Shown: one piece after another, positions 1 to 64,000 of the stretch
Layout of the letters: the number at the start of each line of letters is the position of its first letter
Numbering within the stretch: the first letter of the stretch is position 1
Source of the DNA: Gonapodya prolifera JEL478
Lineage: Eukaryota; Monoblepharomycota; Monoblepharidomycetes; Monoblepharidales; Gonapodyaceae
Length of the DNA: 64,000 bases
Direction: 5' to 3'
NCBI GenBank assembly: GCA_001574975.1
Contig: KQ965776.1
Location: 186,001 to 250,000 of the forward strand
Made by a program: the position numbers and the translations under genes
The notes under the pieces: model-generated
Databases searched by the model: none
The model's input: the letters and a program-made list of their open reading frames with translations, nothing else
What the model was told of the DNA's origin: nothing

Positions 1-870
1 CTGCACTTGGGCGCGATATAGTAGTGTCGCGCTCTAGTTGAGACCAAGTGTGATGATGAGCACATGTTTATCAACCAATCCACCATTCGGTCACTACCCC
101 AACGCTCAGACACAACACACGAACCTTTGATAAATACCGAACACCGGCTTTGGATGCGCCGTAGTGCGCTTGGAAGGGGTGAACGACCAGTCCTTGCTGG
201 TAATGGTGGGATGACGTCGGCATGCGTCAACGATGCGTGAATCACTTTCACCATTGTGCCGTTGTGACGGAATCAAACTTACCACAGAAGAAACGTTCGC
301 GATCGCTTTGGTGTCCTGGTGAAGAAGAAAGCACGAATCTCATGTGGGCGAGCAACAGAGTGTGGATGATCCCACAAAACGTGACACACGGGAGATTCGT
401 TCTTCTTTATCGATTAAATCCCGTGCTTGAAACATCTGCGAGTAGAGGTCGTTATCTTCAGTTGGAGGAATGTCGATTCGAGAAAGAATGTTCATCAAGC
501 CAAATGCGCAGGAAAACTCCGTCGAGGTTGATGTTGATCATGCGCATGTAGACGTCGAAATCCAGCTCTTCCAGGCTCTTGTAGAACTTTGAGATTCCAG
601 CGCTCTGGACCATGACGTCGAGGTCCTTCTGGCCAGGGAGGTCGGTTATAGCGATAGCTGTTACTGTGATTAGTGAAAACACTTTCCACTGCATTTTCGC
701 AAAGTTAGAACAACGTCGAATCTGTCAGGCTTTGTGATATGAACAGTCATTATATGGAAGTAAAATAACTCTTTCATGCAAAATCAACTAGATAAAGTGG
801 ATGGGGATATCAAGCAACTGTTTGTACTACTTGCGTTTGTATTTCTGGAGACGTGAACAGAGCCTCGTCA
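1..870. other. Gene-poor window edge
   Basis: This stretch runs from the window start to the 3' end of ATG2. Apart from the short-chain-dehydrogenase-like scrap described separately, I see no reading frame with recognisable protein content, no tRNA and no repeat. The plus-strand frame from 222 to 551 is low-complexity and resembles no family I know. Part of this is presumably the ATG2 3' UTR. Confidence 0.5.
280..694 (-). pseudogene. Short-chain dehydrogenase (SDR) remnant
   Basis: The minus-strand frame at 458-694 reads like the middle of a short-chain dehydrogenase. It has a 'LDVMVQSAGIS' stretch where SDRs have LDVLVNNAGIS, then a helix ending in 'INLDGVFL', matching the usual INLxGVFL. 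About 200 bp further downstream a second piece reads 'AIANVSSV', like the IVNVSS strand that carries the catalytic serine. The Rossmann glycine motif that should precede this is absent, because ATG2 ends at 871. No Tyr-x-x-x-Lys is visible. NNAG has become QSAG. I infer a truncated relic, although a gene with unusual exons running off the window cannot be excluded. Confidence 0.35.
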
Positions 871-3800
871 TTAAGAAACACAACATCTGTCACAGCAGCA
901 AAAAAGACCTACATCTTCAGATTTCAATCGGCTGTCAGGGTCCAGGGTGTTTCTCAACCCTAGCAGCGTCTTTCCCAGTGCATCGGCAGCCCCAATCATA
1001 GGTCTCGAAACAAGAGCATCAGGGGGTCGTGAAAAGAAGTATCTCACAAACATGCAACAAACCTTAACACTGCTACGGGCACCGCTCGAATAACTGCGCG
1101 AGCGGGTCCCTGAGATCCGTCGGACTCGTAAACCTCGGTGGGAACAGCCAAGACGGTTTTTGCCGCCGCCGACAAGTGCTTCTGCAAGCTCTTGGCTGCC
1201 AGGCTTACGCCTTCCTGGAGATCCTTGGGTTGCTCTGAATACCGGCTGATGGCCGCACCACTGGCATGATCGTCGTCCTCCATGATATCCTCGAACTCTG
1301 CCTTGTCTCCAGAGAGTGCGAGGAGAGTATCTGCTTGTTCCAAGACCACCTGCGCACCCATGGCGAGCTTCGTGCCAAGGTTAAGGGCTTCCATCGCAGT
1401 ATTTCGGGCAAAAGACTGCGCTCCCTTCTGCAAACCTAATGGAACGTTTGAAGGAATTTGTTTCTTTCTCCGAACGTCGAAAAATCTTAACCCGCTATCG
1501 CCAACCACGCACCTCGCATGATCGTACCGTCCTGCTTATAGGATTGGACAGGTAGAAGTACCAAGTCTGCCACACCTTGACCAAGATTAACAATCGACTT
1601 GACCGGGGTCACACCGCCAACAATGCCAGGTATTTGGCTGTTCAAAATGTGAGGCGCCCATATGTCGGCGATCGCCTTCATCAGGCGGCTCCATCCTTTC
1701 ACACCGGTAACTTTGACGTGCCGCAAATCCAGCGCGGCATCTTCTAAGGAAAAAGGCAGCAGGTTGACGATCTCCACCAGCGCTCCACCTCGGAGCCGTG
1801 TGAGACTAGCGGTTCGCTTTGGTTTGAAGTCGCACCGAATACTGATGGGCTCTATTTCGCAGAGCTGTATGAACACGCCATCTTCCGAAGATCCTGTGTC
1901 CGGAGGAGATGTTGTTGTTGTGGAAGAAGCATCTTTCTTGGAGCTGGAGTTTAAAAATCTCTGAAAACGAAGAAACACATCCAATGCGTCACCATCCACG
2001 AGGAGACGTAGAGGTAACACGGACACCTATGTACCAGAAACAAAACGCGCACTCGTCAATGATACAATTTGTCAGTGTATCAACGTACGCAATATCCTTT
2101 ACCTTGATTCGCAACTCATCGGAAGCTGCTGCATCCGGTGCTCGCACAGAGACAACGTCGGCCTTGAACATGGGGGCCGACCACTCTTTTTCTCTTTCAT
2201 TAGACCGTATCACGGACATGAATTTACGCCACGTCGATGTTTCAACGTGATCGAGGATTTCAACATCCTTGACTGTAAACGACAGTCGGAACGAGAATGG
2301 GCACTCCTCATCATACGAGTCTGCCTCTGCTTCCGCCTTCGAAACTTTAATTTCTATCTTGGGACGTCGGGATCGGATGAGGTCCCGGGCGGACTGCGGC
2401 TTTTGTCGTGCCCGTGTCGTGCTTGTGCTGTATGTGCTCATGGTATCCCCCCTCGGGCGGCTCCGGCCACTGTCACTGTAGAGCACATGCGCTTCTTCGT
2501 AGTCAAGCTCGGACTCGTCTCGGACTGAAAGACCATCCACGTCCGTTTGCGCCGACAAATCCGGAACCTCGGGACCATCGCTCGATGTACCGTTGTGAGT
2601 GCTTCCTCGGCGGCGGGAATAATACTCCTCGAACATTCTTTGGCGCGTTGCCATGAACTCGTATCCATCGTAGAGACGAATCGTGATAAAGCAATCTCGA
2701 AGTCGCAAGGTACGTATGGGTTGAAGTATCCTAGAGAACTGAGTTCGATAATTCTTCTCGGAACAGAGGCAATGACAGTGCGGACTCACGCTAGGATCTT
2801 CTCCTCTTCGGAGATTCCGTCGTCGAAATGGTTATCGATAATAGTGAACTCGCTCACAAAAGTCCTGATGGTATCTGTGGTGTCCAGCGCTTCCTGCCTC
2901 GCTGAAACCTGGACTCTGTCATTTACTGAAGTGGTCAAAAGTGTCGGCTTTTGCTTGAAACTCGCAGCTAACAGAAGCTGCCGCTGCGTCTCGTCTTCAC
3001 TTGTTTGGCTATCACTCAGCTCCCGAGGCGAAGATGAAGTTTCGAGAATTGGTGTGTTTGGTGGCGCGAAAGCATTGTAATCAAGATCACCTGGGAAAAC
3101 AAAAGGTTGAAAAGGAAGAGAGGGTTATGTTTCATCGAGAGAATCTGCTCACTTAATACATCCGGGAGAGCGGACGGATCAAAATTTCGCAAAGTTGGAG
3201 TCCCACTTTTGGTTGTCGGAAGAGGAAGCTCGCTACCGAACAATTTATCATTCAATGATTTGTTGATCCCCTATCGACAAAGCATTACCTCTTGGAAGTA
3301 TGTGGTGTCGTACTGGAGCCGATACTCGTCACCACATCCTGCACCACCTGAAGGGAGTCAGCACAGACATCGAAAAAAATCTGTAGGTTTCCAACATCGA
3401 CATCGAGGAATGGAGGCACGTTTTTACTGCTCTTTACAGTGATTTCCCCGCACTCGACGATTGAAACATGTGCATAGCCTAGCGCCTAAAGATATCATGG
3501 GCGAGAGATTAAGCAATAAACGTTGGTTGTCCAAAACGACATCAAACCTGAAAATAGCCTTTCAGCTCAGGGGATCCGTTGATCGACGACGATTCTAGAG
3601 CCCGTTCCCTGTTTATTGGATCCTGCGTCCCTTTTACATTATCCACCACCAGAACCGAGAGTCCATAAATCATGGTACGGACGATATGTACGGAAACATT
3701 TGGCGCCAGGGAAGTTGACAGCTTAAAACGAAGTGATAGACCTTGGCGGCCATCCAGAAATCGAAGCGATGGTGCTATTCACCTTTATTTGATCGATAGC

Positions 3801-6800
3801 AACAACCCCGCAATGCCCAATGGGATTTGGCTGGTAGACAATGCATATTTCATTTAACGTAAGTTTTAAACGCGTTGTGATCGCGAAATCGTCGGCCAGA
3901 ACGATATCCTGGGGAAGCTTTGCAAACAACATCATATCTCGAAAGATGGCATCATTTCGTGGAACGCGAGCTGAGAGTCCCATAAGAGACAACGATACTT
4001 GTTGATCTTTCGTTTTGGCTTTCGAATCCGTGGCAGATGTGATCACGCAGGATATTACAGATTTCCCTCGACCCGCGACATCGGCAACTTGAAACGTGCG
4101 ATACACCAACGGATCTTCCAGAGCAGCGAGTTCATTCGATTGAGAGAAAGTGAAATCGGCCGCATCCACTGAGAGATAGGTCATGGACTGGTTTTGGGGT
4201 ACACTTGAGTTGCACATAACTCGTTAATTAGGAAAACGGCATACCTTTCCCTCGCATCCAGAAACACCAAATAATTTCGTGTCCTCCAATGCAATGGTGT
4301 AGGTTCCGTTTTTTGTCTTCCCATCAATTGCTTCTCCGGATCTGTTCTGAACGTGCCAGGTAACGTCAATTCTAGCGATCGAGAATAGTAAGGCCAATTC
4401 CGACGGTTTCACATCAGCCTCTGTGTCTGGACTAGATGCTGGCTGCTGGGGCGCTCGTTTGAGCGAGTCGTCAGGTTGTGGCCCGTCAAAGAGGCCCGCA
4501 TCGTTGAGTAGTACAACAAGCTTGTCAAGTTGATCCTTTGAGATATTGATCCGTAGAGACGGGATATTAGCATCAACAAAAATTTTCGACTCGAGGATAG
4601 ACTGCTCCCGGAACCGGAAGGTCTCCTCCTCGTCAAAGTTGTCAGCTCCGGGCATGCGTCTTCGAGCCACAAAAGGATCGCTCAAATCAGAACCTTGGCT
4701 GTTCCCCTCTCCATGTCCATGTTGTTCTCCGATATCAAACCAGGATTTAAACATCCACGCAGGTGGATCGTCTTCGGCGTCATCTTCATCATCGACTGGA
4801 ACTTGTACACGTCTCTGTGGTGACGTCAAGATGGCCTTCCTCCGGAAAATTTCAATTGTCGGAACATTGAAGCGTGCAGATTTGATTGGACAATTTCGCG
4901 GTACAGAATAAATTGAAGCTAGTGGAGTAATGTCTGATAACAAACGAACCAAGGTTTCAAAGGTGAAACGGTATCACAATTCAGGTAGATCCACTTACCG
5001 ACTTCCACTTGTGCAGGTAAGCCCGAATTAAGTCTCGCTCTCTCAAAAAATGATAGTCCGACTTCATCAACTTCCAATTTCCAGGCTGCAGTATCAGTTA
5101 TGCCCGGCATCCCGGATCTCCTATTTGCTAACCTCAAAGGACTGCGGAGGCCCTTGCCACTGCTGGAATCTTCACCGAGGGTGTTCTTCAACTTGAGAGC
5201 GAAGCAGTCAACTAGAAATCCAGATTCGCGCTCCTTTACGGTCGCGTCCTTTGGCACTACACTGAGCCAAACACGTATATGTGGCACACGAATGTCGAGA
5301 GACACATCCCGACGTGAGCGGGCAGTCTGCTTGGAAACTGAATCGTCGAGGTCTTCAATTATGTCCCGAGGTTCCCGATTTTGCTCAAAAGAGGACGAAG
5401 AAAGGTTGCTTTGATTCTTTTGGTCCCGGCGGCGCAACAACTCATTCCACCGATCAAATTGACCTGCAATTTCACGATGTGCGTGAACATGGATACTGGC
5501 CATTTTTACGAGTAACACATCCCGCCCCTCATCGCCTTCCTCCAAACTATGGATCCTCTCCCAAGTAACATGCATCGAATGAGCCATATTCGTTGAACTG
5601 GTGGCTGACTTCAAAGCTGGCTTCAGAACCTTCGCACCATGAGCGCCAATACTCGAAGATGATGGTGCACTATCTGACTTGGTGGATGTGACGCTACCGA
5701 CAACATCAAGCGATGACAGAGACGAATAGATTGTCTGAGCATTCGCCCCTTCTCGGGGCTCCAGAAACACCAACGGCGTATACTTTGGTCCTCCTCTAGA
5801 GCGCTCAAACGCCCGGCCACGGTCGTCCTCTCTCAACACCCAATCCGAAATGCACGCAGATTGAACCCAGAGCTCGACGTGATCACGCTCGGCGCCAAAC
5901 GTTCCCTTGACCCCAACACCCTTGACACGAATTAAGAAGTGGTCCTTGTTCAGCAATGTAGCAACAGTTTCGTCGTCGACTTGAGGCTCTTCACCACGGC
6001 CGGCGCACGCTTGGAGGAGTTGGGCTTGAGCTACAGGACCATCCGAATCGCGATGGAGCAGGAAGACTCGAACATCACGAAGGTTTGCGTCGACCCGCCA
6101 GCTTATTCCCTTCCCAGTGTGATGCGACCCTGTCGATGAAGGTACGGAGGGCGAGAAAAACGACACTTTCGGAGAGGATGATGCCGTCCACGTGTGAGAC
6201 TGCACTCCGGCAATAGTGACGCGGGACCGCTGTCTCCGAAACTGGCCGGCTGCGGTGACGGAGGACGCCGCGAGCGTAGATTGGGCGTCAAAAAATTGGC
6301 TGGCTTGAACCGAGCTTGTGGTGGACATTCCCATGCCCGGGGGCGTGTGGCCCTCGGGAGGAATTGGCATGGAGCTGCGTTCCCGCACGAGGTCGGCGAC
6401 TTCTCGCCACGCCGACTCGTCCGCAAGCGTCTCGAAAATCTCCGCCACAAGCGCCACGTCGGCTGGGTCTGCGAATACCACGACAGAGTGAATGAGAAGG
6501 TCAAGGTGGTATGACGCCGCTCCCGAGATTTGGCTTCGAGACCGGTTCACATTGAATGCAACATGGTTTTCGGGCCCAGATGCTAGTGACAGCAGCGTGG
6601 TCGACCGAACATAGGGGGCGTTATGGGCCACGCCAACATCGTCGTCGATGTCGGGAATGTCTGAACGTGGTAGTATAACATGCCCTCCTTTGAGTTCCGA
6701 AAGGGTCACTTGGATCCCACTGAAAGAAAGTAATTTTCGAACGTCCTGGGAGTCGAGGCGCGTCCCCGTAGCGTCTCCGGTGGCAGTGTCTCCCCCCGAG

Positions 6801-7737
6801 TTGTCAAAAAATTTCATATTCGGAACAGTCAGGTCAAGGTGAAACTCTTTCCAAGCACCCGCTTTCATAGTCTTGTACACGACCCGCAGAGTGATGTTTT
6901 CCAAGTTGACCTTCACTCTGGCAAGGATTCGGTCAATGAGACTCGTTACGAGAAGAAGTCCGTCGCTTCGTGGAGCTGATTTCGAAGCGCTTTCGTCTGC
7001 GACAGGGCCAGCGGACGCGATGGAGGCTGCAAGAGATTCGTCCAATTCTTTGTCCCTTTCAGTTGCGGCAAGGAAGGATGATGCAATGTCGGCAGTCGAC
7101 GTGGCGAGAGGAAGTGTAGAAAAGGCAGATTTGAACAGAACTGCAAGTGTTTTACGGTTATAGGGTTCATGAGCTTTCTAAAGGAGGGTCACTGCAAACA
7201 CGAAATGTTCTCTCACCATTTTGGGGGTCTTCGGAGAACGGCGCAACCTCCACCATCACATCCCGCACATCAAGAATAATGTCTCCGTTAAAGAGGTCCG
7301 TGCTCGGGAACGTCAAACTTATTTCACCGACACGACCGCCAGTTACGACGACTGGTATTGTTGCAGTGAGCTCATTGAGGACCTGTTCCGAAGCATTCCC
7401 GATTTAATGGAGGTTTCCAGAATGAGCGCGCACTCGGGAATGCACGCACCTCGACATTCAGCTTCAGATCTCTGAGTTTCATAGTTCCTGTGGCCAGTTG
7501 AACATCGACATTGTCGTATGTGAAGTCGTTTGAAAGGAACTGGCCAATGGCTCTCTGATTGGGGCGACGCCGGCGACGTTTTGTAGCGGCAATGCACGAA
7601 AGAAAGAGCAATTAGGGCTCTGAATGGACACAAGAGCGCTTCGCATCGCGGACCTTAACGACGAACGCAGCGACCTTCCGTTGGAAGTCCGGGGGTACAA
7701 ACGAGGCCGGCAGCTGAAATGGCCAGTAGCTGGCCAT
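871..7737 (-). CDS. ATG2: Autophagy-related lipid-transfer protein Atg2
   Basis: Atg2 is the rod-shaped lipid-transfer protein that bridges ER exit sites and the growing phagophore, working with Atg9 and Atg18. The start at 7737 gives MASYWPFQLPASFVPP, a typical Atg2 amino end. A 99-bp intron (7555-7653) joins it to 'RAIGQFLSNDF', the chorein-type N-terminal repeat with its 'NVDVQLATGTMKLRDLKLNV' strand. The largest uninterrupted part lies near 4919-7045. The C-terminal Atg2 domain is clear at 1000-2026: 'QIPGIVGGVTPVKSIVNLGQ', 'LVLLPVQSYKQDG', 'GAQSFARNTAMEALNL' and 'PMIGAADALGKTLLGLRNTL'. The coding sequence is split into a dozen or more exons by short introns. The last join (about 1000-1050) gives 'VAVLR-PMIGAAD', and the stop is at 871. 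It faces the NTPase gene across a 122-bp divergent promoter. The family call is very secure; some middle exon ends are not resolved. Confidence 0.95.
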
Positions 7738-7859
7738 TGTGGATTGTCTTGTGCCAGTCTTGCAGCCACGATTGATCGCTGGTCACACAACCCGATTTTC
7801 CTTCGGTCACCCAACCATAGTCAGCATATGTCCATTACTTGATTTCGCGTCTCAGCGCC
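7738..7859. promoter_or_regulatory. Divergent promoter of ATG2 and the membrane NTPase gene
   Basis: Only 122 bp separate the ATG2 start codon (minus strand) from the NTPase start codon (plus strand). Both 5' UTRs and both core promoters must fit here or overlap the opposing transcript. No clear TATA element is visible. This is inferred from gene orientation alone. Confidence 0.5.
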
Positions 7860-10800
7860 ATGACAGATGCTGGGAAAACAGGCGCGGACTCTCGCCTTAG
7901 CATTGCTGGCGTTCCCCCCTCGGAATGCATCGACGCGGCTGCCGAAAATGCGCATGTGATTCCTGACATTGAGAACGACATCCTGGACAGTATTTCTCTC
8001 GCCGGCGATGGAGGCGATCTCGCTATCGTGCACAATGTACCAAATCAGAGTGGGGGCCACACGTCGGAGACCGGGAACGTGGTCGTGGACACCCGAGAGG
8101 ATCACGAGTCTGGAGACATGAGAAAGGATCCGGAGAACATGACAACACCGGTGGAGCCCCACGCGGGCTTTGGCCGCGATGAAGAGCTGGACTCGAGTTT
8201 GCCTGATGGCGTCAACTCCAACTCGGAACTTCGCGAACCGGAGCCTGTGTCTACGTCCACGTCCTCGGAGCTTGGGGAAAGAACCCGCTTGGTCACTCAA
8301 ACGTCGTTGGTACTTCAGAATAGCCAAATTGCCGATGCCGCGGAACCTGAAAGCACTGTCAGGCAGGGAGCCACGGGGGCGAACGTGGCCGCATCACAGC
8401 GAGGGGACCAAAATTCGACACACGAGATGGAACAGCACATTGCGGCAGCTCCGGAGCGGGACGAGGATCGCAGCTCTATCGCCCGACGCGCTTTGGAGCA
8501 CCTCTCTTCGTTGGCGCCTCTTTTCAAACAACCTTCGCGGCTTCTTTCGAACCCATGGACGCCTGCGCTGGTATCCGTTATCGCTGTCCTCTTCACACTC
8601 TTGTTTCACACCGCTCCTTCACCACCACCGCCTCTTCCCGAGCATGTGGACAGGTCGACGCTGTGGTCCGCGTTCGACCTCCTCAGAAATCCTTATGCGG
8701 AGTTGAGCGCAGAGCGTTGGGAGAAAGAATGGAGTAACGACCACCAGGCAACATCTTTGCAGCACCCTAGTGGCGCAAAGTACTGGTTTCTGTCGAGTAA
8801 GCTGAACTCAACCGGCTTGAACGACCACCGTGACTCGTCAAAGGAGTTGGAAGCGAGGTACTACATCCCCATGTGAGTGCTGTGCGACTTCCCAGCGCAC
8901 TTGTCCAAGCAAGGCACCTGACTCTGTCGCGCTCTCAGCACGTGGTCGCGCCTCCTTCACTCCCAGACCTCGAGCACGGTCGCCCTGGTATTCGGGCCTC
9001 GCGGCATGGGGAAAAGCACGCTGCGCATTCTCGCCGAAAAGAAGTTTCGAGCAAAGTGGAACAGTGTCGTAGGCGACGGCACACCCTACGAGTGGGACGG
9101 AGCGCCTGGGAAGGGAAAGGGCCTTCTGATCGATATCACGCCGGAGAGAGTGAGTTCTCGCCGACTTGAGCTGGATTGGAGAGATGACGAGGAGTGAATT
9201 GACCGTTACATTATAGCACTCCCTCAATACATTCTTTCCGACGTTTGAGCAGCACATCTGGCATACTGCGCGCCCTTTGATGCGCATATTTCACACTCGT
9301 GAAACGTATTGGAAACTTAACGTGAGTGGGAAAATTAGGTGCCATTTTTTTGTCGATACCCTTTGTCATGATCATGATCACGACGGGCGCGCTCAAATTA
9401 GTTCGAAACCGAGTTTAACCTCGGTGATTTTGCCGATATGATTCTCGGAAGGGGTGTCACCATCCTCGTAGACGGTGTCGTTTCAGGGTAGGTACCCGTG
9501 AACAGTTGTTGCTTCCCTCGGCTTGCCTTCAATGTGCCTCTGTATCAAGGGAACTTCGCCCCAAACTCAGCTCGACGGAGCTTCCTCTCGTTCCCCGTCT
9601 TCTCTCCCCGCTCACCTACTTCTTCCACGGCCTACCCGTTCCACCACTAGGACTCGCGCCGTCTACGGCAGTACAACTTGGTGCCTTTGCCGCCTCGTAC
9701 TACATGGGCCACTCGGACTCGTTGCGGTCGTTTCTGGACGTCATTGATCGCGATTTAGCCTACGGGTGGTGGTGGAGGAGTGTCTGGGACTGGATGTGGG
9801 ACAAGTTTCAAGAACACGTGACGAGCGCGAAAGGATCCTTGATGGCACTGGCAGCAGCAGCTTTGACCGTGATTTGGGTCAACTTCACCTTTGCAGACCC
9901 TTTACGAATCTTGAGGAACTCGCGCGGGGTGGTGACGAGAGTGCGGATTGAAGTGCTCATGCTTGTCTGGGTTGTGTGGTGCGCCTTGTCCCTGTATTGG
10001 AGTGTCGCGCCCTGGTTTAGTCTGCATGGAGGGTTGAATGGCGTGTGGGAGTCCCTCACAACTGGAGCTGGAAACCTGTTTGGCGAGGTACGCCCCTTGT
10101 TGGCGTCGGATTTCAGAACAATGCGCGATCCTGGTGAACTTTCGGTCGAGCGACTTGTCCGTGTGATACCACATTGGGATGCGCGGACCAAGGTGGGCGC
10201 TCCATATGTCAAGGAATGCGCTCGGATGAACGTGGGCTGGAAGGGCGATACTGCAATCGGCAGGCTGAAGCGATTCAGAAAAGTTATCGGAGAAGTTGGA
10301 ATTGGAGAGATGGTGAGTGTTGCCATATTCAACTTTGCCGCAAAGGTTCAAAGGAGAGCACGTTCTCCAAATCTACAGGCTGTCCTTGTTGATGGTATTG
10401 ATGAAACCTCCTTGTCTGCGATGGGGAGCTACCCAAGAATCGTGCAAGGGTTTACTCGCGCGGTAATTGACCATGCACTGTTTGAAATGTCTATGGAGAA
10501 GGATGTTGACACGAGGTATGGTCGACTTGAAAGGAGCTTGATCAAAACAAATATGGTTCTATCGGCATTCAAACTACACAGTTTCTGGTTCTTCTTTCCG
10601 AGGGCATTCAAGCTGCTGGTGAATGAGCAAATCAAGGAGAAGGGTCGTTTGGACAAGTATGGATGGGTCGATCGTGAGTCATTCTGTGACCTTATTGTGG
10701 CATAACAGGCTCATATTCGATGGCGTGAATAGTGACGTTCGACCACCGAGACCTACTTCGCATGGCTGAACTGCGCTTCCAAACATATCAAACTTGTGCT

Positions 10801-11329
10801 ATTACGGTGACAGGCCCAGAACTTGTCCGCCAAAGGAATGGCCCTCAAACTCAGGGCTCTTTAATTAACCGGCGACACCAGCTTTCGGATTCGGATCCCG
10901 CTATCTCTTCAAGACCAAATCAGGTGAACGGGTTGCAACACAGTCCTCCTCCTTGCGATCGCTCCTTCTGGTCTCTGTTCTGCGACGCTACGGACGAGGA
11001 CCATATATGGGTTGACGAAGCTTTCAGGAGTGCTGCATGGCTTCGTACGCCTCGTCTGATGACAACGATTATGAGGGACATCGTGGAACTGCTGGCAAAG
11101 GTGATTCAAAACAACTTCGTGGGAGTGATTGTGTCTGAGATCGTGTTTTTGTCTCATTGATTGCAGGAGCGCTGGTCTGACATGAGCGACAGACCGTTTT
11201 GCGTGGAGCCAGCTGCACTCGCCGAAATGTTGTCAGAGGTGCGTTTCAACGGTCTCATAGTTGGACTTGTTGCTTTTTTTAATTCGAAAATCTTTCCAGC
11301 CACCTGCTGAAAGGCTTTTAAGGGCGTGA
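7860..11329 (+). CDS. Multi-pass membrane P-loop NTPase (KAP-like layout)
   Basis: A low-complexity acidic N-terminus of about 230 residues is followed by a membrane helix (near 8549-8620, 'TPALVSVIAVLFTLLF'). After a short intron the chain reads 'VALVFGPRGMGKSTLRIL', a Walker A loop at 8994-9020. Small exons follow at about 9208-9325 and 9400-9488. Then comes a long exon with hydrophobic segments ('ALAAAALTVIWVNF', 'VLMLVWVVWCALSLYWSV') and, after them, 'LQAVLVDGIDET', a plausible Walker B with a trailing acidic residue. Membrane helices placed between Walker A and Walker B are the hallmark of KAP-family NTPases, but I do not see the other KAP motifs clearly, so that assignment is inference. 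C-terminal exons run through 'RTPRLMTTIMRDIVELLAK' and 'ERWSDMSDRPFCVEPAALAE' to a stop at 11327-11329. The join around 10675-10732 is uncertain. ATG 7860 is used rather than an upstream non-ATG codon. FUN14 follows within 100 bp. Confidence 0.7.
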
Positions 11330-11419
11330 CCATCTCAACTAGTAACAAATACCACTCCACAGTCAATTGTAAATACAAACGTCATGCTCGTAATCAGTAT
11401 ACCCGCAACCAAACCCACG

Positions 11420-12225
11420 ATGGCATCCGCTGTTCTTCTCCCTCGTGTTCTTCTGCGTCCGGTAGTCGCATGCTATGGAGCCTCTACCGCTTCTGCTTCT
11501 GCTCGGTGGCATGGAAAGACATCAGCATTGCTGGATCGACGATTTGAGCACACGTACTCGAGGAACACGAAATCGGAAGGAAAATCACGCTTAGCACCAG
11601 TCGTCGCCGTTGGCTTCGGAGCCATTGCTGCTCTACACATTCGGCTGCGGGATTCATTCGCCGATTGCGCTGCTGCGCCGAAAGCTGTCCCCGCGGCAAG
11701 CTCCGTTCACGCAGATATTCCGGATATCGCGAAGCCGAAAAAGCAACCCGATGCCTCTTACTTGGAGAATCTCCCGGCAGAGCTTACTTTCGGAGCTTTT
11801 CTCGGTTTCAGCGCTGGTGTGTTGCCTACCATTTACCCAGTTCAATATGCAGGTTGTTGACGGCACATTTCAACACATCAGGGTACTTTACAATTAAAGT
11901 AGGGAGAGTTCTCATCTTCTTTTGTGGTGGAATCTTCATTTTTGTGCAGGTGCGTCTTTCTCTTGCCTTTTTTTTTTGGTCCACGTTACGTCGCTGACCA
12001 GCTTTCATGTTCTAGTACCTTGTTCACAAGGGTTGGGTTTCGATCAATTGGGGTGGCGTCGAGAAATCCTGGACCCAGGCCTTGGACCGTGACGGCGATG
12101 GAAAGGTCACCTTCCGCGATTTCGCGTCCTTCATCGGTGCGTGGGTGAAATGGCTCACGTTCCGCATTCCGTCCGCTGCAACATTTTCGGCGGGTTTCTA
12201 CTACGCATTGTCTAACGTCAAATAA
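11420..12225 (+). CDS. FUN14-family mitochondrial membrane protein with an EF-hand-like loop
   Basis: The product resembles FUN14/FUNDC proteins of the mitochondrial outer membrane. Exon 1 (to 11816) encodes an Arg/Ser/Ala-rich, presequence-like leader, then 'ENLPAELTFGAFLGFSAG'. Exon 2 (11882-11949) gives 'YFTIKVGRVLIFFCGGIF', the GYxxKKxGR-like FUN14 signature running into a membrane helix. Exon 3 (12016-12225) gives 'HKGWVSINWGGVEKSW', then 'DRDGDGKVTFRDF', and ends with a glycine-bearing helix. Both introns (65 and 66 bp) have GT...AG ends and keep frame. The DxDGDGK loop has the oxygen-ligand spacing of an EF-hand and is common in fungal and plant FUN14 members. An in-frame ATG at 11384 is possible; 11420 (MASAVLLPRV) looks more like a targeting-peptide start. 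Confidence 0.88.
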
Positions 12226-12416
12226 TCTGCGCGTGTAATTGCTTTTGCATCAATTGAATTCATCGTCTTCTGCTGGAACCCTTGGTGTTCGAGCTTTTCA
12301 CTTTACGCACTCTATTTATTGCGATTATCATGGTTGGATTTTGAAGTGTGCTAATGATACAAAGCGTGCATGATGTGTGGTGTGTGGGAATGCAAATGGC
12401 TGATTCTTGGTATGTT

Positions 12417-15400
12417 CTACTCCTCTTCGCTGTCTCGGTCCATCTCCACCTCCATCCTGTCCTCATCCCTATCTGGCGTTTTTCGCCCTGCGGCTCTGTG
12501 TGTACCCGCACGATCTTCAACTTCATCATTTTCAACTTCGTACTCGCAGTCTGGACCCGTGTCAACGTCATCCATAACATCGGATTCATCTTCACTGTCG
12601 CTTTCGTCAGCATCTCGGCTCCAGCGTCCGCCTCTTCTCCTTCCATTTGATCTATTTCGACCCGTTGCGCGCATACCGTCGCGTAACGATCTGGAGTGCC
12701 CCTGTCCCTTTATCCGGCTCCGTACGCTTACGGACTGCTGTTGGACCTGTTCCTCGTAGGCGAGAAGCTCGTAGCTCCGCTCAGCAAATTTGTCCCAGCC
12801 ACTGAAATCGAGGTTATGTAAGTTAAACGTTTCTCGGTTGATAAAATTGTTGTGATACAGACCTGAGCTTCACCCTGGTTCCCGCCTTTCTGTCCACAAC
12901 CCATACATCGTCCTGCTCCCTGAATCCTGGGTCCATCCGTCGGACACGGGCATCATATTTCTTCCAGTCGAACAGCAGGTCAAAGAATAGCCCAGCGTGC
13001 CGACACCTCTTAAGATCTGTCAATGTAACATGTGGCCGAGTTGCCGGGACCTGAACGAGATCGAGCAGCGCGCAAACAAAATCATTGAACGACCAGAGCT
13101 CGTTGCAGAAGGTGTTACCGGCAAACATTCTAAATTGGTAATCTATGTCCCGACATCGCGAATCGACAATGCAGGTGTGATTTCTTACCGATCACGTTGC
13201 TCGTCGAAAAAGTACTTGATCTCTTGCAGACTGAGCATTCCGTCGCCATCAGTATCCAAGACGCGAAACCAATATTCTGTTGCTGCTGGGGCGCCCTTGT
13301 CTTCCAGTGACATAAGGAAGCCTGTGGATCCACTGTTAATCAACGAAATCCGCTCCACCGGGTTCTTCTTCTGTTACCCACATACGAAGTCTCTATATTC
13401 AAATCTTGCTTCTTCCCAGCCCCCAATTCCGTCTTCTCCATCCTCTGCACCTGCAGCTGCCTCAGCCATTTCCTCACTGGCCTCCGCTTCCCCCTTCGCC
13501 CAGCCCTTGAACCATCCTTTTCGTTGCAATCTCGTGAGCTCCAGTGGCGTTCCAGCATCCGTCGGAGGATTTGATGGAATTTTGCGACCATATCCTTCTG
13601 CCACGCGGCGCATGACGCGAGATGTAACACGACCGCCGTCGTACCTAGCAAGTTCGCCAGCTGTTAGCACCATATCGTGGTCTGTGTCGAGTGACCAGAA
13701 CAGGCAATATGTCACGTAGAAGTGTTTATACGAGAATGGGTCTCGTGTCTGGTCGGGATTTTGAGGAAATACGGAATAGTTTCTGAATACTGGTCCCAGA
13801 ACTCACCGCATTCACATCTTCCTCATCCTCCAAGTTTTTTAAGATGTCTAAGAATCCTGACCTTCGCCATTCCGCGAGTGTCATTCTGCAACAAGCAAGA
13901 TAACGATGGAAGTTCGCGCTCGGAGAGGGCGATCAACGCACCGATCTCCTCTCCCGCCCTTTCCGTACCACACTCTGCTCACCACGGTGTCAACGTATCG
14001 TGCTTGGAACACCTGCATTCCAGATAAGAATTGAAGACCAGGATGTGCACGTACGACATCTCGGACTGCGGGCTCAATGTGTGTTGGGAGGAGATAGCTA
14101 GGGAAGCAAGGTGTCTTTGTAGGAAGAGGGGGAAGATCCACGGCATTGCTTGGAGGAAGTGCACCAAGGAGAAAGAATGATAGCAAGAGAGGGTCGTGAG
14201 CGAAGCTGAGCGCAATGTGACACAGCCTTCGGATTACAAATGCCGAGGTAAGAAAATAACAAGAAGCGGTCGTCGAAGAACTCTCTCACTTCTGTGCTGC
14301 TTTCTTTCCGGCCCCTTCCTTGCCCTTTTCACCCTCCTCCAGTGAGTTCGCATACCTTCCAGCAGCCCCGCCCAAATATTTGGGCAAACCCAGTGCCTTT
14401 GCGAGCTCCCCAAGTTCTGTCCCATCGATTCGCTTGTCGTTGGACCCATCATCCAATCCATTGGTCACGCCAAACAGCTTGTCCACTCCGGAAAGAAGCG
14501 AGTTTCCTAGTGAGGCTTGTTCTTCTGGACTAAGAGGAGAAACCCCCGGACGGTGGTGGAAACGGGGTATCGCTTTAGTGGTCTGGGCACGAAGGAATGT
14601 GAAATACAGGAATTTGCCTTGAATGCCCTGTTCAACTTACTCCACCCACCGGAACCAAGTCCACACCTGAATCAATCTTGACGGGAGCATCTCCAGCCGT
14701 ACCGTAAGGTGTTGACAGAGTGGGGGCAGTTCTCGGTGGCGAGCATGTGGAAGCAAGGGCAAGTCCTAATCCTGCACCAGCAACATTAACGCCGTCCATA
14801 TCCAGAGATTTTGATGGTTCCCCTCTTTTAGCTTTGTCCTCGAGAGTCGTGACACCATTGCTATCAACTTCGTCACGACTGGATGAGTCCACTACCATTG
14901 CATCTGCTCTTGGAGAAGGTCCTTTGGAACGCGCATTTGTGGTGAGAGTATCTGAGTGCGATGGTGATGTGGAAACGTGGATGGGTTCGTGTGCTTTGAG
15001 ATGCGATGTGGTAGCGGGTGGAGAGTGCCGTGCGCCAGGGGATGAGTATCCGCTCCGGCCTGCCCTGTCACTGACATCAGGTGCTCCCATGTCCACAAAT
15101 CCAGCGTCATGTCCACTGCCGTTGTGCGACATGGAGTCACCGAGAATCCTTCGAGCTATCCTTGGAGATCCTGCCGGAGAAGCCTTCGGGGTGGCAGCTG
15201 GCGAAGCGTTCCGAGATGACGATGCGGAGCCTGCCCTAGAGCGCGAAGGAGAGGCTGAGCTCGGCATTTCTATTTGTGGAGTCGCGAGAAGGAGATAAAG
15301 GGAAGGGGAGGGCATTTTTGCTTCAAGAACAGGAGATCCAACACCAAGGTTTGGCGAGCGAGGTGTGCGAGGTGTGCCTCCAGGCTTCGGGGAGTGTGGT

Positions 15401-15657
15401 GGTGTGGTTACAACTACTGGTTCTGTGGTGGGGTTGCTTGCCATTATTGTGTGCTTCTGACTGGCACGGGGCGATGGCGGCGAGGCACGCGAAAGCGGCG
15501 ACGGAGATTCCGGCGTAGAGGTAGCGGGTGAAGGCGTGCCAGGAGAAGAACTTTGGGCAGGGCATGTTGGAATTAAGCTCATCACCGGAAGTGGTGGTGA
15601 CACAGGATGAGAGGTGGGGGTAGGGAAGGACAGTGGTGGAAACTGTGCGACTTCCAT
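12417..15657 (-). CDS. PP2A B''-type regulatory subunit (EF-hand, PPP2R3 family)
   Basis: This is a calcium-binding regulatory subunit of protein phosphatase 2A. The N-terminal third (15657 to about 14640) is Ser/Pro/Thr-rich and probably disordered. The conserved part begins with 'IPRFHHRPG', then 'RIDGTELGELAKALGLPKYL', 'SYLLPTHIEPAVRDVVRAHP', and 'GLQFLSGMQVFQARYVDTVV', which is the B'' core. EF-hand 1 is 'LDTDHDMVLTAGEL' near 13690. EF-hand 2, 'LDTDGDGMLSLQEIKYFFDE' near 13220-13270, is canonical. Next come 'VTLTDLKRCRHAGLFFDLLF' and a C-terminal tail that is first basic, then Asp/Glu-rich. Seven or more short introns break the gene. A Glu/Ala-rich insert lies between EF-hand 1 and the segment before EF-hand 2. 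It converges with FUN14, with 191 bp between the stops. Confidence 0.9.
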
Positions 15658-16678
15658 GACTATGACGCTAGTTGATACGCAGTTGTAGGACAAAAATAAG
15701 TCAGAGAGCTCGTATCCCGTCGAACTTTATTGCAACGCAGTGAAGTGCGATGAACAAAGCACCGTTCTCCAGTTGAACAGTCCGCTGGCGCAGTTCTGGA
15801 TGGCAGTCGCATTCAGAGCATGTATTGTTTCCAAGATTCTACGCCTGGTTTCTCCATGCGACCCACCGCAAAGGTGCCAAATTCATGCAATCTTGGGATT
15901 TCCCGAAGGAACCGAAGGGAAGACCAGCGCTCACCTGGACCGCACTTCAACGTGTCTTTTTTGTCCTCAGTATGTAGTTACAGTGAACGATTCCGTCGGA
16001 GCGATGGGCGTCTGGCGTTTTGATGGAAGATGGGATGTGAGGAGTGGAACTTAAAAATACCGCTCATCAAAAACACCACTACGGAAAGACAAGTCAGGAC
16101 ATTGACAAACAGTCATAATCGCTAGACCTCCCTCACTATTTCCAGCTGAACTGGAAGTGTTGATTATCGCGAAAATAGTTTTCATACTCTCTGCCATAGA
16201 AAGTGAAAATGTAGGGCAAAAATTTAACATTTTGGTTCCTCTATGTAGTAGCATTCAGTTCGTTGGTGGGGTGTGAGTTTATGACCTCTGTGTTGGGAGC
16301 AATAATAAGTTGGACTAATCTTCTCATTTTTCGAGACCGCTCTTTTCCTCGTGTAGCCTCACCCATCTTGCTGGAAGCACTCCTTGAGAGTGTGATTGGA
16401 GTCTTTGACTAGAGAGAGTGGGGAGGCGCGTTGCTCCTTCGGTGCGAACGGGCACGCGTCGTGGAATCACTTGTCTGGGAGTACCACGCAGCTAAACCGT
16501 CGTATTTCTGGAAGGCTTGCACGAGATTCGGGACCAGGGAGGGCCCATTGGCAGTTTACTCACGAATCTGACGAGGATCGACGCTAAAACTGAGGTCTCC
16601 CGACTTTCGCCGGAACGTGGGACAACCCACCATTTGGGTGAGGAACCACGCCGTCATCGCGAATAACACATAGCTCAG
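15658..16678. other. Long divergent intergenic region between the PP2A B'' gene and SCC2
   Basis: About 1 kb separates two divergent starts. Short open frames occur on the plus strand (15740-16054, 16396-16587), but neither shows a recognisable motif or splice continuation. I find no tRNA, repeat or obvious TATA element. It presumably holds both promoters and 5' UTRs. The gap is several times longer than most others in the window. Confidence 0.5.
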
Positions 16679-19600
16679 ATGCAGCAGCATCGTGGCCATT
16701 GGGGAAATGGATCAGCACAGGGGACTCAGGGGCAGGCAACACCTCTTACTCCCGCTCAACTTCCACAACCAGTCAATCCGCACCAGCAGATTGAATTGGG
16801 ACAGCAACAAATGTGGCATCAACAATTGGTGAACCAGCAAACCTCTACCCTTGTTCTACCTCCTCAACAAGTCCACCACATGGCAGCAATGCCGTTCTCA
16901 GTCTTGCAACAACAACAATTTCCGCAACACCAATACCCTGTGCAATCCCAATATATCCAGCAGGTCCCTCTTTCGGCTCCGTTTGGGTCGAATCACCTCC
17001 TCCAGCAGCACCAACTCATGCCCAATCGGCTTCACATCCAACAAAATATGGGGCTTGTCTCTGCTCCCCCAACCACACAACGCCACGCAACTGCTAATGG
17101 CGCTACGGCAGGTGTAATAGCCGGCTCAGATGGACAACATCATCCGCGACCCATAGCCCCAGCCTCGGCTCCGTCGAAACGATCTTCGACAAAGAACAAA
17201 CCTCCCACACCGACACTTCCGAGCTCCACTTCGTCTGGTATCAAAAATCCCACTCAACATCCAGACGCTCCTCCTCCATCTAATTCCGCACAACCAATCC
17301 TGAAACCCCCGAAAGTCTCACCCAATCCCGGCACAGGGCGAGCCACAGCCGGCCCTGCTCCAGCCATTTCAGGGTCTACCGACGCCAATACGACATTCAC
17401 ATCTACTGGAACGACCGCTCCGGCGACAATTCGCGCGGCGGTCCAGAGCTCCCCATTCGTAGCCGGTACACGAGCCGTTCACCGTGAGTGACGAATGGTC
17501 CAATCCAGCTTCACGCCTGTGACTTAATTTGGGGCCGAACATTGGACAACTTTAACACAGCGTTGCTGCCTCCTCTTCAATCTCTACTACCTCCTGTGGA
17601 TCTTCCTTTCCGGTTCGCGTCGTCTGACCAAATTCGTTTGCGGGAAGCCGAGAGATACCTCGCTGCCTACTCGGCGCCAGAGGATGGACGAGCAAGAGCA
17701 GTGAAGGATGCGGTTGCCATAGTTGATGGGACATGGATGTGAGTGGAAAAGGCAGTGTGGCTCTCTGTTGAATGCCACTATGCCTTTGTTTGTCATTCGT
17801 GTGCTGACCATTGGATATTTCGTAACTCCATATGCTTTGGTCTTGCAGTCGTTTTCAACCTCCCCCATCCTCGAGTAAATCCAGATCTCTCCAAGCGCTG
17901 GATCCCCCTCTTCCGCCGCCGGAAGTGAACCTGTCAGGTCTAGCGGGTGCTATCGCTGGACCCAAAGTCAAAGCGGAACCTGAAGTGGATGTTAAAGTAG
18001 AAGGTACGAATATCCCGGCGCTGACATTGGAGAATATAGTCATGCTCTGTTATGCAGTGAACAGTCTTCCACTCTCTACCGTGCTCCCTCGACTTTCGTC
18101 TCTCCGCACTTCCTTCACTGCATCCCTTCCATCAGCACTCGTTTCTGGTACACTGTTGACACCAGTAGCGTCTCGTCTCTCCTCCGACTCTCAGGCCCCA
18201 TCCCTGTCGAGTAGCCATCGCCACACTCGTCCTCCTTCCCCGACCCCACCCAGCCATCCACCTCGGCCCGCTCAAGCACCTCCGCCACTTTTACCAAAAT
18301 CCTATGTCTCTGCCACTCCAACGATAAGGGTGTCAGGCCCATCCCGTGATCCGTCGACTCCTACAAAGCCGCCTGTAACTGCTTCTGGCGCGAACGGCAC
18401 CATTACCCCTTCCGCTAATCACTCGCACAAGACACCTCCTTCTGCACTCAAACGCATCCGCACGGAAGAGTGGCGTGGTCCTGCCACCAAGCTTGGGGAA
18501 GTGCTATCCTCTCTTATCGACACCGAGTCTGCTTATGATCCTTCTGCACCCGAACCGCCACAAGGATTCCGCGCCTCAGCAATGGGTGGCACGGATGGAA
18601 CTCTATTGCCGAGCCCGAGAAGTCTTCGGAGGCTTTCTGAAAGGATTGAGAAGGTTTTGGCAGCACGTGGTTTCGCAGAATGCCTAAAGAATACACCTGG
18701 AGCTGGAGAAGAAGCATGGTTGAGGGTTGTTGGATGGTGCAGCGGAGTTGTTGAAGAGTGCGGAGTCCTGGATCTGAGAGCATCCAAGAGGAAGGGAGGT
18801 CCAACGGACGACCTGGGAGAAGAAAAAGAGGATGATTATGAAGGAGATGAAGAAGTGGGGGAGAGGTTTCTGGACCAGGTGTCGAAGGAGAGGTGGGGTT
18901 TGGAGGCCTGCGTGGTTGCTTGGGGGATGATGGCTGGCGTTGCTGCGGGTGGCATTGCAGTGGACCAAGCTACAAGAAGGAAGGTGATTGATACAAACTT
19001 TGGGTTGCGACAGTTGATCTGGTGTGATAACGNTGAAAAGCTCCTCCCTGACTCGCTGCTCACTGCGACTCTCTCACTCCTCCAGAACGTACTTTCCTCA
19101 GGTGTGCTGCCAGCCCACCGCCATCTACATTTTGCCACATCAGCCGACACGGATACCCTCGCCCGCCCGTCAAACCAACTTCCCCGGCTACTTGCCACCT
19201 ATCCGAAACTGCGGAGCACCCTTGCAGATGTTTCGTCGCGACTCGCCGACGCACTTGGCCTCGTAGCTCGCTTGGTGCGAACTGGAGAGAGACTTGCCGA
19301 ACATCACGTGGTGGCGTGCTCATCACTTGCCGTTGAAGCTCTGCTTGGTGCCGCTGAGGGACGGACAAGAGAAGGCTGGACAGTTGGCATTGAAGGGGCG
19401 GCATCACCAGCCGCGGATCTTGTCGCGGCAGTCCTCCACAACTATCCAAGTTGTAGGGATGACGTATTAACAGAAGTTGTTGCCAATATGGCCAAGGCAG
19501 CCGAACTCCATGCCAGCGGTGGAGGAAAAAAGGGGGCCAGTGCTCCCAGGGCGTTCGTGATGCCCGATGGTAAATCGATATCAGCATACTCGGCAGCTGC

Positions 19601-22600
19601 CATGTTGTGTGCTCAGTGTGTTGGGGTAGAGATAATGGATGTGGTACGGGAATGGTGCGGCCTCCACGATGATGATTCGGATGTCGCTTTCATCATTGAG
19701 ATTGAGGAACGGTCGGGGAAGACCAAGAAGCAGAAGATTGAAGAGAACGTGGAAGGGGAGGACGAGAAAGGGAAGCTGGAAAAGGTGCGATCCTTGTTTC
19801 GGCGTTCAAAGATCGTGTGCCATATTTGCATTTCCTCGGTTCTTCGACTCTTCAGCTCCTCTCCGCAGTAAACGGGCCACTTGATCGGTCGTTTGCAACT
19901 GCGGCTCACATTATAAGGTACTTGGTTGTCCGGTCTTTACCTAATACAGAGGCACATGCATCCCCGGTCAAGCACAAACGGCGACTCGCCCACGAAGAAG
20001 GCAACGAAGTTGGTTTCAGAAAAGTGTTGGAGGAATTGATTGGGGACGCTCTCAAGTGTCTTGACGCGCCGGAGTGGCCTGCCGCTGAATGGATTGTTGG
20101 TGTTGCAGCGAAAGTAATGGTGAGTGTTTGTTGAGTTGTCCCGCATTTTGTCCATGCTGAAATAATCGACATTGCTATAGCTTCAATATCTTGACGACAA
20201 AAGAACTCCCGCGACTTTGGCGCAACTTTCAGTGGACATACTGGGTTCTATCACTGCGCGATTATACTCTCAGCGGAAAGAGCTGCTAGGAAACACTTGG
20301 GCTGCACAGGTACATGCTGCTCTCGCTGGCGAAGCTTATCCGAAGGGTAAGGAGGACATGCTTAAAGTTTGGGCAGTGGAGCGAAAATTGGATGCGTGGC
20401 TCAAAAAGGGAGAAGAGGAGGGAGCTAATGAGGTGAACGATAACATTTATTGGCGCCTAATTCATGCCACACACCTGCCGCTGACCAATATGTTTTGCTC
20501 TGCATAGTCTGCTCGAGCATTTAATCTCATGCATTGGTTGTCGGGCTTTGCGGGTCTGTTCCGTGACGGAAACCAGGCATCAATCGTCATTGAAAGCGAT
20601 GCTTTGGACACAGCGAAAGAGATTGCCATGGACTGCGCCGAGGCGCTGTCAAGTAGAAGAGGACGGTTAGTATATGTCAGTTTTCCTGCTCCAGACTTTT
20701 TTCTTGACGAATTACCGGTGGTGCCCAATTGTCAGGTCTTACCGAATAGACCTGCAACGAGAGGCGCAGAATTCCCCCCCACTTCAGTCGTTTCTTTCTC
20801 TTCTAAGCAACGAATCCGTACCTGGCACCCCGAGCAAGGTTTTCAACCCGACTGCTGCAGACGAACGCCCTTCTCTGAGCAACTTGATGGCAATACTCTC
20901 CTTTCGTGGATCTTTGCACCGATCCTGGGAGCATCTGCTGGGAAAATTGGTTTCATTGTTAGGAAGTGGGACTGTCCAGCTCCGAACCAAAGCTTTGCGA
21001 TCCTTGTCCGCCATCAGTAATATAGACAGCGCCCTTCTTGCCTCAGACAAAGTGCGGCTTGCTGTTGAGAGTTGCTTCACCGATGGTAGCCCATCAGTTC
21101 GTGATGCTGCAGTGGAACTCATCAGCAAATACACTGTTGGGTCTGGTGATACAGAAGTTACGCGGAACTATTACGAAGCAGTCGCATCACGAATGCTCGA
21201 TACAGGAACGAATGTACGGAAGCGTGTTGTCAAGTTCCTGAAAGATGCGTTTGTGCAGTTTTCGAAAGTTGTTTACGCCCAGGGTGAAGAGATCTCGGAA
21301 GAGGAACAGCAAGATACATTAAAAATGGTGGATGCTTCGTTTAAACTTGTGCGAGCCTCGGTGTTGGACGAAGAGGAAACCGTCAGAGATCTTGCACTCA
21401 AAAATCTCCAGGAATGTTGGTTCAACAAGTTTCAATTTGTTTCATTACCTCTCGCGGATGACAGTGCAGACGCTGAAATCAGTGGGAGAGGTGTTCCGAA
21501 GAAAAAGAAAGGTCGCGTGTCTGAAGCGGACCATGTCGAACACTCCATTGTTGGTGCCTGGAATTATTCTTCGATATCACCTCTTGGTAGGCTGGAAGTT
21601 GGACGTCGCGCCGCTGTAATTCAGCGAACTGCCGCACGTCTTCAAGCAGTCCGCTCGGTGGAGTATTTGGGCGATGTTGTGAAGAGATGCATAAAGGCTG
21701 GCGCTTTAAAGGATAGCGACGACACGGTTGATGTCGGGAGGATATGTCGAGTGCTTGCTGATCACTTGGTCGAGGAAGTAGTGAATGCTGGAAGTGAACG
21801 GGATTCCAAGGTACAGACTCACTCAGAACGATAGTGCTAGTCGTCGATGCTCAACCGCATTCATTATATAGGGCCGAGATTCCGTTCTTGGTTCTTTGCT
21901 CACGCTTCAGCAACTCAGCCGAGCGAAGCCATCGCTCGTGTTGCGACATGTAGTCACACTTGATATCTACCTTGAGATACCCGACGTGAGTGTGACGTTC
22001 GTGCAGGTCGACACGTTTTTGTAAACGTTCATTCCCACGATAGAATGGAGCCCTTAGCAAAGATGAAGGCGACATTATCTGTACCGTCTTGTTAATTTTC
22101 ACGGACATGCTACCTCGAGTTAAGCGTGCTGACCACACGGTCCTTAGCCGAATGGAAGATAAATTGCAAAAGATCATCTCACGGGTGCGAATATCTTTCG
22201 TACTTTCAGCAGCAGTCCCTTGTTTGTGCAAGCTCGTGGAGACACAAACCCGCAACTACGACCGTGTGGCAGAGGTTTTCGGTCGTGTTCTAGAGAGACT
22301 CTCCCAGCTTCGTACTGCAAATGAGAAAGCCCCTCTTTTCAGCGGAAATGCTTCTAACGCGGCCCCGGCGGTGGTGCGATGTCTTGCCATAATCGGTCTT
22401 GTTTTACGCTCCCTCGATTTGGACAAGCATTTACAATCCATTAAAGGTAAAGGCTATTATCTGTGAATGTGAGGTAACAGCTTTAACTGATGATGGTGCC
22501 GTTCAATAGACGAAGATTGCAAGGACCTTCTCGAGGAGCTGGGCGAGGTGAGTTCGGTTATATTCATTGGGTTAATTGAGTGCCGAAGGATCCATCCGAA

Positions 22601-24799
22601 AACGTAGAATAAGTCCTTACGACAAAGGGCTTTCCGCGAATGCATGGGCTTTACCGGATCATCAGTTCCAACGTTCGTCGCCGCTGCTGCAATTGAGGCT
22701 CTCGGTAAGTGCCTTTATTGGGTGGTGAAGTGATGCCACCAAAGACACAAACCCCGTGCTATCACGGCTCGGCGCCATCCATCCGAAATACCATTTGATA
22801 TAGGCAACATCGCCATTGGGCAGCCTTCCTACCTTGTTGATGAGTCTCTCCGAGAATTGATGGGTGGAGTCTTTGCTGGTGATGCGGTAGAACTGAAAGA
22901 GAAGGTACTAGGATGCTTTCGCGATTTTCTTCTCGAAGAGAAAGCAAAAACCTTGGAGGAGGATGTGGAAGATAGTGAGTTATATTGTCTCTGTTCCACC
23001 TTGAATCAAAGCAAACTAAATGCTGCACTGTCTCAGCTAAAAAGGATGATGCTCCTGTGGACCGGGAATTGCTTGCAGGTCGAACAGAGAAGCTTGGTGA
23101 AGCCGGGTAGGTTGTCAGCTGAGAAACTTTGTCGGCTCCTTGCTAATTTTCTTTGATAGCATTGCTCTGTCAACCATGCAACTCTTTCTTTCGGGCATTA
23201 CTGACTCGGCCCTGTCTTCAAATCAGAAAATTCGAGCGATTGCTTTTGACGTTCTCACAGCGATAGAGGAGCAAGGACTTGTTCCACCACCGCAAATACT
23301 TCCTGCGCTTGTTGCTATCGAGACTTGCGATGACTTGAGCCTAGGCCAACGGGCTCAAAAGGTCCACGGACGGCTTTGCGAAAAGTTCCCCTCACTTTTG
23401 AACCAGCTGACCGTATTTACGAAATGCATTGTCTCGGCATACGAGTTCCAATCAAAGTCTGCGCGAGACGGAAAAGTGTTCGGTGGGTATACTTTGGAAC
23501 TTGCCACTTGTGCTGGCCCTCATTGGCTCTGTTAGGTTTTCGGGCACTGGACTCCAGGCTCAGTTCATACTTTCAGCCAATGTTTGAGCTTGTGCGCCCT
23601 CGAAAGAAACCCCGAAACGATTTTCTCTATTCACTCGTCAAGATTGTGGACAATCAGTCCCGAGAAGCCGCGGACCAGGTTGACTTTACACTGGCTCGAT
23701 TCGTCGTGGAGTCACTGGCTACCCTTGAGTACAACACCCAAGAGGAAGTGCTCACGGTCATCCACTACATCAACCAAGCACTTGGAGTGACTGCTGCAGC
23801 TGTTGTTCGTTTCGCTGAGCTGTTAGAAGAAGGCGTCGGTGGTACTACAGAAGACGAGGCTCCACCAAATGTACCAAACTTGCAAGAAAGATTGAAAAAA
23901 GCTATGGGTATGTGTCCGAACTTTTCAGTGCAATTGTTTAGCTTACAAAGACCGAATTCTTTCAGCGGAAACCGCTATCTCGATTGACCTTGCAGCTAAG
24001 ATGTCTATCTGTATGGGTTACCTGCTGGCTCTCCGCAAGAAATACCTGCAAATGACGTATGATCTCAAGGACCAGTAAGTTAATAGAGCTCGCACAAAAA
24101 GAGAGAGAATGTCATAATCATACCGTTCCTTATAGGCGAGTGCTCCACTTTAAACCATCCGATGCTCCTCGAGCAACAGAAAAGATGATAGATAAAGCGG
24201 AAATTGTTTACCCAGTATCTGTCACTTGGGAGGAAGTGGAAATGCGCACTACAGAGGATGGTAAGAGCGTTGAATGGGACTTTGCGAATGACGAAGGGAA
24301 GGCCGAAGTGGTCAAAAACGTGAGTGTTCCAGAGGAAGACTTCCGGATTTTATCAGGGCAACTGACCATCTCTGCACCTTAGTTCCACTCCATGATACTT
24401 GCAGACATTGCCATTCTCGGCGAGGATGACATCGATCCCGTTTCGATCGGAAATCTATTTGGCGATGGCGACGGAGAGGCTGAAACGGCAGTCGAAGGAG
24501 GGGACGGAACAGCGCCTGCAGTTTCCGGGCCCAAAAAACGCGCACCGAAAAAGCGCGCACCTGCGAAACCACGAGCGCCAAAGGGGGCAGGGACGGCGTC
24601 CAAGGGAAGGAAGCAGGCCCCGTCCAAGAAACGTAAACGGAAAGAAGAATCCGAGGATTCGGCGGAGAGCACGCCAGAACGGGACTTTGACGATTCGGAC
24701 GATAATGATGTTGGGGTCGGGCGGAAAGTCACCCGAAAGGGAACTTCGACTTCTGCACGGTACAAGGAAGAGAGCAGTGAGGACGAACTCGTCGCGTAA
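16679..24799 (+). CDS. SCC2: Cohesin-loading HEAT-repeat protein Scc2/Mis4/NIPBL
   Basis: Scc2 with Scc4 loads cohesin onto chromatin. The first exon (from ATG 16679) is Gln/Pro-rich and disordered, as in NIPBL. The middle and C-terminal halves carry the family's HEAT array: 'LRSLSAISNIDSALLASDKV', 'CFTDGSPSVRDAAVELISKY', 'SRMLDTGTNVRKRVVKFLKD', and later 'MSICMGYLLALRKKYLQMTY'. The tail (24400-24799) is Lys/Pro-rich then acidic, ending EESSEDELVA. Intron density rises toward the 3' part: several between 21.8 and 24.4 kb separate small exons, while 17.85-19.87 kb is nearly continuous. One base, 19033, is undetermined (N) and leaves one residue ambiguous. The 3' end converges on the bHLH gene 209 bp away. 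The family call is secure; exact exon ends between 21.8 and 23.1 kb are approximate. Confidence 0.93.
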
Positions 24800-25008
24800 T
24801 ACGTTTCATCTCATTCCCACGACAGTTGTACATACGATACCAAGTAGAATAACATTCCATGACTCTGTTCTTTTGTATACAATTCGATTTGAAATTCTAA
24901 CGGCAAAACGAAAATTCGATCAAGCACTGTACTGTACGTTTTTGTTATTTGAAAAGTCAGCTTCTAAACGTCCGTCTCCCCTCCCCGTCGTCGTCGGGCT
25001 TGTCGAAA
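24800..25008. other. Convergent 3' spacer containing one copy of a 52-bp-offset direct repeat
   Basis: The spacer lies between the SCC2 and bHLH stop codons. It includes a near-perfect direct repeat of about 35 bp: one copy begins near 24963 and the other near 25015 inside the bHLH coding end. The rest is AT-rich, as expected of 3' UTRs. Confidence 0.6.
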
Positions 25009-25050
25009 TCAGCGTCTAAATGTCCGTCTCCCCTCCCCGTCGTCATCGGA
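24963..25050. repeat. Short tandem duplication at the 3' end of the bHLH gene
   Basis: Two copies of about 35 bp start near 24963 and 25015, a 52-bp offset, and differ at only two positions in the part I compared. On the minus strand both copies encode DDDGEGRRTFR, so the duplication repeats the last residues of the bHLH protein just past its stop codon. The close identity suggests a recent slippage or unequal-exchange event. Confidence 0.8.
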
Positions 25051-26971
25051 CCACTGGCCCGACTCATCCAGCCCGATATCCGTCGACTCCAACGACCCAC
25101 CTCGTCCCGACGTCTCGAAATGCGATTCATGCAGCGCACTACTTCGCAGGCCTCCGAGTCCCTGCCCTTGCCCTTGCCCGCTGACTCCGACTCCGGGGTC
25201 GCCATCGCCATCAAACGATATCCAGTTCGAAAAGTCCATGCCGCCGCCAGGACCCGCGACCTGGTCGGCGGCGAGGGAGTCCGCCGCCGACACGTTAGAC
25301 AGCGAGATGAAGTTGTAGGGCTGCGGGGTCCGCGTCTGCGGCACGACGCGGTCGCTTGTTCCCAGCCGACGAATCGGGGGTGGGGGTACGTGGGGAAGTG
25401 ACACGGACGGCGGGTGCGGGTGCGCGGGTGGAGAGAACCCCTGAGCGTTCGCGGCGCTCTCGGCGGCCGAGTCCGCGGCGTCGAGCAGGTAGATGGGCGC
25501 GTCGAGGTCCAGCTGGTTTGCGACGACGGACGATGGGGCCGTGGCGGCGTCGGAGGCGGGAGGAGGAAGTCGGGGTGGTGCGGCCGGTGGCGCTCGTTGC
25601 GGCATGGCGGTGTCGTGAGGAGCAGGGTGGGAGAAGGGCTGGGCGAAGCGAGGTGATGCTCCCGCGGCAGTGGCGCATCCGCGCTCGCGTGCGCGTTGGG
25701 CGCGAAGAACGTCGATCCGGGCTTTGAGCTCCTCAATTCGTTTCTGGTTCGCGCGGTCCGTGTCTTGGAGTTGCAGGACGTACTCGTAGGCTGCGGAGAA
25801 AGGGCCGTTTCAAAAAACCTGTGTGGAGAAAGGACGACCGGCTCATCGAGAGACAGAGGTCTGGGTCACCGTAACGTAGTCGGCCCAATGGCTGCGACAC
25901 TTCTCCAGCTGCATTCCTGTCAAGCCTCCGTGTGGTTTGTCGGCACGAATCCCGGTCTCCGTGTGTCCCATACCACTTCGCTCTCGTTGGCGACAATTCT
26001 CCAACACCATCCCCGTCTTCGCGTGTCCCATGCCACATCGTTTTCCAAATGATGTCCAGCTCATCGCGATATAGAGTAGCTTTGGTAGTCTGGGTCACCG
26101 TACTCCATCCCATTCCAATCTCCAACTCCATCCCTGTTCAGTCTCAGTGTGGTCCGTTCGTTGGTCGCGACACTTGTCCAACATTCTTGTCTTCCCGTGT
26201 CCCATGCCACTTCTCCGTGTGGTCCGTCGGGCTGAGGCTCCTGTCCAACTCCACCCGTGTCTTTGTGTGTCCCACTGCCACTTCTCCTGCCACGTGGCTC
26301 TCGTTGGGTGCGACAATCCTTTGTCCGGTATCCCTGTCCGGTCTCCCCGTGTCCCATGCCACTTAATTTCTCTCCAACCACCAAGGTATCACGACAGCTC
26401 CAACTAGAATGTTGAGACCGCGGAGTCCTCCCTCCGCTCGCATTGCTCGCACCGATCGGACAGCTCGGTCTTGCGTGCTTCGCACTCCATCCCTCGCGGC
26501 AACTCACTCTTTTGCAACACAAACAGCCTCGACGACTGCCCCGATACCCCGCTCGCCTCTGTCTGCTGCAAGACGTCTGGCACGAGCACGCGCAGGTCCT
26601 GAATTAGCTTTTTCAAGTCATTGCGTCGCCGCTGCTCGGCTTCTTTGTGGACGACTCTGCGCTGCTCCGAGTATGTGTCGAGGACGGGGGCGGACAGCTG
26701 CAGGGCAAAGAGCGTGCTACTACGCAGCGGTGGCAGTCGCCCGTCGCCCGTCGCACGATTGAAAAAGAAAGAACAGAGTTCGATTGCGGGATTGAGTGGG
26801 CCGTGAGTGCGGTGTGGCGAGGGATTGAGGCAGCAAATATCCGTGCACGCACTCGTTTGTCCCGTTGTTGACCTGAAACACCTGCACGGGCGAGATCTGG
26901 CCGTTGATGTTTGCAGCCAGCATGGGCGACGTGAGCACGCCGACGGGATGGACTGCGGGACTGCGCGACAT
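25009..26971 (-). CDS. bHLH transcription factor
   Basis: Three exons assemble into a basic helix-loop-helix factor. Exon 1 (26971 to 26882 or 26873) gives MSRSPAVHPVGVLTSPM. Exon 2 (26697-26508) gives 'EQRRVVHKEAEQRRRNDL', a basic region with the His-x-x-Glu-x-Arg pattern typical of E-box binders, then helix 1 'KKLIQDLRVLVPDVLQQ' and the loop. After a 717-bp intron (25791-26507), exon 3 (25790-25009) completes helix 2, 'RLFVLQKTYEYVLQLQ', and continues into a short coiled coil, 'NQKRIEELKARIDVLRA'. The rest is Pro/Ala/Gly-rich and low-complexity. Splice phases agree at both joins: phase 0 for intron 1 and phase 1 for intron 2. The closest resemblance I know is to fungal SREBP/Nuc-1-type bHLH factors, but target genes cannot be read from the sequence. 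It shares a 255-bp divergent promoter with the hydrolase gene. Confidence 0.82.
25800..26410. repeat. Degenerate repeat cluster filling the long bHLH intron
   Basis: Variants of a few short phrases recur here in one orientation. 'GTGTCCCATGCCACTT'-like blocks occur near 25960, 26020, 26195, 26262 and 26347. 'GTGTGGTCCGTCGG'-like blocks occur near 25930, 26147 and 26216. 'GTCTGGGTCACCGTA' occurs near 25859 and 26089. Spacing is irregular (about 60-180 bp), so this is a decayed minisatellite or scrambled tandem array, not a clean repeat. It lies wholly inside the intron that splits the bHLH domain. Confidence 0.65.
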
Positions 26972-27226
26972 GGCTCGCTCTCCTTCTCTTCTTGACGGGT
27001 TCTGCCGGCTGCGGTGGCCGGGTGATTTCGGAGGGCAATATTGGGCTAAACAAAGACTCAAATTGAACGCATATTTCCAGTCACGCTCGCTATGAAACTT
27101 CCCCATCCCCCGGATACAAGCGATCGCGCGCATGGCCGCCGTGCGGTCCCCTTCTGCATCGCGGAGCGGAACATGCACGTAGCTCCGTACTCCACACAGC
27201 ACCACTGGACGAGAAACACTGTGCCG
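26972..27226. promoter_or_regulatory. Divergent promoter of the bHLH and hydrolase genes
   Basis: This 255-bp gap separates opposing start codons at 26971 (minus) and 27227 (plus). It is GC-rich with no evident TATA box. Several frames are open across it, but none has a recognisable motif. Confidence 0.45.
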
Positions 27227-28429
27227 ATGGCTGCCGACTCGGAGATGGGATGGATCTACTGGCAGACCTGGTCCCGTGCCGGCACTGGCTCTGGCACTCC
27301 CAAAGGTATGCGCTGCAATTCTCTCGTGACTCTTCCACTCCTCGTTACTCAACTCTCAACGGCCTCGTCGACTCGTCGAATGCTATGGCGACAAAAGCCG
27401 ACGTTTTGTTCGTCCACGGCATCAAGGACTACGGCGGACGCCAGCCCAATCGCGGACTCAGGAGAATTGTGGACGAGGGGTACAGGGTCCATGCCATCGA
27501 CCTCCCCGGTCATGGCAGGAGTGACGGGATTCATGCCTTGTTTACAATGGATGAGCTCGTGCGCGCAGTGAGGCTCGGTTAGTTGAAGATGGCCTTTTTT
27601 CTATTTAGTCCCAAGATTCCACCTTGGCTAATACTGTCCGTCTGAAACAGTCGAGGCATCCATTCGGGCAGAGTACCTTGACAAACCAGAGTCTCGCTCC
27701 TCGAGCGGCAAGGTCATTCTCTGGGGAGCCTCACTGGGCGGCCTTGTCCTCTTCCTGTACACGCGCTCGCTCCTCTTCTCCTCCATCTCCTCCAGCCGCC
27801 AAGAAACCCTGCTGATCCTCCAAGCCGCCGCTCTCATCGCCAACCCCGAAGTCCTCCCCCCCGGCTGGGTCATCTCGGTGGGCACATACCTCGTCACAAC
27901 CTACCCCTCGCTCGCCCCCGTGCCATACGCCGAAGCCAACCGCGGCAAGAACACAAGTGACCCCGACGCCCAGCTTTATTTCGATCGGGATCCCATGGCG
28001 TACACGGGCCGCATCCGTCTTGGAGCTGGACTCGCCCTGCTGGGCGCGTTCGACCAAGTCGCCGCCGGACTCGGCACCGAGCGCGGGATCGCCGTCGGCC
28101 CAAAAGACGGGGACACCTCGGCGGACCTGCGCGTGCTGTTCCTCCACGGTGACGCCGACCGCGTCGCAGCTTTATCGTCCACGACGTCCGCGTACGCGGC
28201 GGGGGCGGGCGCGTTCGTTGCCGACCCGGCGCTCGCGAGTAAAGTGCGGATAGACGCGGAGAAAGTTGTGTACACTGGTGGGGTACAGCATGATATGCCG
28301 TCGGAGTGGACGAATGATCGGTGAGTGGGTCTTCGTTGTTGAGTACCGGGACACGTTTTGACATGTGAATTGCAAAGTATGGTATCCGATGTTATTGAGT
28401 GGATGAATATTAGAGTAATGAAATCGTAA
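27227..28429 (+). CDS. Alpha/beta hydrolase, monoglyceride-lipase-like
   Basis: This is a serine hydrolase of the monoglyceride lipase/lysophospholipase (Hydrolase_4) type, expected to release fatty acids from monoacylglycerols or similar esters. Four exons (27227-27305, 27398-27577, 27651-28320, 28378-28429) keep frame and give 326 residues. Visible features in order are an N-terminal 'WIYWQTWSRA' strand, 'VLFVHGIKDYGGR' (oxyanion HG motif), 'AIDLPGHGRSDG', the nucleophile elbow 'ILWGASLGGLVLF' (GxSxG), a C-terminal 'RVLFLHGDADRVA' supplying the acid, and 'GGVQHDMPSE' with the likely catalytic histidine. No signal peptide is seen. It is followed 102 bp later by the Bta1-like methyltransferase on the same strand. 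The fold and triad are secure; the substrate is inferred. Confidence 0.88.
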
Positions 28430-28531
28430 TTCTAATTGACAGGAGTTTTACGTCAAAGGGCGGCCGGTTGTTTCAGACGGCACAATTCATCCTGTCTTGC
28501 ACGTGTTTCCGTGTTGACGAAGAAGTAACAA

Positions 28532-29662
28532 ATGGAAACTCTGAAGAACGCCTGGACGTACGTGATCCGTCGCCACACGATGCGATTGCCTGCTGAACTC
28601 GCAATTTTGAAGCTTCCTGGTCTCGGCAATCCTCCTCCCCGTGTTCCGCGCGATCGTCGCTTCCTTCTCCCCCCCGACCAAAAAGAGCCATCAGGTGAAG
28701 CCCCATTGAATTTCCGTCTGGCATCTGAACGATGGAAGAGTGTACCAATCTCAATCGCTCCCCAAGGATAAATTGGACGAGTTTTATTCCAGCCAGGCAC
28801 GAGTGTATGACTCCACCCGCGGCGTTTTGTTGAAGGGACGAGAGGAAATGCTCGAGCGGGCATGCGAGACGGTTCTGTCCGAGTTTCCGAACGAATCGGA
28901 GCGCGTGTGGGTCGATATGGGAGGCGGGACGGGGTACAACATTGCCGTGAGTTTGAGTTTGCACATCCTCAACGGCACCCCTCTTGCTGCTCCTGCTAAT
29001 TTTCACGTTTTCCCTTTCGCCCACACAGCATCTTCTTCAATACCTCGAAAAAACACGCGGCAGCGCCGCCAAACCCGTGTTCACCAAGATCTACTGCGTG
29101 GACCTATCCTCGTCGCTGTGCGCCGTCGCAAAGGAGCGGTTCGCGAAGCCCGACGCCGTCCCGCGCGGCGTGTCCGTGGAGGTCGTTTGCGTGGACGGAT
29201 GCGTGTGGAAACCGCCGCCCAATGTCAAGGTCCACCTCGTGACCATGTCGTACAGTCTGTCCATGTTTGAGAGCCCTTACCCGCCCGTCGATCACATCTC
29301 GTCCAATATCTTGAAGAAGGGCGGGCTTTTCTGTGAGCGAATTTTTCGAGTACGTCGCTGTGGAACGGTTTGGGTGATGACACTCGTGACTTTCTTTCGC
29401 AGCCATTGTGGACTTCTACACCTCGTCGTCAACGTCCGCCACCGACAAGCAACTACTGACAACCTGGTTCCTTCGCCACTTTTGGCAAAGCTGGTTCGAC
29501 GTGGACGGCATCAGCCTTGCGCCCGAGAGACGCAAGTACGTCGAGTTTAAGTTCAAGCAGATTAGCGCAACTAGCGCTCGTAATATCTGGATGGGTGAGA
29601 ATGGAGCGTTTTTGGAAGCCAGATCTATTATTGACTCGTTAGCACAGGTATCCCGTTTGTGA
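28532..29662 (+). CDS. Stand-alone methyltransferase of the betaine-lipid synthase (Bta1/BtaB) family
   Basis: Four exons (28532-28694, 28741-28946, 29029-29332, 29403-29662) keep frame and give 310 residues. The chain shows 'FYSSQARVYDSTR' and 'LLKGREEML' leading into 'VWVDMGGGTGYNIA', the SAM-binding glycine loop. 'KIYCVDLSSSLCAVAKERF' follows, then 'LVTMSYSLSMFESPYPPVD', and finally 'FWQSWFDVDGISLAPERRKY'. These match the part of fungal Bta1 that trimethylates homoserine diacylglycerol to make the betaine lipid DGTS. In fungal and algal Bta1 this domain is normally fused to an aminocarboxypropyl-transferase (BtaA-like) domain. Here the frame stops at 29662 with no BtaA-like sequence before or after. 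It may act with a separate partner, or be a paralogue with another substrate. Confidence 0.8.
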
Positions 29663-30074
29663 GAATACCGTACTACATTTTTATTGGGCGTGTGTAACGA
29701 GGGTGGTCAAACGAGACGCATCATGAACTAAGCTGATTCGAGCAAAGCTTCATGTAATCAACACGACCGGTTTCTCAGTGAACCACTTGCACTTCGGCGG
29801 GAAGCATCACCGTGAATGAGGAACACCGGTGTGCACACGTAGACGAAAGGAGGCAAAAAAAAAAAAAGATTTTGAAAGAATGAAAGAGAAGAGAGATCAC
29901 TTTGCACTGAGGTAAAATACTGAACGTTACAGAACACTAAACGCGAAAAGCTCATCTCCAACAAAGTCAAGCCTATTCATTGTACAGCAACGAGCGTTCT
30001 TACTCCTTGTACGGTGGTGGCTTACTGAGTGGGACATTGATGTTCGACATCCCCGCCCTCATGCTAACCCCTTC
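29663..30074. other. Intergenic spacer with an A-run
   Basis: This gap lies downstream of the methyltransferase gene. It contains a run of about 13 A near 29857 within purine-rich sequence, and no recognisable coding content. I looked for a BtaA-like continuation of the upstream gene and saw none. Confidence 0.5.
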
Positions 30075-31180
30075 CTAATCGTGGGTGTCCGCGACAATGC
30101 AACCAGGTTCAGACATGACCTTCCCACAGTTTTTGCACGTCCCCTTGCATCCAGGTCCTTTGGTATCCTGGTGACAATCTTTTCAGTTTTTGCGGCAATG
30201 GTCGACGCCTTTGCAGCAGTCAAAAACTTTCTGGCAACCCGTCGCCGTTTTGCCTTTGTTGCAACAGGTCCATGTCGGGTTCTTGCTGTCCCTGAGGTAT
30301 CCTGGGTGGTACATGACAGTTGATTTTGGGTGGTAATCATAGGTGTCGGAAGAATGAACAGTCGTGCCGGACTCCCCATGAGTATTGCACGAGTTGATGT
30401 AGCGTAATGGGTCAGCCAGCTTCCATTACAACGTCAATACCAACCATGCAAACGATGCACACAACGTCCAAAGTGTCCGTCTTTTCCAAAATCATAGAAA
30501 AAATATCCTCGTCTGTGAGTGCTGCAACTCCAGGGGCTGCGACATCGCCGACTCCGGGAAAGTCCGTCACAATGAAATCATCGTAATTCGCGTTCTCCTA
30601 CCACCGTGTTACACTAAACCGCGAATTCGAAGTTGTAACTGTGCTTCCCGTGAAAGCATTGACGAAGGTGGTCTTTCCCGTTCCCGTTGGACCGATAACA
30701 AGTACTGCTCTCTTTCTGGCAGGAACGCCAGGTACGACCGGGTTTGGCGTGAAGGCTTCCACTATTTTTGTTGCAGTGATCATTTTTTGCCCATGTTCTT
30801 CAGTCAGGCATCGTCCAATGACCGTGGGAGGGACCTCACCTTTGCTTCTTGCAGTTACTTCGAAGTTGGGGTCGTAGATCGCGACGTCTAATTCTGTCTC
30901 TCTGGTGTTATCTGGTCAGTGATCGGTTCGATTTGTTGGTGTCTCTTGCTGTGGAACTACATTCACGATGAAGACCATGTGGGCAACATGCGCCATTGGA
31001 TCACACCTCAGGAAGAACTTCCAGCCAGTTAGCCCACACAAGAGTGTCTGGACTTATGCGCGGTGATAGATCAGAGATGTGGGCCACGCCTATCCAAAGC
31101 GTGCCGTAGTGCCTGAGTGATGGTCCGATGCGGGCGAGCTGGCTCTTCGACAGATTCACGGTTTACAGCGACTTCAATTG
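30075..31180 (-). pseudogene. Decayed P-loop GTPase-like gene with Cys-rich tail
   Basis: Reading from high to low coordinates, three blocks look like real protein. At about 31010-31180 is 'GPSLRHYGTLWIGVAHISDL', with 'TLVWANWLEVLPEV' after it. At 30598-30783, and open upstream, is 'RAVLVIGPTGTGKTTFVNAF', a Walker A/G1 loop at 30667-30693, followed after a stop by 'YDDFIVTDFPGVGD', a G3-like DxxG at 30544-30564. At 30075-30370 is a Cys-rich tail, 'YHPGYLRDSKNPTWTCCNKG', then 'ATGCQKVFDCCKG' and 'CKGTCKNCGK'. The blocks sit in different frames or are cut by in-frame stops: a TAG at 30598-30600 between G1 and G3, and a TGA at 30183-30185 in the Cys-rich part. I could not find introns that clear both, so I read it as a disabled host gene. 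The P-loop resembles AIG1/dynamin-like GTPases; the family is uncertain. Confidence 0.5.
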
Positions 31181-32133
31181 AATTGCGTCTCCACACAACG
31201 CAAGGGAGGGAGACTAAGCACTGCTTGAAGTCGTCATCTGAATCCTTACTCATGCACCTTGTTCCCCCACACAGGTTTTTGGACTCGACCCTTTGTGAAC
31301 TGAGCTCATCCACCAAAATCTGATGTGATCTATGCCCTTCATGGGCTCCATGGCTACCTCGACTTTCATTTCGCATCATCCCTTGTTGCAGTCCCCGAAC
31401 CCATGAAAGTCCTGGCAGAGGGAGAACAGGTCCTTCTTTTCTTTCCTTTGTTCTCTTTCACCCCCCCGCGTGCAGGCCGGGGACGCGGATTCTTCGAAAG
31501 TTGGCGGGAGTTTGTGCGAAGAGAACCTCGCACGCCTCTTTGGAAAGTTCCGACGTGGTCAGCTTTCCCTCCCCAGGACGGCAATCGCCTCTCTCACCAC
31601 ACCCATTTGGAATAAGATCTACGCACATGGCCCCCATGCTTCCATGCTTAAAAGAGGCCGAGCCGCTGAGGGACGCAACATTTCCGACCCCGACTGGGTA
31701 TCGGGTGGGAGACGGATCAGCGAAGACAAAGGTCAGAAACACGAAAGTGGCGCCGACATAAGTGACGTGTGACGTTGTGGGAGTTGTGTGTGACGCTTTG
31801 TGAGTGAGGGAGCGGGTGAACGTAGGGGAGATGATGAGGTCACGATACTTTAGTCACACTGCCGGTTTTACTCGTAAGGAGGAGGCTCAACCGGTACAGA
31901 ACTGACGCCGATATCTTAGCACGATACAGTATGAAGGGGCAAGGCGATGGGGACAGAAAAGGAGCCGCAACAGCGACAGCAGAAATATTCGAAAGGTCAA
32001 AATCCTATGTATTCAATCCAAAGTCCACAGCAAACGAAATCATCGACGACAAGACAGGGGGGAATGACAAATGCAAAATGAAAGATCTATCATGTGACTT
32101 CTGACCATGTTTCTACCCTTTCCTGTCCGGAAA
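31181..32133. other. Unresolved region upstream of the decayed GTPase gene
   Basis: Minus-strand frames at 31071-31379 and 31458-31742 contain plausible but unfamiliar protein ('SLPCVVWRRNSIEVAVNRES') and may be the disrupted 5' end of the GTPase-like gene. From about 31780 to 32133 I see nothing coding; that part probably holds the 3' UTR of the amphipathic-repeat gene. Confidence 0.4.
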
Positions 32134-33504
32134 TCAGTGCGCGCCGTTCGTCACCTTGGGCTCCTCGGGCTGCGACACGATCGGGAGGTACTCCTTCACG
32201 GCTTTGGGCACGGGGATGCCGCGGTGCTCGAGGAAGGTCACGATCTCGGCGGCACGCTGGTCGCTGTTGAGGCGAAGGGGGGTGGTGAGATCGGGAAATG
32301 ACCGAGGGTGAAGTACAGATAATGCTCACAGCTTGTACTCTTTGACGATGGTGGTTACTCGCTCGTCGAGCTTGTACTCTTTGATAAGGTCGACGATCTT
32401 GTGCTGAACGGGGATGATGTAGGGCTCAGCGACCTTGTAGGCAGACTGGGAAGCCTGTAGGGAGGGAGTGAAGTCACCAACATACCACAAAGAGTTGGAA
32501 GAAAAGAAGGGAGAGTGTCCAGGAGAAAAGGGTAATGAGGAAAAGAACATGACCATTCCCGATCCAATATCACATGTCCATGTCGCACTCTGACGACCGG
32601 TAGCGGCGAAATACAACATACACTCCCAACATGGACTCCGGACCATCTCCCAAAAGCCCCACAGTCGACTCATCGAAACCACTTGACTCACCTCGGTTGC
32701 CTTGGCGGTGACGACCTGCTGCGCCTCGGCGGCCTTGGAGATTGCAAACTGCTTGGTCTCGTCGACCTTCTGCAGGGTGAACTTCTGGGCGTCCAGGGCG
32801 GCCTTCTGGGCACCCTCGACGCGCTTGGCGGCAACTTCGCGGGCCTGAGTTGCGGTGGCGAGAGTGGACTCGACGGTTTGCTTCACGGGTGTGGGCACGT
32901 ATGTCGCGTACGAGTCTTGCGCGGTTCTGGGGAGTGGTTGAGAAAAGAGAGAGAAAGAAGGTGGCGAAGAATTAATTATAGGTTGGGGAAAGGGAGAAGA
33001 TCAGATTTTCGCGGACTTACTTGACCGCCAGGTCACGCGTCTCGGTGACCTTCTTTTCCACATCAGCGCGGGTTTTCTGGTAAGCTGTTCCGAAAACACA
33101 CGCATTCAAATAGATTCAGCAAGAAGATATGGGGGAAAGAGGGGTTCGCCGAGGAAAACAGAAAAAAAACGTGGTGAGCAAACCACCCCACAACGAGGCC
33201 CCAAAGGGAGACACGAGGCCCACCCACCTTCGTACGACCCCTGGGCATACTTCTCGGCAGCAGTGATGGCCGACTTGGCGGCCTCGGAGCCCTGGGTGTA
33301 GTATGGCTCGGGGATGTATCTGGTTGGGGGCAAACAAGGGAAGGGTGACACGGACGGGGACGCGACCGCGATAGCAATCAGCAACGAGTCCACCGCACAC
33401 GCGACGATCGAGCGAGCGAGGGCGACTCACTTCTTTCCGATTTCGCCGGCAGTGGCGACGGCGCCTTCGACGACGGGTTGGACGCGAGCGACGAGAGAGG
33501 TCAT
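32134..33504 (-). CDS. Amphipathic-repeat protein, possibly lipid-droplet coat (perilipin-like)
   Basis: Six exons assemble into a protein of about 220 residues from ATG 33504 to the stop at 32134. The sequence is dominated by Ala/Lys/Glu/Gln amphipathic helices, for example 'QAREVAAKRVEGAQKAALDA' and 'VDETKQFAISKAAEAQQVV'. Four repeats of a 'YxPxP' theme interrupt them: 'KYIPEPYYTQGSE', 'YATYVPTPVKQTVE', 'AEPYIIPVQHKIVD' and 'VKEYLPIVSQPEE'. There is no signal peptide or membrane helix. Such 11-mer-like helices separated by Pro turns are seen in perilipins and other lipid-droplet surface proteins, which is my preferred reading, but no signature motif proves it. A general stress-type helical protein is the alternative. 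Exon ends all have GT...AG and keep frame. Strong G/C-ending codon bias suggests high expression. Confidence 0.65.
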
Positions 33505-34869
33505 TTCGGCAGGCGAGTAGAGACGAGAAGAAAGAGACGGTTGCGAGAGAGAGCGAGAGAGAGAGAGCTAAACGCGGGCTGGTTTCGAGAGAGTGTTGAG
33601 TTTTCAGAGACGGGAAATATTGAGACCTTGGAGGGTGCTGCCTCATAAAGCCCATTCTGGCTTGCATGTGACTTTCGGGGGCTCGTTCCGCCCGCCCTAT
33701 ATTTTTCACGTGAACGAGACCGCGAATAAATTTAAAAACGACATAGAGCATCACAAGTTAAATTGTTTTATTTAATCTGCGCAAGTCACCCGGCTCGTCA
33801 CGTGAAGAGAGTCGGTTGCGTTAGTGCTGAGTCATCGCCCTTCCGGGATGGTTCATGGCGGAGGTCGGCGGGCGGGAATCGATGCAGACATCCACGAATC
33901 GTAATTCACGCTTATTAACCGAGTCGCTCACGACGTTGCCGAAAATGAAAATCGTGGGGACTATCAGCGATGCGATAAGCGGACTGTATCACTCAGAGGA
34001 CGACAGTATTGCGGTATCGGAATGTCTGCAAAGTCACGGCAGGAGTCGACTCGGCGGAGATTTCGAAAACACGCAACCGCCGCGGACCTTGCTAACCTAT
34101 GGAAAGAAGGCGCACCCCCGTGAAGCAGGTTGAAACACGTGCACGTTCTCGCGCACTTTAATGAAAACACACAAATCGTTCGCAAGCTGCGCAACGTACG
34201 GTGGCGCACGCATCTGAGTGAGCGTCGTGTGGTTATGCCTTCAGCGGCTTGAGTGCGTGGCGTTCCCGAATCCCCGCACCCAGACGCAATTATTGGTGCG
34301 ATCACGGTGTATGCTCTGGGAAGTGGTGAATGTAAATGATACAGACCAAGTCGGCTGAATTTCATGGTGGCAGGAAGGCGCGGCAACAAATATGGTGACA
34401 GAGTGCAGACAGGGACAAATTGCAGGTGCTGCTGGGAAGGGTTACGACGCCTGCCGACAGGAGAAAATGAGAGTTATGTTGATGGAGCGACGGTGGCTGA
34501 GACTGTAAGGCTTGCCCAAAGCTCCCCTGAGCAGTTTCTTGGGAAGGGTAACTCAGCACGTCTGGAGAAAGCAATTTTGCCTTTTTCGACTACGTTGCAC
34601 GTTGCAAGCTGCTTTGACCGAATGAAAATCAGTGGCACTAGCAAGTAGCCTGCAGAACGGCAAAGGCATGTGTTCCAATAAAATGTTCGAATCTGGTATG
34701 ACGAGAAGGGCAAAAGCGCGGATAAGGCACGCACCCGCCGAGCAGGCGAGAATTAATGAAGAGGAACTTCGTGCGCAACAAACCAAGACAACGAAGCGAT
34801 TGTACGTGTTTTTGCTTCTTCTCCGAGTTTCTACTGATGGTACAAGTGATTAACTTGCAATCAGACAAA
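33505..34869. other. Long intergenic region with three CACGTG E-boxes
   Basis: No gene is recognised over about 1.36 kb. The frame 33855-34133 (+) and others show no family features. CACGTG palindromes occur at 33707-33712, 33799-33804 and 34136-34141. The first two lie about 200 and 295 bp upstream of the amphipathic-repeat gene start and could be bHLH binding sites. Upstream exons of the SNF2-like scrap are not detectable here. Confidence 0.45.
33707..33804. promoter_or_regulatory. Pair of CACGTG E-box motifs upstream of the amphipathic-repeat gene
   Basis: Two exact CACGTG palindromes (33707-33712 and 33799-33804) lie 92 bp apart upstream of the start codon at 33504. CACGTG is the classic site for bHLH proteins with a His/Glu/Arg basic region, such as the one encoded at 25009-26971. 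Regulation by that factor is only a possibility; the motif also arises by chance. Confidence 0.3.
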
Positions 34870-35640
34870 CATGCTCATCCGTCACGGTGGCGGAGACTCC
34901 GACTGGGTTGTCGAGCACGAAGATCGACCGGTTGCTTGAAATATTGAAGAAAATACAGGAAGATGACCCCGGAAGCAAAACCGTCGTGTTTTCCCACGTA
35001 AGACTATGAAACACATGTCATCTTGACCAAACAGTCACAGGATTTTGGTAGTTCACCTCGTTCCTCAACCTAGTGGAGAAAGGGTTGGAAAGGGAAGCCA
35101 TGACTTGGTATCGATATGACGGCTCGATGAAGCCAGAAGATCGAGAGGATGCGCTCAACAGTCTGGAACTCGATGATATCACTTTGTTTTTCTTGTCTCC
35201 CTTCGATCGGGTGGAGTGGGATTGAATCTGACATCTGCATCACGAGGTACGTGTCTATCAGTCAGAGTGTTGAAAGCACACACTCCGAGAAGTCAACACA
35301 TTGTGCGTTTACGGTTTAGTTATCATGCTCGACGTCTGGTGGAATCCTGCTCTTGAAGATCAAGCCATTGACAGAGTTCACCGAATTGGTCACTTGAAAG
35401 GCGTTAAAGTCTTTCGGCTTACGATGGCGAACTCTGTAGAATCGCGAATCTTAGCACTGCAGCGCCAAAAGAAAGCGCTTTCCCGTGGAGTGAAGAGAAG
35501 GGGCCGAAGGACAAATGGGGAGATTGTCGGAAGAGGAGCTCGCTCGACTCTTCGTGAGTAACTCAGGCCGCTGCATTGTGTTCGCGAAACCAATCTTGTC
35601 TCGCGTTTATGTGTAGGGTTAAGATGTCGTTCCAGGTGTT
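34870..35640 (+). pseudogene. C-terminal remnant of a SNF2-family helicase (Rad5/Rad16/Uls1 group)
   Basis: Only the last part of the second helicase lobe survives. 'SSTKIDRLLEILKKIQEDD' leads to 'SKTVVFSH'. After a likely intron come 'FTSFLNLVEKGLEREAM' and 'YRYDGSMKPEDREDALNSLE'. The frame then breaks near 35200, and motif V resumes in another frame as 'LRSGGVGLNLTSASR'. A further intron leads to '[20 protein letters not shown]', then '[14 protein letters not shown]' and '[19 protein letters not shown]'. A second frame change near 35505 precedes '[13 protein letters not shown]', which matches the usual helicase tail. The ATP-binding lobe, any RING finger and a start codon are absent upstream. 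Two frame breaks plus the missing N-terminal two-thirds point to a pseudogene of a host DNA-repair-type SWI/SNF ATPase. Confidence 0.78.
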
Positions 35641-35761
35641 TTGGGACCGGCACACAGATGTACAGAATTTATCTTTTTTTGTTTTCACACTTTCGAATGA
35701 CTAGTACAGCAAGGGACTATAGTAAAGAGACCTTTTGAACATTTCAAAACAATTATAACCA

Positions 35762-36453
35762 CTAAATGCGCACTGCAGCACCCCGCAAAGATAGATATTT
35801 CTGGACTTGATACAGCTGCAACCGGGATATCCACATGTAAAGGTCCGCTGAGTGGTACCGTAGGCCGGTTTTGGGGTCTGTGTACTGAAGGAACAAGGTC
35901 ATCGACGATGTTCCTTTGCGAGTCACTTCCGAACGTACCTTTGCTTCCAAACCCGTGATATCGCAGTATTTTCCAACCGGTAGAAGCGTTGGCGCACTCT
36001 GAATATTTGAATCTGAAGACCGGAAGTCCTCAGTGAGGTCTATGCAACAAGACCGATGAAACGGATTCACCTACATGTAACTGCATTTAAAGGAGCTGCA
36101 AGAAGCTTTTCAGCCGCGAGGATCTGTTTAAGATTTTTGAACTTTTTGGGTCCCTCGTAGTCAGGATTCTTGAATGGCTTTGACACACTGGCCAAGTCGA
36201 GGGGAGACACCGAACCCGGTTCGGGATCATTGACGACATCCTTTCCCTTCTTGATGATAACCTAATGAGCAATGCATAACTTGATTTGTGTTTTTGTGCA
36301 AACCTTCTTCTTCTGATGTCCATCGTCCTCGGATGATTGGGGCCGCTTAGCACCCCTTCGAAGTGAATGTGAGGGGAAAGAACCACAGAATACGCAAAGA
36401 AGAACGCCACTTGCATCCACCTTGTCGAGGACATTCACGTGAGAAAGATTCAC
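35762..36453 (-). CDS. IES6: INO80-complex subunit Ies6 (INO80C, YL1_C domain)
   Basis: Ies6 pairs with Arp5 in the INO80 chromatin remodeller. After a short lead (start ATG 36453), 'VSKPFKNPDYEGPKKFKNLK' and 'QILAAEKLLAAPLNAVT' match the conserved INO80C block. A phase-1 intron then joins to 'YSNIQSAPTLLPVGKYCDIT'. The YL1_C domain is completed by 'GLEAK' and 'YTDPKTGLRYHSADLY', ending 'QVQKYLSLRGAAVRI'. The segment 35885-35938 between these last two pieces is a 54-bp GTACGT...TTCAG intron whose length is a multiple of three and which has no stop codon; read through, it would add 18 residues to the domain. Four exons in all. It diverges from the SMP-START-GOLD gene across 157 bp. Confidence 0.9.
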
Positions 36454-36610
36454 TGTCCAAAGAGGCGCTAGCGCGCCGGGATGGCGAGAGATGGTCCAAA
36501 AGGTGTGAGAGCGGATAATTCTGTGGTCACACTGACGGCAGAGCTCGTAACGACAGCGAGCGACGAGCGATTAGAAGATCAGCGCAAAACCTGAACACAG
36601 TGGACTGCCA
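36454..36610. promoter_or_regulatory. Divergent promoter of IES6 and the SMP-START-GOLD gene
   Basis: This 157-bp gap separates opposing start codons at 36453 (minus) and 36611 (plus). No TATA-like element is obvious. It is inferred from layout. Confidence 0.45.
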
Positions 36611-39600
36611 ATGCTATGGCATGAAAATCTCTCCGCGACCGTCAGCAACCTATGGTGGCTTTTGCGCGGATTTTACCTGGGAGTTGCTGTCCTTCTAATC
36701 GTGGAGCTGCTTGTGTTTCGTCGGCTGTTTCAACCATCCGAGCGAATACGGGAAGAAACATTGGAGGAAACGGGGGTGAATCTCGATGAAGGAGACTACC
36801 CCGAAACCATCGTCAAGTTTCTTCGCGACGCATGTTCGCCTTCAGACATTGTTAAAGTTTCAAAGTGCGTTCCATCTATTGGACTAGCGATAGGAGACTA
36901 TTGACAAGTTTCTCTGAGTAGGGGGGAGGTTGATGCGACAGAGCGCGAGAGCTGCTCTTGGATCAATGTATGGATACACCGCTGGTTTCTGGAGTTGCGA
37001 CGATCTGCCCTCTTTCGAACTCGCATATGGTTCGTATATCATCTCTCCCATTCCCACTTAGAACTTTTGCGGAGCAATTTCCACCAATTTAGTCTGAAGC
37101 TACTCAAATTAATTGCGCCCAAACTGGAGACGTGGAGTTTATTGCAAGGATTGACCATAACAGAGTTTCGCTTCGGGGACAATGCGCCAGTTTTCCATAC
37201 GTAAGCGTTTAAACATTCGGATTTAATGGGCGATTCGTTTAATCATAGTGTTGGCAGGGCGAGAGTCAACAAAGCATTCTCGTCGCATTTGGAATGTGTC
37301 GTGGAGCTTCAATTTACATACAGTGGAGGAGCAAGTTTTGGCATTGAAGCACTCGTTCCCGGAGGTATTGCCATACCTGTAGTCGTAAAGATATTGGGAA
37401 TGAAGGGCCACGTTAGTTTCGCCATTCATTTGCCGTTTGTCCGTTACCTCACCTCTGGGCAGGCGTTGCTAAAAGTTCCTGGCAGAGATTCGATACATCA
37501 AGCACTCTCCTTCACACATGATACAGTTGCAGATTTTGACGTGCAATCCAGCCTGTTTCTTGGCGAAAGGGATATCCTGAAGAACGCAGTCACAAAGTTC
37601 TTGAAGCTCGCTGTACATCAAATATTCCGCGACTTTTGGTGAGAGCCAAGGATGGTGTGGGCATGCATCGTTTTGGTTGGATCGTGAAAGTTCATCGCTT
37701 TAGGATATATCCATCTTGGAGAGACCTAGAGTTGCCACTCATAAGCCGTAAACCACTTGAGTAAGTTCCAATACCCTCAGAAAATGTTGGCGACATTTTC
37801 TAACACGATTAAAGCCCGGAAAATTTTCCTCTCCTGATGGGGGTGCACAAAGAATTCCGCGATGGCAAGCAAATGGCGACTGTATGGTCGAGCGGCGAGT
37901 ATACCTCGCGTCCTTTCCCTCCTTTAGGGCTTGACATTGGATCAGCGGCACCAAAGCCAGAGCAGATTTCCAGGACTTCCATTCCTGATGTGCTGGAAGG
38001 CTGTACATTCTCTGTTGCAACTCAACTTGATCCTCAAGCATCCGTTATGGATTTGGAACAACGACTCACATATACCTGTGTACGCTTGGTGAAAGAGAAA
38101 AACTCGCCATCCCCAGAAGGCTGGCGGACATTCCGGGAAAAGGATGGAATCTTGGTGGAGAAAAAACGAGTTCAGGTGCCACCAGCTCGAGGGCAAAGAT
38201 CGGCGCTTGTGGGCATTTCAGAGTTTACAAGAGCGCATTTTGTATCGCGGGTTGCACCGTCAGATCTGTTTAAGATTTTGCGCCAGTCAGAGCATTTGCA
38301 GGCACGATACCAACCCGACATGAGTGTGGTAAGTTCACCATAAGACAATATTTGGACCCTATCGTTGTCTGACTAAGAGTTCTCTGCAAGACGTCAATCG
38401 AGCGACATTCATTCGCCCCAACGCAAAGAGTTCAAACTGTCACATTCTTGGAAAAGAGAAAAGGTTCTCAGCCCAAATCGGTCACAGTACTGGAGATTGC
38501 TGGACGAGTGACCACGAACGCGTCGTTAGCGCCATTAGAAGAAACTACGGGGTCGGTTCCCCAAAATTACGTCATTGTGTGCAGGTTAGTTCGCGTTGAA
38601 TGATTTGGGTTCCTTCCTTTATTTCATAAAAGTAGCTAGGTCTGTTGGATGGAAAAGGCATGATGAGGCGGCTTCAGTGGTTGCAAATGACTACAGCAAC
38701 GAGGTAGAACCATCTCCACTCCCCTCTGTTTCAGATAAACTGTTCCCGGAAAGTCTGGAGCGCGAACTGTCCATGTCATCTGATGAAGAATCGCTTGATG
38801 ATGATGAGTTTGAGAATGACAACCGACCCGCAGTGCTGCCCTCAGATAATCTGACTTCGAACCAAATGCAGATGGATGCTATCTCCGCGTCAATAGAATC
38901 ACTGAAGCTGGACTCAGCTTCGACAATTGATGGTTCGCTTCCGTTAAGCACTGCAATGTCCTCGCCCTCGCCTTTTATGTCGCAAAGCACTCCCTCGACT
39001 TCATCAATCGGCTCTTCTGAGTCTCTTTCAGAAACTGGGTCTATTAGAGGACGTCTCGGTTTGAGAGGTACTCCTTCGATGTATACAGCTCCTCCAGCAG
39101 TGCATATGATGGGTTACTATTTGGAGTCGCTGCCAAACGATCCGAACGCCACGAGCGTGACATGCATTTCACAGTTCTCAAGTAAGGCACTCGCAAAAGC
39201 AGAAGTAACTTTGGAGTCATCGAAGTGAGTCAATATCCCTTTCCAATGCAGAATGACAACTACCTATCTTTCCTTCCTCCTGTGTTTTATAAGAGCTCTA
39301 CGTGATTTTCTACATACACTTGACAGCTTTTTGAAAAGAGAAGGGCAACCGGGTGACTCTGCCAAAGGGACAACGGGAAACCTCGAGTCCGACGCACGAT
39401 CAGGGAATGTTGATGGACTTAGAGCAGGAATTGGCTGGACCAAGCAAAAACTAATGTCGTCGCGGACCGCGAGCTGGTTGTACGGACGTCGTCAGGATCC
39501 TGGCGCAACAATTCCGTCCCCATCACCATCGTCCTCCGTTTACTCCGCTCCCGACACTTATTCGGAAAAGTTTCTTTCATGGAGGCAGAGCGCCAACTTT

Positions 39601-40484
39601 GACTTTGTTGTGGAAAGTGATGATGCAATTATGTTCGATTTGGAGTGTGAGTTCCATCACTTATCGAGGAAGCCACCCATTTTGAATATATCCCACACAG
39701 GCAATCTCAAGTCGGGCGAAGGAGGTGAGACACTGCCGAGCGACCAAGTCATTCGCGAGCAATTTTACATCCGCTGTGATAGTTTTGTGTCAGATTGTGG
39801 TGCTTCCTCGGACTCAATCACCACCGTGGAGCCTCCTGGCAGCCACCAATGATGGCTTAAAAACAATCTTTCCCAATATCGCTATTTGCGGATCTGAATC
39901 ACCTACCAGAGTGCAAATCCCTTTGCGAAATCTTTCGGGGTCCCTACTTGCAATTTGCTTTGAAAATTCCTTTGCCGGAAAACGGGTCCCGAAATCCGTG
40001 TACCATCGTTGCAATATGTCTCTTTCTACTTCGACCAGACAATTCGTGGAAACAACCGTATTCTTGGCTGCGAAATCTACTTGGCATATTCCAATGGTTC
40101 AGCAAGGGGGACAGGAGAAAGAAGGACCCAAACTATCCTGGAGCTTTTCCACAGGTAAGGTGCTTCTATTTCTGACAGTGTTACCTTCCGAGAAATGCTT
40201 GTTTTGCAGGTGGCCTCGATGTAATTTTTGGTGTTCTGTACACACCAGCGCCTTCCGCCACACCTTCCTCGCAGCCACTGCAGCTGGCTGACCCTTCTGT
40301 AAGGCCGAGTTCAAATGGTCATGTTTTGCAACTCATACCAATGGTGAAGGCAAATGCAATTAAGGAACGAGTGGTGACAGGGAACGTTGATGCCAGCAAC
40401 CCCGGAGTATATAGCGTTTGCTTTAGCAACGTGAATAGTGTAATTACCGGACGTTACATTAGTGTTAGAGTGACGCTTGAATGA
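36611..40484 (+). CDS. ER-anchored SMP-START-GOLD lipid-transfer protein
   Basis: One gene appears to encode four modules. First is an N-terminal membrane helix ('FYLGVAVLLIVELLVFRRLF'). Second is an SMP domain: 'ESCSWINVWIHRWFLELRRS', 'LTITEFRFGDNAPVFHT', 'ECVVELQFTYSGGASFGIEA', 'DFDVQSSLFLGERDILK', ending 'YPSWRDLELPL', as in tubular ER-contact-site lipid carriers. Third is a START-like domain from about 38040: 'PEGWRTFREKDGILVEKKRV', 'FTRAHFVSRVAPSDLFKILR', 'TSIERHSFAPTQRVQTVTFL', 'VGWKRHDEA', then after an acidic Ser-rich insert of about 130 residues 'MMGYYLESLPNDP' and 'ATSVTCISQFS'. Fourth, a C-terminal GOLD-like beta-sandwich: 'LSWSFSTGGLDVIFGVLY' and 'NPGVYSVCFSNVNSVITGRY'. Introns near 36866, 37203, 37642, 37759, 38330, 38585, 39225 and 40155 keep frame across these joins. 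About 39800-40000 is not resolved. The predicted role is lipid transfer at ER contact sites. Confidence 0.72.
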
Positions 40485-40578
40485 TGATTGTTCGCTCCGA
40501 TCTGCCGACGATCGTTTTGGGATATGTCTGAATTCATGTTTTGCAACATATAGTGCCAGCCTATCGCAGCACGCGGGC

Positions 40579-43500
40579 ATGGACGAGTTTGATCCCTCTG
40601 TTTTCGTGCCTCTCGAAAGAAATCCGGCATCGATCCCCCCTCCTCCTCGTGCACCTGACGCACCACCGTTATACATAACATCTCTCGATGAATACCACAC
40701 TCTGTGGAAAGAAAGGTTGGTGTATTTGCATCCAGCATACTCAAGGGATATGAAAATGTAACGACGTCGGTGTTCACAGCGTCAATCGTCCTGAAAAGTT
40801 TTGGGGTGATGTGAGGGCACGTAATGTTCAAACCTGATACACTGCGAGTCACCAATCTCCACTCTCAGATTGCCAGAAGCGAATTGACATGGTTTAGAGG
40901 TAAGGGAAGCCCTCCAACAATAACCTTCTGTGCAATGAAACATTACACTCGTGCATTTGCATTTAGAGTTTACGACTGTGTGCTTCGGGTACGTCAATGA
41001 ATTGCCGCAGCCTGTCTATCGTTTCAATGGACTTAACATTCGCTCCTTGTGCTGCCCCCACAAGTGGTTTGTAAGTCTACATGGACTCCTTTCATCTGGT
41101 CAGATAAATTGCCAACAATGTCAAACACAGTCGCGATGGGGATATTGCTTGGTTTCCTGATGGCTTTATGAATATCGCTTATAATTGTGTTGACCGACAC
41201 GCCGCCAAAACGCCAACGAAGGTGAGCTTGGAATGCTTTCCAAATGAAGTAAAAGAGTCGTTTTAACGCACCTCCCGTTTCAGACTGCACTTATTTGGGA
41301 GAGGTAAGAGCAGGAAAGCTGCCCTACAAAATTGATCATGAATATTTGTCTGTCAAGTGATGAGCCAGGACAGCATATCCACATTTCGTACGGAGAACTT
41401 CTCAAGCAGGTCTGTCTCGTGGCAAATGTTCTCAAGTCGTTCGGCGTCCGCAAAGGGGATGTTGTAGCAATTTACTTGCCCATGGTGCCAGAACTGGTGT
41501 ACGCAATGCTGGCATGCGCCAGGATTGGCGCAATTCACAGGTTCGGCAAAATCACCCTTCGATTTGGGGTCAACTCGCTAATCCCTGACGATTCTTTCGG
41601 CGGTGGCGGGCGGCACTCTGTGAACCTTGAAACATGAATAGCGTTGTTTTTGCTGGGTTTTCGGCGGAAGCTCTTCGTGAGAGAATCAATGATGCTAAAT
41701 GCAGGGTTGTCATAACTGCTGGTAGGTCAAGATTCGGATCGAGAACCGAGGTTTGAGTCGTTCATCATTCATATGATGTTGCAGATCAGGGCCGACGGGG
41801 TGGGAAAACAATACACACGAAACGCCTTGTTGACGAAGGCGAGTACTTCATGTGTCTTACGAGCGTGGCAAGACGAAATTCTGACATGCTATGTGTTCTT
41901 CAGCACTGCTTGAATGTCGCTCCGTGGAGAAAGTCATTGTTTTTCAGCGAACCGGAGAGTTCAGCATCCCTTTTCATCCAACCCGGGATGCATGGTGGCA
42001 TGAGGAAATTTCCAAACAGCGACCTTATTGCCCCTGCGAGTGGCTTTCCGCAGAGGATCCTTTGTTCTTGCGTGAGAGTTTACTGCGGAACGTGCAACCG
42101 GTTTAAAGCTTACATTTTCCTTGCAACATGTTCAAAGTTTACACGAGTGGGAGGTGCGTGCCGTAGCGGTCTCCAAGAATGTCGACAATTCTAACTGTAA
42201 CTTGCTAGTACGGGTGCCCCCAAAGGACTTCTGCACACTTCAGCTGGATATCTGTTGTGTTGCATGATGACTTCGAAATATGTCTTTGACTATCACCCTG
42301 AATCTGATGTGCTCGGATGCATGGTCGACCTTGGATGGATTACAGGCGCTTCATACATAGTTTATGGTGAGAACGTCAATTGAATTTCCCAGAGTTGGAG
42401 TTATATCTATTACATGCCAGGGCCGTTGGGACTTGGTGGCACAAGTCTTATATTTGAGTCAGTACCAACATATCCTTCACCGTCACGATATTGGCAGGTC
42501 TGTTGGAGAGCCGTGTTTTATCAATCACATTTATTTAAGATTCCGATGATTCCAAAGATCGTCCAATCACACCACATTTCTCATTTTCTTGTCGCACCTA
42601 CCACAATACGAGCCTTGCGACGTCTCGGTGATCAGCACGTCGAACCGTTTGACTTGAGCTCGTTACGCGTGATTGGGACCACTGGGGAACCCATCGGGCC
42701 CGATGCCTGGGGATGGCTGAACAAGAAGATCGGGAAAGAGAGATGTTCGGTGCTGTGAGTTTTCTTTCAGGTGAACTTTGGTTACCCACGTTCCTGACAG
42801 TGCACCAGAGATGCATATTGGCAGACAGAGTCGGTGAGTGCTGTACTTTACATTTCATTTTGTGATAATATTAACCGTATCACCTGCGACCGGTAGGGGT
42901 GAGTTATGAGAGATTTCGCATCCCTACCTCTTGTCACACAACATGTCCAACTCAGAGCAATTATGATCGCTCCGTTGGCTTTTCTTACTCCCACAAAACC
43001 TGGCTCTGCGACACTTCCCTTTTTTGGTATCGATCCTGCAGGTGCGTGTTTACTCATTCCTCCGACCAAGAACACCTTGTAAACAGTGTGTCAGTTATTG
43101 AACCCAGTAGCGGTAAGGAGCTAAAAGGAAACAGCGTGACAGGAGTCCTCGCGATTAAATCACCTTGGCCGTCCATTGCCCGGACTTGTGAGTGGTTTTT
43201 GTATTGAGGGGTCTTTTGGTGAAACTGATCACCCCTCACAGTGTATTCAAACCATTCGCGGTATATCTCCACGTACATGAGAACGTTTACAGGATGCTAC
43301 TTTACGGGGGATGGTGTCACAAGAGACTCGGACGGATATTATTGGATAAGAGGTCGACTGGACGGTGCGTCAATTTTTTTTTGGCGGTTCCGTTATTTCC
43401 AAATCAATTTCGCATTTCAAGATGTAATCAACGTGTCTGGTCACCGTCTGTCAACTCAGGAGGTCGAATCGGCATTGCTCATGTTTCCGTTGTGCGCCGA

Positions 43501-44210
43501 GGCGGCAGTTGTGGGCGTACCAGGTAACTAAATTCAACTACTGTGATCACTGTTTATCTCAGTGCATTTTTTTACAGATGAGGTCACTGGGCAGGCAGTA
43601 TTTTGCTTCGTAACTCTGCGGGAGCAACCAAATGCCCCGGTCTCTGCTCTGACGTCCCGTGACTTGCTGGAGAACAACAGAACCGGCGCTTCGAGTGATA
43701 CTCTCCTTTCGCGAAGAATAATTCAGGCGCTGAGCCATCAGGGTAATTGGCGATGTTTGCACCGGGGCAGTGGCCTCTTCTCACACTCATGAATCCACAG
43801 TGAAAACGGCAATTGGTCCGTTTGCAACCCCGAAGGTGAGCTCTTCAGTTCCTTGTACTCGATCTATGACGGCCCGTGACTTCTTGTTGCAATTGATAGA
43901 GGATTGTGATTGTGCCCGAAGTGAGTGTGGTGCTAGTATTCGCTCGTGCGGTTCATTTTAAACGAATGATCTCGATATTCAGCTTCCCAAAACACGGAGT
44001 GGTAAAATTCTGCGCCGATTGTTACGAATCATCGCAAGTGGGCAGGTCAAGACGTCTTTGGACGCGGATGTGTCAAAACTGGGTGACGTCTCTACCTTGT
44101 CTGACACGAGGTGCTGCTCTTTTCCCTCATTGCTTTACTGGTTACTGACTGGTCCCTTCTCCAGTATTCTTCCTATACTGATCTCTCGGGTTCATGACAA
44201 AGCATTTTGA
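40579..44210 (+). CDS. ACS1: Acetyl-CoA synthetase (AMP-forming)
   Basis: This enzyme activates acetate to acetyl-CoA through an acetyl-adenylate. The start at 40579 gives [16 protein letters not shown], with '[11 protein letters not shown]' following. Adenylate-forming motifs appear in order: '[18 protein letters not shown]', '[19 protein letters not shown]', '[20 protein letters not shown]', the P-loop '[16 protein letters not shown]', '[18 protein letters not shown]', '[17 protein letters not shown]', 'AYWQTESG', '[20 protein letters not shown]', '[19 protein letters not shown]', and the A10 lysine motif '[13 protein letters not shown]'. The Trp that restricts the acyl pocket to acetate is kept in YWQTE, whose usual form is WWQTE. 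Ten or more short introns interrupt the gene. The final join gives '[13 protein letters not shown]' and a stop at 44208-44210. No peroxisomal or mitochondrial signal is evident, so a cytosolic/nuclear form is likely. It starts 94 bp after the SMP-START-GOLD stop. Confidence 0.92.
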
Positions 44211-44392
44211 TTCTGGTCAATGGTGTCTGCCCCCTTTGCCTGGCAGCTGATATTGGCGTCTTTGAAAGGAGGAAAAAGATTGTAACTATAACTTCATATG
44301 ATTTTTTGTAAATGAAAGACAATGGTGTCTGGGTCAGTGGGTGTGGTCATCAAGAACCAATTTTATCCTTTCAAGTGTTACGACCTCGATCA

Positions 44393-45204
44393 ATGCCACC
44401 AAGCAAAGTGAAATCGAAGAAAACGGCAAAAGGCCCACCGGGCTTCTCGCCATCACTGTCACGGAGGGTCCAGCGGCAGCGCAAGCATGGCGATCGCGCA
44501 CCAGGAGGGAACGAATTGGGGTCCAAGGACATTCCGCGCGCGTTCGCCCGACTCAAGAGCTTCATGGCACCCGGCAGCAAGTTTGTCAGTGGGCGAGACG
44601 ACGGCCCTGCTGACGAGGGGCGAAAGAAGAAGCGGGATAGGTCGAGAGGTGCCGATTCACGGGATGGCGACGGCGACGGCGACGGCAACGGCAATGGCGA
44701 TGCAGGTGAAGGCAACGCGAGGAAACGACGGAGGGAGGACAACCCGCGGGGCCAGAAGGAAGAGCTCAGGCACGTCAAGCATTTGAATCTTGTTAAGGCT
44801 GGTGCCAGTTTCTCCTTTGTCCCCGTAGGACCCCCTCCAACGCGTCCAAAAGCACCACTGAGAAGAACCAGCAACGCCAGCCCGTCGCTGACCGTCCCGA
44901 GAAGCGTCCTCGTCACGGCGCAGACGGCGACAGCCGTGCCATTGAAGCGATTCCCTTTGGCGAGGTGGTGCTGGCGCCTCCCATCCTGCCGTCCCTGCGC
45001 AAGTTGAAGAAAGCTGCCAACACCAACTCGCGTAAAACGCTCGCCGAGTCGCTTTTGACTTCCGCGAGCTCGGTCCTGCCCGCAAAGAATCGCAACACGG
45101 CCGCGCACGCGAGAGTGGAGCAGGCGAGGGCGGAGGCTGTGGAGGCGTATCGGTTGTTGAGGAAGAAGAAGGAGGAGATGAGAGGCGCGGGGGGTCAGGG
45201 GTGA
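44393..45204 (+). CDS. Basic nucleolar-type protein, CCDC137-like
   Basis: The N-terminal frame from ATG 44393 (MPPSKVKSKKTAKGPPGF) is Lys/Arg-rich with 'RAFARLKSF' and an Asp-Gly repeat ('RDGDGDGDGNGNGDAGEG'). The C-terminal part, in another frame, has 'EAIPFGEVVLAPPILPSLRK', a conserved block of CCDC137/RaRF-like proteins, then a coiled-coil 'ARVEQARAEAVEAYRLLRKK' and a stop at 45204. The two frames must be joined between about 44800 and 44850. GT and AG dinucleotides are present, but no intron of normal length restores the frame convincingly, so a small intron or a sequencing or real frameshift remains possible. The likely role is a nuclear RNA- or ribosome-biogenesis factor. It converges on the Rxt2-like gene, with 152 bp between stops. 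Confidence 0.6.
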
Positions 45205-45356
45205 TAATAGTGGGGTGATTTGGTGGAGGTGGATTAGCTTTGCGCCGAGTGACTCTGGTGGTCGGCGCTCCGCTTCGGCGACACATCATTTTTGCGTAGA
45301 TGAACGAGGAAGCACAATGCATATATTTACAAGAAACAAAAAAATTGAACCATGTC

Positions 45357-46379
45357 CTATATTCGTCTATGCACCTGCTTGGTGCTCGACGCAGTCTGTC
45401 CATTGTTGTTGGAATGGCCGCCGACGTGTCGGCGCCGTGGTTCGGGGAAGGGACACAGAACGCGCGCCACGTCCTTCTTTCGTTCGTGCGCTTGCAGGAT
45501 GTGGTCTCGGGTGGCGGAGATGCGGTGGAGGAAGGCGCGCGAGTTGTTCAAGTGTTCCTATGATACAGTGGGTCAAGAGGCCGCTCTGAAACAAAAACGT
45601 GTGGTGTAACATGACACCCACCAGAAGCAGCTCCGTGACGTTGGCTACGAGCTCGCGTGGTACGCCCTCGAAGAGTCCGGTGCTGTCTCCGTCCACCTCC
45701 ATGTCTGTGCCCCCGAAATCGGCCTCGTCCTGCAAAATGTCGGCCAATCTGGCCACCTCGACGACCCGCCCATGCTCCTCCTCGATCATGTCCATGGCCG
45801 CGTCGGCCAGAACGCGAAGAGTACGATCCCGGAGCGCGGCGACGACGGCGGGATGCGACTTGACTTCTTCGGGGCTCTCGGGCACGGACCACGTCTCTTC
45901 AAAGTCGATCTCGGCGTAGGGGTCCGAGTCGTCAAAGGGGTGTCCGTCGCCTCGAGACCGGCGACCGACGAGGGCCCTTCGGCGTTTGTCCACGGTGCGG
46001 TACTTTGAGAGATTGCATGTGAGCATTCAGCGTTTTTCGAAAAAGAGTGGGTGAGCCGATTCCAGAGAGTCAGTCAGGCGATTTCCAGATTTGTCCGGTT
46101 GTCGACGTTCCAAGCATATTTGACCAAGGTGTGAGATAACCCAATTCGGAACGCAACCCCCGCGTTTCGGATCCACCCCGCATGCAACTGCGACATGGCC
46201 AAGCATCGGCGTGCGCTCACCTCGAGTGTCTGGTCCAGCTTGCTCGTCCACAGGACCGGTTTGTCGAGTGGTTGGTTCGTCTCCATGCAGGAGGGCTTGA
46301 GCTTGTTGCCGCGGTTAAACGGTCTGTAGGCGCGCACGCCAAAGTCGTCGTGGTCCGAATCTGAGTCGACCGGGATCAT
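45357..46379 (-). CDS. RXT2: Rxt2-like subunit of the Rpd3L histone deacetylase complex
   Basis: The chain starts MIPVDSDSDHDDFG and runs into 'AYRPFNRGNKLKPSCMET', matching the Rxt2 N-terminal NRGxKLK block. A second exon has 'FDDSDPYAEIDFEETWSVPE' and 'SHPAVVAALRDRTLRVLADA', the PYAxIxLEDxLxP...HPA region of the family, followed by a helix 'AMDMIEEEHGRVVEVARLAD'. After an intron (GTGGGT...CATAG, near 45560-45620) the end reads 'NNSRAFLHRISATRDHILQA' and 'HERKKDVARVL', again as in Rxt2. The stop is at 45357. The family is known in fungal Sin3/Rpd3 large complexes. The call rests on these blocks and their order; overall conservation is low. Confidence 0.65.
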
Positions 46380-46873
46380 TGGGATGGAGAAGGGCACTGC
46401 GGGGGGTGCGGGTGGCGCGCTGCAGGGAGAGCGGTCAGAGGGGGCGGCGCACGCCGCAGCAGACGCACGCACGCGGAGGACGGCGCAGATGCGGATGCGG
46501 CGGACGCAGGCGGGGCGGCGGAAGTCATGGGGCTGGCAGACAAACTCGGTGACCAAAGCAACTGCGGTCTCCCTTCTGACCGCAGCCGCGTTCCTCTCCC
46601 CTTCTTCTTCTTCTCTTTTTGGTGCCTTCGAATCTTAGGAGTCGTTCTGATACATGTGCTACTTGTACTCTCCGCTTGAGAAGGTCCGTTGTCTCTGTGG
46701 ATGCGGTCAGCACACAACATTGTCACCTTATTCTCAATCACCCAAAAATCAATCTTCTCCAATGCCACGTACGTCTGAGTTGGTAAATGGCAAAGACATC
46801 ATTTTCACGGCTCAAATATTTCAACCGGGGGAAGAGGTAAAATTTTCTCTTTCCTTCGCGAAGGAATCCCCCA
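46380..46873. other. Divergent intergenic region between RXT2 and KAP121
   Basis: This stretch of 494 bp lies between opposing starts. Minus-strand frames extend upstream of the RXT2 ATG (to 46556), but the added residues are low-complexity and unlike the family. No other gene, repeat or tRNA is visible. It presumably holds both promoters. Confidence 0.45.
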
Positions 46874-49800
46874 ATGGCCCACACATTCTCTCTCCATGCC
46901 TTGACGCCCGAGGCAATCGCGCAGCTCGCAGCGCTACTCGTGCGCATCTCCTCATCCGACGCCAACACGCGCACCCCCGCCGAGAATGAGTTCAATCAGG
47001 CTCTTCTCGACGGATCCCAGGCACCACTCGTCATTACAGGTCTTGCCAACCTCTGCAGGACCCACTCAGACCCTACGGTGTGTTGCTGTGTGCTCTCGTG
47101 CCCGGATCGCAGAAAAAAATCGTGACCTCTGATCGACGTTCATGCTTTGATTTGACCTCCAGTACCGCTCACTCGCCTGCATTCTCCTCCGCCGAGTCGC
47201 GTTCAAGCGCGCAGCGTACGTCCAGACCACCGGCTCCTCCGAAGAAGAGGTTTCCCAGTGGATGGCCATAGGCGATGACGCCCGTTCCTACACCGAGCGT
47301 CAGCTCCTTGATTCGCTCGCGGGAGAGTCGGACATTGCCGTAAGACGAAAAGTCAACGATACAATCTCGGATCTCGCCCGACACATTCTTGAGAAAGGGG
47401 GTGAGTACCAAGGACTGGTTGTGGTGAACCTGACGTGGAATCATGTGGAAGAGTGGTCCGTTTCACAAGGAGTGGAAAAACGGTTCGCTCGCTCGCTCGC
47501 GACATTCATGCCGCCAAAATCTGTGTCCTTTCACCTGGAGAAGAGTTTCTTCCTCGAGTGTGGACGCCCAAATGGTTTTTCGTGCTTGGCCTCCGTCGCG
47601 AGCAACATCAAAACTGGCTTTCTCCACGCTGGTCGGCCATCAATTGCCCCCACGCCATCTGGCACTATTTTTAAGCCAAACATTTCCATCCGGGGATTTT
47701 TATTCTTTCTCGTGCACTTTCTTGAGACACTGACACCACACCCTAATCTTTTCCCAAGGTGTCTGGCCCGAACTCCAACAAGTCGTTGCCGCCGCCACAA
47801 AATCCTCCGAAGCAGGCCACCGCGAGTCGGGCTTCAAGGTCCTGGGCACCACCCCCGAGCTGATGGAGACGGAAGACCCCGTCATGGTCCGAGGTCTCAT
47901 CGAGAGCGGTCTCACCGACTCCGATTCCCACGTAGGTCCACAGTTCGTCGCGACGCCACACGAAATTGGTCACTTGTCGCTCACGACCTCCCAACTTACG
48001 CAAGGTCCGCCTCGCCGCACTGCACACCGCGGTGGAGTTCTACAACAACAGCACCGACGACGTGCGCAAGCACTCGTCGCACCTCATCACGCGCATGCTC
48101 GAGACCCTCCCTATCTGGTACAGCGCGGGGGACGACGACTCGCTCGGCACGGCGTTCCAGTCACTGCTGGACCTTAACTCGCACTTCAAGGGGCTTCGCG
48201 CCGTGCTGCCGAACTTGGTCGAGTTTTGCGTCACCCTGTGCAAGAACCAGGACAATTCGTTTGAGACTCGCCAGATGGCCGTCGAGCTCCTCACGAGCGT
48301 CGCGGAGGAGGAGCCCGCGATGGTCCGAAAGGTGGCAAACTTTGCCGCCGGGATCGTGCCCGTGCTCCTCGAGTGGCTCCAAGATTTGGAGGAGGAGGAA
48401 GCTTGGCACACATCCGATGATGTCAGTTTTGCCAGAGTCTCTCGCATTTAGTTATTTCTCGTTGGTTCTGAAACCGTTCCGCCTTTGCACTCTTAGAACT
48501 ACTACAGCGAAGAGCCATCGGCGGACGCTGCCGAAGAATACCTCGACCGCCTTTCACGATCGCTCGGCGGAAAATCCGTTCTTCCAGTCACGTTTGCAGC
48601 CATCCCTGCGCTGCTGAGCAGCAACGAGTGGAACAAGCGCCACGCCGGTCTCATTGCCATTTCTTCCATCGGAGAGGGATGCAAGAAGATCATGAGCCAA
48701 GAGCTCCAAAACATTCTCAAGTTCGTCGTTGCACTCCCGCGATTTTAAATTCACGACCTCACCACTCTTTTTTTTTTTTTTCTTCCACTCGTCGCAGCCT
48801 CGTCCTTCCCCACCTCCGCGACCCTCACCCTCGTGTCAGGTACGCCGCGTGCCAAGCCGTCGGACAGATGTGCAACGACTTCGCGCCCGACTTGCAGAGC
48901 AAGTACCACGCCGTCATTTTGCCCCAGCTCATTCCCACCATGGACGACACGAAGAACCCGCGCGTGCAAGCCCACGCCGCGGCGGCGCTTGTCAACTTTG
49001 CCGAAGAGGCGACAGAGGACGACGTCGCGCCTTACCTGGACGACGTTGTCGTGCGTCTGATGGGATTGTTGGCGTCGCCAAAGAAGTACGTCCAGGAACA
49101 GGCCTTGACGACTCTGGCGACAGTTGCCGATAGTGCGGAGAAGCAGTTTGCCAAGGTTGGAGCGTGTTCTCTTGTAAATTGCGTAACGACATGGCTTACC
49201 CTTTTTATTTTTGTGCAGTTCTACGCGCAGATTATGCCGTTGCTTTTGAATGCTTTGCGACAGGGTGTCGGAAAGGAGTACAGGCTTTTCCGTGGAAAGG
49301 CGATGGAATGCGCTTCGCTGATTGCGCTCGCTGTGGGGAAAGATCTTTTCCAGGCCCACGCCGCGGAGTTTTGCCAGCTACTTGTGGAGATTCAGAGTGC
49401 GTTTGGAGCCCTCTTCATTGCTTCGGTACCAGCCGTGGAACCAATGTTTTAATACTCTGCTCTTCGCTTTGTTGGCTAGACTCCATCACCGATAGCGACG
49501 ATCCGCAGGGGCAGTACCTTATCACAACTTGGGCTCGGGTTTGCCGTGTCATCGGAGACGATTTCACTCCATACCTCGCCATTGTTATGCCTCCTCTGCT
49601 CAAGTCCGCTTCTCTGAAACCCGACTTCACCGTTCTCGAAGGTGACGAGGACCCCACCGAGCACTTTTCCGAGGAGGACGGCTGGGAGTTTGTCAAGGTC
49701 CAGAACCAGAACATTGGAGTGCGAACATCCGTTCTAGAGGAGAAGGCGACCGCGATCGAGATGCTGGTCTGCTACGCTAGGGATTTGAAGGGCAGGTTCC

Positions 49801-51494
49801 ACCACTATGTGGAGCAATCGTTGGAGCTGTCTTTGCCGTTGTTGAAGTTCTACTTCCACGAGGACATCCGCCACACCGCCGCGGTGTTGCTTCCCCACCT
49901 CATCGAGTGCGTGAAGGATGCCAACTACAGTGGGTGTTGACTACATATTTTCCGGTTTTGCGAACGTATTGAAGTAATCTCCTGTCCTGCAGGCAGCAAC
50001 CACTTGGCTGACATGTGGGAGCGAATTTCGTCCAAGCTCATCGACTCCATCAACACGGACCCGGACCCTGCGTTCATTGCGACTCTTTATCAATCGTTCC
50101 ACGATTGTATCGAGGAACTCAACATGAAGTGTCTCAACCCCAAGATGATGGAGGACTTCACCACCGCGACAAGGCTCAAGTTGGAGGAGTACATTGAACG
50201 ATCTACCCTTCGAGAAGGTGCGTCAAAACTGGTCTGATTCATCGGCATATTGGATTCTTGGGGAAATGACGAGAGACAATTCTGCAATGCTGAGACATGT
50301 CACGAACATCGTCTCTGAAGATCAGCATTCACAACACTTTACCTGATCCTTTATGGAACAAATCCGCATTTTCGTTCTAGATGTCTTCAAAGGGCTAACT
50401 GTATCATTTTTTTTTTTCAGATCAACGCAACACCGACGACCACGACGATGAACTGGAAGAGGCGTTGCAAGGAGAAGAAGACGAGGAATCAGACCTTCTC
50501 AGTGACGTGAGGATCGGGACATAGTTTCTTCCAGACTGAATTTTTGTCAAACACGGTTCTTCTACAGCTCTCTCGAACTCTGCACATTATCTTCAAACTC
50601 CACAGCTCGGAGTTCCTGCCTTACTTCGATGCTCTGGTTCCCGTGATTGCAAAGTTCGATGTAAGAAAGCAGATGGTTCATTCTCAAAGTGCAAAATCCG
50701 AGTTCCATTCCTCTCGTAGCAATCTCCTGACAGCGCAAACCGACAGTGGGCACTGTGTACCTTTGACGACATGGTCCAGTTCACTGGTCCTGATTCGTGG
50801 GAGTATCACGAACTTGTTCTGCCTTCGTTTGCCAAGGGTCTGACAGACTCAGACGCCGAAGTCCAGCAAGCGGCATCGTACGGAATCGGTGTTGCAGCCG
50901 AGTTTGGAGGACCCGCATATGCCGAGATGTGCGCCGGTAGGTTGAAGCATCAAGAATAGCTATTACGGATTGTTGCAATGGTATATTCGCAGGTGCTCTT
51001 GGCCCTCTTTTCACCTTGGTGAACGCCAAGAAATCTCGTGACGAGGAAAACATCATGGCGACCGAAAATGCCGTTGCCGCAGTGGCAAAGATTTGCAAGT
51101 TTAACAACTCCAAGTTTGACGTCAACCAGGTGGGTACCGAGGAAATGCCACCAACGACCTCTTCTTCACTTAAACGCTTTATTGGACTCAGGTCATTCCG
51201 CAATGGTTCGCGACCCTTCCAATTGTCCAGGAAGACACTGAGGCGCCTCTCGTATATACTTATCTCATGGATCTCGTTGACGCGAGCCACCCGGGTGTTG
51301 CTGATGTGCCCAAACTTCTCCGAGTGTTTTCGGAAGCCCTTGCGGCGGAGATTCTGGAGGAAGGGGTCGCCAACCGTATGTCCAACATGCTGAAGATGGC
51401 CCTGGGGATGTGTCAACGGGATGTGGTCGAAGCTTTGTGGGCTTCGCTCACAGTCGAGCAGCGAACTTCGTTACAGAAGTACGGACTTGCGTAA
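46874..51494 (+). CDS. KAP121: Importin-beta family nuclear import receptor Kap121/Pse1 (importin-5)
   Basis: Kap121/importin-5 carries ribosomal proteins, histones and other cargo into the nucleus with RanGTP. ATG 46874 gives [18 protein letters not shown], then '[20 protein letters not shown]' (HEAT 1), '[17 protein letters not shown]' and '[15 protein letters not shown]'. The HEAT array continues through '[20 protein letters not shown]', '[20 protein letters not shown]', '[20 protein letters not shown]' and '[10 protein letters not shown]'-type repeats, then '[19 protein letters not shown]', an acidic insert '[18 protein letters not shown]', and ends '[15 protein letters not shown]'. About 12 introns are present. 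That at 47401-47758 is 358 bp, well above the others, and is free of stops in one frame, so a naive reading gives a false 451-residue ORF. Near-full family length; all motifs are in order. Confidence 0.93.
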
Positions 51495-51757
51495 TTGAAT
51501 TGGACTTGGGAGAGATGTTGTAATTTCTAGTCGATACTATAGTTGTATTCTTCATTTTTAGTTGAGAAGACAGTACGAATTTTTCGTAATGAGATTTAGA
51601 AGCGTCTCAGTGAGAGGCAAACGATTTCGTTCCATCTGCGTTCAGGAAGTCTCGAACCGATTTCGTTTCTTTTCCGTCCTTTGACCTTGTAGTTCACTCA
51701 TGAACGAATTTGGATGAGCGAAATATGCCCTTTGTTGGATGTACGTGGACCAACGAA

Positions 51758-52306
51758 TTAATGGTTTTGGGGTGCGAGTGCGAAGACTGGCTCCATCAAA
51801 TAAAAAGTCACGAAGCTTCCAATCGCAGCAGCAGTCCCAATGCTAATGCAGATAAACCACCATATTCGGGGGTAGAAAGAGTGGTCCACCTGCACCAATG
51901 TTTGCGTTATCGGACGACTAGAGCCTCCCTCGAAACAAATATACCTCTGTCAGTTCTGAATATACTCCAGAGTCGCGAGGTAGTGATACGAGCACAACAA
52001 CCAACGTCAGATAAAATATTGTAAGGCCAGTTGTTACTGTGTTTCCACTTTCCGACTGCCACGAAAGGAGCGCTGCGAGAAGGGTCAGCACGCCAAAGAA
52101 GAGTAGGACGAACTTGAAAAGTAAAATGGAGCGACCTGTCAGGCCCCAACAGCGGTGTGAGTTGCACCAACACTTGCCAGTCCCCACCCAAGGCCCAGAA
52201 CACGCGCCGCCGATACAGGTGCTACACTTTGTGCTGATGCTGACAACGTGCATGCAGACAGACTCAAAAGGATCGGTGCGAAGAGCGAGAGCCTCCGCAA
52301 ATACAT
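51758..52306 (-). CDS. Small multi-pass membrane protein
   Basis: From ATG 52306 the chain begins 'MYLRRLSLFAPILLSLSACT', a signal-peptide- or anchor-like segment, and 'ARVLGLGWGLASVGATHTAV'. A second part has two membrane helices, 'LLFKFVLLFFGVLTLLAALL' and 'TGLTIFYLTLVVVLVSL'. After a clear phase-0 intron (GTATAT...TGCAG) a third, 'WWFICISIGTAAAIGSFVTF', ends in LMEPVFALAPQNH and a stop. The join between the first and second parts is unresolved; the only visible intron there would be unusually short. I do not recognise the family. The 3-4 helices and lack of a large soluble domain suggest a small organelle or ER membrane protein. Its start codon is only 84 bp from that of the ING gene. Confidence 0.6.
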
Positions 52307-52390
52307 GAAATTGTGTGACTGCGGCTGCTTCGGCCAAAAATCTCACTCGCGCACCCACGAAATTCGGTCGCCTGTCGCTCGCTCACTGTG
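52307..52390. promoter_or_regulatory. Very short divergent promoter (small membrane protein / ING gene)
   Basis: Only 84 bp lie between the two start codons, too little for two separate core promoters with ordinary 5' UTRs. Transcripts probably start within each other's leaders, or a shared bidirectional element is used. This depends on the membrane-protein start being correct. Confidence 0.4.
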
Positions 52391-53948
52391 ATGACCACGT
52401 TTGACAGTCAAGCTTTTCTCGAAGAATATGTATCTAGTAAGTTCAAGCCTCACACGTTGCTCTACGACATCAGGTTCGAGCTAGGGTGCGCTTCAATGAC
52501 TTTGAGCGAGATCTGAACTTGCCGAATGCGTGCGTGCGCATTTGAAGTACTCAAAGTATATGTTTTGCTGTTTGATGGCTCTTTGCCTGTTTCATTCGTG
52601 TTTGGCTGCGTCCACACTTTGAATATGCTGGGTGTGAAAATGGACGAACAGTGCACCTGCACTTGTCCCCATCATACGTCGTGGACAGGCCTGATACATC
52701 GCTTGAGAATGAATTAGCTGACTGATGATTGCTTTTCTCCCACAAACAGCCGTTGAGAACCTACCATCAGAGGTTTCGCACCACTTTGCCGAACTTCGCG
52801 CCAAAGACCAAAAGTTTCAAGGTTTGTGCTTTATTCGCATGGTTGTGCTTGCTATTGACACGTTCGGTCTTGGATTCTCACAAATGGATATTGTTGCCCT
52901 GCTATGGTTCCATCCAACACCGAACAACAATACAGAACTCCGTCGTCAAATATCCTATCAACAACAAAGTGTGCTTTCGAGGGATGAGAAACCGGTGACT
53001 AATTTGACCGAGGAAGGACAACCACAAGGGCAGGAACAACGTGAAGCCCCTGCAACCAATCCGGACGAGGGAGGGGCCGCATCAGAGCAGCTACAGGGCA
53101 CATACGAAACGGCCAAGAATCTTGTCAAGGACAAGGTGGAACTCGCAGATAAGACCTTATCACTGGTGACTAACAACGGCGTACCAATTCGTACTGGGCA
53201 TCATTGACAAAAGTATTCTAAGCTGGAAACACATCTTCGCCGGCTCGACACCGAGCTATTTCGCTACCAGAATGAGGATGGCCAGGCTGTGGGACACACC
53301 TTGGCGATGATGTCTCACTCAAATCCAACGCCTCAAGCTGTACCGTACGTTTCGGACGTTGAGAGTCAAGCAGATCAAGATCCTGGAGGCTCCTACGATC
53401 CGAGATACCGGGATGATAGGGTTTACAAGAGTGAGCGGCTGCATTGGGTTCTACTTCAACAGTTTTGACCTTGCTCCCAATAATGCAGAAAAACGAGCAT
53501 CGGGAACGCGAGTATCATCAAGGAAAAAGCGCAAGAGAGATTACGAGGAGTAAGTACCCTGTACTGCAGGTCTTATATTTTGGTCTGGTGATGCAATTTT
53601 CAATTAGGTCGGACGAGGATTTCGAGGACGAGGTGTCAGAAGCTGGAAGCACCCAAGGAGCTGAAGAAGCTGCGGAGGACGAGCCCCTGTATTGCATTTG
53701 CAAGAATGTGTCGTATGGGGAGATGATCGGATGTGATTCTGAAGTACGTGTTGCTCGCAAAAATAAAAGTCGCTATTCTATTCACCACTCACCATTTTGT
53801 TCGTCAACAGAATTGTCCAATCGAATGGTTTCACTACGAGTGTGTGGGGCTTACAGAACCGCCACATGGGAAGTGGTATTGTCCTCTCTGTCGCGGGAAG
53901 CATGGGTACCGCAAAAAATTCCGTAATCCGGCAGGCGGAGCAGAATGA
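52391..53948 (+). CDS. ING-family PHD-finger chromatin protein
   Basis: ING proteins tether histone acetyltransferase or deacetylase complexes to H3K4me3. Exon 1 (52391-52436) gives '[15 protein letters not shown]'. A 313-bp intron, long for this genome, joins to '[20 protein letters not shown]', the ING N-terminal helix. Next come '[20 protein letters not shown]' and '[20 protein letters not shown]', a basic patch '[12 protein letters not shown]', and an acidic linker. The C-terminal PHD finger, '[18 protein letters not shown]' plus '[20 protein letters not shown]' and 'KWYCPLC', keeps all Cys4-His-Cys3 zinc ligands and the Tyr/Trp aromatic cage. An intron splits the PHD after GCDSE. The polybasic end '[10 protein letters not shown]' could bind phosphoinositides, as in other ING proteins. 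TOP2 follows 91 bp downstream on the same strand. Confidence 0.93.
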
Positions 53949-54039
53949 GGGAAGATTAGATTTTGTATATTTCTGTTTGTTTTGTGTACATGCCCATGCC
54001 ATGGCTTTGACTTTGGTCGTGTGCACCAACTCCACTGAC

Positions 54040-57000
54040 ATGAGCGACGAAAGCGACGCGTACGGCGTCTCAGACACGTACAACAGCGGATCCGATGACT
54101 ACGCTCCAAAGCCAAAGGTACGGACATCGCTTCGTGCCCATGGATGGTCCGATGTTGGACCGCCGCCGGTGCTGACTTGGACGCCGTTTTTCGTCTCCTG
54201 GGACGGATCCATCTTAGATCGCTGCGAAACCCAAGCAGAAAGCCGCTGGGACGACTAAGAGTGTTCTCGCCAAATCCAACGCCGACAACGTACCCCCCAA
54301 ACCCAAGAAGGTGGCGCCGAAGAAACCGGCCAAGAAGAAGACTGTAGACTCGGATGAGGACGCCAGCGATGCTAGCGAGGGTGGCTACGCGCCCGTCTCG
54401 CCCAGGAAGACGGGGGGGAAGAAGGATGATCGTCCAATCGAGCAGGTTGGATTTTTCAACCCACCCTGATGTCACGCCGTCAATCTAAGTGTTTTTTTCT
54501 CGTTAGATTTACCAGAAGAAGACTCAACTAGAGCATATCCTCCTCCGACCTGATACTTACATCGGTTCGGTCGAGCATCATAGCACGCCGATGTGGATTG
54601 CAGAGGAGACGGGCGACGAAGAGGAACCTTTCCGTATAGTATACAAGCAAATTAGCTATGTTCCTGGTCTCTATAAAATATTCGACGAAATTCTCGTCAG
54701 TGAGTGGTACAGTCTTTAATACCTGGTTTCATGACTTGAATTGACTTTGACTTCAACAAGATGCGGCGGACAACAAAGTAAGCTCCCACAACGGCTCCGA
54801 ATTCGACCATTTTGTTGAGCTGTTCTATTTCTGCAGATTCGTGACTCCAAAATGACATTCTTGAAAGTGGACATCGATCGTGCAACGAACACCATTTCAG
54901 TTTTCAACAATGGGAAAGGTATCCCCATCGAAATACATCCGGTTGAAGACGTTTATGTTCCCGAGCTCATCTTCGGGCACCTGTTGACTTCCTCAAACTA
55001 CGATGACTCCGACAAGAAAGTCGTGGGAGGTTCGTGAACTAAGTTGTGGTGGATGGCAAACTGACCAAGCAATCGCCCACCAGGACGAAACGGTTTCGGA
55101 GCAAAACTCTGCAACATTTTTTCCAAAGAGTTTATAGTTGAGACATGGGACAAGGGTTCCGGGAAGAAGTTCAAGCAGGTTCGTCGTGTTTGAGCATACA
55201 ACTTTAAATTGAAGTGCCTCAAAGCTTCGTCTCTTTTGCCAGACCTTCCGCAATAACATGGCGGATAAAAGCGAGCCAATAATCGCTTCAAATTCTTCTA
55301 CCGAGGGAACCAAGATCACCTTCAAACCGGATTTCGCCAAGTTTGGCATGGTGGGAATTGATGATGACCTGATGGGGCTGCTGCAGAAACGAGTGTTCGA
55401 TATGTGTGCAACAGTGCGGAATGTCAAGGTGAAAACTCTTTGGAGGATTCCAAGTCCCACTTTAATGACTGACTCTGATATCGCTCAAGGTTTATCTCAA
55501 TGGCCAACAAATCAAATGCAAGGACTTTAAGTCCTACTGCGAGCTTTACCTCCGCAATCGTCAAAACATACCCGACAACAACAACAAATTGATATACGAG
55601 CGTGTGTCGGATCGTTGGGAGATCGCATTCGCTTTGTCCGATGGGCAGTTCCAACAAATGTCGTTTGTCAACTCCATTTCGACTTACAAGGGTGGGACGC
55701 ACGTATCGTACATTGCAGACCAAGTGATCAAAATCGTCGGCGAAGCTGTATCGAAGAAGAACAAGAAGGGTGCTCAAATTAAGCCGCATCAAATCAAGCA
55801 ACATCTCTGGATATTTATCAATTGGTGTGTCCGATCATGATGTTCCCATGTCGAACCCAACTCACAGGCAGAACTCGCCAGTCTCGTTGAGAATCCTACG
55901 TTTGACTCTCAAACAAAGGAGAACATGACTCTGAAGGTTTCAGCTTTCGGCTCCAAGTGCAGCCTTCCTGAGGATTTCACGAAAAAATGTGGGTTACACT
56001 TTTGATCTCATAACTGGATGAGTTAATGTGCACATTTGTTTTTCGTATAGTGATGAAGTCCGGAATTGTGGAGTCAGTTCTTACTTTTGCGGATGGAGCG
56101 GCCAGCAAACAACTGAAGAAAACCGATGGCTCGAAGAAAGCTCGCGTTAGTGGCATCACCAAGTTGGAGGATGCGAACAACGCTGGCACACGTCGCGCGG
56201 CCGAGTGCACCTTAATCCTCACTGAGGGTGACTCTGCGAAAGCTTTAGCAATGGCGGGTTTGAGTGTCGTTGGGAGAGACAACTTCGGAGTGTTTCCCCT
56301 GCGAGGAAAGCTTCTCAATGTTCGGGAAGCAGGGCTGAAGCAGATAATGGAGAATCAAGAAATTCAAGCACTGAAACAAATTCTGGGATTGCAGCAAAGT
56401 GCGAAATATGGTGAGGATGGATCTCGTTTTCGAACGAGAGAAGATCAATCAATGGTTGTACTTTCGTCACAACATTTAGATTCAGTAGAAAAATTGCGAT
56501 ACGGGAAAATTATGCTGATGACTGACCAGGTAGGGGTGCTGTGGTCTTTCTTTCAACTGTTGTTTGACAAAGGGTTATACTGCATTAGGATCATGACGGA
56601 TCACACATCAAAGGGTTGATTTTGAATTTGCTCGATCATTTCTGGCCATCGCTCTTGCGGATTCCTGGTTTCTTGCAAGAATTTATTACTCCCATCGTGA
56701 AAGTAGGTAGACAGTGGATGTGATTGGTCATTGGATTTTGGATTCATCCTCTTCCCCATTTGTCAGGTGTCGAAAGGTAAAGGGAAAGATAGGAAGCAGA
56801 TCAGTTTTTTCACTCTTCCCGAATATGAGAGATGGAGGGAGGACCATGAAGGAGGAAAAGGGTGGACCGCGAAGTATTACAAAGGTCTCGGAACATCTAC
56901 CTCACAGTACGTGTGCGCCGCCCATTTTCCTGACAGTGTTAGTTAAACTGAATCATGTCTCAGAGAAGCGAAGGAATACTTTTCCGCAATGACGAAGCAC

Positions 57001-60000
57001 CGGAAATCATTTGCACCTGCCGATGACCAGTCACGCGAGTTGATAGACATGGCTTTTGGGAAGAAAAGAGCAGATGACCGCAAGGACTGGCTCCGACAAT
57101 TTCAGGTGAGTATCGCGCTCATGGAACCAGTAATTTCATTGCTAAAATGTTGCTTTTCAGCCGGGAACTTTTATGGATCATTCGACCCGGGAAATCAAAA
57201 TTCCAGACTTTATCAACAGGGAACTTATTCTATTCTCTGTGCGTGGAGAATTTATTGTCTTGTTCGGTTCATTTTCTAACCATTTATTCGTCAAGCTTGC
57301 GGATAATATCCGATCCATACCTTCAGTCGTCGATGGACTAAAGCCTGGACATCGCAAAATCATATTCGCATCTTTTAAGCGGAACTTAAAAGGGGAAATC
57401 AAAGTAGCCCAACTCATTGGGTGAGTGATGCACTTCGTCATTGAAATACTGCTTATAGCTTTATTGAACTCGAAATTGAATGCTCGTAGCTATGTTGCCG
57501 AACATTCAGCTTACCACCACGGTGAAGCCTCGTTGGGAAGTACGATTGTCGGGCTGGCTCAGGACTTTGTCGGCTCCAACAACATACCGCTGATGGAACC
57601 CATTGGACAGTTTGGTACTCGCGCACAGGTTCGGACCAAGCAATCACTCATTACTCTGCCTTTCTCTTCTTAATATACTCAACTTTTAGGGCGGAAAAGA
57701 CGCTGCGAGTACCCGTTACATCTTCACTTCTTTGGCACCAGTGACACGCAAAATCTTTCACCCTGCTGATGATGCACTACTGAACTACTTGAATGATGAT
57801 GGTCAAAATATCGAGCCGGACTGGTACATGCCAATTCTTCCAATGGTACTTGTGAATGGCTCCGATGGTATCGGCACAGGTTGGGCAACATTCATCCCCA
57901 ACTACAACCCTGCCGATATCGTCGGAAACCTGAGGAGGCTCATGCGAGGTGAAGAAATGACCCCAATGAGCCCATGGTGTGTACGATGTTCTATTCGTGG
58001 TTGCGCTTCGTGTAATTGTGTTCGGGTTTTTGCAGGTATCGTGGCTTCAAAGGTGCTATTGAACGAAGTAGCGACTCGGGTAAAGATAAAGACAAGTGGA
58101 AGGTAACTGGAGTGGTCAGGAAGATCAACGAGTCAACAGTCGAGATATCAGAGTTGCCCGTCAAGACCTGGTACGTAACAAGATTGTCTTCAGCGGTTGA
58201 ATCCTCTCAACTGTTGTTTCGGCTCCAGGACGCAATCCTATAAAGAGCAACTTGAAAGCTGGCTCCAAGGAACTGAAAAACAATCCGCCTGGATTAAGGT
58301 TTGTTAATACATTTCTTTAAAAAATTCCAAGATCGAATTTCTGTTTGATTTGAAGGAGTACAAAGAGTATCACACCGATACAGACGTTCGTTTTGAAGTA
58401 ACTTTGAGTCCCGAAGAAATGGCGAAAGCTGAGGAAGAAGGCTTGGAGAAAAAGTTCAAGGTCGTGGGGTGAGTTCTGATATCTTCTCGCGCGACTTGTG
58501 CGACTGATCATTGTGTTTACCCTTTTGAAGATCCCTTTCAACCGCCAATATGGTGTGCTTTGATGCATCAGGTCGAATTAAGAAGTACGAGACACCCGAA
58601 GAGATCGTCCAAGATTTCTATGACCTTCGCTTGGACTACTATGGTAGAAGAAAGGTGTGTGATATCTAACCGTACCTACTGGCCCGTGCCTCTGATCTTC
58701 CCTTACTTTTAGGGACACCTTCGAGATGCCCTTGAACGGGAGCAAGACCGCCTGGAGAACAAAGTCCGATTCGTCACAGAAATCATCAAAGGCGAGCTCG
58801 TTGTTAGCAACCGCAAGAAGGCTGTACTGCTGGAAGAACTGCGGAAGCGCAAGTATACACCGTTCCCGAAAGCGGCAAGCAAGAAGGCGACTCCGACTTC
58901 GCCGGAGGAAGTTCCCGAGGGGGACGATGAAGCAGAAGATGATTCATCGGAGCGTGGCTCCGTTTCTCGTGATCATGGTTATGATTACCTGCTATCCATG
59001 CCGATTTGGAATTTGACATGGGAAAAGGTTTGCTGCTTGGGAGTTGCTTCGTTTACCGTATAATGATGATTTATTGGTCGTTTGTCAACAGGTTGAACAA
59101 CTTAGAAAGGAGCTCCTGGCAAAGCAAAGCGAGCTTGACGAGTTGTTGCGTATGTCTCCGAAGGATTTGTGGGAGAAAGACTTGACCGAGTTTATGAGTC
59201 TTTGGGAGGTGTGTTATTTTTCACCACACCAAAGGAAAAAGACTGTTATAACCGATGCTGTCTTCCTCTGCTGAAATAAGGATTCTGAACGCAAGTATGA
59301 TCAAGAACGGAAGAACGCTGCTCCTATGAAACCTTCAGGAAAGGGAAAGGGAAAGGGGGCGGTAGTCAAAAAGCCCGCCAAGAAGAAGAACGTCTCATCC
59401 AGTGACGAGGAGAGCGATGTTGCGATGGACGATGACTTGGATGAAGAGGACGATTTCGTGCCGGAGAAACGTGAGTTCTGTGAGTGCAATGAAATAACAC
59501 CGCGGCCTGCTCTGATCTTTCCCACATCCAGCCAAAGCGCCTGTGAAGCCCAAAAATGCAGGCCCAGCTGCAGCGAAACCAGTTACCGTCAAGAAAGAAC
59601 TTCCGGTAAAACAAGAAGACGATTCGCAGCCAGCTACATCGGCCACAACCCTCAAGGTTATGAAACCAGCCGCCATCAAAAACGAACTCCCAATCAAAAG
59701 AGAAGAGGATTCCAAGCTTGCGTCATCGGCCACAATCCACAAGGTATTGAAGAAACCACCACCGAAACCGCATAAGATGAAGGACGTGTGTATGAACGAT
59801 GTTTGTTTGCAATGCTATGGCTCTCAACTGTATCCTTTTCAAAGGAATCGGACTCGAGCTCAGACGACGAATATTTTGGTGGATTTGAGGCGCGGCTGAA
59901 GCAGCGAATGGCGGAGAACATGTTGGGGAAGGCTCGAGTAGACGCCTTGGACTCGGACAGGGAGATTCCCAAACCAACTCAGAAAAAAGCACCCGCGAAA

Positions 60001-60447
60001 GTACCCAAACCTCTTCCCCCAAAACCTCCGTCTTCAAGCCCTCGAAAGAAGGAATCTGAATGGGATATGACGGATAGTGAGGCGGAGGAACTCGACTTTG
60101 GAGGGTCCCCTCACAAGAGGAAGAAGTCATCTGTTACCAAGATTCCAGGCAAAGCACCTCCTGTGAAAGCGACCTTGGTGAAAGCGACGATAGCAAAACC
60201 GACGAAGAAGCGAAGAGTCGAGAGCAGTGATGGCTCTGATTCTGACGATGTTGTCGTTGTCGCTCCGAAGTCTACTTCTTCAGGCCCGGGGACTGTAGTT
60301 GGTGGTGCTCGCGCAGGAAGGGCAAGGAAAGAAGTGAACTATCGGTATGGGAAGGAAAGTGGAAGCGGTGATGAAAGTGCGGACGAAAGTGCGGACGAGA
60401 ACGTATCTGCCATGGAAATTGAAATTTCCGATGAGGATGATGACTAA
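54040..60447 (+). CDS. TOP2: DNA topoisomerase II
   Basis: Type IIA topoisomerase that passes duplexes through a transient double-strand break. An acidic/basic leader ([14 protein letters not shown]) precedes the GHKL ATPase: '[17 protein letters not shown]', '[15 protein letters not shown]', '[14 protein letters not shown]', '[20 protein letters not shown]'. The TOPRIM domain has '[18 protein letters not shown]', '[13 protein letters not shown]' and '[18 protein letters not shown]', with the Glu and DxD metal ligands intact. The cleavage domain has '[18 protein letters not shown]' and the active-site tyrosine in '[13 protein letters not shown]' near 57720. A coiled coil around '[17 protein letters not shown]' follows. 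The divergent C-terminus (59300-60447) is basic and acidic and contains a duplicated segment with four Psi-Lys-x-Glu motifs. About 20 short introns. Length and motif order are as expected for a full gene. Confidence 0.96.
59588..59704 (+). repeat. Imperfect protein repeat with four SUMO-type motifs in the Top2 tail
   Basis: Two copies of a 29-residue unit lie in tandem. One contains '[19 protein letters not shown]', the other '[19 protein letters not shown]'. Each carries two Psi-Lys-x-Glu tetrapeptides: VKKE (59588-59599), VKQE (59606-59617), IKNE (59675-59686) and IKRE (59693-59704). This is the consensus for SUMO conjugation, and the Top2 C-terminal region is a known SUMO target in yeast and animals. 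The spacing within each unit is identical. Confidence 0.75.
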
Positions 60448-60573
60448 ACTATCCGATCAATCGTAATGTGTATATTTTTGTTTTTCAATTGGATTGCCGC
60501 TGGGCGTGTGTGCCTTTATCACGGAAGTTGCAACCGTGAAAAAATATTTCACCAACCCAGTTTCTCTTCCATC

Positions 60574-62591
60574 ATGGCTCCCAAGTGGGTGCCGACTCGA
60601 TCTGATACCCTCATCTGCGCCAATCTTGCCTCATCCTCGTATTCAGAAGCATCCTTCTCCTGGGATCGGGCTTCGTTGCCGGACCGTGTGCCGAATACTT
60701 GCTTCGAAACCCGGACAACTCCGTCACAATAGGTGATTGCTTCAAGTTTAGTGCCTAGTGATATCATTGTGCCTCAATCTCCGTGATGATAACTTGCGAT
60801 TGCGACTTGCAAACGTACCAGCGAGCAGAAGGATTGAGCCCGCTCAGAAGTTGGCCGGAAACCACCCGAGGGCGACTCCTATTTCTTTGGATGTGAGCAG
60901 CGATGCCGCTCTGGAGAATGAAATCGCCAAGCACGATTTGGTCATCAGGTGTGTGTTGCTTCTGGGGTGGCACGACACGGAAGCAATTTCACCTCTCACA
61001 TGTGTCCCGCAGTCTTATCCCATACACTCATCATGCCACTGTCATCAAAGCCGCCATCAAGCACAAAAAGCATGTTGTCACGACTTCCTACGTGTCTCCC
61101 GCCATGGAGGAGTTGCACGAACAGTGAGTAATACTCTTGCTGCAAGCTTGTGTACCCACTTTCATATATGGAATAGGGCTGTTGCTGCCGGTATCACAGT
61201 ATTCAATGAAATCGGTGTTGACCCTGGTACGAATAGTCCATTAAAGTATTGGAGTTATGAGCGCTCGGCATAACTTCCATCTCTTTCAGGGGTGGACCAT
61301 CTGTATGCTCTCAAAACTATTGACGACGTTCACTCCGCTGGCGGCAAAGTATGGCCTCGTTCACTCGTCAACTTCGATGCCATTAACCAATCCCCTACTA
61401 GATCCTCAGCTTCACTTCCTGGTGTGGAGGTTTACCCGCTCCTGAGGACTCCAACAACCCGTTGGGCTACAAGTTCTCCTGGAGCTCTCGGGGAGTCTTA
61501 CTTGCCTTGAGGAACAATGCCAAGTTTTTGGAGAACGGAAAGGTACATGAAATCGCTCCGGGAGATTGAGTGAAGAATACTCTAAATCGGGTGGTTAGGT
61601 TGTCGACATCAAGGGCGAGGACCTCATGCTTTCCGCAAAACCCATTTTCACCGGCTACCCCGGGTTCGCTTTTGAAGGATATGCGAACAGAGATTCTACA
61701 CCTTATGCTAAGCGATACGACATTCCGGAAGCCCAAACTGTGATTAGAGGGACCTTGCGATTTGCGGTATGTATTCCACACCGGTCAGTAGCATTGCCTT
61801 GAAACAGAGCTAACATGATTCTGATTCTATTAGGGATTCCCACGCTTCGTAAAGGCACTCGTGGACTGTGGCTTGTTGCAGGATGACAAGCGGGAATATT
61901 TGGCAGCCTCGTCGTCCCCTCTTGCCTGGAGGGATTTCCTTGCTCGCCTTCTTGGAACACCCAACGACGAACAGTCACTTGAGAACGCTTTGATTGCCAA
62001 GTGCAAGCTGGAAGGAGCTGACAAAGACCGCGTGTTGCACGGCTTTAAGTGGTAGGTCAAACTACATTGTCTTAGTCAAATTTTTCTTCACTTGCTCTCT
62101 ATAGGCTTGGTCTGTTGTCTGCCACACCGGTCAAGCCGCTTGGCACACCTCTTGACACACTCTGCGCTGTGCTGGAAGAGAAAATGCAATACGGCGAGGG
62201 CGAGAGAGATCTTGTTTTCTTGCAGCACCGCTTCGACTGCGAGTTAAAGGACGGGTCGAAGGTGGGTTTTCGTTTTGTGGCTGATTGTGTGACGAAAAGC
62301 TGATACATGGTTGAGTAGGAAACCCGCTTTTCCACCGGAGCGTGGTTCGGGAAACCAAACGGAACCACTGCGATGGCATTGACGGTGGGACTTCCGTGCG
62401 GTGTGGCTACCCAAATGGTTTTGGACGGTGAGTATGTCCACCAGGCGTCTCAGCGTAACGTTGGCTAACGCTTCACATTAGGGCGAATCTCCAAAAAGGG
62501 TGTTCTTGCTCCAATGTCCAAAGACTTGTGGGAGCCTCTTCTCCTTGAGCTCAAGAAGGAGGGAATTGAAATGGAGGAATCTGTGTTGTAG
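60574..62591 (+). CDS. LYS9: Saccharopine dehydrogenase (glutamate-forming; saccharopine reductase)
   Basis: This enzyme forms saccharopine from aminoadipate semialdehyde and glutamate in the fungal alpha-aminoadipate lysine pathway. The first exon is only 11 nt (60574-60584). Splicing over 62 bp gives MAPKSILLLGSGFVAGPC, with the Rossmann GxGxxxxP loop. 'VTIASRRIEPAQKLAGNHP' and 'SLDVSSDAALENEIAKHDLV' follow. 'IPYTHHATVIKAAIKHKKHV' and 'VTTSYVSPAMEELHEQ' are diagnostic, then 'ITVFNEIGVDPG', 'VDHLYALKTIDDVHSAGGK', 'SWCGGLPAPEDSNNPLGYKF' and 'TAMALTVGLPCGVATQMVLD'. The end is 'LKKEGIEMEESVL'. About eight introns, all short. It begins 126 bp after TOP2 and ends 108 bp before the next gene. Its presence argues for a fungal host. 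Confidence 0.95.
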
Positions 62592-62699
62592 GAATTTAAG
62601 AAATTGAATCCTAAATTTATCCGAGCCAGGGTCCCTGAGTTGTCTGCCCGGCGTTTCCAAAATCGGTCAACGAGAGCTCCGCTCTGGACGATTGCAGCA

Positions 62700-64000
62700 A
62701 TGACCACGATTTTAGCAACAACGTCCCCGTCACTGAGTCAGAGTGTATCGCTACTCGTTGCGAGTTGGTCTGCGGTCGGGGCAGGTATCACTGCTCTCCT
62801 CTATTTCTGCGCAATTGCCGGGCTGGGCTTCGTCACAAGCAGGAAGTGGAGGATCTGGAGGGTGACGCTGGCGCTGCTTCTGTTTTGCGCCAGTGAGTGG
62901 ATGCTACTTGCACCTCCATTCTCAATATATCCGTTGAGTAACCTTTCCAACCGTTTTCCACACGTAACGCAGCTCGGATTGCGACGTTTGTTGTGCGCGC
63001 ACTGCTTGTATCGCAGAAATCCCCCGTATTGTACATTACTTACCAAGCGATTCTGCTTGCTGGGACACCCTTACTCCTTGCCGCACTGGTGGAAAGCGTT
63101 CTCCTGTGGTCCAAGAAAGTGGATGACTCTACATTAACGTTTGTCGGGAGAGATGGCCTTTCCTTGAGCAAAATATATTTGGCATCTTTGGGATGGTACC
63201 ATGTCCGTGAGTTGACCTGCACCGTTTGTCATGCCCCAAATGACAGTGCGTGTTAACTTTTGTATGTCGCCTTCAACTCTATGGTTCCATCCTTCCCAAA
63301 CTACCGGGAAATCAGTAGTTACCATCGTTCTTGCAGTCATGGCGCTCCTTGGGGTCTTGAACACTTACTTCTTGCTCACAAACGATTCCAATCCGGACTT
63401 CCAGTCAAGTTGGCGGCGTCCGGGATACGTAATTATGGAGTTCGCCGTTTGGGGAACCATTGTGCTTGTGGCCCTACTTGGGGTGTGGCGATTACACAAG
63501 CCGACATTTCGCGACAGTTTGATGCGCACAAAGGGGTATGAGCTTGCCCTGGAACAAGTCAGAAGAGGGGATCCTGGTGGATACCTCGCGCAGAACGCGT
63601 CCATAGGAGATGCGTCGTCCCTCGGAAGTGGGGACCCTTCAGCGTACGCGCTACGTGTCGAGGTCTTTATTGGGAAGCGCCGAATATTGCAGCGAGTGTG
63701 TAGTTGAAGGAACGTACGTTCTTCTGCAATTTGGCGCTCACACCCGTGCTCTAGGTACTTTATACGTTGTTTATTCCCTGCGGAATCCTTGTTCTGGCAA
63801 GGATGGCATTTGCGCCGACTGTCGTAACGGAGGAACAATTCAACGACCCAAAACTCAACGAGGGTATTTGGCTCCCAATGGTTGCAGGACTCGGTAAGGA
63901 TGTGCTCTTGGCCTGTACTTTGTGCTGCGTTAATGATGAATTGCCACTTCCTTCCAGAACTAATCGCTCTGGTCATTTTCGCAATCCCGAGCCAGTTTCG
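62700..64000 (+). CDS. Multi-pass (about seven-helix) fungal membrane protein, 3' end outside the window
   Basis: ATG 62700 begins MTTILATTSPSLSQSVSL and runs into hydrophobic segments 'GAGITALLYFCAIAGLGFVT' and 'WRVTLALLLFCA'. Later exons add 'RIATFVVRALLV', 'YQAILLAGTPLLLAALVESV', 'VVTIVLAVMALLGVLNTYFL', 'YVIMEFAVWGTIVLVALLGV', 'LFIPCGILVLARMAF', and, at the window edge, 'ELIALVIFAIPSQF'. Between the fifth and sixth visible helices is a soluble loop with 'MRTKGYELALEQVRRGDPGG'. The pattern resembles fungal seven-helix families such as RTA1-like or DUF7702-like proteins; which one cannot be decided by eye. Small introns lie near 62890, 63210, 63700 and 63895. The gene is incomplete, running past 64000. 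Confidence 0.65.

Follow-up and report, generated by a model that had tools for sequence, protein, structure and literature searches.

The gene at positions 36611-40484 of the window (the whole stretch of DNA that was analyzed, 64,000 nt) raises the question whether a membrane anchor, an SMP domain, a START-like lipid pocket and a C-terminal GOLD domain can belong to one polypeptide, as a preliminary description of this DNA had proposed. Both the limits of the gene and the frame-preserving splices given there hold, as all 11 introns have GT-AG ends and are 54-69 nt long (Table 1). The gene appears to be real, of a fungal type, and to encode one membrane-anchored polypeptide; with introns this short, the window looks eukaryotic. 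Codon usage, scored with training frames of which some have no Pfam match, is of little help, the predicted frame being the top one in 10 of 12 exons by small margins.

Table 1. Features of the SMP/START-like/GOLD gene (nucleotide positions in the window; aa, residues of the predicted protein)
Feature	Positions	Strand	Remarks
SMP/START-like/GOLD gene	36611..40484	+	12 exons, 11 introns, 1074 aa + stop
Exons 1-6	36611-36864, 36922-37029, 37093-37200, 37258-37638, 37704-37760, 37815-38328	+	
Exons 7-12	38391-38584, 38640-39224, 39294-39646, 39701-39724, 39783-40154, 40210-40484	+	
Hydrophobic N-terminal anchor, aa 13-41	36647..36733	+	hydropathy maximum of the chain
SMP domain, about aa 79-300	36845..37752	+	PF10296, Mmm1 5yk6; spans introns 1-4
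Intron 5	37761..37814	+	GTAAGT donor over stop, CTAAC 15 nt before end, in-phase AG
START-like region, about aa 376-760	38032..39372	+	suggestive profile tests; spans introns 6-8
Ser-rich acidic insert, aa 553-694, within START-like region	38680..39105	+	composition
GOLD domain, aa 972-1071	40118..40472	+	profile 24.4 bits; spans intron 11

The N-terminus is hydrophobic, as had been claimed: the best 19-residue hydropathy window (2.23) covers aa 17-35, and an Arg-containing stretch follows the hydrophobic cluster. The SMP domain is likewise firmly confirmed, and by sequence comparison it is of the Mmm1/PDZD8/TEX2 kind. In particular, Pfam PF10296 matches the N-terminal piece at aa 84-171 (35.9 bits) and the full chain at aa 84-170 (31.2 bits), both above the curated cut-off of 21.9, and in a PDB search the solved Mmm1 structure 5yk6 is aligned to aa 79-297 (E 2.5e-5). 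Z-scores of local alignments are 18.8 for Mmm1, 14.8 for PDZD8 and 13.6 for TEX2 (approximate comparison sequence), none of 500 shuffles being as good in any of the three cases. Rab7 entries in the same PDB search (E 1.3-1.7) were treated as chance matches.

The predicted GOLD beta-sandwich at the C-terminus is well supported, though it stays under the Pfam threshold. The profile of SEC14L2/3/4 and ACBD3 on which Table 1 relies gives E 1.6e-9 for this domain, the search space being one sequence, and none of 306 E. coli segments, taken forward and in reverse, does as well in global alignment (Z 4.69). Pfam GOLD_2 reaches 18.3 bits (E 0.0029), under the curated cut-off of 28.4, and in the phmmer search of the C-terminal part against PDB the chains of ACBD3/GCP60 are on top, with E-values (0.26-0.43) that are non-significant taken alone. 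A second GOLD domain, guessed by eye at aa 823-945, finds no support (Z 0.33, with 123 of 350 decoys as good).

The region between the SMP and GOLD domains is the one where the preliminary description, which had placed a START domain here, stands in part. A START-like (helix-grip) fold is plausible and somewhat more likely than not, the profile comparisons being mixed. The profile built from 11 START sequences is in its favor: with the insert removed, 3 of 2000 shuffles score as well as the region does; in HMMER it is equalled by none of 122 E. coli segments and none of the 122 reversed ones; in global alignment (Z 3.5-3.8) the corresponding numbers are 0/122, 1/122 for reversed segments and 1/300 for shuffles. 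These joined tests are flattered, because the limits of the segment were chosen, and the insert removed, with START in mind. When the halves are tested apart, not being joined over the insert, Z is 2.64 for the N-terminal half (matched by 3 of 200 decoys) and 3.30 for the C-terminal half (by 1 of 538), each in its own register, while against the wrong half of the profile both are at the chance level (250/538 and 90/200).

The best single matches are the bacterial START protein 3qsz for the N-terminal half (as good in 0/300 and 0/500 shuffles) and STARD5 for the C-terminal half (2/300 and 1/500), a member of the STARD4/5/6 group. Most START sequences taken singly show no signal: among the 11, at most 15 of 300 shuffles are as good for one sequence in the case of the N-terminal half and for four in the case of the C-terminal half, one of these four matches lying outside the expected register. 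In an hhalign comparison the region has P = 0.0086 with a low probability, 4.7. The AlphaFold2 model of exon 6 alone, with a mean pLDDT of 37, is too poor to bear on any claim. Unlike START domains, the region does not keep the Pro-Arg-Asp-Phe stretch in the alignment and contains a long insert; moreover, proteins of the STARD4/5/6 group and 3qsz have neither SMP nor GOLD.

Against these results stands the possibility that the chain has the anchor, SMP and GOLD, and that its middle has some other fold that binds lipids, or is a spacer domain peculiar to the lineage, between SMP and GOLD. We regard it as possible, though less probable than a START-like fold. It agrees with the database searches, as Pfam at E<=10 finds no family in the region with or without the insert, and thus no PF01852, and phmmer finds no match in PDB. 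It also agrees with the behavior of the enlarged START profile, which was meant to strengthen the START assignment and weakened it instead. Against this profile of 38 mostly bacterial sequences (the 11 above and 27 bacterial rows, 24 of the 27 being over the Pfam cut-off and one entering only as a 43-residue piece), 7 of 109 E. coli proteins score as well as the region, as do 45 of 1000 shuffles and none of the 109 reversed proteins. Over the 27 bacterial sequences, the two halves reach a mean Z of 0.96 and 0.54. As to particular folds, PRELI has some support from the N-terminal half, which is somewhat similar to PRELID1 (7 of 500 shuffles as good), but the C-terminal half shows no PRELID1 signal (244/500), and PITP finds no support in either. 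What favors the START-like reading over a different middle domain is the preference of both halves for the correct half of the START profile.

The acidic Ser-rich insert reported within this region is evident from composition. Within the limits that we set, Ser makes up 22.5%, compared with 10.4% elsewhere in the chain, Asp and Glu are enriched, Lys is poor, and there are six S/T-x-x-D/E and five S/T-P sites. A role as a regulated lid or phospho-switch, suggested earlier, is possible.

The arrangement is probably a combination of domains new to the SMP family of lipid-transfer proteins. In the literature searched, no protein with both SMP and START is described in the portions consulted, including those of PMC10341546, PMC10648710, PMC5486777 and PMC8667587, so the claim that the pairing is otherwise unknown is uncontradicted within that scope. 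Searches for relatives found none in prokaryote genomes, where seven stretches matched a pattern, nor in viral contigs, where one search returned 13 stretches and another none.

Mmm1, a component of ERMES, is the closest of the three SMP proteins tried, and it likewise has an N-terminal hydrophobic anchor followed by SMP. However, Mmm1, which has specific motifs of its own outside SMP, lacks accessory C-terminal domains (PMC6069729), while here about 770 residues follow the SMP domain and include GOLD and the START-like region, so that the protein is not an SMP protein devoid of such domains. PDZD8 consists of an anchor, SMP and a long C-terminal extension (PMC6069729), as does the protein studied here, but it differs in having PDZ and C1 domains, neither of which is found in our protein by Pfam at E<=10 with HMMER filters on. 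Pfam at the same threshold also finds no C2 domain after SMP, as would be expected of extended synaptotagmins and tricalbins, and no PH domain. The latter precedes SMP in TEX2/Nvj2, whereas here the SMP match begins after just 83 residues.

SEC14L1/5 resemble the protein in their C-terminal GOLD, with CRAL/TRIO in place of SMP and without an ER anchor. The resemblance extends to the presence of two lipid-transfer domains of different superfamilies per chain, provided that the START-like assignment holds; in SEC14L1/5 these are PRELI and CRAL/TRIO (PMC5507252, section 4.7). The same section lists, as chains with multiple lipid-transfer domains, paired and triple StAR-kin domains, CRAL/TRIO with PRELI, and LAM with DUF3074, SMP with START not being among them.

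Wideman et al. (2018) reported, beside Mmm1, PDZD8, Nvj2, Mdm12 and Mdm34, a further SMP paralog, as yet without a name, that is confined to flagellated fungi (PMC6069729). Like that paralog, our protein seems to have an SMP domain outside the named branches and may come from a similar lineage. The two could tentatively be identified with each other, which is a question of naming and is compatible with the preferred reading of one chain with a START-like middle. The adjacent gene bears on this: downstream lies an acetyl-CoA synthetase gene, a piece of which, with exons joined by eye, has 88/139 identities to 5ifi, 90/139 to 7kdn and 86/139 to 7kq6. To be about equally far from all three of these solved fungal enzymes would be in keeping with an early-branching fungus, but no flagellar gene was recognized among the 30 open frames scanned in the window, which does not favor the identification. 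A natural chain with SMP and a START-like domain would give possible content to SMP paralogs so far known as branches of a tree (PMC6069729).

Whether SMP belongs to the same gene as the remainder depends on intron 5, because later parts are bridged by exon 6, carrying the post-SMP linker and the beginning of the START-like region, and exon 9, carrying the presumed last helix of that region and the lead-in to the C-terminal part. Were the chain broken at 39.2 kb, one of the two places considered earlier, the START-like region would be severed ahead of this helix. At the other place, 37.76-37.84 kb, a stop followed by a new start is formally possible. Left unspliced, the SMP part would end at the stop 37762-37764, and ATG 37837 follows 72 nt on; the resulting frames are both open and would be complete, the first (303 aa) encoding an Mmm1-like protein with anchor and SMP, the second (764 aa) a protein with the START-like region and GOLD. 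Mmm1 itself ends shortly after SMP, and the genome tolerates close neighbors, as only 94 nt (40485-40578) separate the stop of this gene from the ATG of the acetyl-CoA synthetase on the same strand, a compact arrangement; for the same reason the spacing of genes decides nothing between one gene and two.

However, the stop on the SMP side sits within a consensus splice donor, GTAAGT; CTAAC, which resembles a branch point, and an AG in phase 54 nt on come after it, and the length of the intron is similar to that of its neighbors. This combination, which was defined after intron 5 had been seen, occurs at only 9 of 47,536 simulated stops (order-1 Markov model) and at 5 of 1925 real stops of the plus strand (intron 5 included), with 0 of 1959 on the minus strand. 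Two adjacent genes are improbable, and SMP and the remainder very likely form a single gene. As for the polypeptide with all modules, the anchor, SMP and GOLD are well supported, and the START-like pocket is plausible.

Taken together, the whole reading has in our estimate an even chance of being correct: a single gene for an SMP lipid-transfer protein, probably anchored in the ER, with GOLD at the C-terminus and, between SMP and GOLD, a probable START-like pocket interrupted by the insert. In the likeliest working model, drawn from domain content, the protein is an anchored transporter at a contact site, to which the C-terminal arm would add recruitment and lipid recognition. The anchor would fix the protein in the ER, and the SMP tube would carry glycerolipids across the contact site. 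GOLD could recruit a partner protein or membrane on the opposite side, and the START-like pocket may bind a lipid more specifically, either sensing it or acting as an additional carrier, with access to the pocket possibly governed by phosphorylation of the insert. The stricter version, in which an ER-anchored SMP bulk conduit and a selective START pocket act in series, with the phosphorylatable insert as a gate and GOLD for docking, is rather unlikely. If true, the protein would be a contact-site transporter complete in itself, with the selection or sensing of lipids built in, and it might belong to a fungal lineage that branched early. Why lipid-transfer domains share one chain, and whether they act in series or regulate each other, is described as not directly studied (PMC5507252, section 4.7); in a natural chain with SMP and a START-like domain, these two possibilities could be tested by deletion of each module.

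Elsewhere in the window, Pfam matches at E<=0.01 were obtained for 10 of 30 selected open frames, the other 20 giving none. The matches include two parts of ATG2, a part of Nipped-B, a C-terminal helicase part, HEAT repeats, Toprim and ING. The plus-strand open frames 17826-19868 (681 aa) and 47151-48614 (488 aa) have no Pfam match at this threshold, and neither Rfam matches nor tRNA were found within the window. The segment 24300-29600 is richer in G+C (0.578 for 24001-28000) and holds numerous long open frames that overlap one another on both strands, with one weak methyltransferase match. On the minus strand, 1992-2831 and 4922-7177 match ATG2_CAD, one with 87.0 bits (over the cut-off of 50) and one with 35.3 bits (below it), so a second lipid-transfer gene, ATG2, is located about 30 kb from the SMP/START-like/GOLD gene.
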